Shown here piece by piece: positions 1 through 41,020 of a stretch of 41,020 nucleotides of DNA. Position numbers and translations under genes: made by a program. Position 1 is the first letter of the stretch. Every line of letters begins with the position of its first letter. The stretch covers positions 1 through 41,020 of the IMG/VR virus record IMGVR_UViG_3300028874_000023; one strand, given 5' to 3'. The notes under the pieces were generated by a model. That model was not told the origin of the DNA. It made no database searches and was given only the letters and a program-made list of their open reading frames with translations. The stretch comes from a virus.

Positions 1-2969
1 GAATGCGCATCGGTACCAACGCTTGACAGCGCGGCTTGCGTCATGTTTCCAGGCTGCGCAGTCGAAGCTATCATACCGGCTGCCGACATACCGGGGGCAA
101 GAGCGGTAAGATGCGCACCTGTTGACTCTGAGTAAAAGCCGAACTGTCTGCCTGCGGCATCTGCCCTGCCGTCGTTTTCAAGCATCATAGCGGCTTGAGC
201 AGGCGACGGTAACAGCCGCGAACTGAAGGAAGTGCCGCCCATCGTTAAGGCAGGAAGCTGACGAGCGTAGGTTGCAGTAGACTGGTATTCTATGCCAGCC
301 TCTTGCGTTAAGAAACCCTGACGGGTTCGCGCTTCGTTTTCAAGCTGCTCCGGAGTTAACGTGCCGCCCTGCTGCGCCTTAAGACGAGCTTCATTATTAT
401 CGTATTCCGAGGATTCTGAACGTATCACCCCAAGCATTCGAGATAGAGCATCTTGTTGTGATCCCGGTTCAGCGAACCCCATAGAATAGCGTTGAAGTTC
501 GCCTGCCGAAGTTATGGCAGAAACTCCTAAGCCGACCACCGAAGGTGTATAGTTGGTTTCAGATGCGTAGAGTCCTTTTATTTCTAGTTCAGACTTCGCA
601 ATATCAGAAGTAATCGCGGCCCTTGCCATCGGGTCTATCACACCCGGCAAACGCTGGCGTTCGTCGGCTATCCTTGTGTTAAGAGCCGCAATCCCGCCGG
701 ATACATCCATTTGAAACTCATAACCGCTACCGCTGGTCATTAAAGCCGCTTGACCTGATGCCATATACTGCGACGCTTGTGAGCCTGTAAGGCTTTGTAT
801 CGCGTTTATGGTCGTGACTGCGGCAGTGTTTCCAATTACCGCTAATTGCCTTTGGCTGTCTGCTAGTTGCCGTTGCTCTATAGTCAGATCGGCAGTTGAT
901 TGAGACGTATCCTGCGTTTGCTTTGTCAATTCAGCGATAGAGTTTTTAAGACTGTTGGCAACCGCGTCGAATGCTGCTGCATATTCGGAAGGGCCGCCTG
1001 TCTGTAGCGTAACGCCTAAACTTGATTCAGCTTGAGCGATAGGTACACTTAACGACTGTAGATTTTGCTGATAGCCTAATTCTTTGTACTGGTACGCTTG
1101 CTCCGCCTTTTGCTGTGATAACTGAGAAGCCTCACCGCGTAACCTTGCCGCCAGTTCGGGGTTAGCTAAAGGGTTAGCGGCATTTTCGTCTAACGCGCCT
1201 ATTTGACCTCTATAACTACCAAATAGCGAATCTAGGTTGATGTCACCTATCTTAGCCCCGCCGAGCAGTTGCGTGGTTATTGACGCTTGCGCACCTGCGC
1301 GAGTAGATTCAAAGACGGCATTAGACTGAATTACGGTGTTTTGAAATGCGCTTTGCATCACCGTAGCTGCTGACGCTTCGTGGGATGCGCTCTCAGCCTC
1401 TAATTGGTTTATCGTCGTTGTCAGGGCACGCTGTTGGTCTGGGGCGCTGGTTGCCGCAAGAGCATCACGCAATTGGCCTATACGCTGAGTATAGGCACCT
1501 GCGGCCTGTCGCTCTTGTCCAGCAGCAAGACCGCTTATGTGCGATATTTCACCCGCTCCTGCACCGGATGCGGCTGCTATACTTAACTGCGCACCGTATA
1601 TGGCAGAGCCGGACGAATACATTAACTCATTCGCACGCTCATCCTCTATGCCTGCGTAACGTGTCGGCAACGATGCGCCGAAAGCGCCTGAACCGCCGCG
1701 AGACTGAGCTATACCTGATAATCTCTGCGCCGACTGGAAATCCCCCTGAGTGAGTGCGATTAAAGCAGCGTTTTGGTATCCTAAAGGCGTCCCTCCTGAG
1801 TTTCTACCAGCTATATCTTGAGACTGCTCATAAAATAGAGGAGAAGAGCCCAAAAAATCGGACGCTGCTTTTATAGCTTGAGGGCCGCCGAACGCCCCGA
1901 GAGTTTCCTGAGCGTGATAGGCCAAAGTCGAATAGCCCTGCGAATCAACCTTTGTGTACCTGGCCGCTTCCCCTGCCGCTTCAGAAAACTCCTTGATCGC
2001 ATTTTTAGCCCCGTTTAACGCTTCGGCGAACTCTTTGCCTTCATTCTGTACGTTCCCGCCGAATCCTGCGTTTAACGCCTGCCCGATCTTTTCAGGATCA
2101 AACTCATGCCCGCCCTGGTAGGTATCTATTGCGCTTTTAGCCGTCTCGCCTAACGACATGCCTATAGCGGTTCCGGCTATAGCTCCGGGTATAGCAGCCG
2201 CGCCAGCTGATGCACCGCCCCCTAGTATAAAACCGATAGTGCCGCCAGCGGCGCCTAAAGCGGTAGGGATAGCTGAAGTCCACGATTGAGCTTCAGCCTG
2301 CTCCGGCAGGTATGCTTCACCCGCTAATTCGGGATGCCATGCTCGTTCAAGGTTTCCTGCACCATTCGAGGCGACCATACCGCCTATCAGGAGCTTCTGA
2401 GACAACCTTATATTGCCTGACTGGGATCCAACTCCGCCAGACATAGAGCCGAAGGCTCCTTCAATTATTGGCAACTCATCCATAGAGCCTACAGGTGAAC
2501 CGCCTTCATCCATAGGCATGGTTTCGCCCCATATAGGCGTAGTCAACGCTCCATTTTGACGAACTACTATATCATTTCGGTTATATCCACCACTAGGGAC
2601 TGGGAGGTCAAGCAGAGAAGCAGGCCCAGGGTTGCCCGGTTGCGTTTGCGCTGCTCTTTCGGCATCTAATCGAGCCTGAAAAGCAGTATCAGATAACGCC
2701 GAAGCAATAGCATCGTCAAGCCCTGCCGAAAACTTAGCCGTACCGAACGATCGGCTATTGTTGTTGACGTATTGCTGGGTTACCTCTTGTTCAATCTGCC
2801 TGCGAAGCAAGTCTTCATTGATTGCCCCGGGCCCCATTGAAAAGTTCTGATCGGACGAGGTAGACTGTAACGAAGGCGGTAATTGCGCGTCAGCAGTTGC
2901 CTGCGCGTTAATCTGCGCTTGTGCAGGGGATGCGTTGATATTTACTTCGTTCCCGAATATATCTGACAT
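1..2969 (-). CDS. tape measure protein, C-terminus cut by window edge
   Basis: An open frame runs without a stop from ATG 2969 to the window edge, at least 989 codons. It is rich in Ala, Gln and Ser, with long Gln/Ala helical stretches (around residues 640-720). A Gly/Ala-rich hydrophobic segment around residues 230-265 resembles the membrane-active segment of tape measure proteins. These proteins span the tail lumen, set tail length and help DNA cross the envelope. Position supports the call: it is the largest late gene and comes after the tail tube and a frameshifted chaperone G/GT, the usual siphovirus order. The ribosome site is AAGGTAG before ATG. Unusually, about 740 bases of opposite-strand genes separate it from the chaperone. 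No lytic domain is evident in the visible part. Confidence 0.8.
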   Translation of the reverse strand, partial: MSDIFGNEVNINASPAQAQINAQATADAQLPPSLQSTSSDQNFSMGPGAINEDLLRRQIEQEVTQQYVNNNSRSFGTAKFSAGLDDAIASALSDTAFQARLDAERAAQTQPGNPGPASLLDLPVPSGGYNRNDIVVRQNGALTTPIWGETMPMDEGGSPVGSMDELPIIEGAFGSMSGGVGSQSGNIRLSQKLLIGGMVASNGAGNLERAWHPELAGEAYLPEQAEAQSWTSAIPTALGAAGGTIGFILGGGASAGAAAIPGAIAGTAIGMSLGETAKSAIDTYQGGHEFDPEKIGQALNAGFGGNVQNEGKEFAEALNGAKNAIKEFSEAAGEAARYTKVDSQGYSTLAYHAQETLGAFGGPQAIKAASDFLGSSPLFYEQSQDIAGRNSGGTPLGYQNAALIALTQGDFQSAQRLSGIAQSRGGSGAFGASLPTRYAGIEDERANELMYSSGSAIYGAQLSIAAASGAGAGEISHISGLAAGQERQAAGAYTQRIGQLRDALAATSAPDQQRALTTTINQLEAESASHEASAATVMQSAFQNTVIQSNAVFESTRAGAQASITTQLLGGAKIGDINLDSLFGSYRGQIGALDENAANPLANPELAARLRGEASQLSQQKAEQAYQYKELGYQQNLQSLSVPIAQAESSLGVTLQTGGPSEYAAAFDAVANSLKNSIAELTKQTQDTSQSTADLTIEQRQLADSQRQLAVIGNTAAVTTINAIQSLTGSQASQYMASGQAALMTSGSGYEFQMDVSGGIAALNTRIADERQRLPGVIDPMARAAITSDIAKSELEIKGLYASETNYTPSVVGLGVSAITSAGELQRYSMGFAEPGSQQDALSRMLGVIRSESSEYDNNEARLKAQQGGTLTPEQLENEARTRQGFLTQEAGIEYQSTATYARQLPALTMGGTSFSSRLLPSPAQAAMMLENDGRADAAGRQFGFYSESTGAHLTALAPGMSAAGMIASTAQPGNMTQAALSSVGTDAH
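2935..2963 (+). promoter_or_regulatory. candidate promoter of the plus-strand membrane cassette
   Basis: TTGATA (2935-2940), a 17-base spacer, then TATATC (2958-2963), lying inside the start of the tape measure gene on the other strand. Predicted transcription starts very close to the AGGAG ribosome site at 2970-2974, so the leader would be only about 12 bases. The -10 matches 4 of 6 consensus bases, so this is a moderate prediction. Confidence 0.4.
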
Positions 2970-2981
2970 AGGAGCTACCTT

Positions 2982-3272
2982 GTGAAAATCGTTATCGCAC
3001 TTTTAGTCGGTGCTTTATTGGCGTTCGGTTTATATTTTGGATATGCAAAATACGAACATGACCAAATCATTCAAACAGCTATTAACTATAGCTGTGTAGA
3101 CAAGAATGATTGTGAGTTACTAAAAGATTGCCCAATAAAAAAAACCGTAATAATCCGAGAAGGTAATACTGCTCAAGTGATTTTTTACGATACAATTAAT
3201 TATATTCATTGTCGGATAACTATGGCAAAATCGGACAACGGAAAATGGGTAGTTTTGAATGATAGTGATTAA
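2982..3272 (+). CDS. small membrane-anchored, cysteine-containing protein (moron gene 1)
   Basis: A 96-residue protein with a GTG start; AGGAG at 2970-2974 sits seven bases upstream. Residues 3-22 form a hydrophobic signal-anchor (KIVIALLVGALLAFGLYFGY). The rest is polar with four cysteines (CVDKNDCELLKDC plus one later), suggesting a disulphide-stabilised extracytoplasmic domain. It opens a three-gene plus-strand cassette inserted in the minus-strand tail operon and overlaps the next gene by 14 bases. The cassette is visibly AT-richer than the flanking tail genes. I do not recognise the family. By analogy with morons, superinfection exclusion or envelope modification is possible, but that is inference only. 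Confidence 0.75.
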   Translation: MKIVIALLVGALLAFGLYFGYAKYEHDQIIQTAINYSCVDKNDCELLKDCPIKKTVIIREGNTAQVIFYDTINYIHCRITMAKSDNGKWVVLNDSD

Positions 3273-3576
3273 ATGCGCCTATTGCGGCACTGAAATCGAA
3301 TACATAAAGAACGCGACCCCAGATATGAAGGCTTGCGGTGCTTGCTATGATATACTCACAAGCAATTGGCCTAACGAAGCTAAAAAAACAGCAATAGCAT
3401 CCCGAATTAATACCGTCCAGCTATTTGAAACTCGAAGGCAGAATGACAAACTTTACAATAAAGCCTTCCTTCGTGAGTTTACAGAGATGATATTAATAAC
3501 TCTCCTTGTTCTTGGCGGCATAGCGCTTATTATATGGCTAATTTATATAGCCTATCATAATTTCTACTACGGATAA
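3259..3576 (+). CDS. zinc-ribbon protein with C-terminal membrane helix (moron gene 2)
   Basis: A 105-residue protein starting inside the end of the previous gene. The N-terminus has two CxxC-like knuckles (CAYCG at about residues 6-10, CGACYD at about 26-31), a small zinc ribbon. A polar helical middle is followed by a strong hydrophobic helix at about residues 77-100 (ILITLLVLGGIALIIWLIYI). A cytoplasmic zinc-binding head anchored in the inner membrane is the simplest reading. It is translationally coupled to the preceding gene. Function is unknown; membrane-anchored sensors with this layout occur in exclusion and stress systems, but nothing here proves that role. Confidence 0.72.
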   Translation: MIVIKCAYCGTEIEYIKNATPDMKACGACYDILTSNWPNEAKKTAIASRINTVQLFETRRQNDKLYNKAFLREFTEMILITLLVLGGIALIIWLIYIAYHNFYYG

Positions 3577-3580
3577 GCCT

Positions 3581-3712
3581 ATGCAATTAGCCAGTGTGTT
3601 AGCCGCCTTTTGGTTTCTAGTCTTTGAGCTTACGTTTGATGCCCTGCGCTGGATATGGCAAAGGCTACGACTCTATTACCGCGAGTTCAGAGATAATCGC
3701 TGGTATCACTAA
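3581..3712 (+). CDS. 43-residue membrane protein (moron gene 3)
   Basis: ATG 3581, four bases after the previous stop, gives a 43-residue protein. It has one hydrophobic helix (about residues 3-20, LASVLAAFWFLVFELTF) followed by an aromatic and arginine-rich tail (RWIWQRLRLYYREF). The layout is that of a small inner-membrane protein with a positive, interfacial cytoplasmic tail. No clear separate ribosome site is seen, so coupling to gene 2 is likely. Its last four bases overlap the end of the frameshifted chaperone GT on the other strand. Family unknown. Confidence 0.55.
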   Translation: MQLASVLAAFWFLVFELTFDALRWIWQRLRLYYREFRDNRWYH

Positions 3713-4316
3713 GTATATTTCAAAGCCGCACAGCCCCAGCATGGGGCTGTGCGCAGATATAACGCCTCGATTACATCGGTATCATACGGCATTGACAGCA
3801 CCCTATCCCAGTCGCCTGATGTAGACGCCTTCAACCATAACGCAAAGCCACGGCCTGCGGCCGCCGGAAAACCGCCGCACGACTCGTAATAAGCGTTTAG
3901 GCAGGCGTCGGCACGTTTTTTAGTGATTCAATATCTTCTTCGGTGAGTTGTGGCCCGGTCTGTATCTGGTTGCCTGCGCTAACCAGCACGGCGGCAGGTA
4001 GTCCGGCCAATACGCCAACGCTAAGGGGAAGGCCCGGAGCATCCGGAGAGTAGTATGCCCCGCTCTCGAAAGTTGATTCAAGTAGAGCGAGGGATCGTGT
4101 AACTGAGATTGCAAGCTGGTCGCCAAGCCCTTGAGCGTTGTAAACATTCGAGGCGTTCATGATGCGCCCTAACTCCTGGGCCGCGTAACCGTCAAACGGC
4201 TTGACGTTAAACTCCCATTTGTGTATCGCATCCGGCTTGATGTCTGCGATATTTTCGTTCTTCAGAATGACAAATTGCCCCTTAATGGCGACAGCGTTAA
4301 CTATGATCGGGTTCAT
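3709..4316 (-). CDS. tail assembly chaperone GT (frameshift product)
   Basis: This is the -1 frameshift extension of the chaperone starting at ATG 4316. The in-phase heptamer A AAA AAC (3921-3915) lets both tRNAs slip back one base. Translation then continues from C3915 for 68 more codons to TAG at 3711-3709, giving 202 residues instead of 139. The extension is stop-free and Cys/Trp/Tyr-containing, and fills the whole gap before the cassette. In lambda-like and many other siphophages, G and GT load onto the tape measure and recruit tube subunits, and the G:GT ratio is set by this slip. Position between tail tube and tape measure fits exactly. Confidence 0.82.
3728..3752. terminator. strong hairpin downstream of the membrane cassette
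   Basis: A 10-bp perfect stem (GCACAGCCCC / GGGGCTGTGC) with a 5-base loop lies 15 bases after the third cassette gene, inside the coding end of chaperone GT. No clear U-run follows on either strand. It may stop or slow cassette transcripts, or reflect GT codons only. Confidence 0.4.
3897..4316 (-). CDS. tail assembly chaperone G (zero-frame product)
   Basis: A 139-residue protein from ATG 4316, chosen because AGGAGA lies just upstream; an upstream in-frame start would run back into the tail tube gene. It is an acidic, alpha/beta-looking protein with an Ala/Leu-rich C-terminal part and ends 6 codons past the slippery heptamer. In the family, the short product binds the tape measure protein during tail assembly and is not kept in the virion. 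It follows the tail tube gene by 23 bases and belongs to the same operon. Sequence alone would give only a weak call; gene order plus the frameshift site make it firm. Confidence 0.8.
   Translation of the reverse strand: MNPIIVNAVAIKGQFVILKNENIADIKPDAIHKWEFNVKPFDGYAAQELGRIMNASNVYNAQGLGDQLAISVTRSLALLESTFESGAYYSPDAPGLPLSVGVLAGLPAAVLVSAGNQIQTGPQLTEEDIESLKNVPTPA
3915..3921 (-). promoter_or_regulatory. -1 programmed frameshift site A AAA AAC
   Basis: The heptamer lies in phase with the chaperone frame (codons AAA at 3920-3918 and AAC at 3917-3915), 6 codons before the zero-frame stop. The -1 frame is open for 68 codons downstream. This is the canonical X XXY YYZ arrangement used for G/GT. Confidence 0.85.
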
Positions 4317-4339
4317 GTTGGGTTCTCCTAGTTGATAAA

Positions 4340-5308
4340 TTAAGCGTAAGTGCCGTACGTCGCGGCTATCGGCCATGTCATGCTATTTGCGCTGCCGAAT
4401 ATGGTATACGAGCCATTAATCTTGTTGATCTGAGCAGGCATAACCGCAGTCGCATCCGCGTTGTACGAAATACTTAACGCAATTGTTAGCATCTCGCTTC
4501 TTGCCGGGTCTGCGATGATAATGTTGAATCCAGTTGTGCCATTCGTTTGAGGTATCGGGTTTGTAGCCCCGATGTTTTGCACCAGGTCAAGCCGACCTGC
4601 GATAACCCCCCCTGCTGCACCTGCTGCTATTCCCGCAGCCGCTAAAGTGCTTGACGTATTTGAAGCGTCAATAGGGATTAGCTGGTTCTGAATCATCAGA
4701 TTGAACGACGAAATATTGTCATAAGTGGTCGGGGAGCCTGCACCGTTCGTGAACCGCGTCTCCTGAAACGATGATATATTCAGTCCCTGAGTACCGCTTG
4801 TTGACGGGAGCGATGAAGCAGCGGCGCTAGAAACATTCGACGGGTCAAACACCATGCCCTGAAGCTCGTAACCTAGTATGCTTCCGCTACCACCCATGCT
4901 GAACTGACCGGTAATGCCAAACGAGGCAAGCCATATCCCTGCTAAACAAAATGCCGTATCCCCAGCGGATCGCAGTATAGTAGCCCACCAGGGCGTCAAG
5001 CTAGGACTAGTCAAACTGGTTGAACGCGGCCCGAAGCCGTTCGCTATCATGTACTGAAAGTTCCGGTCAATCTGCACCGGACCGCGAAGCCGTAAATCAC
5101 CTTGCGCCTGCCCTAAGGCGCGGTTATGCGCAACCTGGCTTGCATCAACCAACTGCGGGTATGCAGGAGCAAAGCCCTTTCGGTGCGTAATGCTCGACGT
5201 AGGCGGGTTAAATACCGTAGACGGTGAGCCGCCATTATCAAGCTGCAGCAGTGCGTAACCATCCATACCAGGGCGACCGACGCCGGATGTAAAATAAGGA
5301 GTTGACAT
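4340..5308 (-). CDS. major tail tube protein
   Basis: A 322-residue protein starting MSTPYFTSGVGRPG, with AAGGAT 8 bases upstream. It is rich in Ser, Thr, Gly and beta-prone segments, like siphovirus tube proteins, which stack as hexameric rings around the tape measure. It lies between the tail terminator-like gene and the chaperone G/GT, where the major tail protein normally sits. No sheath gene is present, so the tail is non-contractile. An Ala/Gly-rich stretch around residues 220-240 (LAAAGIAAGAAGGVIAG) is unusual for a tube subunit and may be an inserted loop. The call rests mainly on order, length and composition. Confidence 0.68.
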   Translation of the reverse strand: MSTPYFTSGVGRPGMDGYALLQLDNGGSPSTVFNPPTSSITHRKGFAPAYPQLVDASQVAHNRALGQAQGDLRLRGPVQIDRNFQYMIANGFGPRSTSLTSPSLTPWWATILRSAGDTAFCLAGIWLASFGITGQFSMGGSGSILGYELQGMVFDPSNVSSAAASSLPSTSGTQGLNISSFQETRFTNGAGSPTTYDNISSFNLMIQNQLIPIDASNTSSTLAAAGIAAGAAGGVIAGRLDLVQNIGATNPIPQTNGTTGFNIIIADPARSEMLTIALSISYNADATAVMPAQINKINGSYTIFGSANSMTWPIAATYGTYA

Positions 5309-5328
5309 GTGGGAATATCCTTTCGGGT

Positions 5329-5940
5329 TTACGGGTAGGTTAACGGTCTACCCAAATAGAAGTCTGTTCGCGCAACGTGGGTAATCTCCCACTGCCACCA
5401 CTCTTGGCCGCCTCGCGTGTGCGTTCCGGCCGCTGCTGCCGTCTTGATCATAGGCCCGATGCAGCGCACGATCCTGCAAAGGTAAAATGTCCCGCCGTTG
5501 GGTAATAACGCTTGCCCGCTGCTATTCTGCGGGGTTATGACATTGCTTGCAGCCGTCATAAATACATCGCGCAGGTTGTCAATGACAATATCACCTATGA
5601 GCGCATAATCCTCCGGCGCGTTGTCTCCGACAAGTGGTGCTTTTAACTTTATGCTCGATGTAAAATCAACTCCGTAATGATCGTTTGAGATTGCGCCGTA
5701 TGTCTCCGCTACTGTTTCAACGGTTATAATGCACTCCTGGTCTACATAGGACTGCTCTCCCGTCACCACGGTAGCATCGCCAAACTGCGGTATCGTTGCT
5801 CCTAACGCCGTGTTTACGTTACCGGTTAGATTAGCCGTAAGTGCCGCATTTATGAGCGGTACTGCCGATGTCAGTATCAAGCCGCGCAATGCGCCTTTGA
5901 GAGCTTGCCTAAACGGGTACAGAGTAGACGTATTTGACAT
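5329..5940 (-). CDS. tail terminator-like protein
   Basis: A 203-residue protein (MSNTSTLYPFRQALKGAL) whose start overlaps the previous gene's stop by one base. A helical N-terminus is followed by alternating beta segments and an aromatic C-terminus (GGQEWWQWEITHVARTDF). Tail terminators cap the growing tube and join the tail to the head; they usually sit between the tail-completion gene and the tube gene, as here. I do not recognise a specific family, so the call comes from position and size. It could instead be a second head-tail joining protein. Confidence 0.5.
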   Translation of the reverse strand: MSNTSTLYPFRQALKGALRGLILTSAVPLINAALTANLTGNVNTALGATIPQFGDATVVTGEQSYVDQECIITVETVAETYGAISNDHYGVDFTSSIKLKAPLVGDNAPEDYALIGDIVIDNLRDVFMTAASNVITPQNSSGQALLPNGGTFYLCRIVRCIGPMIKTAAAAGTHTRGGQEWWQWEITHVARTDFYLGRPLTYP

Positions 5941-6461
5941 TACGATACGCTCACGAGTATTTCTTCGGTAGGTATGCCTGCGCGAGAGGCTATAAACTCT
6001 GCGACTTTGTCGGCTATATCCTGCGCGTCACCAGAAGTTAAATCCATGTAGATTCTAGGCGGTACATGCCGAAATATGCCGTCTGGAGCACGACCGCTAA
6101 AACCTTCCTGCAACTTTTCAGCATAAGGTATATTTGTGCCTATCAGAGCAGAATTAGACGTTATCTCGCCACTTTGACCTATAGAAGCAGCCAGCGCACC
6201 GGTCATATGCAAAAGTTCGGTCGAATACCCGTGTTCACTTTTCCACTGAACCCATCGCGGGTCGTTGTCTGCCCACGGTGAGCCTATTGAAACGCCTTGA
6301 GTTTGGAACGCCTCTTGTTCCTGTTGCTGCAATGCAGGCGCTACGACTTCCTCAAGTACCGGAGTCAAATCACCCAGTTCTTCTAACAGCGCTGTTAGAT
6401 CGGATGCGTTAAGCGCTCCCGGATTAACCAGGCTGATTGACAACGTTATTGTTTGCGACAT
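5940..6461 (-). CDS. Mu gpG-like virion morphogenesis (tail completion) protein
   Basis: A 173-residue protein with features of the phage virion morphogenesis family (Mu gpG, P2 gpS): an early W-rich segment (PWADNDPRWVQWK), the L.MTGALAASIG block, IGTNIPYAEKLQEG, then a PRIYMDL segment and a C-terminal helix. Family members finish the tail or the head-tail joint. It overlaps the upstream zinc-ribbon gene by 38 bases and abuts the terminator-like gene. N-terminal residues 20-60 are a long acidic/Gln-rich helix, somewhat longer than usual. Confidence 0.72.
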   Translation of the reverse strand: MSQTITLSISLVNPGALNASDLTALLEELGDLTPVLEEVVAPALQQQEQEAFQTQGVSIGSPWADNDPRWVQWKSEHGYSTELLHMTGALAASIGQSGEITSNSALIGTNIPYAEKLQEGFSGRAPDGIFRHVPPRIYMDLTSGDAQDIADKVAEFIASRAGIPTEEILVSVS

Positions 6462-6654
6462 CCTGGCTCTCTAATGTATGCAACGCCGATTCGACCTGCT
6501 GTATTGCGACCTGCATTAGATTCTGCGCCTGTGTACTCTCTGTCGTTTCAGTTGATGCCGATGCAGGTATCGTTACTTTTGCGTGGCATCTGCCACAAAA
6601 ACCGGTAGCTGGCGGCTCCTGAAACCGTTGGCCGCACACTGGGCATATATACAT
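6424..6654 (-). CDS. small zinc-ribbon protein in the connector cluster
   Basis: A 76-residue protein opening with two knuckles, CPVCG (residues 4-8) and CGRCH (20-24), which would bind one zinc. A Ser/Thr-rich linker follows, then a Gln-rich helix. It overlaps the downstream tail-completion gene by 38 bases, a strong coupling sign. Zinc-ribbon proteins of this size occur among head-tail joining genes but their role is not settled. A wrong-frame reading is unlikely, because both cysteine pairs are well spaced and the upstream gene stops 12 bases before it. Confidence 0.62.
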   Translation of the reverse strand: MYICPVCGQRFQEPPATGFCGRCHAKVTIPASASTETTESTQAQNLMQVAIQQVESALHTLESQDVANNNVVNQPG

Positions 6655-6665
6655 GATCGCTACTC

Positions 6666-7151
6666 CTATGATGGTTGTATCTGACTGGCTGGTACTGGGA
6701 ATTGAGGGCGTTTACCCGGGTTCGCCTCGCCGGAACTTTGCAACTGAGCCGATTGTGGAGCCACCTCCCTAAATACAAGCAATCGAATAGACGCCAACGA
6801 TCCATATACCGGCGGGTTTCCAGCGTCTACAACTCTCCACTTCTTCAGTGCGCTAATACCGGCGTCATCCCACGAAACTTCATCGCCCTCTCGTGGAAAT
6901 GGCCCGGCTCCAGCATTGAAGGCCAGCGGGTTGCATCGAATAATCCAAAAATCGGCGTTCGCCGCGTTCCCGACATCGGCGGCAAGTCCTGCCACAAAAT
7001 CGTTCATTTCCGAGCGTTCAAGCTGCTTCCGTGTGCAGGCTATTCCTGTTTGTGGTTCGCTCGGGGCAGTTAGCCAGTCGAATGTTTGCCCCATGACTTC
7101 GCTGAACGCCGCCATAGCCTGGTTAAACGCTTCACCGATAATAGTGCTCAT
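6666..7151 (-). CDS. head-tail connector region protein, unknown family
   Basis: A 161-residue protein starting MSTIIGEAFNQAMAAF. A helical N-terminus of about 30 residues is followed by a beta-rich core (ADFWIIRCNPLAF, DEVSWDDAGISALKKWRVVDAG) and a Gln/Pro-rich tail. It starts 5 bases after the previous gene ends. In this operon the slot after the major capsid normally holds the neck or completion proteins that bridge the portal to the tail. The core resembles a small beta-barrel head-completion protein, but I cannot assign a family. Confidence 0.55.
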   Translation of the reverse strand: MSTIIGEAFNQAMAAFSEVMGQTFDWLTAPSEPQTGIACTRKQLERSEMNDFVAGLAADVGNAANADFWIIRCNPLAFNAGAGPFPREGDEVSWDDAGISALKKWRVVDAGNPPVYGSLASIRLLVFREVAPQSAQLQSSGEANPGKRPQFPVPASQIQPS

Positions 7152-7155
7152 AGGT

Positions 7156-7587
7156 TTACCAAGGGTACGGTAATCGCGAAAATGCGCCGGTCGAGCGTAA
7201 AGGTTTTACTTCCGTTGTAGTCATTTGACCGACGGCTGGGGCGCGTGAAGCTCTTGCAATCGCTTCAAGTCGCATAATCTCTTCGGATGCCTGCCGTCTA
7301 ATCGTAACTGCAGCGGTAAATTGCTGGTTGAGTTTCGCGCTTTGGTCTAACGCTTCAGTATCGATAAGCGGACGCAACGCGCCTTCGAGCTGCTGAGCAG
7401 CGGCTCGGCGAGTATAGTAATATTGCAAGCGTGGGTAAACAGACGCTTTGTCTGCAAAGGATGCCCACAGGTTGGGAACTTGCCAGTACGCCGTAACAAT
7501 GGCGGCGTTAGAATCAGACAAAGAAAGCAACAGGTCGGCTTGTATCTGCGCCACTGATTCGGTTTCAGTCAATCCGACTTGTCCCAT
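7156..7587 (-). CDS. head-tail adaptor-like helical protein
   Basis: A 143-residue, mostly helical protein with many Ala, Gln and Arg (ADKASVYPRLQYYYTRRAAAQQLEGAL) and a basic C-terminus. It is the first gene after the major capsid, where gp6/gp15-type adaptor proteins that attach to the portal are usually found. No motif gives certainty. Its start lies just after a hairpin that follows the capsid gene, so it may be made at a lower level than the capsid. Confidence 0.5.
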   Translation of the reverse strand: MGQVGLTETESVAQIQADLLLSLSDSNAAIVTAYWQVPNLWASFADKASVYPRLQYYYTRRAAAQQLEGALRPLIDTEALDQSAKLNQQFTAAVTIRRQASEEIMRLEAIARASRAPAVGQMTTTEVKPLRSTGAFSRLPYPW

Positions 7588-7606
7588 AATGTAACTCCAA
7601 AAGAGT

Positions 7607-7628
7607 GTCGGGGAGGGTTCGCCCCGAC
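7607..7628 (-). terminator. hairpin after the major capsid gene
   Basis: A 7-bp G+C-rich stem (GTCGGGG / CCCCGAC) with an 8-base loop lies between the capsid stop and the next gene. In minus-strand RNA it is followed by ACTCTTTTG, a weak U-run. It is likely an attenuator or RNA stabiliser that lets capsid protein be made in excess. Confidence 0.55.
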
Positions 7629-7653
7629 TAATTATAGAGAGGAGAAGAGAACG

Positions 7654-8715
7654 TTAAACGCTCATAACAACGACGGAAGACGGATACTGAATGACCGGGC
7701 CGCCGTTGTGACCATCGTGAACCTGGATGGATACCGGAAGGTGATCCTTCGGTACGATGACATGCGTATACGCGCCGGGAGCGTCGTTCGGGTTGTTGGC
7801 GTTGCGTACCATGCGGTACTCACCGACCATCTGACCGCCCGGACGTTTACCGACCACGATTACGGTGTTGTCAGGGATATAAGGCACATACGTACCAGCT
7901 GCATGTCCGTCTGTTCCGTCCGACAAATAACCCTTGTCATACTCAACGATTGTAGGTGCGCCATTCGCAGACAAGACCTGGTTAACCAACTCGAGGTTGT
8001 TGAACGTGATTGCCGCGCCACCAAACTCTACGCGGCGACCGAACAAGTCGCTACTGTTTGAGTTGTTGATAAGATTGTTGGCCGTCTTCATGTTCATGTA
8101 AGCCTTCGCACCAGTGCCAAAGTTTACGCTGTGGCCTCGATGCTTGAGCTTGACCTGACTGAAGTCCCAGAACGGTGTAGCCGATGCCAATGTACCCCAC
8201 GTCGTAGCCGCGCTGTATGTCTGCACGTTATACGAATCCGTTATGACAACGCCGCCAGTTGAAGTCGGCGTACCACCAGTGCTGACCGAATACGTGCCCT
8301 GAAGGACGTTCCAGCCAATAGACTCGATGCGGTCAAGTCGACGCTGAAGCAATCGTACCAGTTGCTCTGTGATCAACTCCGACACGTCAACAGACGCGCC
8401 AAATCGACCTTCTGCGCGGGATACCGACAGGCGATACTCGTCTAATTCGACATACTCGCCGTAAACGCCGGGAGTCACCTCGAACTGATTGATTCCGACC
8501 TGGTCGAGCTTCTGCGGCGAACCGTTATAGCCACGATACTTCTGCAAGCCCTGGAAGTTTTCGAGCTGCTCCCAGATTAGCTTAGCTTCGTTGCGGGTAG
8601 TGATCGGCAAAACATCAAAGATAGGCCGATCCGCCTCTAAACGCGGCAGCAGGTCTTGAGCAATCGCTCGCAGTTCCGCAGCCGTAGGGTATGTGTATGT
8701 ACCAACTATAGGCAT
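7654..8715 (-). CDS. major capsid protein, E-type (HK97 fold)
   Basis: A 353-residue protein resembling the lambda gpE-type capsid family (Phage_cap_E): an N-terminal helical arm (PTAAELRAIAQDLLPRLEA), an extended loop segment, then the long spine helix (VDVSELITEQLVRLLQRR), and a late P-domain-like part ending in beta strands (GPVIQYPSSVVVMSV). Hundreds of copies form the icosahedral shell. It sits between the decoration protein and a small hairpin, downstream of protease and scaffold, as expected. It starts MPIVGTYTYPT with GAAAGGG upstream. Confidence 0.85.
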   Translation of the reverse strand: MPIVGTYTYPTAAELRAIAQDLLPRLEADRPIFDVLPITTRNEAKLIWEQLENFQGLQKYRGYNGSPQKLDQVGINQFEVTPGVYGEYVELDEYRLSVSRAEGRFGASVDVSELITEQLVRLLQRRLDRIESIGWNVLQGTYSVSTGGTPTSTGGVVITDSYNVQTYSAATTWGTLASATPFWDFSQVKLKHRGHSVNFGTGAKAYMNMKTANNLINNSNSSDLFGRRVEFGGAAITFNNLELVNQVLSANGAPTIVEYDKGYLSDGTDGHAAGTYVPYIPDNTVIVVGKRPGGQMVGEYRMVRNANNPNDAPGAYTHVIVPKDHLPVSIQVHDGHNGGPVIQYPSSVVVMSV

Positions 8716-8742
8716 TGTAGTGCCCTTTCTCCCTTGTCAGGG

Positions 8743-9492
8743 TTACGGAATGCGGACAATGCCGCCGTCAGATATGTTTCCGGTCTCGAACTTGCCGCCG
8801 AGACTCGAAATAGACGTTGAATCCAGGCCGGTTAGGTCGGATGTGTAAAACACACCGTTGACATAAACCGGAGCGGTTGTCGTGGTCAAACCGTCTGCAA
8901 TCGGCGGCAAAGATGCCGAGCTGCTACCAAGCGAGATATTGCCGTTCGAGTCTGTAGCAATATCGTACACGGAAATTGCTTTTGCAGTCTGGCTGCCGTC
9001 GGTGTTGCCCGAAGCATAGGGCTTGAATGTCCCCGCCGGTACATTTACGCCAGCTGTGGTCTGAGCAATAGTTACCGTGTTAGTCCCACCAGTTAGCGAT
9101 CCGGCGCCAGTTACGGCAGTAACGGCCTGGTTGCCAAGAGACTCGATGAAAGTGATCGTGTAAGGGCCGCCCGCAGAGCCTGTGACTGTGACATTACCAG
9201 TGCCAACATTGCTAAGAGCGGTAAAAGCAGTCTGCACAGCCGAACCAAGCGCGTTATATGCAATGGCGCTTGTAGTCTGCCCGCCATACGTCAGGGTAAA
9301 CGTACCGCCAGTGTTTCCACTACCAAGGGTCACTGTCTGCACAGCGTTTGTACCAGCCAACTCGCCAAGGATCGTGCCTCGGGCAATCGTCTGGCTTGCG
9401 GCGAATGCTACCGACCGCTGCCGCGCCAAATCGGCGTCATAGACGGGATTCAGCTTCTTTAGCGAAAAATAAATAGATGATTGAGTAGGCAT
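8743..9492 (-). CDS. capsid decoration protein with an inserted Ig-like domain
   Basis: A 249-residue protein. Residues about 30-48 (QTIARGTILGELAGTN) and 150-249 (KPYASGNTDGSQTAKAISVYDI ... PVYVNGVFYTSDL) match the two halves of lambda gpD-like head decoration proteins (HDPD). Between them is a Gly/Thr-rich domain of about 100 residues (VQTVTLGSGNTGGTFTLTYGG ... GPYTITFIESLG) with the pattern of an immunoglobulin-like or fibrous phage domain. Decoration proteins trimerise on the shell surface and stabilise it after expansion, so the insert should face outward. Its start overlaps the protease-scaffold stop by one base. Confidence 0.72.
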   Translation of the reverse strand: MPTQSSIYFSLKKLNPVYDADLARQRSVAFAASQTIARGTILGELAGTNAVQTVTLGSGNTGGTFTLTYGGQTTSAIAYNALGSAVQTAFTALSNVGTGNVTVTGSAGGPYTITFIESLGNQAVTAVTGAGSLTGGTNTVTIAQTTAGVNVPAGTFKPYASGNTDGSQTAKAISVYDIATDSNGNISLGSSSASLPPIADGLTTTTAPVYVNGVFYTSDLTGLDSTSISSLGGKFETGNISDGGIVRIP

Positions 9493-10028
9493 TAGACAGG
9501 TATCTCCTTTGTGAAGTTAATCATTCGCTTGGTGAAGGCTTCGTCTACCTTTTGCTGGTCATTGTTCGCAGCATTCCCGCGCTGGAAGTTAACACCAGCA
9601 GGCACGGAACCGAGAAGGTTGACGTTGTCAAAGTTGGTTAAGTCAAACTCGCTGGTCAGCGAGTGAGGCGTCCGAGCATAGAAAAGCGCTTTGAGCGCTG
9701 TCACTGCAGTGATGTCCGTACCGCTGAAATTGACTGCGCCGTGATTTTCATCGTTGGACGCGGCAATTACATATGCAGACACGATAGCAGCCTCTTCGGC
9801 AGGCAGCGCTTTAGACGCTGCAATTACATTAGCCGCAAAATTTGCGGCCTCGCCTGCTATGCGCTTGTTGCGCTCATTAGCCAATTGAAGGCGCAGTGCC
9901 TTCAGCTCCTCAGTCTCGCTACCCGTCGCGTTCGCGGGCTGCTCAACCGTGGAGGAAAACGTGGTGGATTCGCTTTTCGCTGCAACCCCCCGAATCGCGG
10001 CAATCACTTGGTCAAGTGTTAACGCCAT
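9492..10028 (-). CDS. scaffold protein from an internal start
   Basis: ATG 10028 is in frame with the protease gene (codon 230) and has AAGGAG 9 bases upstream, as strong as any ribosome site here. It would give a 178-residue protein (MALTLDQVIAAIRGV) equal to the scaffold half alone. This copies the lambda C/Nu3 arrangement, in which a short scaffold is made in excess from inside the protease gene. It also explains the low-complexity linker just before it. Confidence 0.68.
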   Translation of the reverse strand: MALTLDQVIAAIRGVAAKSESTTFSSTVEQPANATGSETEELKALRLQLANERNKRIAGEAANFAANVIAASKALPAEEAAIVSAYVIAASNDENHGAVNFSGTDITAVTALKALFYARTPHSLTSEFDLTNFDNVNLLGSVPAGVNFQRGNAANNDQQKVDEAFTKRMINFTKEIPV

Positions 10029-10715
10029 GTTGTTTGTCTCCTTGTTTGGTTGTGTGGCCGGGGTCGCGGCCTGGGTCTGTTCGGACATAAATAACGCCGC
10101 ATCCTGTATCCTTGGACGCGGCGTGAAGGAAATCTCAGAAAGTCGCTTAGAGTCTTTTAGCCAGCCGCACGAAACGCGCTTAACAGGTATAAGCTCGTCT
10201 ATAGCAGCTGGTAGTTTTGCCTTGCCTATCAGGGTTTTACCTACCAGTTTTATGCTCTCAAGGAAAGCGTTTTTGATCGGCTCCCCGTTATGCGCAATCA
10301 TAAACGGCACAGGCTTGAAATCCTTAACGTATTTTTCAGCTTCCTCAAGCGACAAGGAAAAATCCTTGTCAGGGTAAGTGCCGCAGTCGAAGATTTTTCC
10401 TTCGCGGTATACGTACCCATCACGAATATCGGTAGCGTCCCCGAACTCGGCAGGAGCCTCGATATACTCCTTGGTTTCGATGACTTCGACAGGTTCGCCA
10501 AGCGTAACGGCATAGTTATCGCCGATAGTGTACTCAACGCGCCATTTGTCGCTGGTGTCGCCGTCGTTGTCGTAGTCCCAGCACGTCACATATATGACGT
10601 AATCGTCATATATCTCATCTATGTACCCGTAATTGCAATCCTCGCGCCCTTCACCGAACTTGCGCGACAAAGCGGCGGATAAAACATCACGACGCTGGTC
10701 AAAACTTAATGGCAT
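9492..10715 (-). CDS. head maturation protease fused to scaffold
   Basis: A 407-residue protein. Residues 1-75 form a small acidic domain often preceding phage proteases (LSFDQRRDVLSAAL ... DDYVIYVTCWDYDNDGD). Residues about 100-215 form the protease-like part (GKIFDCGTYPDKDFSLSLEEA ... SEISFTPRPRIQDAALF), resembling capsid maturation serine proteases of temperate phages. Residues 230-407 form the scaffold-like part, with an Ala/Glu/Lys-rich helical middle (ETEELKALRLQLANERNKR). The protease trims scaffold and itself during prohead maturation. The linker between the two is Gln/Thr/Ala-rich and marks an internal translation start. It follows the Mu F-like gene by 15 bases. Confidence 0.72.
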   Translation of the reverse strand: MPLSFDQRRDVLSAALSRKFGEGREDCNYGYIDEIYDDYVIYVTCWDYDNDGDTSDKWRVEYTIGDNYAVTLGEPVEVIETKEYIEAPAEFGDATDIRDGYVYREGKIFDCGTYPDKDFSLSLEEAEKYVKDFKPVPFMIAHNGEPIKNAFLESIKLVGKTLIGKAKLPAAIDELIPVKRVSCGWLKDSKRLSEISFTPRPRIQDAALFMSEQTQAATPATQPNKETNNMALTLDQVIAAIRGVAAKSESTTFSSTVEQPANATGSETEELKALRLQLANERNKRIAGEAANFAANVIAASKALPAEEAAIVSAYVIAASNDENHGAVNFSGTDITAVTALKALFYARTPHSLTSEFDLTNFDNVNLLGSVPAGVNFQRGNAANNDQQKVDEAFTKRMINFTKEIPV

Positions 10716-10730
10716 ATGAAACCTCCAAAC

Positions 10731-11369
10731 TCAACCAAACTGATACCCATCAGTCTTGCGAACCAATGAGCAACGGCAATTAGTAAGGCACGGTGTAGCG
10801 CCTGAAGCCGGATAGGTCGGTATAGTATCCGACGTGTAAGGGCCACTGCCAGCAATATCAGGGCAGTTCATGCCGCCGTTGCCCTCGCAGTGATGTGCTC
10901 CATCGTCTAATATCCAGTCGAACTCAGTGCCAACAGGCGACTGCTGCACAAACGCCTGCATAGCAGTAGCACGCAGTTTGTAGGCGTATAAGTCTGCGCG
11001 TGACTTGATCGACGAAGACTTTAACTCGCCGACCTCGTCGGTATATCTGCCTGTTTGGATGTCTGTTGCAAAATCGACCAAGAATCTGTCTTCACCTGCA
11101 CCGATCACTTCACCGCCGATTTCGTCAACTAACGTTACCGAGGATTGGTTAAAATCTGACCCGTTCGCCACACAAGCGCCTATAGCGAGGGCTGCCGAAT
11201 GACCGTCCTTGATCCCGGTAATTATTTGTTCGCGCCACTGTGGTACGGTTGATTGTCCTCCGCATAACAGGTCGGTTTCTCGACCGACCAAGAAAAGCAG
11301 CGCTAAAATAAGCTCTTCTAGATATTCCCGGTCACGCCTTTCGCGATCTTTTTGGTAGTCGTCGGTCAT
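10731..11369 (-). CDS. Mu gpF-like head morphogenesis protein
   Basis: A 212-residue protein with a charged helical N-terminus (DRERRDREYLEELILALL). Its C-terminal pattern is typical of F-like minor head proteins: WILDDGAHHCEGNGGMNCPD, then IPTYPASGATPCLTNCRCSLV, with paired cysteines that may bind metal. These proteins are packaged in small numbers and act with the portal in prohead assembly. Its ATG directly follows the portal stop (TAAATG), so the two are coupled. It is shorter than Mu gpF itself and lacks an obvious extra C-terminal domain. Confidence 0.75.
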   Translation of the reverse strand: MTDDYQKDRERRDREYLEELILALLFLVGRETDLLCGGQSTVPQWREQIITGIKDGHSAALAIGACVANGSDFNQSSVTLVDEIGGEVIGAGEDRFLVDFATDIQTGRYTDEVGELKSSSIKSRADLYAYKLRATAMQAFVQQSPVGTEFDWILDDGAHHCEGNGGMNCPDIAGSGPYTSDTIPTYPASGATPCLTNCRCSLVRKTDGYQFG

Positions 11370-12926
11370 TTACTTGCGCTCGAGTTTCCAAAAATCCCAA
11401 AACGAACGCCTTGACTCGTCAAACTTTATGCTTTTGGTTGAATCATTTGTATTTTTCTTCGTCGCTTCGCTCTGCCTTTGCGCCGCTTCAGCCTGCCAGT
11501 TAGGGCTCCTCGCAGGTACACCAAGGATCGAATCCATATCCGCAAACTGAGACTGATCAAGCTTGTATCCTATCGACGCCGCCGCCGAAGCATCCGCCGC
11601 GAAGTCTCCGGCATCGGTAGCGCCCATGCTAAGGCTTGGGGTTAACTCGACAGCTTCGTCGCCAAAATTGTAGCGCACCAGCGGTCTGAGTATTTCACGT
11701 CGAACCATACGGCAAAGCATGTTGCGCTCGTACAGCTTTATCTGACTGAGGATGTCAGCGTGTGTTTGCGCGCCGGTACCGCTCCCGATCCCAGCCCCCT
11801 GCCCTTCCTCAGTCGCTAACGTCTGCCCTAATATCGCGTTGACTATCTGCCGATCAAATACACTAATCGCCTCTGCGAACGCTTTTCCGCTCTCGTGGTT
11901 GACAGGCAACGCGTTAGCAGTCGCCCCAAACGGGAACGCCGCTACGGAGCCGTTCTGCAACGCGGCCAGCTGGGTGACCATGACCTCCTCGGGCGTCTGT
12001 GCTACGGTATCAACAGTTCCGTCCACGTTAACGACAGGTACAGGCTGCGCGCCCTCCGCCGTTGTTCCATAAATTGCAGAGCCAGCAGACTGAACCAACC
12101 ACTTGAGGTACTCGCCCCAAGTCTGCTGCTTCAACCACCAGCCGTTATAAGCAGGGCGAAGCAGGCTAGTACCGCGCGGGTCTCCGTTGATTGGCCGGTG
12201 CGACAAGATCGCAAACTTGTCACGTGGCAGGATGTTCGGCATCTTTGACGGGTCTGCCAAGACCGATAGCGGCATAACCGGCCAAGCAACGCCTGGGACA
12301 AACCCCATAATGCCTAAAACGTTGTTAAAGTTATCGACTACAAACGCCGTGTTTTCTCGCGCTTTTGTGCGTATGTCACGTAACACCAGCTTGCCGTCGT
12401 TTACGCCGCCTTTTTGTATGTGGTAGATTAACTCACTGATCTTGTTGCCGTACGCAAGCGCCAGCAGCATTTCAAATAGATAATCGTCAAAAGGTCGGTC
12501 TAGGTTATCTAAAACTGATTCGCAAAAGTTGGAAATCTCTTGCGATTTAGGGTCAATGTTCTTTGGAGCTTTCCCGAATCTGCTCTGAACCTGCTCCGAG
12601 TCACGTTTCTCTACCGGGAGCACTTCATAACTGTTTTCAAGGATGCCGACCCGCAGGTCGTTTATGCACTTACTTACAGTCGGATCGTACATCATCCGTT
12701 CGTAAGTATCGCCCCCAAACTCATCTGATAGATCATCGATGTATTGAGGCAGGGTACGTACATAAGGGCCATACCACAACGCCCCAATGGCGGCAACATA
12801 CTCGCGTGTTGGGCTTGCCTTTATCGGCCCTGATATGTTGCCTTCTCCGACAACCGGCGCAATTCCAGGCGATTTCGCGTCAATGTCTGAAAGCGTTTTA
12901 GTTTTGCGCAGGGAGTCAGTTGCCAT
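11370..12926 (-). CDS. portal protein (DUF935/Mu gp29-like)
   Basis: A 518-residue protein of the usual portal length. Characteristic pieces include a YDPTVSKCINDLRVGIL clip-like segment, DDYLFEMLLALAYGNKISELIY, the RGTSLLRPAYNGWWLKQQTWGEYLKWL helix region and QIVNAILGQTLATEEGQG near residue 375. The DUF935 family includes Mu gp29, which forms the dodecameric ring at one capsid vertex through which DNA enters and leaves. It lies between large terminase and the F-like gene, as in Mu-like and many mosaic phages. The C-terminus is basic and aromatic (SFWDFWKLERK). Confidence 0.82.
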   Translation of the reverse strand: MATDSLRKTKTLSDIDAKSPGIAPVVGEGNISGPIKASPTREYVAAIGALWYGPYVRTLPQYIDDLSDEFGGDTYERMMYDPTVSKCINDLRVGILENSYEVLPVEKRDSEQVQSRFGKAPKNIDPKSQEISNFCESVLDNLDRPFDDYLFEMLLALAYGNKISELIYHIQKGGVNDGKLVLRDIRTKARENTAFVVDNFNNVLGIMGFVPGVAWPVMPLSVLADPSKMPNILPRDKFAILSHRPINGDPRGTSLLRPAYNGWWLKQQTWGEYLKWLVQSAGSAIYGTTAEGAQPVPVVNVDGTVDTVAQTPEEVMVTQLAALQNGSVAAFPFGATANALPVNHESGKAFAEAISVFDRQIVNAILGQTLATEEGQGAGIGSGTGAQTHADILSQIKLYERNMLCRMVRREILRPLVRYNFGDEAVELTPSLSMGATDAGDFAADASAAASIGYKLDQSQFADMDSILGVPARSPNWQAEAAQRQSEATKKNTNDSTKSIKFDESRRSFWDFWKLERK

Positions 12927-12931
12927 AAAAA

Positions 12932-14338
12932 TTATCGCGGCGTATATGCCGGGATCCTTGAGTTAACCGCAACCGCTCCGGAGCGACGGGACGTAACTGG
13001 CTTAGTCGTTTCTAGCAGCTTTTGTACGGGCTGCTCCATGGACTGTCGACCGTCGCCATAAACACGAGCCGGGCCTGCAGCTCCCATTCCAGGTACGCAG
13101 TGGGCCAGCCTCCACGCTAAGGCGAGGCTAATTACAGTGTCGTCGTGCATCCCGTCAGGGGCAGACATCGATATTCGACCTGCTGCCGATTTCGAGTATG
13201 CGTATGACTGCAACTCGTTAACCATCACCGCGCATTTATCGCGATCCGGCAGTGTTAACGAATGAGTTTCAAAGGCGACGGCAAGGGCATCTATTAAATC
13301 CGGCTTGCTTGATGCGGTCGTTTCAAAGCCGGTAGCACGGGCCTGGGCCTGTTGCAGCTTTTCCAGCACCACATCACCAACGTTGTTTACCTCGACCAAT
13401 ACGGGGCAGTCGTTGTATCGCTTGAGCATTGAAACGATACGAGCTACCTGCAAATCCCAAGATATGAGGTTAAACCGATCCTGGTAGACAACTCGACGAG
13501 TTGCGCGGTCAATGATCGTCAAAACCGTAAAGTCATTGTATCGCGCCAGGTCAAGGCCAGCAGCGTATAACCGCCGATGTTGCGGCGGTTCCCAGTCACC
13601 AGAGCAACACGCCGGGACGTTTCGGAACACGAGTCCTTCAGCGTCTGCGAACTCTGCAAGGTACTCAACGCGCCAAACCCGATCCGGTTTGTTGAGCCGC
13701 TCATTGTCCAAGTATTCACGGCTCAGGTACGGATTCTGCTCGGACGGAAACTGAAACGATTTGTACCTGGTTTGCAGCTCATCCACGCCAAGCTGAAACG
13801 ATGACCAAAAATGGTTTCGACCTGCCGGTGTCGAGATTAGTACCATGTCGCCGTTAAAGTCAGCCAGCAGCGGGGTAACTACAGACTGCATAACGTCGTC
13901 GGGCACGTATGCCGCCTCGTCAACGATCACCCGATGCGCTTTCCTGCCTCGAATCCCTTTGCCGTCACTGCTGGCGGTTCTCGCCAGCAGTGTGGTTGCA
14001 TATTTGCCGCTCTGCCTGTCTCGAAACTGTATAGACCGAAACGGGGACTCTTTAACGACCGGCTTCAAAGCCTTGATTGCTAGGAGCCTGTCTTTTACCT
14101 CGTCGAATATGATCGTGGTCTGGTCATCAGTCGGGGCTATGAGCATCTGTATCGTGTTGGGATGCTCGAGCATATACAGCGCGATGTCAATCGCCATGCT
14201 CTCGCTCTTGCCCCAACGTCTACCACAAGCCGCAGTCTTAATCTTGGCCGGGCAAAGCAAAAAATCGCTTTGACCGTCTGAATGCGGCGACCAGCCCCAA
14301 ATCCTCTTCGCCAAGTCAAGGCTAATCGGTGTCGCCAC
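12932..14338 (-). CDS. terL: terminase large subunit
   Basis: A 468-residue packaging motor. The ATPase part has Walker A at residues 37-46 (ACGRRWGKSE), Walker B with D140-E141 (HRVIVDEAAYV) and coupling motif ISTPAGR (168-174). The nuclease part has acidic residues D263 (GLDLARYNDF), E316 (VEVNNVG) and D399-D400 (GMHDDTVISLALA). It translocates DNA into the prohead and cuts concatemers. It overlaps the small subunit by 17 bases and is followed by the portal after 5 bases. All motifs are intact. The packaging mode (cos or pac) cannot be read from the sequence alone. Confidence 0.93.
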   Translation of the reverse strand: MATPISLDLAKRIWGWSPHSDGQSDFLLCPAKIKTAACGRRWGKSESMAIDIALYMLEHPNTIQMLIAPTDDQTTIIFDEVKDRLLAIKALKPVVKESPFRSIQFRDRQSGKYATTLLARTASSDGKGIRGRKAHRVIVDEAAYVPDDVMQSVVTPLLADFNGDMVLISTPAGRNHFWSSFQLGVDELQTRYKSFQFPSEQNPYLSREYLDNERLNKPDRVWRVEYLAEFADAEGLVFRNVPACCSGDWEPPQHRRLYAAGLDLARYNDFTVLTIIDRATRRVVYQDRFNLISWDLQVARIVSMLKRYNDCPVLVEVNNVGDVVLEKLQQAQARATGFETTASSKPDLIDALAVAFETHSLTLPDRDKCAVMVNELQSYAYSKSAAGRISMSAPDGMHDDTVISLALAWRLAHCVPGMGAAGPARVYGDGRQSMEQPVQKLLETTKPVTSRRSGAVAVNSRIPAYTPR

Positions 14339-14834
14339 TGGCTTGCGCCTTACCGCTCAGAAACTCGCGCAATTCACTGAGTGCAGCATCGTTTTCCACC
14401 TGGACTTTATCGGTAAACAGTTTGTGAGCGCGACCGACAGCGACAAGCGCCGCCTGTGCGTCATAGAGCTCGACTTCCGTTTCCAATATCTCGCCCTCAC
14501 CGCAGGCCATAACCTTGGTCTTATAGCGTTTTACCAGTTTAAGGTTTTCCCTAGCCCAAGGCGTGGTGACGTCAATTTTCCCTTTATGGTCCACGAAAGC
14601 AGACATGTCGGAATTGGCCTGAGCAGCGAGTCCTATCAGTACCGCATCTGCCGACAATTGCAGTTCAGACAGCCGTTCCTGCACGCGTGCGTGCACGTCA
14701 ATGTTCTCCAAGAGCTGCTGGCCGTAACTATGCGGCGAACCATAACCGGCTAAGCGTGCGGCCCTGGTAGCGTTAAACTTGGCTTCGCCGAGATAATAAT
14801 TGACAAACGCCTCTTGTTTTGAGTTTAGTCCCAT
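14322..14834 (-). CDS. terS: terminase small subunit
   Basis: A 170-residue protein with the terminase_2 pattern: an N-terminal helix-turn-helix (LNSKQEAFVNYYLGEAKFNATRAARLAGYG), a conserved SYGQQLLENIDVHARVQERL segment, then an oligomerisation helix. It recognises packaging DNA and regulates the large subunit's ATPase. It starts 8 bases after the preceding basic gene, with a weak AGGTG ribosome site, and overlaps terL by 17 bases. Length and order are normal. Confidence 0.87.
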   Translation of the reverse strand: MGLNSKQEAFVNYYLGEAKFNATRAARLAGYGSPHSYGQQLLENIDVHARVQERLSELQLSADAVLIGLAAQANSDMSAFVDHKGKIDVTTPWARENLKLVKRYKTKVMACGEGEILETEVELYDAQAALVAVGRAHKLFTDKVQVENDAALSELREFLSGKAQASGDTD

Positions 14835-14842
14835 GTTTGCAC

Positions 14843-15184
14843 CTATACAAGGCAGTGGTCAGGCTTGCGGATAAGTTTAGATTTTCGTTCGGATTCGGTT
14901 AGGGAGTCGAGTGGTGTGACTGTTACGAGTGATCGACCAGAAAAAGGTTTGGCGAAGCTAGGTTGCCTGAGTCCTTGTTTACGCGCATATTCGCGTTTGT
15001 CCCAGTCTACAACGGTGTCGGTTGCCGCTGCGATGACTTTTGCTTCTTGACGTGTGATACGTTCTGCGATTTCGATTACCCGCCTGGATGTGGCAGGGTT
15101 AGTATATCTGCCGTTAAGCTGCCGTTTAATCGCGTTTGAGAGGGCAGTTTTTCGGTTATCGCGTTTTATCCGTGATTTAGGCAT
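14843..15184 (-). CDS. basic protein of unknown function, first late gene
   Basis: A 113-residue, strongly basic protein (MPKSRIKRDNRKTALSNAI) with two likely helices and an Arg/Lys-rich C-terminus. It is the first gene downstream of the predicted late promoter and sits 8 bases before the small terminase. Genes in this slot often encode small nucleases (HNH) or terminase helpers, but no H-N-H motif or cysteine pair is visible. DNA binding is plausible from charge alone. Not recognised. Confidence 0.6.
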   Translation of the reverse strand: MPKSRIKRDNRKTALSNAIKRQLNGRYTNPATSRRVIEIAERITRQEAKVIAAATDTVVDWDKREYARKQGLRQPSFAKPFSGRSLVTVTPLDSLTESERKSKLIRKPDHCLV

Positions 15185-15331
15185 AGTAATTGTTGGCGAT
15201 AAAGAGGGCGCAAAAAGGCGAAACCCGCGGGCGCGGCAGCCATCGGCTCAGGGATATACCGCCCGGCAACGGTCTTATAGGCCAATATGCGATAGACTTG
15301 CAACGCATAATTGACGGTGTACAGTAGTTAT

Positions 15332-15359
15332 ATTATACCAGCGTCTCAAATAAATACAA
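15332..15359 (-). promoter_or_regulatory. candidate late promoter (leftward)
   Basis: On the minus strand, an extended -10 TGGTATAAT (TATAAT at 15337-15332) is preceded by a 16-base spacer and a weak -35 TTGTAT (15359-15354). It would drive the head-tail operon from 15184 onward. The weak -35 but strong extended -10 fits a promoter that needs an activator. About 150 bases separate it from the first late gene; I see nothing else there. Confidence 0.5.
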
Positions 15360-15385
15360 TATCCGTGAAAATATTTTTTATTTTT

Positions 15386-15413
15386 GTTTGTCAACATATT
15401 AATGTTGACAAAC
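15386..15413. promoter_or_regulatory. perfect 12-bp inverted repeat, candidate operator
   Basis: Arms GTTTGTCAACAT (15386-15397) and ATGTTGACAAAC (15402-15413) are exact inverse complements around a 4-base centre. The right arm contains the -35 of the rightward promoter, and the left arm faces the late promoter about 30 bases away. A dimeric regulator bound here would block the rightward promoter and could touch the late promoter. The sequence differs from the TATAAAC operators of the repressor switch. Confidence 0.7.
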
Positions 15414-15433
15414 GCATTAACACCTGCTATAAT
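15405..15433 (+). promoter_or_regulatory. perfect-consensus sigma70 promoter (rightward)
   Basis: TTGACA (15405-15410), a 17-base spacer and TATAAT (15428-15433) match the consensus completely. It points at the excisionase-like gene at 15474. The -35 lies in one arm of the perfect palindrome, implying tight repression. Confidence 0.85.
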
Positions 15434-15473
15434 AAAGCATCGATAACAGAAAAGCTGGAGGCGGAATTAGTCA

Positions 15474-15674
15474 ATGCCGCGTGATAAGCCGAACGACGAG
15501 CTGACAGTTCCGCAAGCATCGGAACTATCGAAACGATCTCAGAACGGGATTAGGAAGTTAATATACGACAAATGTATATTAGCTCGGCGTCCCGGTCGAG
15601 AATACTTAGTTGATCGCAATAGCCTGTTACAATACCTTTCGTCGCCCCGTGTTCGTGGCCCACGGAAGAAGTGA
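15474..15674 (+). CDS. excisionase/MerR-type small DNA-binding protein
   Basis: A 66-residue protein with a winged helix-turn-helix of the excisionase (HTH_17/MerR-like) kind: LTVPQASELSKRSQNGIRKLI is the helix-turn-helix, and GREYLVDRNSLLQYL the wing and last helix. GGAGG lies 12 bases before ATG. It is the only plus-strand gene between the early and late blocks and has its own repressible perfect promoter. It could be the recombination directionality factor, a late-gene regulator, or both. The IS200-type right end begins right at its stop codon. The RGPRKK ending looks natural, so the protein is probably intact. Confidence 0.7.
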   Translation: MPRDKPNDELTVPQASELSKRSQNGIRKLIYDKCILARRPGREYLVDRNSLLQYLSSPRVRGPRKK

Positions 15675-16180
15675 AAACTCCACTGCCCATAAATGGGCGA
15701 GGCTTCTCACGCTTTGATGGGCGCGAGAAGTCTCTGCGAGTTGGCTGTTAAAAGCCGGTTTGCGCGGCGATGTATTTCGCAATCGTTGCCGCTGAAACGT
15801 TGCCCGCTGTGGCCGCAAAATATGAACGAGTCCAAAGGGACGGCAGTTTAAGCAATGTCGCGTACTTGAGTCTGAGTTCGCGGGAGGTTACACCTTTGAC
15901 CTCTTTGAGTACATCGGTTGCGGGGGTGGTTGGATACACCTGCACAAATAAATGGACATGATCGGGGCGTACGGCAAGTTCGGCAATAATCCAGCCTTTG
16001 GCTTCGCACTTGGCGCGAATGAGTTGGTCGCAATCGCGGGCTATGTCCCCGACCAGGACTTTCTTTCGCCTGGCCGGGCAGAACACGAGGTGGTAGCACA
16101 TGAGGTGGACGCGGTGCTCGTCGCGGATGTAATCCATTAGTTAATAGGCTCCGTAAAACTTGCGGCATAGTCATTGATGT
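15671..16180 (-). mobile_element. IS200/IS605-type element with tnpA only
   Basis: The right end (15671 to about 15730) has two hairpins: GCCCAT-AA-ATGGGC at 15685-15698 and a 10-bp stem with one mismatch at 15703-15712/15721-15730. This subterminal structure is typical of single-strand transposons. tnpA follows at 15748-16137. The left end is not certain. A short imperfect hairpin (CCGTAA/TTGCGG, 16151-16165) lies 14 bases upstream of tnpA, inside the end of the neighbouring gene, so the tip may be near 16180. No tnpB is present. There are no terminal inverted repeats or target duplications, as expected for this family. Confidence 0.6.
15748..16137 (-). CDS. tnpA: IS200/IS605 Y1 transposase TnpA
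   Basis: A 129-residue HUH/Y1 transposase. The HUH motif is PDHVHLFV (H60, H62), and the catalytic tyrosine is Y122 in TIAKYIAAQ. The conserved SLWTRSYFAATAGNVS block is present, and the N-terminus (DYIRDEHRVHLMCYHLVFCPARRKKVLVG) is typical. TnpA dimers excise and insert single-stranded DNA at the lagging-strand template. All key residues are intact and the length is normal. Unusually, its ATG overlaps the stop of the upstream phage gene (TAATG), leaving no intergenic left end. It could be translated from the phage early mRNA. Confidence 0.88.
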   Translation of the reverse strand: MDYIRDEHRVHLMCYHLVFCPARRKKVLVGDIARDCDQLIRAKCEAKGWIIAELAVRPDHVHLFVQVYPTTPATDVLKEVKGVTSRELRLKYATLLKLPSLWTRSYFAATAGNVSAATIAKYIAAQTGF

Positions 16181-16316
16181 CATAGTGCTCGTAAAACCAG
16201 GCCATGCATTCGTCATTACTATCCGCAGTGTGCTGGTCGATGAGTGTTTTAAATATCATGCCCTCGTCTGGCATGTCGTCAGTCATAAGGTCGAGTTGGT
16301 GTACGTAGAGAGTCAT
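16137..16316 (-). CDS. small acidic protein, C-terminus possibly encoded by the IS end
   Basis: A 59-residue protein from ATG 16316 (MTLYVHQLDLMTDDMPDEG), with AAGGAC upstream; longer in-frame starts lie in the previous gene. It is acidic with several aromatics (CMAWFYEHYDINDYAASF). Its stop overlaps the tnpA start. If the IS left tip lies near 16180, the last 13 or so residues come from the IS and the original protein was longer. Family unknown. Confidence 0.5.
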   Translation of the reverse strand: MTLYVHQLDLMTDDMPDEGMIFKTLIDQHTADSNDECMAWFYEHYDINDYAASFTEPIN

Positions 16317-16333
16317 TGGTTTTGTCCTTTTGG

Positions 16334-16630
16334 TTATTTTGTGTAGCCGTCTCGCATTGCGATGCCGACTATTGCGCGGGCCGAGTAACTCTTGTTGTCG
16401 ATCCACCAAGAGGCTTTGTTAATGGCGAGCGTGTCAGATATACGAGACTCAACAAGCGCGATGGCCTTTTGGATGTTTTCCTCCGTTGCACTGCCTGTCT
16501 GGCGGGCGGTTTCGGCGGCGTTTTTGGTTACGGCGATCAGGTCCGCAAATCCGGCGAGTAGGTTGGTGCGGATTTCAGTCGCCCATGCTATCTGCTTTTC
16601 GGACCCTGTTAGTTGTGTTTCGGTAGTCAT
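16334..16630 (-). CDS. conserved-looking helical protein of unknown function
   Basis: A 98-residue protein (MTTETQLTGSEKQIAWATEIR) with a mainly helical, Ala-rich body and a WWIDNKSYSARAI segment near the end. AAGGAGCC precedes the start. Proteins opening with a QIAWAxxIR pattern are common in plasmids and phages, but no function is established. It is the first gene after a strong promoter with a symmetric element, in an operon with the small acidic gene and tnpA. Confidence 0.65.
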   Translation of the reverse strand: MTTETQLTGSEKQIAWATEIRTNLLAGFADLIAVTKNAAETARQTGSATEENIQKAIALVESRISDTLAINKASWWIDNKSYSARAIVGIAMRDGYTK

Positions 16631-16663
16631 TGTTCGCGGCTCCTTGTTGATGTAACTGTAGAT

Positions 16664-16692
16664 AGTATACCATCTACCTACAGTAGTGTCAA
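16664..16692 (-). promoter_or_regulatory. strong leftward promoter with overlapping dyad
   Basis: On the minus strand: TTGACA (16692-16687), 17-base spacer, TATACT (16669-16664), with an extended TGG before the -10. A dyad GTAGAT-N8-ATCTAC spans the -10. It differs from both other operator types in the window. It drives 16630 to tnpA, a unit separate from the replication genes upstream. Confidence 0.7.
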
Positions 16693-16767
16693 GCAGTTTT
16701 TACGCTTTATGCAAAATATATTTTTGGGTAGTCAGTCGGCCTACGGCGCAATAAATTGCTCACGGAC

Positions 16768-16870
16768 AAACGCGCCTAACCGCCGGGATTAATCCGTGGG
16801 GCTTCCGGCGCGTTTAAGTCAGGTGACATATAACCGCTCCCTGGATAAAATTAGTATCCGGGGAGCGGTT
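16768..16870 (-). terminator. two inverted repeats ending the replication operon
   Basis: The first minus-strand hairpin has arms AACCGCTCCC/GGGAGCGGTT (16832-16841, 16861-16870), extended inward by GGATA/TATCC. The second pairs AAACGCGCC with GGCGCGTTT (16768-16776, 16807-16815) across a long loop. They lie between the nuclease stop and the next promoter. U-runs are weak, but the position fits termination or mRNA protection. Confidence 0.55.
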
Positions 16871-16876
16871 GAAAGC

Positions 16877-17338
16877 TCATTCACCTACGCTACGCTTAAT
16901 CTCTCGTATATCCCACGTAACCGGGCCTGTGCGGCCTCTTCGTGTCCCTTCCGCCACATACCACCGCCAGCACGGCCATATATCAGGTGCGGTTCGAAAC
17001 TTGACCTTCGCATCGTCGCGCTGTGACGCCATTGGGCCTTTAACCTCGATCAACGATACATGATGCCCGTCAAGGCCGAATACGACAAAGTCGGGAGTGT
17101 AGCGTGTGCAATCTCGGCCTTGCCCCCCAAGAACGACTGCCATTGCTTCGTGACGCCACCCTGTGATCTTACCAGCCTTGACCCACGCCGGGAGGATTTC
17201 GACAGCGAATGACATCTCCAATTTGCTGCGGTAAGGTGCGATAGCGTCTGCGGTTGTGACGTGTGGCTTTGCAGCAGCCTCAGCCTTGCCTTGCCTGGTA
17301 GTTGCGTATTGTTTATGTGACCATCTAGCAGCTCTCAT
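16877..17338 (-). CDS. DUF1064-like PD-(D/E)XK nuclease
   Basis: A 153-residue protein from ATG 17338 (MRAARWSHKQYATT), a start that overlaps the end of a small upstream gene. The core carries PYRSKLEMSFAVEIL, then YTPDFVVF and LIEVKGPMA. These match the E...D...ExK layout of PD-(D/E)XK nucleases and the DUF1064 phage family, which acts in recombination or replication. The C-terminal WPCWRWYVAEG is also typical. It is the last gene of the replication operon, before two strong hairpins. It probably processes replication or recombination intermediates; this is inferred from fold. Confidence 0.72.
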   Translation of the reverse strand: MRAARWSHKQYATTRQGKAEAAAKPHVTTADAIAPYRSKLEMSFAVEILPAWVKAGKITGWRHEAMAVVLGGQGRDCTRYTPDFVVFGLDGHHVSLIEVKGPMASQRDDAKVKFRTAPDIWPCWRWYVAEGTRRGRTGPVTWDIREIKRSVGE

Positions 17339-17426
17339 TGCGCATCCCTCCATCAACGCGTACTACCGCGTCCGCCTCGTCAATGCCGTCACTGATATTT
17401 ATTATTATCCGTCCTGTCCTATCCAT
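17325..17426 (-). CDS. 33-residue conserved-looking small protein
   Basis: ATG 17426 has an excellent ribosome site (AAGGGAAGGGG) and gives MDRTGRIIINISDGIDEADA and so on, ending at TAG 17325. It lies between the helicase and the nuclease and overlaps the nuclease start by 14 bases. Short proteins with the IxISDGI(D) pattern are frequent in phages; function unknown. Confidence 0.55.
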   Translation of the reverse strand: MDRTGRIIINISDGIDEADAVVRVDGGMRNESC

Positions 17427-17450
17427 TAGATACCCCTTCCCTTTTTTCTT

Positions 17451-19187
17451 TCACCTTGCTCCTACAATTTTGCTAATCATTGCGCTGGCTTCGCCCTTAT
17501 TCATAGCGTTGACTACCGCCAGCGGTACACCTCTACGCTGCAGTAACTGTTTTTGTTTTTCGCTCGGCTTTTCTCTGCGCCATCTGGCGTCAAGCCTAGC
17601 CACGAACATTGAATCAAAGAGATTCTCACATATCATTTCAGTCTGCGACATTGCCTCTAGTAGATTTTCAGTATTGGTGCATTGCATCAAATCTTTGGGA
17701 TTCTGCTCATCATGGTTTACGATCCTGTGCCACCATTTGCCTTGTTCGTTGCATCGTAATAATGCGATTTTCCCAACACCACAATTAAGCAGCCAGTCTT
17801 TGCCGCGCTGTATCCAGTGGTACTCGGTCGAATACTCTTTTGCTTCCGCCGCCGTGATGCCTGCGAACATGTCAACCTGCGTTAACATTGTCTTTAGGTC
17901 GCTGAAAGTCTGTGGGCGATATCGCTCCATGATCGTGGCTCTATCATCAAGCTCTTGTTTAATGTCTGCCGCCTCTACCAGGGTGTGCCCTTCAAGGTCA
18001 ATCCCGCTCGGTAGTCCAAGCAAAGCCGAAACACTCGCCTGCTCTTTATCGGGATGTTCTCGCTTGGCCTCTGGTGTTACGTCTAGCTTGTGACTGAGAC
18101 AATTGTCGACGACGTCAATTACAATTAGGTCTTGATGTTGACCGCGTTTGAGCCTTGTTCCGCGACCGATACACTGCGCGTAGAGTCCCCAGGACTTCGT
18201 AGGGCGCAGCATAAGTATGCAAGAGGTTTCCGGCGCATCAAAGCCCTCTGTTAGCACCTCTGCGTTGCATAGGACTTGTATATGTCCAGCTTTGTAATCC
18301 TCTATGATTTCTCGCCGCTTTTGCGATTCGGTAGCGCCGGTTACTAAGCCTGCGCGATACCCCATCTCTCGCCATGTTTCACACGCGTTAATTGCGTGTG
18401 CGACATTGACGCAAAATATAATCGTTTGCCTATCGCCTGCAATTTCTTCCCAGTGTTTTATGGCCTTTGCGGTTCGGTTGTCATTGTCAACCGCCTTTGC
18501 CAATTCGCCGACCGCATAGTCGCCTGCTACAGTTTTAATTCCGGAGAGGTCTGCATCCGATACGACGCGATGCCCTCTAATTTTACAGAGGTAACCATCA
18601 TCTATAGCCTGCCGGATCGGGTAGGTGTAAACGCATTCGGCAAACGGGGAGCCTTTACGGCCATGCAGCGCTAATTGATCTAGCCTGGTCGGCGTAGCAG
18701 TGCAGCCGATTATCGGCGTGTCAGGGTATTTAGCCGTCAGAAGCTCAAACGCGTTCTCGTAGCCATTGCTGCAAGCGTGGTGACATTCGTCAACGATGAT
18801 GCAGCTTGCCCCGACTTCAGCGCCGACCCACGCAAGCCGTTTCCCGTCGTCTCGTCCAATAGTCTGCACTGATGCTACTATGACATCGCACCCAGTGCGG
18901 GGAGCCTTTGACGATGCCCGCTCCATACCGACCACCAGCGCAGGATCGGCACGCAGGATTGAATCACGCGCCTGAGTCAGCAGCTCTTCGCGATGCGCTA
19001 GGACAACCGCAGGGTGTCCAGGTTTTAGAAAATGGCGTATGATCTCAACGAACGTGACGGTCTTGCCTGTACCGGTCGGGGCAACGTAATAGATTCGATT
19101 TACCCCGCCATCAACAGCGTATGTTACGGCTGCTACGGCGGCCTCTTGATAGGGCCTAAGTAAAGGTTTGTCGGTCATCTCTTTCAT
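17451..19187 (-). CDS. SF2 DEAD/DEAH-type helicase
   Basis: A 578-residue helicase with the SF2 motifs in order: LRPYQ (Q-like), Walker A APTGTGKT, VDECHH (motif II), CTATPTR (motif III), ILMLRPTKSWGLYAQCIGRGTR (motifs V-VI). It unwinds DNA for phage replication or recombination. The C-terminal 200 residues are specific to phage/RadD-like helicases. An upstream in-frame ATG at 19229 would add 14 residues encoded by iteron sequence. I prefer 19187, where TAGAGA precedes ATG, but the start is uncertain. The iteron-rich gap lies upstream and the small 33-mer downstream. Confidence 0.85.
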   Translation of the reverse strand: MKEMTDKPLLRPYQEAAVAAVTYAVDGGVNRIYYVAPTGTGKTVTFVEIIRHFLKPGHPAVVLAHREELLTQARDSILRADPALVVGMERASSKAPRTGCDVIVASVQTIGRDDGKRLAWVGAEVGASCIIVDECHHACSNGYENAFELLTAKYPDTPIIGCTATPTRLDQLALHGRKGSPFAECVYTYPIRQAIDDGYLCKIRGHRVVSDADLSGIKTVAGDYAVGELAKAVDNDNRTAKAIKHWEEIAGDRQTIIFCVNVAHAINACETWREMGYRAGLVTGATESQKRREIIEDYKAGHIQVLCNAEVLTEGFDAPETSCILMLRPTKSWGLYAQCIGRGTRLKRGQHQDLIVIDVVDNCLSHKLDVTPEAKREHPDKEQASVSALLGLPSGIDLEGHTLVEAADIKQELDDRATIMERYRPQTFSDLKTMLTQVDMFAGITAAEAKEYSTEYHWIQRGKDWLLNCGVGKIALLRCNEQGKWWHRIVNHDEQNPKDLMQCTNTENLLEAMSQTEMICENLFDSMFVARLDARWRREKPSEKQKQLLQRRGVPLAVVNAMNKGEASAMISKIVGAR

Positions 19188-19202
19188 GGTCTCTAAATGG
19201 CT

Positions 19203-19529
19203 GTTACCGATGTTACCGGTAATTTTCATTTTTTCTATATAGGGAAAATAAATATCATTTTACTGATTATTAATATCATATAAAAAATATTTATCTATCA
19301 TTACTTGGTAACAACAACACCAGACTATTTTTTTTATATCCTAGTTACTAATTATCGGTAACACCGGTAACACCGGTAACAAACCTGGTAATTCGTGCTC
19401 AATTTTTTCTGTTACCGGTTCTAATAAAATCTTTTGTTACCGGTAACACCGGTAACATTTCGAACAATTTGTTACCGGTGTTACCGGTTCGTTTTTTGTA
19501 CTTTGAACCGGTAACACATTACCGGTAAC
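19203..19529. other. iteron array with AT-rich tract, candidate replication origin
   Basis: Eleven exact copies of ACCGGTAAC or its complement GTTACCGGT lie here: 19212, 19363, 19372, 19411, 19436, 19439, 19448, 19471, 19480, 19507 and 19521, plus several degenerate copies (19203, 19306, 19355). Three at 19355-19380 are in strict 9-base tandem. To the left is a strongly AT-rich stretch (19221-19345). The array lies between the primase stop (19536) and the helicase start. Iterons plus an AT-rich melting zone among replication genes are the classic form of an origin. Use as an operator for the helicase is the alternative. Confidence 0.72.
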
Positions 19530-19535
19530 ATGATT

Positions 19536-21938
19536 TCATAGAGGCAAATCACTGATAGGAACCTCGACTTTGGCAGGCTCATCGCCTATTTTTATAATAG
19601 GCAATCTGTATTTTATGGTCATGCTTCTATTGTCTTTGTATCCTCTATATGCTCTAGATTCGTAGCCCATTTTGCTTAGCTTTTTACCGAACAAATCGCC
19701 TCGAACTAGGTATTCACCATTGCTTTCGCACCATTGCTTGTATTCGTAATAGATGTCTGTGGCTGGGATTCTATCCTGATCTGATATGCCGCGCTCGTAG
19801 GTCTCATCCATAAACCTCAGGACGTTATCCTCATCGCGTTTATAGGCGGATATGAGTTTACGGGAACTCTCTGATGCTATTTTAAGATGCGGGTCCTCTA
19901 TCAACCGCTGCAGCCCTTGTACTGCCCAGTTGAATATTCCAGGCAGTTCAGCTGTCAGTTGATCATCAAGCGTGGTGTCGGGATTATCAAATTGTCTGCG
20001 AAACTCTATAATCACGATGCGCCTAAAGTAACCATTGCTCAAATCCTTAGTGCGCGGCATCTCGTTGCAGGATATGACTAGACGGCAGTACGGGGTAAAG
20101 CTGAAGACTTTTTCTGTTGGTCTGCGTGCGCTTATCGGGTCTCCGCCGACGATAGCCTTGAACCAGTTCCCGTTTTTTACCATGCTTTTGGCGTCAGGCT
20201 CGTTGACAAATCCGATCAACTTGCCTTGCAGGTCGGCTCGGTGGTAGGGATCGTGCAGCTGCTCGATAGGTATTGACGTAACCGACTTTGCTCCGACCAG
20301 CTTTTCCATAACCCTGGTGAGTACACCCTTGCCATTGCTCCCGCTTCCGATCAATAACAGAGAAGTTTGTAGGCGGTTTGATGGGATTAACTGGTATCCA
20401 AACGCTAACTGCAGGGCATTAATATTTTCTAAACAAGGCGAACTATTTTCCTCGATAATCACCTCATCCAGAAATTGCAAAAAACGTGGGCAGGTCGCCG
20501 CTGGGTCGTAATCATAATCAGTTATGCGCGATATGTTATTGGCTGGTGAATGCGGTATTAGGCAGCCAGTTGCCATATCGTAAACTCCATTACGAAGCGG
20601 TATCCAGTCTGCTTTACCGTCGAAAATATCTGCGCGTTTTGGCCCGATTAAGTGACGTGACAAAAACTGTACGTCTGTAACTTTGCTTCTATTGATCGTG
20701 AACGATTGCCCTTCTTCTTGCATCCGTTCTAAAAAATCCTGAATAGATTTCATTACAGCTTCAATAGAGCTGTATTCCCATAACCTGCCGTCGCATTTCC
20801 AATACCTGTCACCTTCGAGGTATGCAAAAGTATTTTCGTTTTCTCTGGCCCACATATGAGCAAGCTCGAGATTATTGAGTGTAACTAGGTCTTTACCGAC
20901 ACGGTTTTCCTCTTCTGTTAATGGAGTTGATGATCGTTCTCGCTGCGGCATCCCGTTAGACCCAGGGCGCGAAACTTTGAATCCTTGTGACTTAGGAGCG
21001 CTCCCATACCCGTCCTGTGCTAACTGTTTGGCGGCGCCTGAATAGTTCCCTCCGTGAAGCAGCATAGCGTAGACGGCCATTGGCGTATAACTGCGGTTAG
21101 GTTCAAACGGGTAAGCATTGCTGCTGAAGCACCAAAACAAGCCGGAATCGTTGTGATTTGTGCTGGCGGATATACCCTGAGTCTTGCCTGGCCTGCACCA
21201 GTATGTGCAGGTTCCGCTGGTATGCAGGCGTCGCCAGCCATGTTCTTCTAAAACTGCTTCATAGTTGCCGCGAAGGTTGTAATCGGCCCCTGGTTTCAAC
21301 TCATCCGGGTATTCAGGCTTAGGCGTTGATGCGCGTTCCTTTTCATCCAGTGCAGGCTCGACTTCAGTTAATGCCATTGCTAAAGCTCTAAGCGAGTCCC
21401 AGTCACTGCTTGATATAGGTGACAGATTGAGCAGGTTTCCCTGCATACAAACGTATTCTTTACCGGTAGGGTGGCAAGCCCCAGGGCTTCCGGGGGCCAG
21501 CACGTACCCGCCTTCACCACGAGTTTCTATTAGCGTTTCACGTGATATTCGACGCTCTGCGAGTTTTGAATTGCCGGGTATGACACTCTCGGGCTCAACT
21601 CTCAAGTAAGCGTGTACGCCTGGTCTAGGAGTCTGTATGAGTGTCAAAGAATTGAGCAGGTCGCCATAACCGGCATTGTTTACGATCAGTGCATACTGCT
21701 CGTACATTGCATAATCGTCAAAGTCTATCACTTCAAGGTTGCCGCTGACTTTCCCGCAGACAATAGCAAAACCGGGTGCTGGTGAATGCCCCCATATGCG
21801 CTGTGCATCCTCTTCGGTCATTCGTTCAATCTGGTATTTTTTCCATGATATTGACGGGCTTTTGCTCTTGTCTAGCTTGATCGGTACTATTGAGTACCCG
21901 GCACGCAAATATGATAAAGCAATATCTAAAGGGGACAT
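19536..21938 (-). CDS. PrimPol-SF3 primase-helicase
   Basis: An 800-residue replication protein. Residues 1-190 form a bifunctional primase-polymerase domain (SPLDIALSYLRAGYSIVPI; EVIDFDDYAMYEQY with metal-binding acids; HAYLRV). A D5_N-type region follows, then the SF3 helicase near residue 530 with Walker A GSGSNGKG and later acids and an Arg finger region (FTPYCRLVISCNEMPRTKD, YFRRIVIIEF). It primes and unwinds at the phage origin, which probably lies just downstream. I chose ATG 21938, 11 bases after the previous stop; a GTG at 21965 would add 9 residues. All motifs look intact. Confidence 0.88.
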   Translation of the reverse strand: MSPLDIALSYLRAGYSIVPIKLDKSKSPSISWKKYQIERMTEEDAQRIWGHSPAPGFAIVCGKVSGNLEVIDFDDYAMYEQYALIVNNAGYGDLLNSLTLIQTPRPGVHAYLRVEPESVIPGNSKLAERRISRETLIETRGEGGYVLAPGSPGACHPTGKEYVCMQGNLLNLSPISSSDWDSLRALAMALTEVEPALDEKERASTPKPEYPDELKPGADYNLRGNYEAVLEEHGWRRLHTSGTCTYWCRPGKTQGISASTNHNDSGLFWCFSSNAYPFEPNRSYTPMAVYAMLLHGGNYSGAAKQLAQDGYGSAPKSQGFKVSRPGSNGMPQRERSSTPLTEEENRVGKDLVTLNNLELAHMWARENENTFAYLEGDRYWKCDGRLWEYSSIEAVMKSIQDFLERMQEEGQSFTINRSKVTDVQFLSRHLIGPKRADIFDGKADWIPLRNGVYDMATGCLIPHSPANNISRITDYDYDPAATCPRFLQFLDEVIIEENSSPCLENINALQLAFGYQLIPSNRLQTSLLLIGSGSNGKGVLTRVMEKLVGAKSVTSIPIEQLHDPYHRADLQGKLIGFVNEPDAKSMVKNGNWFKAIVGGDPISARRPTEKVFSFTPYCRLVISCNEMPRTKDLSNGYFRRIVIIEFRRQFDNPDTTLDDQLTAELPGIFNWAVQGLQRLIEDPHLKIASESSRKLISAYKRDEDNVLRFMDETYERGISDQDRIPATDIYYEYKQWCESNGEYLVRGDLFGKKLSKMGYESRAYRGYKDNRSMTIKYRLPIIKIGDEPAKVEVPISDLPL

Positions 21939-21949
21939 TATGTTTACTT

Positions 21950-22702
21950 TCACTGTGCTTGGCACAAAGGTTTATATGCCCAGACTTCTTTTGCTGCTTC
22001 TCGCAGTATCTGATACGCCATTTCTGCAAAGGGGTCGGTTTCATCCGTATATCCGATCGGCTCCCCGGCGTCGTTAAAAATATTGCATCGCTGTCGAAAT
22101 AGCTTCGAGAGATTTCGTATCCGTTCGTCCCGCTTAGTGTTCCAAACGCCTTGTTTAGCATCCATCTCTTGTGTGTGGATTTCGGCTAAAATAGAAGCAA
22201 CAAACACGCGAGTGGTGTTTATAGAAAGCGGCAAGGTTGTTATCATGTCATTACACTCCAATAATTCGTCAATACATTTCAGGCAAATGCCGTGTGTCCC
22301 GCACCAGTCGCCGAACATTTCGCTTTTCCGCACCATTAAGCAACGAATACAAAACATCCAGCCAGGCTGACATTCGATGATTTTTAGCAGTTGCTCTCGT
22401 TGAACAGTTTCACATGCAGGGCACGAATCACCGAAAGCATGATCCGTGCAGGCTATAACCGGTTTAGGATCGACGGTCTCAGTGTTGGTATTAATTTCAG
22501 TGGTTCTTGGCTTCATGTTTGATTTCTGTTTTGTTGCACGCTTAGGCTTGGTAATCGGTTCGACAGCAATTGTCCTAACCGGAAGGCTCATGCGATCCTC
22601 GCAGTAACGGCAGTACCCGCTGGTGCTAAGTCCGCTCCGTCTATTACCGCAACCATCGCGCTTGCATAGTTTAGGCGTGTGGGCAGTCATTGTTGTATGC
22701 AC
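21950..22702 (-). CDS. multi-zinc-finger protein
   Basis: A 250-residue protein rich in paired cysteines: CKRDGCGNRRSG and YCRYCED at the N-terminus, then HAFGDSCPACE, FCIRCLMVRKSEMFGDWCGTHGICLKC in the middle. At least three zinc sites are likely. Residues 45-75 are a basic Lys/Thr linker, and the C-terminal 90 residues are helical. GTG 22702 is the longest start; ATG 22690 is equally possible. It overlaps the SpoVG-like gene upstream and the primase downstream, so it is part of the replication operon. It may bind ssDNA or recruit the primase, but no family is recognised. Confidence 0.62.
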   Translation of the reverse strand: MHTTMTAHTPKLCKRDGCGNRRSGLSTSGYCRYCEDRMSLPVRTIAVEPITKPKRATKQKSNMKPRTTEINTNTETVDPKPVIACTDHAFGDSCPACETVQREQLLKIIECQPGWMFCIRCLMVRKSEMFGDWCGTHGICLKCIDELLECNDMITTLPLSINTTRVFVASILAEIHTQEMDAKQGVWNTKRDERIRNLSKLFRQRCNIFNDAGEPIGYTDETDPFAEMAYQILREAAKEVWAYKPLCQAQ

Positions 22703-22949
22703 CCATTACCGCGGTATTGATCTGCTCTTTCCAGTCGTCCGGGTATACCAAAAGGTTTTTGTATACGATCTTTCCTGTATGCTTGTTAACGTAACTGGTC
22801 TGCGGACTAGCTACATAGCTCCTATAACCAGGCTGTTGCACAACCTTAAAATCGTTTATTATCAAAGGCCCGATCTTAATGGTTGCGAACGCTTTCACGT
22901 TTCCCAAACCAGATTCACAATGTTTGATTGATATAATTTCGACTTTCAT
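22671..22949 (-). CDS. SpoVG-like protein
   Basis: A 92-residue protein matching the SpoVG fold pattern: an N-terminal strand (MKVEIISIKHCES), then VKAFATIKIGPLIINDFKVVQQPG and a YVASPQTSY segment, ending in a helix (DDWKEQINTAVMGAYN). SpoVG proteins bind nucleic acid and are common in phage replication modules next to ssDNA-binding genes, as here. Its AUG lies just after a strong hairpin whose 3' arm contains the best ribosome site (GGGGA), so translation may be controlled. Confidence 0.68.
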   Translation of the reverse strand: MKVEIISIKHCESGLGNVKAFATIKIGPLIINDFKVVQQPGYRSYVASPQTSYVNKHTGKIVYKNLLVYPDDWKEQINTAVMGAYNNDCPHA

Positions 22950-22957
22950 ATTTTTGA

Positions 22958-22985
22958 TAATCCCCGGCGGTTAAACCGGGGATTA
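22958..22985 (-). promoter_or_regulatory. hairpin covering the SpoVG-like ribosome site
   Basis: Arms TAATCCCCGG (22958-22967) and CCGGGGATTA (22976-22985) form a 10-bp stem with an 8-base loop between two operon genes. The GGGGA in the 3' arm of the minus-strand RNA is the only ribosome site for the SpoVG-like gene. Without a U-run it looks more like a translational or processing element than a terminator. Confidence 0.5.
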
Positions 22986-22993
22986 AACATCTC

Positions 22994-23614
22994 CTATGCG
23001 AACGGGTCGTGAGCGCTTGCTTCGCCCTGAGGAGCAGGGGCAGCGTATACTGCCGAAACCGGCGGAGTAAACGGGTTAGAACCTGTTATCGGAACCTGTG
23101 CCGCCATAGGGGGGGCAAACTGTGCAACAGGCGGGGCAAGAGGCTGTGCAATGGCTGCAGGCATCGGTGCAGGCATCGGAACTGCTATAGGCGCAGAAGG
23201 AGCATAAGCAGCTGCTGGGGATTGGTACGGTCGAACGTATAAATATCCGTTCTTTTGTCCGCCGCCTTCCTTGACCTCGATAGTCCAGTTGATGTCATAC
23301 CAAGTACCGATCAACTTGTCGGTATCGACTTCTTTGAGCTGACCAACGGTCTTGCCTGGTATCATCATTTTCAGCAATTTCCCAAGCTGTGTTCTGTCCG
23401 TGACATAGTCGCCTGTAAAGATTTTTCCGACGTATCGACCGCCGGTTTCAGGGTCAATGGCCTGAGTGGCAAAATGCCATACCCAGCAGACACGAGTACC
23501 CGTACCCTCTTCGCCCTTTGCCTTGTCAGGCAGTCCGGTCACTTCTTCGACTTTGATAAGCTCGCAGGGCTGTTCTCCAGCCGGGACGGGCGGTGATTCT
23601 CCGCGTGGTTTCAT
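22994..23614 (-). CDS. ssDNA-binding-like protein with acidic tip (DUF669-like)
   Basis: A 206-residue protein. Residues 1-130 form a compact domain (PAGEQPCELIKVEEVTGL ... GRYVGKIFTGDYV ... KLLKMMIPGKTVGQL) similar to DUF669-type phage replication proteins. Residues 130-195 are a Pro/Ala-rich linker. The last residues, GEASAHDPFA, are an acidic-hydrophobic tip like those SSB proteins use to recruit partners. AAGGAAAA precedes ATG 23614. It sits at the head of the replication operon. An OB-type ssDNA-binding role is inferred from layout. The 123 bases upstream hold no gene with a usable start, only a short hairpin (GACGGATGTCCGTC). Confidence 0.6.
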   Translation of the reverse strand: MKPRGESPPVPAGEQPCELIKVEEVTGLPDKAKGEEGTGTRVCWVWHFATQAIDPETGGRYVGKIFTGDYVTDRTQLGKLLKMMIPGKTVGQLKEVDTDKLIGTWYDINWTIEVKEGGGQKNGYLYVRPYQSPAAAYAPSAPIAVPMPAPMPAAIAQPLAPPVAQFAPPMAAQVPITGSNPFTPPVSAVYAAPAPQGEASAHDPFA

Positions 23615-23737
23615 TGTTATTTTCCTTTTCTTTGCTGTGCCATATGGCGTAGCTGTGAAGTTGATGTATTTATCGTGACGGATGTCCGTCTTCTCAGTTA
23701 AATCATTATATCTGTATATTGATCGTTGCTAACATGT

Positions 23738-23923
23738 CTAATATCGGCGCAAGAGTTTAGCATCCATGCGGCGCATATACGCTTTTAGCATTTGAACCTG
23801 CGCGGTTGTCTGCGGTTTAGGGATTTCGGTAATCACCGCGCCACGAACCGGCGGTTTCTCGTCGTAATCATGCGGGGTAATCCTGAGCGGCTTGCAACGA
23901 TTCGGGTTCTCTTCTTCGGTCAT
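23738..23923 (-). CDS. small protein of unknown function
   Basis: A 61-residue protein (MTEEENPNRCKPLRITPHD) with an acidic start, a central PKPQTTAQVQ segment and a basic helical end (KAYMRRMDAKLLRRY). GGAAACC precedes the ATG. The amphipathic basic C-terminus could bind nucleic acid. It lies in the early operon between two other small genes. Not recognised. Confidence 0.55.
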   Translation of the reverse strand: MTEEENPNRCKPLRITPHDYDEKPPVRGAVITEIPKPQTTAQVQMLKAYMRRMDAKLLRRY

Positions 23924-23952
23924 TGTTTAAGGTTTCCTTTAGCTAATGTTGT

Positions 23953-24288
23953 CTAATCCTCGTCGTCTACCATGTAAGAAAGCATGAACTCGATAGGGGC
24001 GTGCGCATGACAGGAGTTCTTCCATTTCCTTAAGCAATCAAGGCAAGCGTTATTCTGATAATCCCCATTTGTTAACCTGCCGCACGAGGGGCAGCGTGTA
24101 TCACTTTCGGCGCTTGCATAGATGCTTTTAAGTTGGACATCGCTGGCCAGTTCGTATTTGACACCGGCGAGTCTGAACGCACGGCGAATATCATCGTTGT
24201 ACGGATACGCACAAAAAATGCGTGTCACCGCCTCGATCTGCTCATCGGTAATGGAAACGATATTTGTTTGAGTGGTTGTCATGTTCAT
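23953..24288 (-). CDS. small zinc-finger protein
   Basis: A 111-residue protein with a CPSCGRL ... CLDC zinc ribbon in its second half and a helical first half (DEQIEAVTRIFCAYPYNDDIRRAFRLAG) resembling a small helical DNA-binding bundle. AAGGAA lies 9 bases before ATG 24288. The extra Cys/His pair (CHAHAP) might add a second site. Early-operon position suggests a regulatory or takeover role, which is inference only. Confidence 0.6.
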   Translation of the reverse strand: MNMTTTQTNIVSITDEQIEAVTRIFCAYPYNDDIRRAFRLAGVKYELASDVQLKSIYASAESDTRCPSCGRLTNGDYQNNACLDCLRKWKNSCHAHAPIEFMLSYMVDDED

Positions 24289-24324
24289 AGTTTAAGGTTC
24301 CTTTACAGTAGTGTTAAGGTTGTG

Positions 24325-24435
24325 TTAAGGTTCATGCGTACTGCTTCGATCTGTAAGCACATGCGACGGCATGATACACTGAGGATTGAGCCTCAATATA
24401 AGACCCTTCCCATATGCGCTCCGTGTATCACTCAT
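24325..24435 (-). CDS. possible 36-residue peptide
   Basis: ATG 24435 follows AAGGAG with 7 bases spacing and opens at the stop of the upstream gene (GATGAGTGA overlap). It reads MSDTRSAYGKGLILRLNPQC and ends at TAA 24325. The ribosome site is excellent but the peptide has no recognisable features. It may be a true short gene or the remnant left where a longer gene was lost. Confidence 0.35.
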   Translation of the reverse strand: MSDTRSAYGKGLILRLNPQCIMPSHVLTDRSSTHEP

Positions 24436-24904
24436 CGTTCTGCTCCTTCGCGCATGTGGGACAATACCAATTGCCCATAATTAGCTTCCATTTAGCATCT
24501 TTTGCTTCTTGTATGGCGTCTTTTTTGCTACCGCTATTTGATAATTCTTTATATTGCTTGCATCCAGCAAACTTGTTGCTGTTACACCAAACGCCATAAT
24601 AAGTAACCATCCCATCGTCAGTCATCGTTCTTCTCCTTAATCTCTCGTAAAAAATATCGTCGGGCACGTTCGGTGATGCCAGTGACTTGACACTGTGTCC
24701 ATTAGCTTCTTTGAACGCATTAATTCTTCCTTGTATTTGTTCGCATTCTGTACAAAGCCAATCATCAAGTTCTCTAGCCTCGTCATGGGTGATAGTCTCA
24801 TAAAACTCGTGATTGCAAAATGCAACTGTCCATTCTGGATAGTTTGAATCACTAATATGGACGATGTCATCTTCCTCGTCTAAAAGGTATTTAACTTCCT
24901 CCAT
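24428..24904 (-). CDS. two small zinc-finger modules fused in one frame
   Basis: A 158-residue frame from ATG 24904 (GGAGAATAACG before it). Part 1 (residues 1-93) is acidic with a CNHEF ... CTEC zinc-like pair. Part 2 begins at an in-frame ATG (24625, residue 94) that has its own AAGGAG 7 bases upstream; it reads MTDDGMVTYYGVWCNSNKFAGC ... WYCPTCAKE and looks like a complete small zinc protein. Either one fused protein is made, or both full-length and short forms are. The absence of a stop between them suggests a recent fusion by loss of the stop codon. Confidence 0.6.
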   Translation of the reverse strand: MEEVKYLLDEEDDIVHISDSNYPEWTVAFCNHEFYETITHDEARELDDWLCTECEQIQGRINAFKEANGHSVKSLASPNVPDDIFYERLRRRTMTDDGMVTYYGVWCNSNKFAGCKQYKELSNSGSKKDAIQEAKDAKWKLIMGNWYCPTCAKEQNDE

Positions 24905-25487
24905 CGTTATTCTCCTGTGCTTCGTAAAACTTACCCTCGTTGTCGACCCGGTATTTAACACCGGGCATAAAGCCATTCTCACCCACGTAAGCCACGGCGA
25001 TACGGTTCCGCCCTTTTCTATCTCTATATCCGAGCGATAACGCCGATCTTTCATTGCCGCAAACTGCGCCGCATATACCTGCGACACATGCAAATCCATT
25101 CGTGTCACAATTGGCCGTTGAGCAATCCCCGCTACTTGCAGATGTTGAGCAATCCCCGATGCTGGCAGATGTTGACTCGTACCCGCTACTTGCAGACGTT
25201 GACTCGTACCCGCTACTTGCAGAGGTTGACCTGTACCCGCTACTTGCAGAGGTTGAGCAGTACCCGCTGCTGGCAGAGGTTGACCTGTACCCGCTACTTG
25301 CAGAGTTTGAGCAATCCCCGCTGCTGGCAGAGATTGACCTGTACCCGCTACTTGCAGATGTTGAGCAATCCCCGATGCTGGCAGAGGTTGAGCTGTACCC
25401 GCTACTTGCAGACGTTGACCTGTCCCCGCTGCTTGCAGAGTTTGAGCAACCCCCGCTGCTGGCAGAATGTAATTTATCCTCACTCAT
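24891..25487 (-). CDS. nine-residue-repeat protein, DUF7666-type C-terminal region
   Basis: A 198-residue protein. Residues 8-125 are thirteen near-perfect 9-residue units of the form SASSGxxST. The last 70 residues (GNERSALSLGYRDRKGRN, IAVAYVGENGF, PGVKYRVDNEGKF) match the C-terminal part of phage proteins grouped as DUF7666, whose similar A-x-SG-xxS repeats probably fold as a beta-helix. The usual N-terminal domain of that family is absent: the repeats start six codons after ATG. A strong ribosome site (AGGAGAACAGAACG) precedes the start. It overlaps both neighbouring genes. Role unknown. Confidence 0.66.
   Translation of the reverse strand: MSEDKLHSASSGGCSNSASSGDRSTSASSGYSSTSASIGDCSTSASSGYRSISASSGDCSNSASSGYRSTSASSGYCSTSASSGYRSTSASSGYESTSASSGYESTSASIGDCSTSASSGDCSTANCDTNGFACVAGICGAVCGNERSALSLGYRDRKGRNRIAVAYVGENGFMPGVKYRVDNEGKFYEAQENNDGGS
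25117..25466. repeat. tandem 27-bp repeat, about 13 copies
   Basis: Units such as GTTGAGCAATCCCCGCTACT plus TGCAGAT (plus strand) recur in phase through the repeat gene. Units differ by a few bases, mainly changing the residues after Gly. There are no unique spacers, so this is a coding minisatellite that could gain or lose units by slippage. Confidence 0.88.
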
Positions 25488-25596
25488 CGTTCTGTTCTCC
25501 TATGCTTCGTAATATCGGCAGCACTTGCGCGGGCACTACCGCGTTACCAAGTGCTTTAATTATTAGTTGTTGTCTGAACATTCTCTTTACACTCAT
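25480..25596 (-). pseudogene. C-terminal fragment of a C5 cytosine methyltransferase
   Basis: A 38-residue frame from ATG 25596 whose middle reads IIKALGNAVVPAQVLPILRSI. This is the conserved C-terminal motif (GNAV region, motif X) of DNA cytosine-5 methyltransferases. Nothing before it carries the catalytic PCQ or ENV motifs, so the rest of the gene is gone. The fragment is still framed by ATGA coupling with the gene upstream and overlaps the next start. It probably marks deletion of a phage methyltransferase gene. Confidence 0.62.
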
Positions 25597-25727
25597 GCCG
25601 CGATTATATCGCATACTATGATTGAGGCTACCGCATAGATTGCGACAGCCACGGCAATTGTCATAAGCGCTACTACCGCATAGTCAAGCATTCGTTTTAT
25701 TCGTCGCATTTTCTTGACCGAATACAT
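25593..25727 (-). CDS. small membrane protein
   Basis: ATG 25727 with AAAGGAA upstream gives 44 residues: a basic start (MYSVKKMRRIKRMLDY) and one hydrophobic helix (AVVALMTIAVAVAIYAVASIIV). An inner-membrane protein with a positive N-terminus is likely. The longer in-frame start at 25796 overlaps the preceding gene and lacks a better ribosome site. Role unknown; its ATGA overlap ties it to the methyltransferase fragment. Confidence 0.6.
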   Translation of the reverse strand: MYSVKKMRRIKRMLDYAVVALMTIAVAVAIYAVASIIVCDIIAA

Positions 25728-25792
25728 AGTTTTTCCTTTGAAAAGTCCTGCCGCCGACATGCTTGCAGCGGCAGGTAACTGCAAAGCAGCGT

Positions 25793-26107
25793 TCACTCTG
25801 CTTTGCGCCCTGGAGCCTCCAGGGATTCGGATAAAGATTGCTCATTAAGCGATTGTGAGAGTTTTTGTATTGCGTCTATTGCTTCTAAGCAGGCAATTTG
25901 ATATTTTGTATGAGCTACCTTCGCCTCACTATTTGCTCGTCGTATGTAATCTAAGACTTGTGAGCAAGATTTTTTAACTTTTTGGGCTTGTTGTAAGGCG
26001 TTTTCTTCCTCTTTTATAATCTGATCAAGCAGATTAGTTTTGCCTCCGTATAGAGCATTAAGCTCCGATATTTCGCAACCGTCCAGCCAGTCATCTGTAA
26101 AGTGCAT
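25793..26107 (-). CDS. coiled-coil protein of unknown function
   Basis: A 104-residue protein. After an acidic aromatic start (MHFTDDWLDGCEISELNALYGG) it is almost all helix with heptad-like spacing (LLDQIIKEEENALQQAQKVKKS ... IACLEAIDAIQKLSQSL). A dimeric coiled coil is likely. GGGGAAAA lies 6 bases before ATG. It is part of the early leftward operon of small proteins. Not recognised. Confidence 0.6.
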   Translation of the reverse strand: MHFTDDWLDGCEISELNALYGGKTNLLDQIIKEEENALQQAQKVKKSCSQVLDYIRRANSEAKVAHTKYQIACLEAIDAIQKLSQSLNEQSLSESLEAPGRKAE

Positions 26108-26118
26108 TTAATTTTCCC

Positions 26119-26313
26119 CTAGTCTTCCATAGCTCCGTGGAGCTGTTCGCGGTCGCCGTCGTAATAATTTACGATATGTTTTGAGGTGTCGTTAAGGGAG
26201 GCTAATTGATATTCCAGTATCCGAATCTTAGTGGCCTGGAGCTGGATTGTTCGTTTCAACGAATCAATCGAAGAGGCTTCGTGATTGCTATTAATGCGTG
26301 TTTGTGGTATCAT
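26119..26313 (-). CDS. short coiled-coil protein
   Basis: A 64-residue protein (MIPQTRINSNHEASSIDSLK) whose middle (RTIQLQATKIRILEYQLASL) is a short leucine-heptad helix. It follows a strong hairpin that includes the stop of the upstream gene, with GGAGG 11 bases before ATG. Function unknown; it could pair with the next coiled-coil protein. Confidence 0.55.
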   Translation of the reverse strand: MIPQTRINSNHEASSIDSLKRTIQLQATKIRILEYQLASLNDTSKHIVNYYDGDREQLHGAMED

Positions 26314-26336
26314 GTAATTACTCTTTCATCCTCCGT

Positions 26337-26367
26337 GGCTGAAGCTATTTCCTAGATAGCTTCAGCC
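26337..26367 (+). terminator. 12-bp hairpin, rightward terminator shape
   Basis: Arms GGCTGAAGCTAT (26337-26348) and ATAGCTTCAGCC (26356-26367) pair perfectly around a 7-base loop. In the plus direction ATTTTCTTTT follows, the form of an intrinsic terminator. In the leftward early mRNA it sits between two genes, over the stop of the 58-residue gene. It may protect the switch from antisense transcription or be an RNA processing site. Confidence 0.55.
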
Positions 26368-26528
26368 ATTTTCTTTTCACGAATATTGCGTAAAGTTTGC
26401 TGAAACTTTTCCGGGCAATCCCTTGCAAACGATTCCCAGAACTCGTTGACTGCTTCGTTCCAAATGCGATGCGCCTCAGGTGTTAGCATTATCGGCGCGT
26501 TTTCATTTGTTTTAGCGGCTGCTTGCAT
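26352..26528 (-). CDS. 58-residue protein of unknown function
   Basis: ATG 26528 with AAGGAG 9 bases upstream, ending at TAG inside the hairpin. It reads MQAAAKTNENAPIMLTPEAH and continues RIWNEAVNEFWESFARDCPEKFQQTLRN in helical form, with a basic end. The regular amphipathic helices suggest a folded small protein. Early operon, second gene after the regulated promoter. Not recognised. Confidence 0.6.
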   Translation of the reverse strand: MQAAAKTNENAPIMLTPEAHRIWNEAVNEFWESFARDCPEKFQQTLRNIREKKMAEAI

Positions 26529-26533
26529 TGTCT

Positions 26534-26662
26534 CTACTCCTTGCCGTAATAATCACTCTCGTCAATATCGTCGAAATACAATTCTTCATCATCGTGCATA
26601 CTTAGCCACTCCAGATATGCCGCCTCTTCCAGTTCTTCGCTCCACTCAACTTCGCTTGTCAT
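26534..26662 (-). CDS. very acidic 42-residue protein
   Basis: ATG 26662 follows a near-perfect GGAGGAT ribosome site. The product (MTSEVEWSEELEEAAYLEWL, then DDEELYFDDIDESDYYGKE) has about seventeen Asp/Glu and a single Lys. Small, extremely acidic early phage proteins often mimic DNA and block host nucleases, restriction enzymes or polymerase factors. That role is inference here. It is the first gene after the operator-flanked leftward promoter at 26.7 kb. Confidence 0.65.
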   Translation of the reverse strand: MTSEVEWSEELEEAAYLEWLSMHDDEELYFDDIDESDYYGKE

Positions 26663-26696
26663 AATATCCTCCAATTCGACTCTATTGCGTCGTAAA

Positions 26697-26713
26697 TATA
26701 AACATAGTTTATA
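26697..26713. promoter_or_regulatory. operator O1
   Basis: TATAAAC-ATA-GTTTATA, a perfect 17-bp palindrome overlapping the -10 region of the leftward promoter for the acidic-protein operon. Confidence 0.75.
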
Positions 26714-26734
26714 CTATTTTGTCGCAAAAGTCAA
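26706..26734 (-). promoter_or_regulatory. leftward early promoter between O1 and O2
   Basis: Minus strand TTGACT (26734-26729), 17 bases, TAAACT (26711-26706); a TATAAA two bases earlier gives an alternative -10 with a 15-base spacer. O1 overlaps the -10, and O2 lies just upstream of the -35. The match is imperfect but the operator placement supports it. Confidence 0.5.
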
Positions 26735-26740
26735 CACAAA

Positions 26741-26757
26741 TATAAACAATGTTTATA
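26741..26757. promoter_or_regulatory. operator O2
   Basis: TATAAAC-AAT-GTTTATA, a perfect 17-bp palindrome, overlapping the stop codon of the Cro-like gene. Confidence 0.75.
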
Positions 26758-27025
26758 TTTTTTTGTGGTTTCGTTTTGGAAGTTCTAGTAGTCGTCTATT
26801 TGCGGTACGAGCAGTGCTGAAGTCTATGCCCCATTTTTCGGCAATTCTTTCAACCATGTCTATATTTTGAGTACCGATATGCTCAATTTGAGATAATCTT
26901 GCCTGCGTAATACCTAGAATTGCTGACGCATCTTTCTGGCTCCAGCCTCTATAACGCCGTAAGTCAGAAAGAGTAAAACAGGGTGATAAGCGCAAGGGGG
27001 ATTCGTCTTTATTAGATATTTCCAT
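26753..27025 (-). CDS. Cro-like helix-turn-helix regulator, predicted leaderless
   Basis: A 90-residue protein from ATG 27025 (MEISNKDESPLRLSPC). Residues 17-70 form an XRE helix-turn-helix (LSDLRRYRGWSQKDASAILGITQARLSQIEHIG), with a basic tail (NRRLLELPKRNHKKI). An upstream in-frame start at 27085 would lie beyond the promoter. The -10 hexamer ends only 6 bases before ATG 27025, so the mRNA should begin at or beside the start codon, like lambda cI from PRM. It is the first gene of the leftward early region and faces the repressor operon. A Cro or early-switch role is likely. Confidence 0.75.
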   Translation of the reverse strand: MEISNKDESPLRLSPCFTLSDLRRYRGWSQKDASAILGITQARLSQIEHIGTQNIDMVERIAEKWGIDFSTARTANRRLLELPKRNHKKI

Positions 27026-27031
27026 ACAGTA

Positions 27032-27060
27032 AGTATAAACAATGTTTTTATTATTGTCAA
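27032..27060 (-). promoter_or_regulatory. leftward switch promoter (leaderless transcript)
   Basis: Minus strand TTGACA (27060-27055), 17-base spacer, TATACT (27037-27032). Operator O3 covers the spacer and -10. Only 6 bases separate the -10 from ATG 27025. Confidence 0.8.
27034..27050. promoter_or_regulatory. operator O3
   Basis: TATAAAC-AAT-GTTTTTA, one mismatch from the palindrome, overlapping the leftward promoter. Confidence 0.68.
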
Positions 27061-27076
27061 CCTTTTTTAAGGTAAA

Positions 27077-27117
27077 TATAAACATTGTTTATTTGACAAA
27101 TATAAACATTACTTATA
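27077..27117. promoter_or_regulatory. operators O4 and O5
   Basis: TATAAAC-ATT-GTTTATT (27077-27093, one mismatch) sits just before the -35 of the rightward promoter. TATAAAC-ATT-ACTTATA (27101-27117, two mismatches) lies in its spacer and reaches the -10. The spacing of 24 bases puts both on a similar DNA face, suiting cooperative binding. Confidence 0.65.
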
Positions 27118-27121
27118 TAAT
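27093..27121 (+). promoter_or_regulatory. consensus rightward promoter of the lysogeny operon
   Basis: TTGACA (27093-27098), 17-base spacer, TATAAT (27116-27121), a perfect match. It drives repressor, ImmA-like protein and integrase. Confidence 0.85.
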
Positions 27122-27147
27122 TAAAATAATGGGGATAGGTTAACTAT

Positions 27148-27588
27148 ATGAATGAACAATATTCAAGGCCATTTGCAGTGTGGTTAAAACGTACTAGATC
27201 ATATAGAGGTCTTAGTATGAACGCATTAGCCGTTTCTGCTAATACAAGTCAGGCTAGAATAACGCAACTCGAAAAGGGTGATGATCGTAGTGCTACTCCG
27301 TCACGTGATATGGTAGAGCGCCTTGCTGCTGCTTTAACACCGGAGGGGGCATCTGAAGAGCAGGCATATAGCATACTGCGCGACGGGCTTTATGCCGCTG
27401 GGTATACCGCCCCGCTTGATAAGCCCCCGATCATTAACGACCGAGTTGAGGCAATCGCTGCCGGCGCATCTATGCTTGACGACCAGCAGCAGGTAGCGAT
27501 CCTTAACTTAATATCTACTATGAAGTCAGATCAATGGCGCGAAGGCGAGGAGCAAGACCCGCCGCCATTAGCTACTCGTAACGGATAG
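27148..27588 (+). CDS. XRE-family lysogeny repressor
   Basis: A 146-residue protein. Residues 10-65 form an XRE helix-turn-helix (WLKRTRSYRGLSMNALAVSANTSQARITQLEKGD). A central region with the AYSILRDGLYAAGY helix and a C-terminal helix (MLDDQQQVAILNLISTMKSD) probably dimerises. There is no peptidase domain, so it is not a LexA/CI-type self-cleaving repressor. The ImmA-like gene 8 bases downstream suggests induction by proteolysis, as in ICEBs1 (ImmR/ImmA). It likely binds the five TATAAAC operators. GGGGATAGG precedes ATG. Confidence 0.8.
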   Translation: MNEQYSRPFAVWLKRTRSYRGLSMNALAVSANTSQARITQLEKGDDRSATPSRDMVERLAAALTPEGASEEQAYSILRDGLYAAGYTAPLDKPPIINDRVEAIAAGASMLDDQQQVAILNLISTMKSDQWREGEEQDPPPLATRNG

Positions 27589-27596
27589 GCTGATTT

Positions 27597-28106
27597 ATGC
27601 CTATAATTGGCGTCTGTGAGGCTGCAGACCGAGTATGCTCTATCATAGAGGCCCATGCCGCAGGACGTCGGTACGATCAACCTGGGCAGTTTCGCAACTG
27701 GATTACTGTTGAGTTCGGGGTTGAAGTTAAATGCTTCAAATCGTCAAGCGACGTCACAGCCTTTATACCGGCAACGCTTGACTACATAGCGCTCAACATC
27801 GCTCACGCGCCATACAAGCAAGTTTTTTTCTTGCTGCATGAACTGGCGGAATGGATACAAATCCATGAACAGTTATTTGATGATGCGCCGAAAGTTTCCA
27901 AGGATTGTGAACCCGTCCTATTTCGTCACGAGGTCGCCTGCGCTGTCGTTAAACAGATGCGCCAAGCGTGGGGGCTCGATCAAAATCGTTGCAGTTTGTC
28001 GCCGTCCTCGCTGCTTCGCTGCTTCGCGTCAGTCAACGAATCCAAGTATTCGCGGCTGTTGCCTATCACCCAATATGTTGATCCCTTTGAGGATACTTGC
28101 TTATGA
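27597..28106 (+). CDS. ImmA/IrrE-like protein with altered zinc site
   Basis: A 169-residue protein with the ImmA/IrrE (COG2856) layout: the helix VFFLLHELAEWIQIH at residues 76-90 and RHEVACAVVKQM at 110-121. In active members the first motif is HExxH; here it reads H81-E82-L-A-E85, so the second zinc histidine is replaced by Glu. H111-E112 keep the distal ligand region. It may be inactive, use a changed metal site, or act by binding only. ImmA proteins cleave the partner repressor to trigger induction. It overlaps the integrase start (ATGA). Confidence 0.7.
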   Translation: MPIIGVCEAADRVCSIIEAHAAGRRYDQPGQFRNWITVEFGVEVKCFKSSSDVTAFIPATLDYIALNIAHAPYKQVFFLLHELAEWIQIHEQLFDDAPKVSKDCEPVLFRHEVACAVVKQMRQAWGLDQNRCSLSPSSLLRCFASVNESKYSRLLPITQYVDPFEDTCL

Positions 28107-29722
28107 GACGCCAAAAAAACGCATTCAAACCTAATCCTAACGGACTTGTCGCCGGGCTTATACGTAAATCAAAAGTTGAATACCCGCCCGAATGCGTTAC
28201 GGAACAAGAGCGCGACACATACGACGCTGAACTTATTCAAATACGCAAAGACGAAATCTCACAAATGGCGGCGGCGGACGGCTTAACCATTGACAGATTC
28301 TACATTGACATGGGCGTCAGCGGCCGCGCTCATGCCATGCGGCTTAGAGCTGGGTTGACCGAGTTCTTGGAAGCATCCCACGAGCGGCTTATACGCATCC
28401 TATATATACGCGATATGTCTCGTGTTATTCGCGACGTAGACATTAGCCGTGATTTTCGGCGGGATATGGAGAGAAGTGGCGTGGAACTTCGCTACCCATC
28501 CAAGGTTGCGACCGGGAACGCCACTATGGATGATATGATCTATACGCTCCAGGCATTCTCCGACCAGATGCAGGCAGAGCAGACCGGAGACTGGTACAGC
28601 GCTCGAAACTATACTGCTGTAAAATCTGGGAAGTGGATAGGAAGAAGCAGGCCAGCTTTAGGGTTTTTGTATGATGCGAACATTAAAGGCTGGCTCCCGA
28701 ACCCGGAGACTATACCGATCATTAGGCGCGTATTCGAGGTGATCGTAGACCTGCACGGCAACACCAGGGCCGCAGCGCGACTGCTCAACAATGAGATACT
28801 TGCTAATGATATTAATGCTGTATACCCGCCCTACGCGAAACTGTGGAACGCGGCTTGCATTATCGACATGGTCACATCTCCAGTATATCGCAGGCAGATT
28901 GATTACTTAGATGAGATATTCGATGCTAAGGAGCTGGTTCCTGAGATATTGCCTATTGAGCTGGTGACTAAAGCGCAAGAATTAATAGCATCGCGAAGCA
29001 GAAAAGACGGCAACGGTAGAGTAGCATCCCCGCCGTCACGGGTGTACACAAACTTCCTTTATTGCGCGTTATGTGGGGGAGTTTGTCACACAGGCGGCAG
29101 CCTTCGCGCCCCGGTGTATATATGTCATAACCGCACGATTTCTACGCAGCTATGCCCCGCCTTCGCCGTTGCGGTGCATCGGTTAGAAACTTTATTCACC
29201 GAAATCTTGGCGAATCTCCCCACGTCTCAAATAACGAGAACTAAACCAATAAAGCAGACGACTATTAAAATTAACAATATTAAAGCTGATTTAGAGCGGC
29301 TGGATGCAGAGACCGAACGCGCTAAAAAGCTATACGTTGAAGGTATCGATACAATTGAAACACTCAAGCGACGCTTATCTATTATAGATAAGCAGCGCAT
29401 AGACTTAAACGAATCGAATAAGTCTGCGGAACCAGAAGTATCACCGGAGCAAATCGCTGAGATTCTGGGGGAGTTAATAGCCGGCTGGAAAAGTGACAAC
29501 GATCCGCGAAGCCCTCGCAAACGCGCCTTGTTATCTAAGTTAAAGACCAGAATCGAAATGCGGGTAGAGGAGCGCGAACATACTAAACTGAGACCCTGGC
29601 GCAATCAACGACCTGTGGGTGGTTGCTTAACTTTAACCGTGACTTTTGGGGCATTAGGTATTACTCAGTCACGTACCGAAACCGAGGAAGAATATAAAGA
29701 CCGTTGCGCGTGGTACAAATAA
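28103..29722 (+). CDS. int: large serine integrase
   Basis: A 539-residue large serine recombinase. The catalytic domain has nucleophile S23 (GLIRKS), the DRFYIDMGVSGR segment and arginines in YIRDMSRVIRD (about 102-111). The recombinase domain includes WIGRSRPALGFLYD (178-191) and the zinc ribbon uses C321, C324, C341 and C351 (LYCALCGG ... YICHN ... LCPAF). A coiled-coil of about 60 residues (DLERLDAETERAKKLYVEG) follows, as in phiC31-type enzymes, then a basic tail. It joins attP to attB without host factors. ATG 28103 overlaps the previous stop (ATGA). All parts look intact. Confidence 0.93.
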   Translation: MRRQKNAFKPNPNGLVAGLIRKSKVEYPPECVTEQERDTYDAELIQIRKDEISQMAAADGLTIDRFYIDMGVSGRAHAMRLRAGLTEFLEASHERLIRILYIRDMSRVIRDVDISRDFRRDMERSGVELRYPSKVATGNATMDDMIYTLQAFSDQMQAEQTGDWYSARNYTAVKSGKWIGRSRPALGFLYDANIKGWLPNPETIPIIRRVFEVIVDLHGNTRAAARLLNNEILANDINAVYPPYAKLWNAACIIDMVTSPVYRRQIDYLDEIFDAKELVPEILPIELVTKAQELIASRSRKDGNGRVASPPSRVYTNFLYCALCGGVCHTGGSLRAPVYICHNRTISTQLCPAFAVAVHRLETLFTEILANLPTSQITRTKPIKQTTIKINNIKADLERLDAETERAKKLYVEGIDTIETLKRRLSIIDKQRIDLNESNKSAEPEVSPEQIAEILGELIAGWKSDNDPRSPRKRALLSKLKTRIEMRVEEREHTKLRPWRNQRPVGGCLTLTVTFGALGITQSRTETEEEYKDRCAWYK

Positions 29723-29731
29723 ATATTATTG

Positions 29732-29787
29732 CCAATACTTACGACTGTTAATCTCGCCCCGGCAGACACGGCAGTAGTAAGTATTGG
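29732..29787. other. candidate attP, 56-bp dyad downstream of int
   Basis: Arms CCAATACTTAC (29732-29742) and GTAAGTATTGG (29777-29787) are exact inverse complements, and the symmetry continues inward after one mismatch (ACTG/CAGT). The total size and the 24-base centre are wrong for a terminator. Size, symmetry and position right after the integrase fit an attP of a large serine recombinase. Confidence 0.55.
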
Positions 29788-29796
29788 AGTAACGAC

Positions 29797-30501
29797 TTAC
29801 TTCTGCTCGTCCTCGTATTCTGCGATCATCTGAGCGCAGAGAGCGTATCCGGCAATATCCACCAGGTTATCGCGTTTGGGCGTTGCTTGTTGCCTCGCCA
29901 TTTTCACTAGTATTTGCGCGTCTGCGACATCCAATGCACTGAACTCCACGCCGAACCGCGATGACCAGAGATCGGCTATACGCGCAAAGTTTAGAAAAGG
30001 ATGCGCATAATCTCGTTTGCGATCACCGCCAACTAGCCTTTCAGCTTCGGCAAGTATTGACTCGTTAGCGGGAACGGCATTAGATGGCGGAGTTGGCGCC
30101 TTAGTTACTGTCTTAGAAGCTATAGCAATGAAGGTAGAAGTTGGCGTGGATGTTACAACTTTTACAGATACAGGTAAAAGCGTATCTAGCTCTACTACAG
30201 GTATATCGATCTCCTGCGCTATGAGCACTTCAGCACGAGCACCGATTGAATCCTCCCACCCCGGCAATACTACGACCGCATCGCATCTTAACACGTTCGA
30301 TAAATCCACGCGCATGTATTCATGGCGCGGCATGTCAATACGACCTTCAAAGTTATGTATAGGATTACATATATTCGTAAACCCCTTTTGCTTCAGCTTG
30401 TCTTCAGCGTCCTGAAATGCTGGATAATTGTAATCTGTATAGCCTGTCATAGGCCCACTGAGATACACTTTTTTATGAGTTGCAGGTCTGATCGGTTCCA
30501 T
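29797..30501 (-). CDS. DUF4406-DUF6378 fusion, nucleotide-metabolism-like
   Basis: A 234-residue protein. Residues 10-105 form a DUF4406 domain (KVYLSGPMTGYTDYNYPAF ... VVLPGWEDSIGARAEVLIAQE), related to nucleoside 2-deoxyribosyltransferases. A Thr/Pro/Ala-rich linker (115-145) leads to a DUF6378-like domain (ILAEAERLVGGDRKRDYAHP ... NFARIADLWSSRFG). Each is common alone in phages. The pairing suggests a role in altering phage or host nucleotides. AAGGAGAAG precedes ATG. It is convergent with int. Confidence 0.7.
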   Translation of the reverse strand: MEPIRPATHKKVYLSGPMTGYTDYNYPAFQDAEDKLKQKGFTNICNPIHNFEGRIDMPRHEYMRVDLSNVLRCDAVVVLPGWEDSIGARAEVLIAQEIDIPVVELDTLLPVSVKVVTSTPTSTFIAIASKTVTKAPTPPSNAVPANESILAEAERLVGGDRKRDYAHPFLNFARIADLWSSRFGVEFSALDVADAQILVKMARQQATPKRDNLVDIAGYALCAQMIAEYEDEQK

Positions 30502-30527
30502 TTCTTCTCCTTGGGTTGTTGTTATCC

Positions 30528-30552
30528 AACTTGTAAGGATTGCTTACAAGTT
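30528..30552 (-). promoter_or_regulatory. 10-bp hairpin in the leader of the DUF4406 gene
   Basis: AACTTGTAAG / CTTACAAGTT with a 5-base loop lies between the phosphoesterase stop and the next start. No U-run follows on either strand. It could be an operator or an RNA element. Confidence 0.45.
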
Positions 30553-30617
30553 AAATGTGTTATTGTAATGCGTTTCCTGTTTTTACTGAGTTTCCCATTC
30601 GAGAAACTTAGAGTTGA

Positions 30618-31922
30618 TTAATCCGGCAAGCTATATTCATGCATCCCGATAAAACGTTGACGATTATATATCAGTGCTTGCGCTGATCGTAGGTTACCTA
30701 CAAAGTCCTCCCCAACATGCCACGCATCTGGAGGAGTAAGTGAAGGCAACCGGCGAAACTTCCCGCCTTTGTGAGATGTTACTGACTCTGAATGTAAATG
30801 GCCTGTATGTATTTCGCAGTATTTTGCACGGCCCCATAGTTCGCGATATTGCGCGGCTACTACTGCAAAATAATCGTTAACCTTGGACTTTTCCCCATGC
30901 GTAAACGTAATAAATACGTCGCCGTATGTCCATGGGTGATATTTTGTCAAATCGTTTTGTATATGAACACCAGGCGCATTCCTGTACCATCCTAGCAATT
31001 CCCGGCCCGTGTGAAACATGCTCATTTGATCGTGATTACCTGGAACGATTATCACGTCAACAGGCGCAATGGTAGACAGAGTATCTATAGTTTTACGCGC
31101 CAATTCAAATCCAACGTGGTAAATCTTTTGATAACGGCTGTCGGTATCCATTTGAGTACCGCGCTCTGTCTGCATCATTCGATTATCTACGTGGTAATAG
31201 TCATTTCCGAGAGGTAGAAGGAACTTTTCAATCGTGTACCCCGAAGTTGCGTCAATAAGATAATCTAATGATTCCTGATAAGTATTGACAGCAAGTGACA
31301 AATCATAATTCGCCCATCCTGTTTCTTTTTTCCATGCTTGTTTACCTATATGTGGATCGGCAATTGCAATCTCTACTGCGACCGGCTCCTTCATAGGCTT
31401 AATTCGAGGCTTAGGGTAAGGAATTGCCCATGCTTTAGCCTCTTCGATCATCTGCGCCCATCGGTCTTCAGAAGTTGCCGTGATCTTGCGTTTGAACCAT
31501 GCTTTTACCTGATAAAGATCTTCGGTCTGTAGTTCGTTATTGTTATCTTTACCTGCTACTTCCCATTTGTTGCATACAAATCGGTCAACATCCCATATGC
31601 TGCTATCGACATCGAAGAACTTTAGAAGTTGATCTAGTGTGTGTATCCTCTCTTTTGACTTGCCTGATAATGTCTGAGTATCACCGTTTACCTCGACTGA
31701 CTCAGTGAGTATAGTGCTGGGTCGTTTTACGGATTGTGTATCAGTGGGGATTATTGGCTCACTGCTACGACCTAACTCCTTGTCTATACGCTGCTTAACT
31801 CGTCGGGTTAGACCTGGGTCAACGCCCGGCCACGCAAGACGCGATGCGATATACCATTTATGGAGTGGGTAGTATTGCCGCACATCCTCTAGTTGATACT
31901 TGCGGTCGTGATGATTCGGCAT
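30618..31922 (-). CDS. calcineurin-like metallophosphoesterase
   Basis: A 434-residue protein. The metal motifs are all present: D189-x-H191 (IADPHIGK), N240-D241 (LGNDYYHVD), N297-H298 (VPGNHD), H342 (FTHGE) and H375-x-H377 (HTGHLH). The N-terminal 160 residues form a charged, partly helical region (YQLEDVRQYYPLHKW) seen in phage homologues and may bind DNA. Relatives include SbcD/Mre11-type nucleases. It is probably a DNA nuclease or phosphatase acting on phage or host DNA. AGGAGG precedes the start. Confidence 0.8.
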   Translation of the reverse strand: MPNHHDRKYQLEDVRQYYPLHKWYIASRLAWPGVDPGLTRRVKQRIDKELGRSSEPIIPTDTQSVKRPSTILTESVEVNGDTQTLSGKSKERIHTLDQLLKFFDVDSSIWDVDRFVCNKWEVAGKDNNNELQTEDLYQVKAWFKRKITATSEDRWAQMIEEAKAWAIPYPKPRIKPMKEPVAVEIAIADPHIGKQAWKKETGWANYDLSLAVNTYQESLDYLIDATSGYTIEKFLLPLGNDYYHVDNRMMQTERGTQMDTDSRYQKIYHVGFELARKTIDTLSTIAPVDVIIVPGNHDQMSMFHTGRELLGWYRNAPGVHIQNDLTKYHPWTYGDVFITFTHGEKSKVNDYFAVVAAQYRELWGRAKYCEIHTGHLHSESVTSHKGGKFRRLPSLTPPDAWHVGEDFVGNLRSAQALIYNRQRFIGMHEYSLPD

Positions 31923-31945
31923 ATAACCTCCTATAGCCGAATGAT

Positions 31946-31975
31946 GACCATTTTCCTGACGTCAAGAAAATGGTC
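31946..31975. promoter_or_regulatory. 30-bp near-perfect palindrome
   Basis: GACCATTTTC / GAAAATGGTC (10-bp arms) flank TGACGTCA, itself a palindrome, with one mismatched pair between. It lies between endolysin and phosphoesterase genes. No U-run follows, so a protein-binding site or RNA processing hairpin is more likely than a terminator. Confidence 0.5.
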
Positions 31976-32020
31976 GCGTTGATCATGTCGGTGAGTTCAC
32001 CGAAAAGATCGACTGTATAA

Positions 32021-32530
32021 CTAGCATAGTACGAAGCACTCGTCAACGATGCCGGAGTAAACTTGCCACGGTTGCTGGCCGGGGCCGTATCCGCCATAAC
32101 TTTCGACCGTGTGACCATGCACGGTCAGCCATACATGCCCGGCGGTATCCCCGTGAGTACCTTCGTGCTTGAAGGCTATGCGTATATGATCGTCACCGTC
32201 CCCGGTCGCTGAATAATCACCGGGTTTAAATCCCTTTGCCTTCACCCAATCGCATTGAGCAACCGATCCGTCAGGGAATCCTTGAGACACGATACACGCG
32301 GTAGCATATTCGAGCAATGCGCGGACGTACCCGGAACAATCGGGGCCTTGGTTCGACTGCTTTTCAAGGCTATACCAAGTCGGCGGGATGTGACCGAGAT
32401 TAGTGCATTTACCGCCCCATACGTACTCTAAGCCTGCACAAGCGGCCTCATATGCGGCAAACAAGCCTAGATCAATATTGATCGTCGTATACCCTGCAAG
32501 ATCGCCTTCAGTCTGCTTTTTGAGTCCCAT
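32021..32530 (-). CDS. NlpC/P60-like endolysin
   Basis: A 169-residue protein with the cysteine-peptidase pattern GPDCSGYVRALLEY (C65) and the later histidine segment GHVWLTVHGHTVESYGGYGP (H132). An N-terminal helix (LGLFAAYEAACAGLEYVWGG) is typical of NlpC/P60 and CHAP-like cell-wall peptidases. It would cut peptide links in peptidoglycan to release virions. There is no signal peptide, so it needs the holin-type proteins upstream in the same unit. No wall-binding domain is visible. Confidence 0.78.
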   Translation of the reverse strand: MGLKKQTEGDLAGYTTINIDLGLFAAYEAACAGLEYVWGGKCTNLGHIPPTWYSLEKQSNQGPDCSGYVRALLEYATACIVSQGFPDGSVAQCDWVKAKGFKPGDYSATGDGDDHIRIAFKHEGTHGDTAGHVWLTVHGHTVESYGGYGPGQQPWQVYSGIVDECFVLC

Positions 32531-32606
32531 TGTGTTTACTCCCCTGTATCTATGCGCTTAATCCTGCGCCATGCAATATCCGCCGATGTCGCATCCAACA
32601 GCTTTT

Positions 32607-32647
32607 CGCTCATACTTCATCATACGATGTATGATGAAGTATGAGCG
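32607..32647. repeat. perfect 19-bp inverted repeat with 3-base loop
   Basis: The arms at 32607-32625 and 32629-32647 are exact inverse complements (starting CGCTCATACTTC). The hairpin spans the stop codon of the small Zn protein, so its left part is coding in the minus strand. No U-run follows on either side. It would be a very stable RNA hairpin or a cruciform. Confidence 0.85.
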
Positions 32648-32795
32648 CCATCAGGTTTCTCATGCACTCAGGACATAGCTCTGCCGCTATTTCCTCCTCG
32701 TCAACTGATCCCTCTCTACGATGCCTCAACTGCAAAGTCTGAACCATATCGCCGTCATTGTCGCATTCGTCGCATACACGTGTTGTTCTAATCAT
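32610..32795 (-). CDS. small zinc-binding protein
   Basis: A 61-residue protein with CDECD near residue 8-12 and CPECM near 41-45, a two-knuckle zinc site. The last residues (HHTSYDEV) are encoded by the 19-bp inverted repeat. A short helix (LQLRHRREGSVDEEEI) lies between the knuckles. It sits between the lysis proteins and the endolysin. No family recognised. Confidence 0.55.
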   Translation of the reverse strand: MIRTTRVCDECDNDGDMVQTLQLRHRREGSVDEEEIAAELCPECMRNLMALILHHTSYDEV

Positions 32796-32810
32796 TGTGT
32801 GAATCCTATG

Positions 32811-32844
32811 CCCTCACATGCACGGTTATGCGTACATGTGAGGG
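32811..32844 (-). promoter_or_regulatory. 10-bp hairpin between lysis genes
   Basis: CCCTCACATG / CATGTGAGGG with a 14-base loop lies between the 107-residue protein and the zinc protein. No U-run; likely RNA processing or stability. Confidence 0.5.
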
Positions 32845-32850
32845 ATGAAG

Positions 32851-33174
32851 TTACTTCGTAACGTATCCGAGGCACACGGGTTCCCCCGCGTACCATGAAC
32901 GAATCTTATTGGCGATCAATAGCTCGATAAACTTCTCAACTTTGCCGTGAACGCCAACGAACGGTATGTTAGGCACTCCGCCGCCCGACTCGATGATATC
33001 GTCGGTTATCGCGTCTAGTAGCCCATTTGCGGCGAGAGCGTCTATAATTGCCTGTGCGTCGCTCCCTTGTATGAGGAGCGGCCACACTTGTGCAACTGCC
33101 TGATTTGCAATATCCTCACCGAATAATCGTGTAAGGCAAAGATCGGCAAGCGTTGCACCATTCTCCGGCGCCAC
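32851..33174 (-). CDS. lysis-cluster protein of unknown function
   Basis: A 107-residue protein from GTG 33174 (VAPENGATLADLCLTRLFG), 5 bases after the upstream stop; an in-frame ATG farther upstream would run through the neighbouring gene. It is mainly helical (AQAIIDALAANGLLDAITDD) with a Gly-rich turn and a tail containing IRSWYAGEPVCLGYV. The start codon is inside a 7-bp hairpin (33170-33176/33185-33191), so translation probably depends on coupling to the previous gene. It lies in the lysis block, but no membrane helix is seen. Confidence 0.5.
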   Translation of the reverse strand: MAPENGATLADLCLTRLFGEDIANQAVAQVWPLLIQGSDAQAIIDALAANGLLDAITDDIIESGGGVPNIPFVGVHGKVEKFIELLIANKIRSWYAGEPVCLGYVTK

Positions 33175-33179
33175 GGCTT

Positions 33180-33563
33180 TTAGTCCGTGGCTGTCGTAGG
33201 GTTTACGGTGGTCTCCGTGGTCGTCGCAGGAGCCGGAACGGTTGCGCCGCTTCCGAGCACCTGTGTCGCCGCCCATGCGACAGCCTCATCTACGATCTGC
33301 TGCACGAGTTGCGGTAGTTCTACTGCAATGATTCCGTTTACGAAGGGGCGTAAGATTGCAGGCAAATGCGCCGAAACAATCGGCAAAAGAGCCTGAATCT
33401 TTGCGGTCACCTGAGCGGCGACGTTGGCTTCCACAACTGCGCCCTCTTTGGTAATCTCGCCCTGTGCGGCCGCTCGTGCTTCGGCAAGAAGCTGTGTTCC
33501 GGGGCCTTCACCAAATATGTGAGTGAATGCCCATTCGATGTTATTGCTGATAATGTTTCCCAT
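33180..33563 (-). CDS. Ala/Val-rich amphipathic protein in the lysis block
   Basis: A 127-residue protein (MGNIISNNIEWAFTHIFG) with an amphipathic helical body (VAAQVTAKIQALLPIVSAHLPAIL) and a Thr/Pro/Ala-rich tail. It may lie on or in the membrane, though no single strong transmembrane helix is seen. AAGGAGGCG precedes ATG. It follows a GC-rich hairpin that may end the upstream transcript. Role unknown; a lysis helper is plausible from position. Confidence 0.5.
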   Translation of the reverse strand: MGNIISNNIEWAFTHIFGEGPGTQLLAEARAAAQGEITKEGAVVEANVAAQVTAKIQALLPIVSAHLPAILRPFVNGIIAVELPQLVQQIVDEAVAWAATQVLGSGATVPAPATTTETTVNPTTATD

Positions 33564-33594
33564 GTTGTTTTGCGCCTCCTTAGCGCGTAATATA

Positions 33595-33618
33595 AGCCCT
33601 ACGCGGCGACGTAGGGCT
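33595..33618 (-). terminator. GC-rich hairpin in the lysis block
   Basis: AGCCCTACG / CGTAGGGCT with a 6-base loop. In the minus strand TATATTACG follows, a weak U-run. It lies between the 22-residue membrane peptide and the next gene. Confidence 0.5.
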
Positions 33619-33675
33619 ATCGGTTAACCGCCATGCAACGTGGTCGCCGACACGTTTACGCAGGCGGAATAGTGG

Positions 33676-33744
33676 TTAAAGCAGCTTCCACACAAAGTAG
33701 ATATAAAGTACGGTCGCTGTAATCAATACGAAATAGTCAAACAT
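33676..33744 (-). CDS. 22-residue membrane peptide
   Basis: ATG 33744, two bases after the stop of the coiled-coil holin-like gene, gives MFDYFVLITATVLYIYFVWK plus LL. It is one aromatic transmembrane helix with almost nothing else. AAAGGG lies 11 bases upstream. Very small hydrophobic peptides next to holin-like genes often regulate lysis or act as pinholin-type partners; this role is inference. Confidence 0.5.
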   Translation of the reverse strand: MFDYFVLITATVLYIYFVWKLL

Positions 33745-33746
33745 GG

Positions 33747-34106
33747 TTACGGGTGCCCTTTGCCGATGGTATGATTAACGCTACTACCGCACCCTTTGAA
33801 CAAAGCTATAGCTGATGCGCCAACAGTCAGTAGTACGGCCTTTACGCCGTTCCATACCTGCCCTCGACCGTTTTGCTCATCCCTCCACGATTCGAGGCTG
33901 TTCACGCGATCATCCAGGTCATCAATGCGTTTGTGCTCCTCTTGATCTTGCTCATAATCGCGCCGCAAGGTGGTTTCGATAGTGACTAACCTTGATTGAG
34001 TCTCTACGTGCCGCTCAGTGGCGAGCTTTACATCCTCTTCGCGCACATTACGAATCTCTGCGCCAAGGTTTTCTATGCTATAGCGTATTGCTTCTAACTC
34101 ACTCAC
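33747..34106 (-). CDS. coiled-coil, C-terminally membrane-anchored lysis protein (XhlA-like)
   Basis: A 119-residue protein from GTG 34106 (VSELEAIRYSIENLGAEI), chosen because AAAGGAG lies 10 bases upstream. A long charged coiled coil (about residues 5-80) is followed by a hydrophobic helix (GVKAVLLTVGASAIALF) and a short tail. This is the layout of XhlA/hemolysin-like holin accessory proteins that help open the membrane for the endolysin. It is followed directly by the 22-residue membrane peptide. Confidence 0.65.
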   Translation of the reverse strand: MSELEAIRYSIENLGAEIRNVREEDVKLATERHVETQSRLVTIETTLRRDYEQDQEEHKRIDDLDDRVNSLESWRDEQNGRGQVWNGVKAVLLTVGASAIALFKGCGSSVNHTIGKGHP

Positions 34107-34134
34107 TGGCTGGTGTCTCCTTTGCGGTTTTTGT

Positions 34135-34410
34135 TCACGCGGTTTTACGCGCCTGCATACAGGCCTGTAGGTCTTTAATCTGTGCCTCAAGTGCGGTTAT
34201 GCGCTTGTCGGTGTCGTATTCGTCTTCAAAGATCGCCCCTTCGTTGTCAAGGCATTCGGCCACGTCCTCAGCGTTTACAACCTCTTGCGACAACCGTTTT
34301 TGCAGTTCTGATATGTTGCGTTCGTTCACATATAAACGGCATTCTAGGTTTATAATAAAAAACCAAGCGGCTAGAACCGCAACTGTCAAAATATCAATCA
34401 TAAAGTGCAT
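34135..34410 (-). CDS. spanin-like membrane/coiled-coil protein
   Basis: A 91-residue protein (MHFMIDILTVAVLAAWFFII) with one N-terminal transmembrane helix and a long periplasmic-type coiled coil (SELQKRLSQEVV ... ALEAQIKDLQACMQ). It resembles an inner-membrane spanin (Rz-like), which links inner and outer membranes in lysis of Gram-negative hosts; no outer-membrane lipoprotein partner (lipobox) is seen nearby. A holin accessory role is also possible. ATG 34410 is used; 34401 is an alternative. Confidence 0.55.
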   Translation of the reverse strand: MHFMIDILTVAVLAAWFFIINLECRLYVNERNISELQKRLSQEVVNAEDVAECLDNEGAIFEDEYDTDKRITALEAQIKDLQACMQARKTA

Positions 34411-34444
34411 ACTAAACTACTCCGAGTGTGTTATGCCGGGCAAC

Positions 34445-34476
34445 AAAAAAGCCCTTCGCGTTTGCGAAGAGCTTTT
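34445..34476 (-). terminator. rho-independent terminator of the virion surface operon
   Basis: On the minus strand a stem (AAGCTCTTCGC / GCGAAGGGCTT, one mismatch, 4-base loop) is followed by TTTTTTG. It lies 25 bases after the stop at 34501 and before the lysis genes. Confidence 0.82.
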
Positions 34477-34500
34477 GACAATATGCGGACGTAGAATATT

Positions 34501-35295
34501 CTACGTCATGTTATATGTGCCTGCGTTAGGCAGTGTATAGACCTGAGAAACCTTAGCGGCAGGTATTGACAACGAAACTTGAGTACCTTGCGGTATGCCT
34601 GGGAATGAAATAAGCCCATCCACATCGCTTATCGCAACGTAATTATTAAGTGACACCCACTCATTCTGCACGTATTGAGCTGGTGAGACAATGCTTAATG
34701 TTGCCTGAATACCGCCGCCAGGCCAAACATACGTATATGCAGCGCACAATGTCGGATCATCAGGCGGCGTGGGAACGGGTATTGCCGTGCCATCCACGCT
34801 ATAAGTCGTTGTACCTGAAACTGTTACACTCCCCGGCGACCACGTAACCGCGTTTGTTGGCATAGCGGCGACGGTGTATGTTGCGGGGAGTAGCCCTATA
34901 GTGATCGACCCGTCTGCGCCCGTGTTAGCGAGGTAATAGCCGCCGATGATAAACGGTACGTATGATATAGGATTACCACCGGCATCGTTAAACGTGAATG
35001 TGACCGAATCAGGGCCAATAGGCGTAGGCGTAGATACCGAAGCTGTCATAAATGCGTTTATGTCATAGTCGGTATAATTGCCGTTTCCGTCGTCAATCAG
35101 TGCATAACCGACAAAACCCGCAGGTACGGAAGGCGCTACTTGGTACAATCCTGACCCGGATTCAATCTCCGGCAGGTTGCCTACTCGCGATCCTTGAGGC
35201 GTGCGAGTATAGTCGTATAGCCTATACCCCACGTTCGTTAAACCTGTATTCTGTTGGCCAAGGTTAGCGGTTAAATTAAGCTGCACGTTTGCCAT
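34501..35295 (-). CDS. beta-sandwich virion protein
   Basis: A 264-residue protein of mainly beta character. It has two Ig- or carboxypeptidase-regulatory-like units (DSVTFTFNDAGGNPISYVPF ... ADGSITIGLLPATYTVA, then ATLSIVSPAQYVQNEWVSL ... DGLISFPGIPQGTQVSL). The repeated G-x-I-S-F-P pattern fits a Cna-B/regulatory-like fold. Such domains are often used to build phage tail tips, fibres or capsid fibres. It is the last gene before a strong terminator. Exact position in the virion is unknown. Confidence 0.6.
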   Translation of the reverse strand: MANVQLNLTANLGQQNTGLTNVGYRLYDYTRTPQGSRVGNLPEIESGSGLYQVAPSVPAGFVGYALIDDGNGNYTDYDINAFMTASVSTPTPIGPDSVTFTFNDAGGNPISYVPFIIGGYYLANTGADGSITIGLLPATYTVAAMPTNAVTWSPGSVTVSGTTTYSVDGTAIPVPTPPDDPTLCAAYTYVWPGGGIQATLSIVSPAQYVQNEWVSLNNYVAISDVDGLISFPGIPQGTQVSLSIPAAKVSQVYTLPNAGTYNMT

Positions 35296-35300
35296 AATGG

Positions 35301-35516
35301 TTACCCTTCGGGAGTTGTTGAGTTCGCAATAAGATAATCCTGATATCTATTGATTGCACAAGCAATATTTGCTGACTGTAGAGTCCCGTCAGGATCGAGG
35401 CTATCCGGCATGTCAAAAGGTACTGAATACTGCGTATTACTAACCGTATCAAGCACATTAACGAACCAGCTATTATTAATATTATAGGGTATACCCTGCT
35501 GTACTAAGTTAAACAT
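35301..35516 (-). CDS. small beta protein, paralogue A
   Basis: A 71-residue protein (MFNLVQQGIPYNINNSWFVN) sharing VxDTVxxxxYxVxxxxP, DPxGxL and YQxYLIAN with the next gene. The two lie in tandem, 12 bases apart, and arose by duplication. The short length and mixed content suggest a small structural piece. Family unknown. Confidence 0.6.
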   Translation of the reverse strand: MFNLVQQGIPYNINNSWFVNVLDTVSNTQYSVPFDMPDSLDPDGTLQSANIACAINRYQDYLIANSTTPEG

Positions 35517-35528
35517 ATAGGTTATCCT

Positions 35529-35768
35529 TTATACGTTGCCGTCCGGATTAGTTGGCGGTGGAGTTGGCGGATTTGCAATCAGATACGATTGGTACGATGC
35601 GACCGCCTCCGCGATTGCGACTTGACATAATGCACCTGTCGGATCAGGATCAGTAGGTACAGGAGTGGTAACTTCGTATTCATTACCTGCTACGGTGTCA
35701 ATTACGCCGATGCAGATATTACCCTGATCGACAAATGGTTCGCTGTTTATTACAAGATTAACTGACAT
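35529..35768 (-). CDS. small beta protein, paralogue B
   Basis: A 79-residue protein (MSVNLVINSEPFVDQGNICI) homologous to its downstream neighbour: VIDTVAGNEYEV, DPTGALC and YQSYLIANPPTP occupy the same places. It ends in a Pro-rich tail (PPTPPPTNPDGNV). Both follow the large signal-peptide proteins and probably belong to the same surface structure. Confidence 0.62.
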   Translation of the reverse strand: MSVNLVINSEPFVDQGNICIGVIDTVAGNEYEVTTPVPTDPDPTGALCQVAIAEAVASYQSYLIANPPTPPPTNPDGNV

Positions 35769-35777
35769 TTAACTCTC

Positions 35778-37127
35778 CTATTTTGTCGCTAACTTCAACA
35801 TTGATGTGGGCAGGGCATGTGACCATATCCATACTTTGCGTATCCATCCAATGAACGGGTTAGTAGCCGCAGGGTTGTTTCCTAGATAAAACGTAGGGAT
35901 GCTAATCGTGCCTGGTGCACCCCCAGATGTCTGCGTATTGACTGTATTACCGTTGTAACAGCTTGCGTAGTTCGAAGTACCCCACGTAAGCCCTACACGA
36001 TACACCGTAGAGAAAACTGGTGTCGCTATAAGCGCGTTGTTATAAACGACGCTCCCCGTGTTCACGGCAGATGCATATACACCGTTTGTAGGGTTATACG
36101 CAATGACAGTTTTGTTGCTGTTTGCGCTATCTGATACCGCCGATATATATTCAGTCGAACCCGAACCAACAGTTGCTTCTTGAGCGAATTCTGCAACCAT
36201 TGAACCTTGAGCCGAGTTATACCAAGGGCAGGTACCTGACAAAGTATCTGCCGATCTGGTTACGGTTGAGGATGTGGTCGGTATATAAGATGTTGCCCCT
36301 GCCCCGATTTCCGTTTGAAATCCATAAAGATAAAGCGTTTCGTTTGTACCTAGATAGCTGGGGTTTCTACCTAACAAGTCGTTGTTATTGGTAAGAGTGA
36401 TATACATGTTGTTCGTACCCGAACCCGATGATAATTGGACTAAACTGCAACGATACCATCCATTTTGTAATGCCTGTATGTAAGGCGTACAACCCGTTGA
36501 TGATCCGATTGTTCCCGTGTTTAATTTGAAGTTCGCGTAGGCGGAAGAGCCAAACGCGGCGGAGGATGGTAGCATCTGCAATATCGTCGCCGTGCCTGCT
36601 TTTGCATAGACGCTAAAAGCGTAAGTGTAAGGGGCAATCGTTGCAGTCGAATACAGCAAGTGAGTTGCGGTACTCGTGCCGTCGCTATAGCTGGCCGCGT
36701 CTGTAGTCCCATCCGGGCTTGTTGCTGCATTCGCGGTGAGTGTACCAACGCTTCCTACACCTAACATCCAACTAGAGGGAGTGTTAGAGTATATTTCCTG
36801 ATTCGTTACCGACGGCTCCATTAATAGCCCGTTAAACGCTAAAGTAGTGGGATTGTAGTCCCATCGTGGTGAACCCGATGATGCAGACATGAGTACGCCC
36901 GACGAGTTGTAGTATGCCCCGGCGGACGATCTGGCAAATGTTAACGATGCGGGGATTGTCCCACCATTTGCGAGAAGGTTAGCGTAAAACGCCGTAGGAT
37001 ACAATGGTGCTTGAATCGGAATATAATGGAATCCTGATTTTATCACCGTTGTAGCATTCGGCAAAGGCGCAGCGAACGCTTGCGCAAGCGTTATCAATAT
37101 AATGATAAGGGTATTTAATAGTCGCAC
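35778..37127 (-). CDS. virion-like surface protein with Sec signal peptide and LamG-like end
   Basis: A 449-residue protein from GTG 37127 (GGGAG 8 bases upstream; 4 bases after the previous stop). It begins with a textbook signal peptide (VRLLNTLIIILITLAQAFA, likely cut before APLP). The body is beta-rich (two jelly-roll-like parts: YANFKLNTGTIGSST..., and a LamG/concanavalin-like end with GWIRKVWIWSHALPTSML). The second half resembles phage carbohydrate-binding modules. A signal peptide on a phage structural-type protein is unusual and suggests export before assembly, or an envelope role in the host. Confidence 0.62.
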   Translation of the reverse strand: MRLLNTLIIILITLAQAFAAPLPNATTVIKSGFHYIPIQAPLYPTAFYANLLANGGTIPASLTFARSSAGAYYNSSGVLMSASSGSPRWDYNPTTLAFNGLLMEPSVTNQEIYSNTPSSWMLGVGSVGTLTANAATSPDGTTDAASYSDGTSTATHLLYSTATIAPYTYAFSVYAKAGTATILQMLPSSAAFGSSAYANFKLNTGTIGSSTGCTPYIQALQNGWYRCSLVQLSSGSGTNNMYITLTNNNDLLGRNPSYLGTNETLYLYGFQTEIGAGATSYIPTTSSTVTRSADTLSGTCPWYNSAQGSMVAEFAQEATVGSGSTEYISAVSDSANSNKTVIAYNPTNGVYASAVNTGSVVYNNALIATPVFSTVYRVGLTWGTSNYASCYNGNTVNTQTSGGAPGTISIPTFYLGNNPAATNPFIGWIRKVWIWSHALPTSMLKLATK

Positions 37128-37131
37128 AACA

Positions 37132-38514
37132 TTAACTCCCAAATATCGAGACGGTATCTGAACTTGTCGCATCGTTCAAATAAAACGTATTTATATTCTG
37201 GCCTGCCGGGATGATTACCGACGTTCCAGGCTGCAATATGTACCCGGTCGTTGCGTAAGAGCTGCTTGTTCCGATGTAGATATTCCCGCTGCTTGATTGA
37301 GATTCTGTTAACGTTACGAAGTTCTGCACGACATATGACGTAGATGTCAAATGCACCGCGGTTGAGGCCGTAGTAGTCTGCTGGAAGTTCTGAATATTAC
37401 CGGTTACAGGAGTAGATTGAACAGTTACCGCTATGCCTGATGCGTTGCCCTGAATTGTGAGCGCCATAGTCTGCGCCGTACCCGGTGAGCTTTGAACCGC
37501 TGTCTGATTAGCCGAAGTTGCATAGCCTGTAATCTGATTTGTTACCGTGGCAGAAGTATTCAGTGCATTAGATGTTGATGCAATAACGTTCCCGCTACCG
37601 TCTACAATCTGCGTTTTTTGCGAACCAGATGTCTGCGTGGAAGCAATAGAAGTCGTTTTTGTCGCAACGGTTGCGAGGTTGCCCCCACTCTCTAATGCTA
37701 GCGCGGATGTATTAAGGTTAGTGCCCGCATTGGCTGTGACTGTGCCTGAGATAGTAGGAGTGCCTGATATTGCCACAGTACCGCTAACTGGCACTGCGAC
37801 TCCGCTCGAATTTCCTTGAATAGTGATCGCTGTAGTCTGCGGCGTACCAGGGGCAGATTGCACATTAGTCTGATTTGCGGATGTTGATGCGCCTGACGGC
37901 AGAGGAAGTGACGATGCGCTTATTGGTTGCGTAGTCTGCCAGAATGTACCTGTTACCGCTTGGGTAGACGGGAAGTTAGACACGATCACCGATGGAGTGC
38001 CAGTTATTGAGACTGATCCAGATACCGGCTGAGTAGTCTGCCAGAATGTACCACTCACGGGGACTGTGCCATTAATGTTAACATTGCCTATTGTGTTGCT
38101 TCCTGCCGCCAGTGAGGGCAAAGTAGCAATTGAAACCGGTTGCGTCGTCTGCCAAAATGTCCCTGTTACCGCTTGGGTAGACGGGAAGTTAGACACGCTC
38201 ACATTCCACGTGCCAGATTGTGTAACACCGCCTATCACATTGCTTCCTGTACCTAGCACCCACGAGCCATACTGAGCCACTGAACCTATCAGGCTATTCG
38301 ATTGTGACAGGAATAAGTACCCGTTTGCATCCAGCGCCCACGGTACGACGTTGCCCGACGGATTCTTACCGCCAATATATACCGGATTACCCTTCACCGA
38401 AGAGCCGGCAGCAGCCGCCCCAACTACCGTACCGGTATTCAGGTAGGTTTGCGCCTGCAATGGCAGGCAGGTGAGTGCAATCAACAAAATCAGGGCTATA
38501 CGAATACATATCAT
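37132..38514 (-). CDS. repetitive fibre-like protein with Sec signal peptide
   Basis: A 460-residue protein from ATG 38514 (AAGGAG upstream), beginning with a strong signal peptide (MICIRIALILLIALTCLPLQ, likely cut after LQA). The body has short beta repeats: NFPSTQAVTGTFWQTTQPVS-like units occur at least three times, and SANQTxVQSxPGTxQT units twice. These patterns are typical of phage fibre-like proteins. The C-terminus carries a small beta domain (NIYIGTSSSYATTGYILQPG). It shares the exported character of the next gene and both lie in one operon. Confidence 0.65.
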   Translation of the reverse strand: MICIRIALILLIALTCLPLQAQTYLNTGTVVGAAAAGSSVKGNPVYIGGKNPSGNVVPWALDANGYLFLSQSNSLIGSVAQYGSWVLGTGSNVIGGVTQSGTWNVSVSNFPSTQAVTGTFWQTTQPVSIATLPSLAAGSNTIGNVNINGTVPVSGTFWQTTQPVSGSVSITGTPSVIVSNFPSTQAVTGTFWQTTQPISASSLPLPSGASTSANQTNVQSAPGTPQTTAITIQGNSSGVAVPVSGTVAISGTPTISGTVTANAGTNLNTSALALESGGNLATVATKTTSIASTQTSGSQKTQIVDGSGNVIASTSNALNTSATVTNQITGYATSANQTAVQSSPGTAQTMALTIQGNASGIAVTVQSTPVTGNIQNFQQTTTASTAVHLTSTSYVVQNFVTLTESQSSSGNIYIGTSSSYATTGYILQPGTSVIIPAGQNINTFYLNDATSSDTVSIFGS

Positions 38515-38545
38515 GGTAATCTCCTTATGCGCGCGGAACGGGTAA

Positions 38546-38575
38546 CAAAAAAAGCCGCCCATTGACCGGGAGGCT
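38546..38575 (-). terminator. rho-independent terminator upstream of the exported-protein operon
   Basis: Minus-strand stem AGCCTCCC / GGGCGGCT (one mismatch, 7-base loop) followed by TTTTTTTG. It lies between the tail fibre and the signal-peptide genes and probably limits read-through. Confidence 0.72.
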
Positions 38576-38604
38576 AAAAAGATAGAAATATTTTACGTGA
38601 ACTA

Positions 38605-38633
38605 TATACAACTGTTACATCGTGTGATATAAT
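38605..38633 (+). promoter_or_regulatory. promoter of a candidate small RNA
   Basis: TATACA (38605-38610), 17-base spacer, extended -10 TGATATAAT (TATAAT at 38628-38633), on the plus strand in a 197-base gap between two minus-strand genes. No plus-strand gene follows. Confidence 0.5.
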
Positions 38634-38639
38634 GCCACT

Positions 38640-38752
38640 GTATCCTCGGCGGATATATAAACATCGCTTATAAAAACAGTCCTGCAAGACGGTTTTTATA
38701 TTTCTTCTGAAAAAACCTGAGCGTATCCTACTGCGTTCGGGCTTTTTCTTTG
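38640..38752 (+). ncRNA. candidate phage small RNA
   Basis: A 113-base rightward unit runs from the extended -10 promoter to an intrinsic terminator. It contains one strong internal hairpin (ATAAAAAC-A-GTC / GAC-G-GTTTTTAT at 38669-38698) and ends in the terminator hairpin with TTTTTCTTT. It has no ORF of note. It does not overlap the coding part of either neighbour, so it would act in trans. Confidence 0.45.
38718..38752. terminator. bidirectional terminator
   Basis: An 8-bp stem (CCTGAGCG / CGTTCGGG, two wobble pairs) has A6 on its left (38712-38717) and T5CTTT on its right, so it can stop the tail fibre transcript (minus) and the small RNA (plus). Confidence 0.65.
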
Positions 38753-38759
38753 TCTGTTG

Positions 38760-41012
38760 CTACGTTAGTTGGGCGATTTCACTGGAATTAAGGACACGGC
38801 CCCATACGGCAACATAATCGTATATGTACCCAGGGTTATAAAGACTATATGGAGTTAGTGCTCCTAGCCAAGTTGTACCACCTAAAACAACATTCTGTGT
38901 TAATGTTCCCGTACCCTCAAGAACCCCATTCAAATAAACAGAGACGCTGTTGCCGGAAATAGTAACTACCTCCACGTTCCAGGCAGAACCACTTAAAGTT
39001 CCACCCGGATTGTAATTCGATGATCCGTTGCTGCATCCACATGTACTACTAATATTAAACAAGCCGCACCCAGTACCAGCACCAGAACCATTACCCCAGC
39101 CAATTGGGCATGATTCTGTTGAAGGTGAAGATACTTTGAACTTAGCGACAATTGTTTTGTATGTACCTACTGGCATGTTGGCATCTGAACCAGTTATGGC
39201 AGCTGTCGATGAGGAAGAAACAATTGAGATGGCCGGATTTCCCTGTGCATTTGTTGTCCAGGAGTATCCAGAGGGTAGAGTAAAGACTCTATTGTAACTG
39301 CTGCTGTCATAAACATACCCGCCACTTCCCTCAGTCATAAGCAGCTGCAAAGCTAAGTTTGTATTAGATATACCTTGCGGGGGCTTAACTGCACCAGAAA
39401 AAGGAAGTGAAACTACTACTATTCCACTTCCGCCTGCCGATCCGGCATACCCATTCGACCCTCCATCGCCGCCATTACCTGTATTAGCAGCAGCTGCCGG
39501 TGGTGTTCCACCTGATGCGCCGGAACCTGCTCCACCAGCGGCATAAGTTGTTGCAATACCTGAGATAGAGCTAGATGTACCAGCGCCACCAGCACCGCCA
39601 GCTGATGACGTACCTGCAGAACCTACGGCAGAGGAACCACCCCCACCACCTGCACCATAGAAGCTGGAGGCATTTCCTGCCCCGTTACCACCAGCGTAGC
39701 CCTGACCTGCTGTAGGAGAACCCCCGGCACGCCCAGAACCAGAACCGCTGTCATAGCCACCCCCGCCGCCGCCAGAACCGCCAGAAGCACCTGATACAGA
39801 GTTTCCATATACACCATCACCGCCAGCACCTCCACCTCCGCCGCCTATAGCAGTATAGGAAGCAAATGAAGAGTTTCCGCCGTTTGGCGCTGTTGCACTT
39901 TGAGTAGTTCCACCAGCACCCCCAGTACCTACTGTGACTGTATAGCCAGTTGCAGTTAAGGATATTCCTGTCTCGTTCAAAAATCCGCCTGCACCACCAC
40001 CACCACCACCACCTATTCCGCCACCACCGCCACCCGCTACAATAAGAGCCGACACGCCTGAAATAGCAAGTGTTGGGGTTAGTGTACCACTAGTTAAAAA
40101 TGTGTGGATTTCTTGACTTGTAGTGTATGTGGTAATTCCACCTGAAGCTACAGGCACTCCATTATTGTATGACGAAGAAGAGTTTGCAAACATACCGTTT
40201 GTCATAGTTACAGTTATGGCGCCGACCCCTGTAGATGCAGGGCTCGTACAGATAATTGTTGTATCGTTGACAACTACAATATTTGTAGCAGGAGAACCAG
40301 CAAATAATACTGACGAAACTGTTCCCCCTGTAACAAATCCAAAGCCCGTTATAGTTACTACTGTACTATTACCAATACTAGGTGTAAATGATGATATTCC
40401 TACTTGAGATAGTGACAATGATGATGATGCTATCTGAACTGCATCTATTTTTGTCCTTGCCATGTTTATCTGCCCACGCCCAACCGCCGCATTCTGAGCC
40501 TGCACGACGATCAACGAAGGCGTAGAGACATAAACGTAGCAGGATAACTCAAGTTCCAAGTTCCCAGTACCTGAAACCTGCCCATATTGTATACTTGTAG
40601 TAATGATAGTGGAGTTCGAGACGTTGTATAACTGTGCCCCAACAATGTCGGAGGCTGTGCATCCGCTTATGTCAAGTGTTGCCATGACGAGGTAGCGACC
40701 TGGTATCAGTGTCACTCCAACTGGTGAACAACCTGAAGGTTGCACAGTTGCATAAACGTTAGTCAGTAAGTAAGCAGGTGCGTTTACATTACCTGTTGCT
40801 TCAAGCAAGGCCCCCATACCAGGGATATTGACCGTTAAGGCTCCTGTTGCAGTCGGTTGCGTCGTAACCCCTGCGCCAGTGAAGTTCAGAGCTACTACGT
40901 TCGCTTGCGTGATTGCTCCGGTTCCGGTTGATGTAAACTTAGATGCCCCGGATCGGCTTATGCGTGAGTAAATGCTCGACCACGAGTCTTCGTCTTCTTC
41001 GATGGTACTCAT
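38760..41012 (-). CDS. tail fibre / receptor-binding protein with polyglycine domain
   Basis: A 750-residue protein starting MSTIEEDEDSWSSIYSRIS. Order: an N-terminal attachment part (1-195), an IPT/TIG Ig-like domain (about 205-290, ISSFTPSIGNSTVVTITGFGF), a glycine-rich domain (about 325-550) with many GGGGGG runs, and a LamG/concanavalin-like domain (565-750) ending in DYVAVWGRVLNSSEIAQL. Glycine-rich domains of this sort form stacked polyglycine helices in phage adhesins (T-even-type gp38) and their tip loops contact receptors. The C-terminal lectin-like part would bind glycans. No signal peptide, unlike the next two genes. Confidence 0.78.
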   Translation of the reverse strand: MSTIEEDEDSWSSIYSRISRSGASKFTSTGTGAITQANVVALNFTGAGVTTQPTATGALTVNIPGMGALLEATGNVNAPAYLLTNVYATVQPSGCSPVGVTLIPGRYLVMATLDISGCTASDIVGAQLYNVSNSTIITTSIQYGQVSGTGNLELELSCYVYVSTPSLIVVQAQNAAVGRGQINMARTKIDAVQIASSSLSLSQVGISSFTPSIGNSTVVTITGFGFVTGGTVSSVLFAGSPATNIVVVNDTTIICTSPASTGVGAITVTMTNGMFANSSSSYNNGVPVASGGITTYTTSQEIHTFLTSGTLTPTLAISGVSALIVAGGGGGGIGGGGGGGAGGFLNETGISLTATGYTVTVGTGGAGGTTQSATAPNGGNSSFASYTAIGGGGGGAGGDGVYGNSVSGASGGSGGGGGGYDSGSGSGRAGGSPTAGQGYAGGNGAGNASSFYGAGGGGGSSAVGSAGTSSAGGAGGAGTSSSISGIATTYAAGGAGSGASGGTPPAAAANTGNGGDGGSNGYAGSAGGSGIVVVSLPFSGAVKPPQGISNTNLALQLLMTEGSGGYVYDSSSYNRVFTLPSGYSWTTNAQGNPAISIVSSSSTAAITGSDANMPVGTYKTIVAKFKVSSPSTESCPIGWGNGSGAGTGCGLFNISSTCGCSNGSSNYNPGGTLSGSAWNVEVVTISGNSVSVYLNGVLEGTGTLTQNVVLGGTTWLGALTPYSLYNPGYIYDYVAVWGRVLNSSEIAQLT

Positions 41013-41020
41013 TAGATTTT

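What the first reader, a model, noticed from the sequence alone, without database searches (positions are those of the whole stretch)
2982..3712. Three-gene membrane moron placed backwards inside the tail operon
Three overlapping plus-strand genes encode a signal-anchored Cys-rich protein, a zinc-ribbon membrane protein and a 43-residue membrane protein. They lie between the chaperone and tape measure genes, both on the minus strand. They have their own ribosome site and a plausible promoter inside the tape measure gene, and are AT-richer than the surroundings. Autonomous, opposite-strand genes in a tail operon are the hallmark of morons, many of which exclude other phages or change the lysogen's surface. 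I recognise no family. This is my best candidate for an undescribed small system.
Basis: partly seen in the sequence, partly recalled or inferred. Interest (0 to 1): 0.72.

Follow-up and report, generated by a model that had tools for sequence, protein, structure and literature searches.

The report
Reverse three-gene membrane moron in prophage
A temperate bacterial virus carries three small membrane-protein genes placed backwards in a tight slot of its tail-building genes, where related viruses have either nothing or a different backwards membrane gene; they most likely protect the infected bacterium against further viruses, but that has not been tested.

Summary
In a temperate, siphovirus-like phage record, three plus-strand ORFs (96, 105 and 43 aa; 2982-3712) fill the gap between the minus-strand tail chaperone and tape-measure (TMP) genes. 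ORFs 1 and 2 are coding beyond reasonable doubt; ORF 3 is probable. G+C is 38% against 49%.

New evidence supports a moron slot. Relative L032 (capsid 54% identical) has an unrelated two-helix membrane ORF in the same slot and reversed orientation, with a leaderless-type promoter. In L033 T and TMP abut. L065 has a reversed zinc-ribbon membrane gene just after TMP. HK97's exclusion moron gp15 sits in the same chaperone-TMP slot. A 12-bp hairpin follows the third stop.

No family or confident fold matches; only near-identical copies were found. Best reading: a lysogen-expressed moron whose membrane complex blocks DNA entry of other siphophages. Moron status about 0.85; exclusion is inferred, about 0.45.

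The parts
2935..2963 (+). candidate promoter TTGATA-N17-TATATC, inside the first codons of the tape-measure gene
   Evidence: 9 of 12 consensus match; background about 1.6 per kb, so weak
2970..2974 (+). Shine-Dalgarno AGGAG, 7 nt before the GTG of m1
   Evidence: sequence
2982..3272 (+). m1, 96 aa: N-terminal membrane anchor, then a four-cysteine extracytoplasmic domain (C38, C44, C50, C77)
   Evidence: model with N-terminal helix and four strands, pLDDT 75.6
3259..3576 (+). m2, 105 aa: N-terminal zinc-ribbon-like CxxC-x16-CxxC, linker helix, C-terminal membrane helix
   Evidence: helix 40-104 in the model, C-terminal part at pLDDT above 90; sub-threshold zinc-ribbon match
3581..3712 (+). m3, 43 aa: hydrophobic N-terminus, basic aromatic C-terminus; probable gene
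   Evidence: ORF and position; weak by chance test; sub-threshold YlcG match E 0.0044
3727..3753 (.). perfect 12-bp hairpin 14 nt after the m3 stop, inside the 3' end of T; possible 3' end of the cassette
   Evidence: T C-terminus diverges from relatives here; no U-run
3709..4316 (-). flank: tail chaperone G (3897-4316) and its -1 frameshift extension T (slip A_AAA_AAC at 3915-3921, stop 3709-3711)
1..2969 (-). flank: tape-measure gene, 989 aa in the window, 1043 aa complete in L001
   Evidence: homologue in L032 at 26%

Best explanation
The trio is a moron: a self-contained cassette inserted backwards between the frameshift-made tail chaperone (T) and the tape-measure gene of a temperate siphovirus-like phage. 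Shown: the anatomy, the coding nature of m1 and m2, the exact fit, the deviant composition, and alternative contents of the same slot in relatives. Inferred: it is transcribed from its own promoter in the lysogen, while the late genes are silent. m1 (anchor plus cysteine-rich extracytoplasmic domain), m2 (cytoplasmic zinc ribbon with membrane helix) and m3 (small membrane peptide) form an inner-membrane complex that blocks genome entry of other siphophages, probably by meeting the incoming tape-measure protein or its membrane channel, as is proposed for HK97 gp15 and Ltp. Late in lytic growth the opposing late transcript would run antisense through the cassette and damp it.
For: Coding and exact fit. 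Composition 38.3 against 49.4%. Temperate gene set. Same slot, same reversed orientation, unrelated two-helix membrane ORF in L032 with TAAAAT-N6-GTG, a leaderless-promoter spacing seen at none of the 12 called genes of L032. Empty T-TMP junction in L033. Reversed zinc-ribbon membrane gene abutting the TMP in L065, the only one of 28 gene starts with TANNNT at that spacing. HK97 gp15 lies between the -1-frameshift chaperone and the tape measure and is a DNA-injection-blocking membrane protein whose block is escaped by tail tube/tape-measure exchange (PMC10883804). Lysis-like genes lie elsewhere.
Against: No functional or expression data. No sequence similarity to any exclusion protein: gp15 compared directly, PADLOC, families. 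Promoter weak. Hairpin lacks a U-run. The slot comparison rests on two close lineages (L031/L032 and L033), and L033 ends 24 nt into its TMP-like ORF. The three proteins forming one complex is conjecture.
Confidence: 0.45

Rival explanations
1. A moron, but for lysogenic conversion other than exclusion: the membrane proteins alter the envelope, stress response or signalling of the host to the lysogen's benefit.
For: Same anatomy evidence as the best explanation; morons with such roles are common (general knowledge); a zinc ribbon and a cysteine-rich domain suit sensing.
Against: Position next to the tape measure, shared with gp15 of HK97, is unexplained by it; no similarity to known conversion genes.
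Confidence: 0.33
2. A late function: lysis timing (holin, antiholin or spanin-like proteins) or a virion or counter-defence role, expressed during lytic growth despite the orientation.
For: Small membrane proteins are typical of lysis cassettes; the genes lie in the late region.
Against: On the strand opposite to the late genes; an NlpC/P60-like endolysin candidate (32021-32530), a coil-plus-membrane-helix ORF and an Rz-like ORF lie together at 32-34.4 kb in late orientation; m1 and m2 do not look like holins.
Confidence: 0.08
3. A regulatory antisense region: the plus-strand transcript and the hairpin keep T and TMP silent in the lysogen, and the ORFs are incidental.
For: The transcript would start inside TMP and the hairpin lies inside T.
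Against: The gap itself carries no late gene to regulate; m1 and m2 are clearly coding.
Confidence: 0.04
4. Chance ORFs or a decaying insert without function.
For: No homologues outside near-identical contigs; m3 alone is within reach of chance.
Against: 0 of 5000 shuffles match the cover; m1 and m2 with helices 0 of 3000 each, and their frames score far above the other five; zinc-ribbon spacing; ordered start signals.
Confidence: 0.04

Closest known systems
HK97 gp15 (superinfection-exclusion moron, Escherichia phage HK97)
   Same: Same slot, between the -1-frameshift chaperone and the tape measure, followed by a terminator-like hairpin; short protein with one N-terminal membrane helix.
   Different: One 62-aa gene, forward orientation; no sequence similarity to m1; no zinc ribbon, no cysteines.
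Ltp (phage TP-J34) and Sie2009 (phage Tuc2009) exclusion proteins
   Same: Membrane-attached exclusion proteins of temperate siphophages that block DNA injection; the tape measure is the target of Ltp (PMC3952083, PMC10883804).
   Different: Ltp is a lipoprotein with repeat domains; m1 shows no lipobox cysteine after its anchor (cysteines at 38, 44, 50, 77). Not compared by sequence search with Sie2009.
HK97 gp23 (reverse moron) and Tab of phage JBD26
   Same: gp23: a reversed moron in a tail operon. Tab: a late-operon moron expressed from the prophage that targets other phages' tape measure (PMC10884400).
   Different: Single genes at other sites; [quoted passage not shown]
L032 reversed ORF and L065 reversed zinc-ribbon gene (this lineage)
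   Same: Reversed membrane genes at the tape measure; L065 combines zinc ribbon, membrane helix and extracytoplasmic domain in one protein.
   Different: No detectable sequence similarity; L065's gene lies after, not before, the tape measure.

Membership tests
Phage moron | Inserted between genes that are adjacent in related phages | tested here: met
   L033: T stop 6988, TMP-like start about 16 nt on, no insert; L032 has a different insert. Caveat: L033 ends 24 nt into the TMP-like ORF.
Phage moron | Base composition unlike the surrounding genes | tested here: met
   38.3% against 49.4% G+C
Phage moron | Own promoter | tested here: inconclusive
   TTGATA-N17-TATATC, 9 of 12, background about 1.6 per kb
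Phage moron | Own terminator | tested here: inconclusive
   12-bp hairpin after m3, no U-run
Phage moron | Expressed from the prophage | not testable with these tools
   No RNA data
HK97 gp15 family | Sequence similarity to gp15 | tested here: not met
   No alignment at E 100 or below for m1
HK97 gp15 family | Position between frameshift chaperone and tape measure | tested here: met
HK97 gp15 family | Blocks DNA entry of siphophages | not testable with these tools
   Needs a phage challenge
Ltp-type exclusion lipoproteins | Lipoprotein signal with lipobox cysteine | tested here: not met
   m1 anchor has no cysteine at its end; first cysteine is C38
Lysis cassette (holin/spanin) | Lies with the endolysin in the late orientation | tested here: not met
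   Endolysin candidate and lysis-like ORFs at 32-34.4 kb, minus strand; trio on the plus strand
Known anti-phage defence families (PADLOC) | Profile match | tested here: not met
   No hit at E 1 for m1, m2, m3

The most novel reading that the evidence does not exclude
The junction between the frameshift chaperone and the tape-measure gene is a general docking slot for exclusion genes matched to the adjacent tape measure, so that a phage's entry machinery and the protein that recognises it travel as one block. The trio would be a three-part transmembrane version built from new protein families (extracytoplasmic sensor, zinc-ribbon effector, small membrane peptide).
Probability: 0.2. Interest if true: 0.75.

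Novelty: new variant of a known kind. Interest (0 to 1): 0.5.

Why it matters
If right, the chaperone-tape-measure junction is a predictable place to look for phage-exclusion genes: the known exclusion moron gp15 of HK97 and two unrelated reversed membrane cassettes of an uncultured lineage occupy it. That gives a genome-mining rule, three undescribed proteins to test, and a possible reason for the position: linkage of an entry-blocking protein to the tape measure it may recognise.

Tried and rejected
No family hits for the trio above cut-off in Pfam, PHROGs, PADLOC or NCBIfam, nor in PDB sequences for m1. tblastn against phages and plasmids gave nothing for m1 or m2. IMG/VR scans with m1 and m2 found only the near-identical contig 3300030507_000047; such scans reach only close relatives.

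Foldseek with the m1 model gave only weak cystatin-like or NTF2-like hits (best E 0.15) and nothing convincing in viral models: too weak to use. The m2 model is confident only in its helix and was not searched.

The genome-contig scan with the portal alignment gave one distant Armatimonadota contig; its sequence ends before the tail junction. Most portal or capsid relatives at 35-50% have other, compact tails without a reversed gene at the TMP junction, so the slot comparison rests on L031/L032, L033 and, next door, L065.

The near-identical contig differs at one base, 4397, outside the trio, so no selection test was possible. Rfam: nothing. The genome search draws no relatives for a virus record. 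Literature searches for reverse morons, or zinc ribbon with superinfection exclusion, found no paper in the held library. The lysis, antisense and chance-ORF readings were considered and rated low.

Full report
WHAT THE WINDOW IS. The window is a 41,020-base linear virus record of IMG/VR. Its late genes run on the minus strand from right to left: terminase small and large subunits, portal, protease, major capsid protein, connectors, tail tube (4340-5308), chaperone, tape measure (tube, chaperone and tape measure named by order, size and the frameshift, not by a family hit). A plus-strand block at 27.1-29.7 kb holds an HTH regulator and a serine recombinase, so the phage is temperate by gene content. 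Contig IMGVR 3300030507_000047 (L001) overlaps 15,308 bases with one difference, at 4397, and shows the complete tape measure of 1043 aa. No phage record is near its first 12 kb at the DNA level.

THE OBSERVATION. m1 (96 aa) has an N-terminal membrane anchor and four cysteines at 38, 44, 50 and 77. m2 (105 aa) has CxxC-x16-CxxC near the N-terminus and a C-terminal membrane helix. m3 (43 aa) has a hydrophobic N-terminus and a basic aromatic tail. m1 and m2 overlap by 14 nt; m3 starts 4 nt after the m2 stop. AGGAG stands 7 nt before the GTG of m1. In 5000 dinucleotide shuffles none reached the observed ORF cover. m1 and m2 are safe individually; m3 is less so (185 of 3000 by length, 23 of 3000 with its helix). 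The m1 and m2 frames are the only well-scoring frames by the phage's own codon usage. The cassette is 38.3% G+C against 49.4%.

THE SLOT. The chaperone is of the G/GT type. On the minus strand the zero-frame codons AAA AAC preceded by A (A_AAA_AAC, 3915-3921) allow a -1 slip into a frame that runs to 3709. The fused product aligns with the same construction in L032 (also A_AAA_AAC) and L033 (G_GGA_AAC). The T stop (3709-3711) overlaps the m3 stop (3710-3712), and the TMP start codon begins at 2969, with 12 nt between it and the m1 start. The cassette thus fills the T-TMP junction exactly. A perfect 12-bp hairpin (3727-3753) follows m3; distinct perfect stems of 9 bp or more number a dozen in the window against 0.75 expected, and the region folds with z -4.3. 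It lies where the T C-terminus stops resembling L032 and L033, as if the cassette's 3' end had replaced the last codons of T. It has no U-run, so calling it a terminator is inference.

RELATIVES. The closest relatives with tail genes are L031/L032 (capsid 54%, tube 32%, TMP 26%) and L033 (capsid 54%, tube 26%). In L032 the 298-nt T-TMP gap is crossed on the opposite strand by an ORF (6170-6634) with a charged coil and two strong membrane helices; its 3' part overlaps T. Its gap part is open in 93 of 5000 shuffles and never with such a helix. TAAAAT ends 6 nt before its GTG, the spacing of a leaderless promoter, which none of the 12 called genes of L032 shows. I saw no similarity to m1-m3. In L033 the T stop (6988) is followed about 16 nt later by a TMP-like ATG (MAEIDTIT...), so the slot is empty; the contig ends 24 nt on. 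A farther relative, L065 (capsid 49%), has on the opposite strand, abutting the 3' end of its TMP, a 216-aa protein with double zinc ribbon, membrane helix and extracytoplasmic domain, also with TAGAAT-N6-ATG, the only such start among 28 genes. More distant relatives have compact tail junctions without reversed genes. Reversed membrane genes at the tape measure thus recur in this lineage, with unrelated contents.

KNOWN SYSTEMS. In HK97 the moron gp15 (62 aa) lies between the -1-frameshift chaperone and the tape measure, followed by a putative terminator: the same slot, in forward orientation. [quoted passage not shown] Ltp of TP-J34 acts on the tape measure as well (PMC3952083), Tab targets tape measures at assembly (PMC10884400), and SNIPE associates with the lambda tape measure at injection (PMC13190303). 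No similarity of the trio to these was found where tested: gp15 against m1 directly; PADLOC, family, PDB and fold searches. The single-sequence model of m1 (pLDDT 75.6) shows a long N-terminal helix and a four-strand sheet, faintly cystatin-like. m3 has a sub-threshold match to YlcG, a small prophage protein family.

INTERPRETATION. That this is a moron is well supported (about 0.85). That it is expressed in the lysogen follows from orientation and start signals but is not shown; the promoter is a 9/12 match. That it excludes other siphophages at the membrane is the best single guess (about 0.45), resting on membrane design, slot identity with gp15, and the presence of lysis-like genes elsewhere. 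The main rival is another kind of lysogenic conversion (about 0.33).

VERDICT. Real, well placed, of undescribed protein families, in a kind of element already known. The fresh point is the slot: unrelated reversed membrane genes at the chaperone-tape-measure junction, a place shared with HK97's exclusion moron.

Noticed in passing
window 3915-3921 (minus strand); L032 6112-6118; L033 6722-6728: Canonical -1 slippery heptamers (A_AAA_AAC, A_AAA_AAC, G_GGA_AAC) make the G/GT tail chaperone in three divergent relatives.
   Followed up: yes
L065 17579-18229 (minus strand): Reversed 216-aa double-zinc-ribbon membrane protein abutting the 3' end of the tape-measure gene, with TAGAAT 6 nt before its ATG (leaderless type).
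   Followed up: partly
L032 6170-6634 (minus strand): Reversed two-helix membrane ORF in the T-TMP gap with TAAAAT 6 nt before its GTG; its 3' part overlaps the T frame antisense.
   Followed up: partly
window 6424-6654 (minus strand); L032 3221-3463: A small CxxC...CxxC protein sits in the connector module of both phages at the same place.
   Followed up: no
window 32607-32647: Near-perfect palindrome with a 19-bp stem at the end of a small cysteine-rich ORF next to the endolysin candidate; likely terminator or regulatory site.
   Followed up: no
window 15386-15413 and 26738-26760: Perfect inverted repeats in non-coding or regulatory stretches upstream of the late genes and beside the HTH regulators; possible operators.
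   Followed up: no
L049 11719-12903: A 394-aa gene, glycosyltransferase-like by eye (not tested), lies between capsid and tail genes of a relative: possibly another late-region moron.
   Followed up: no
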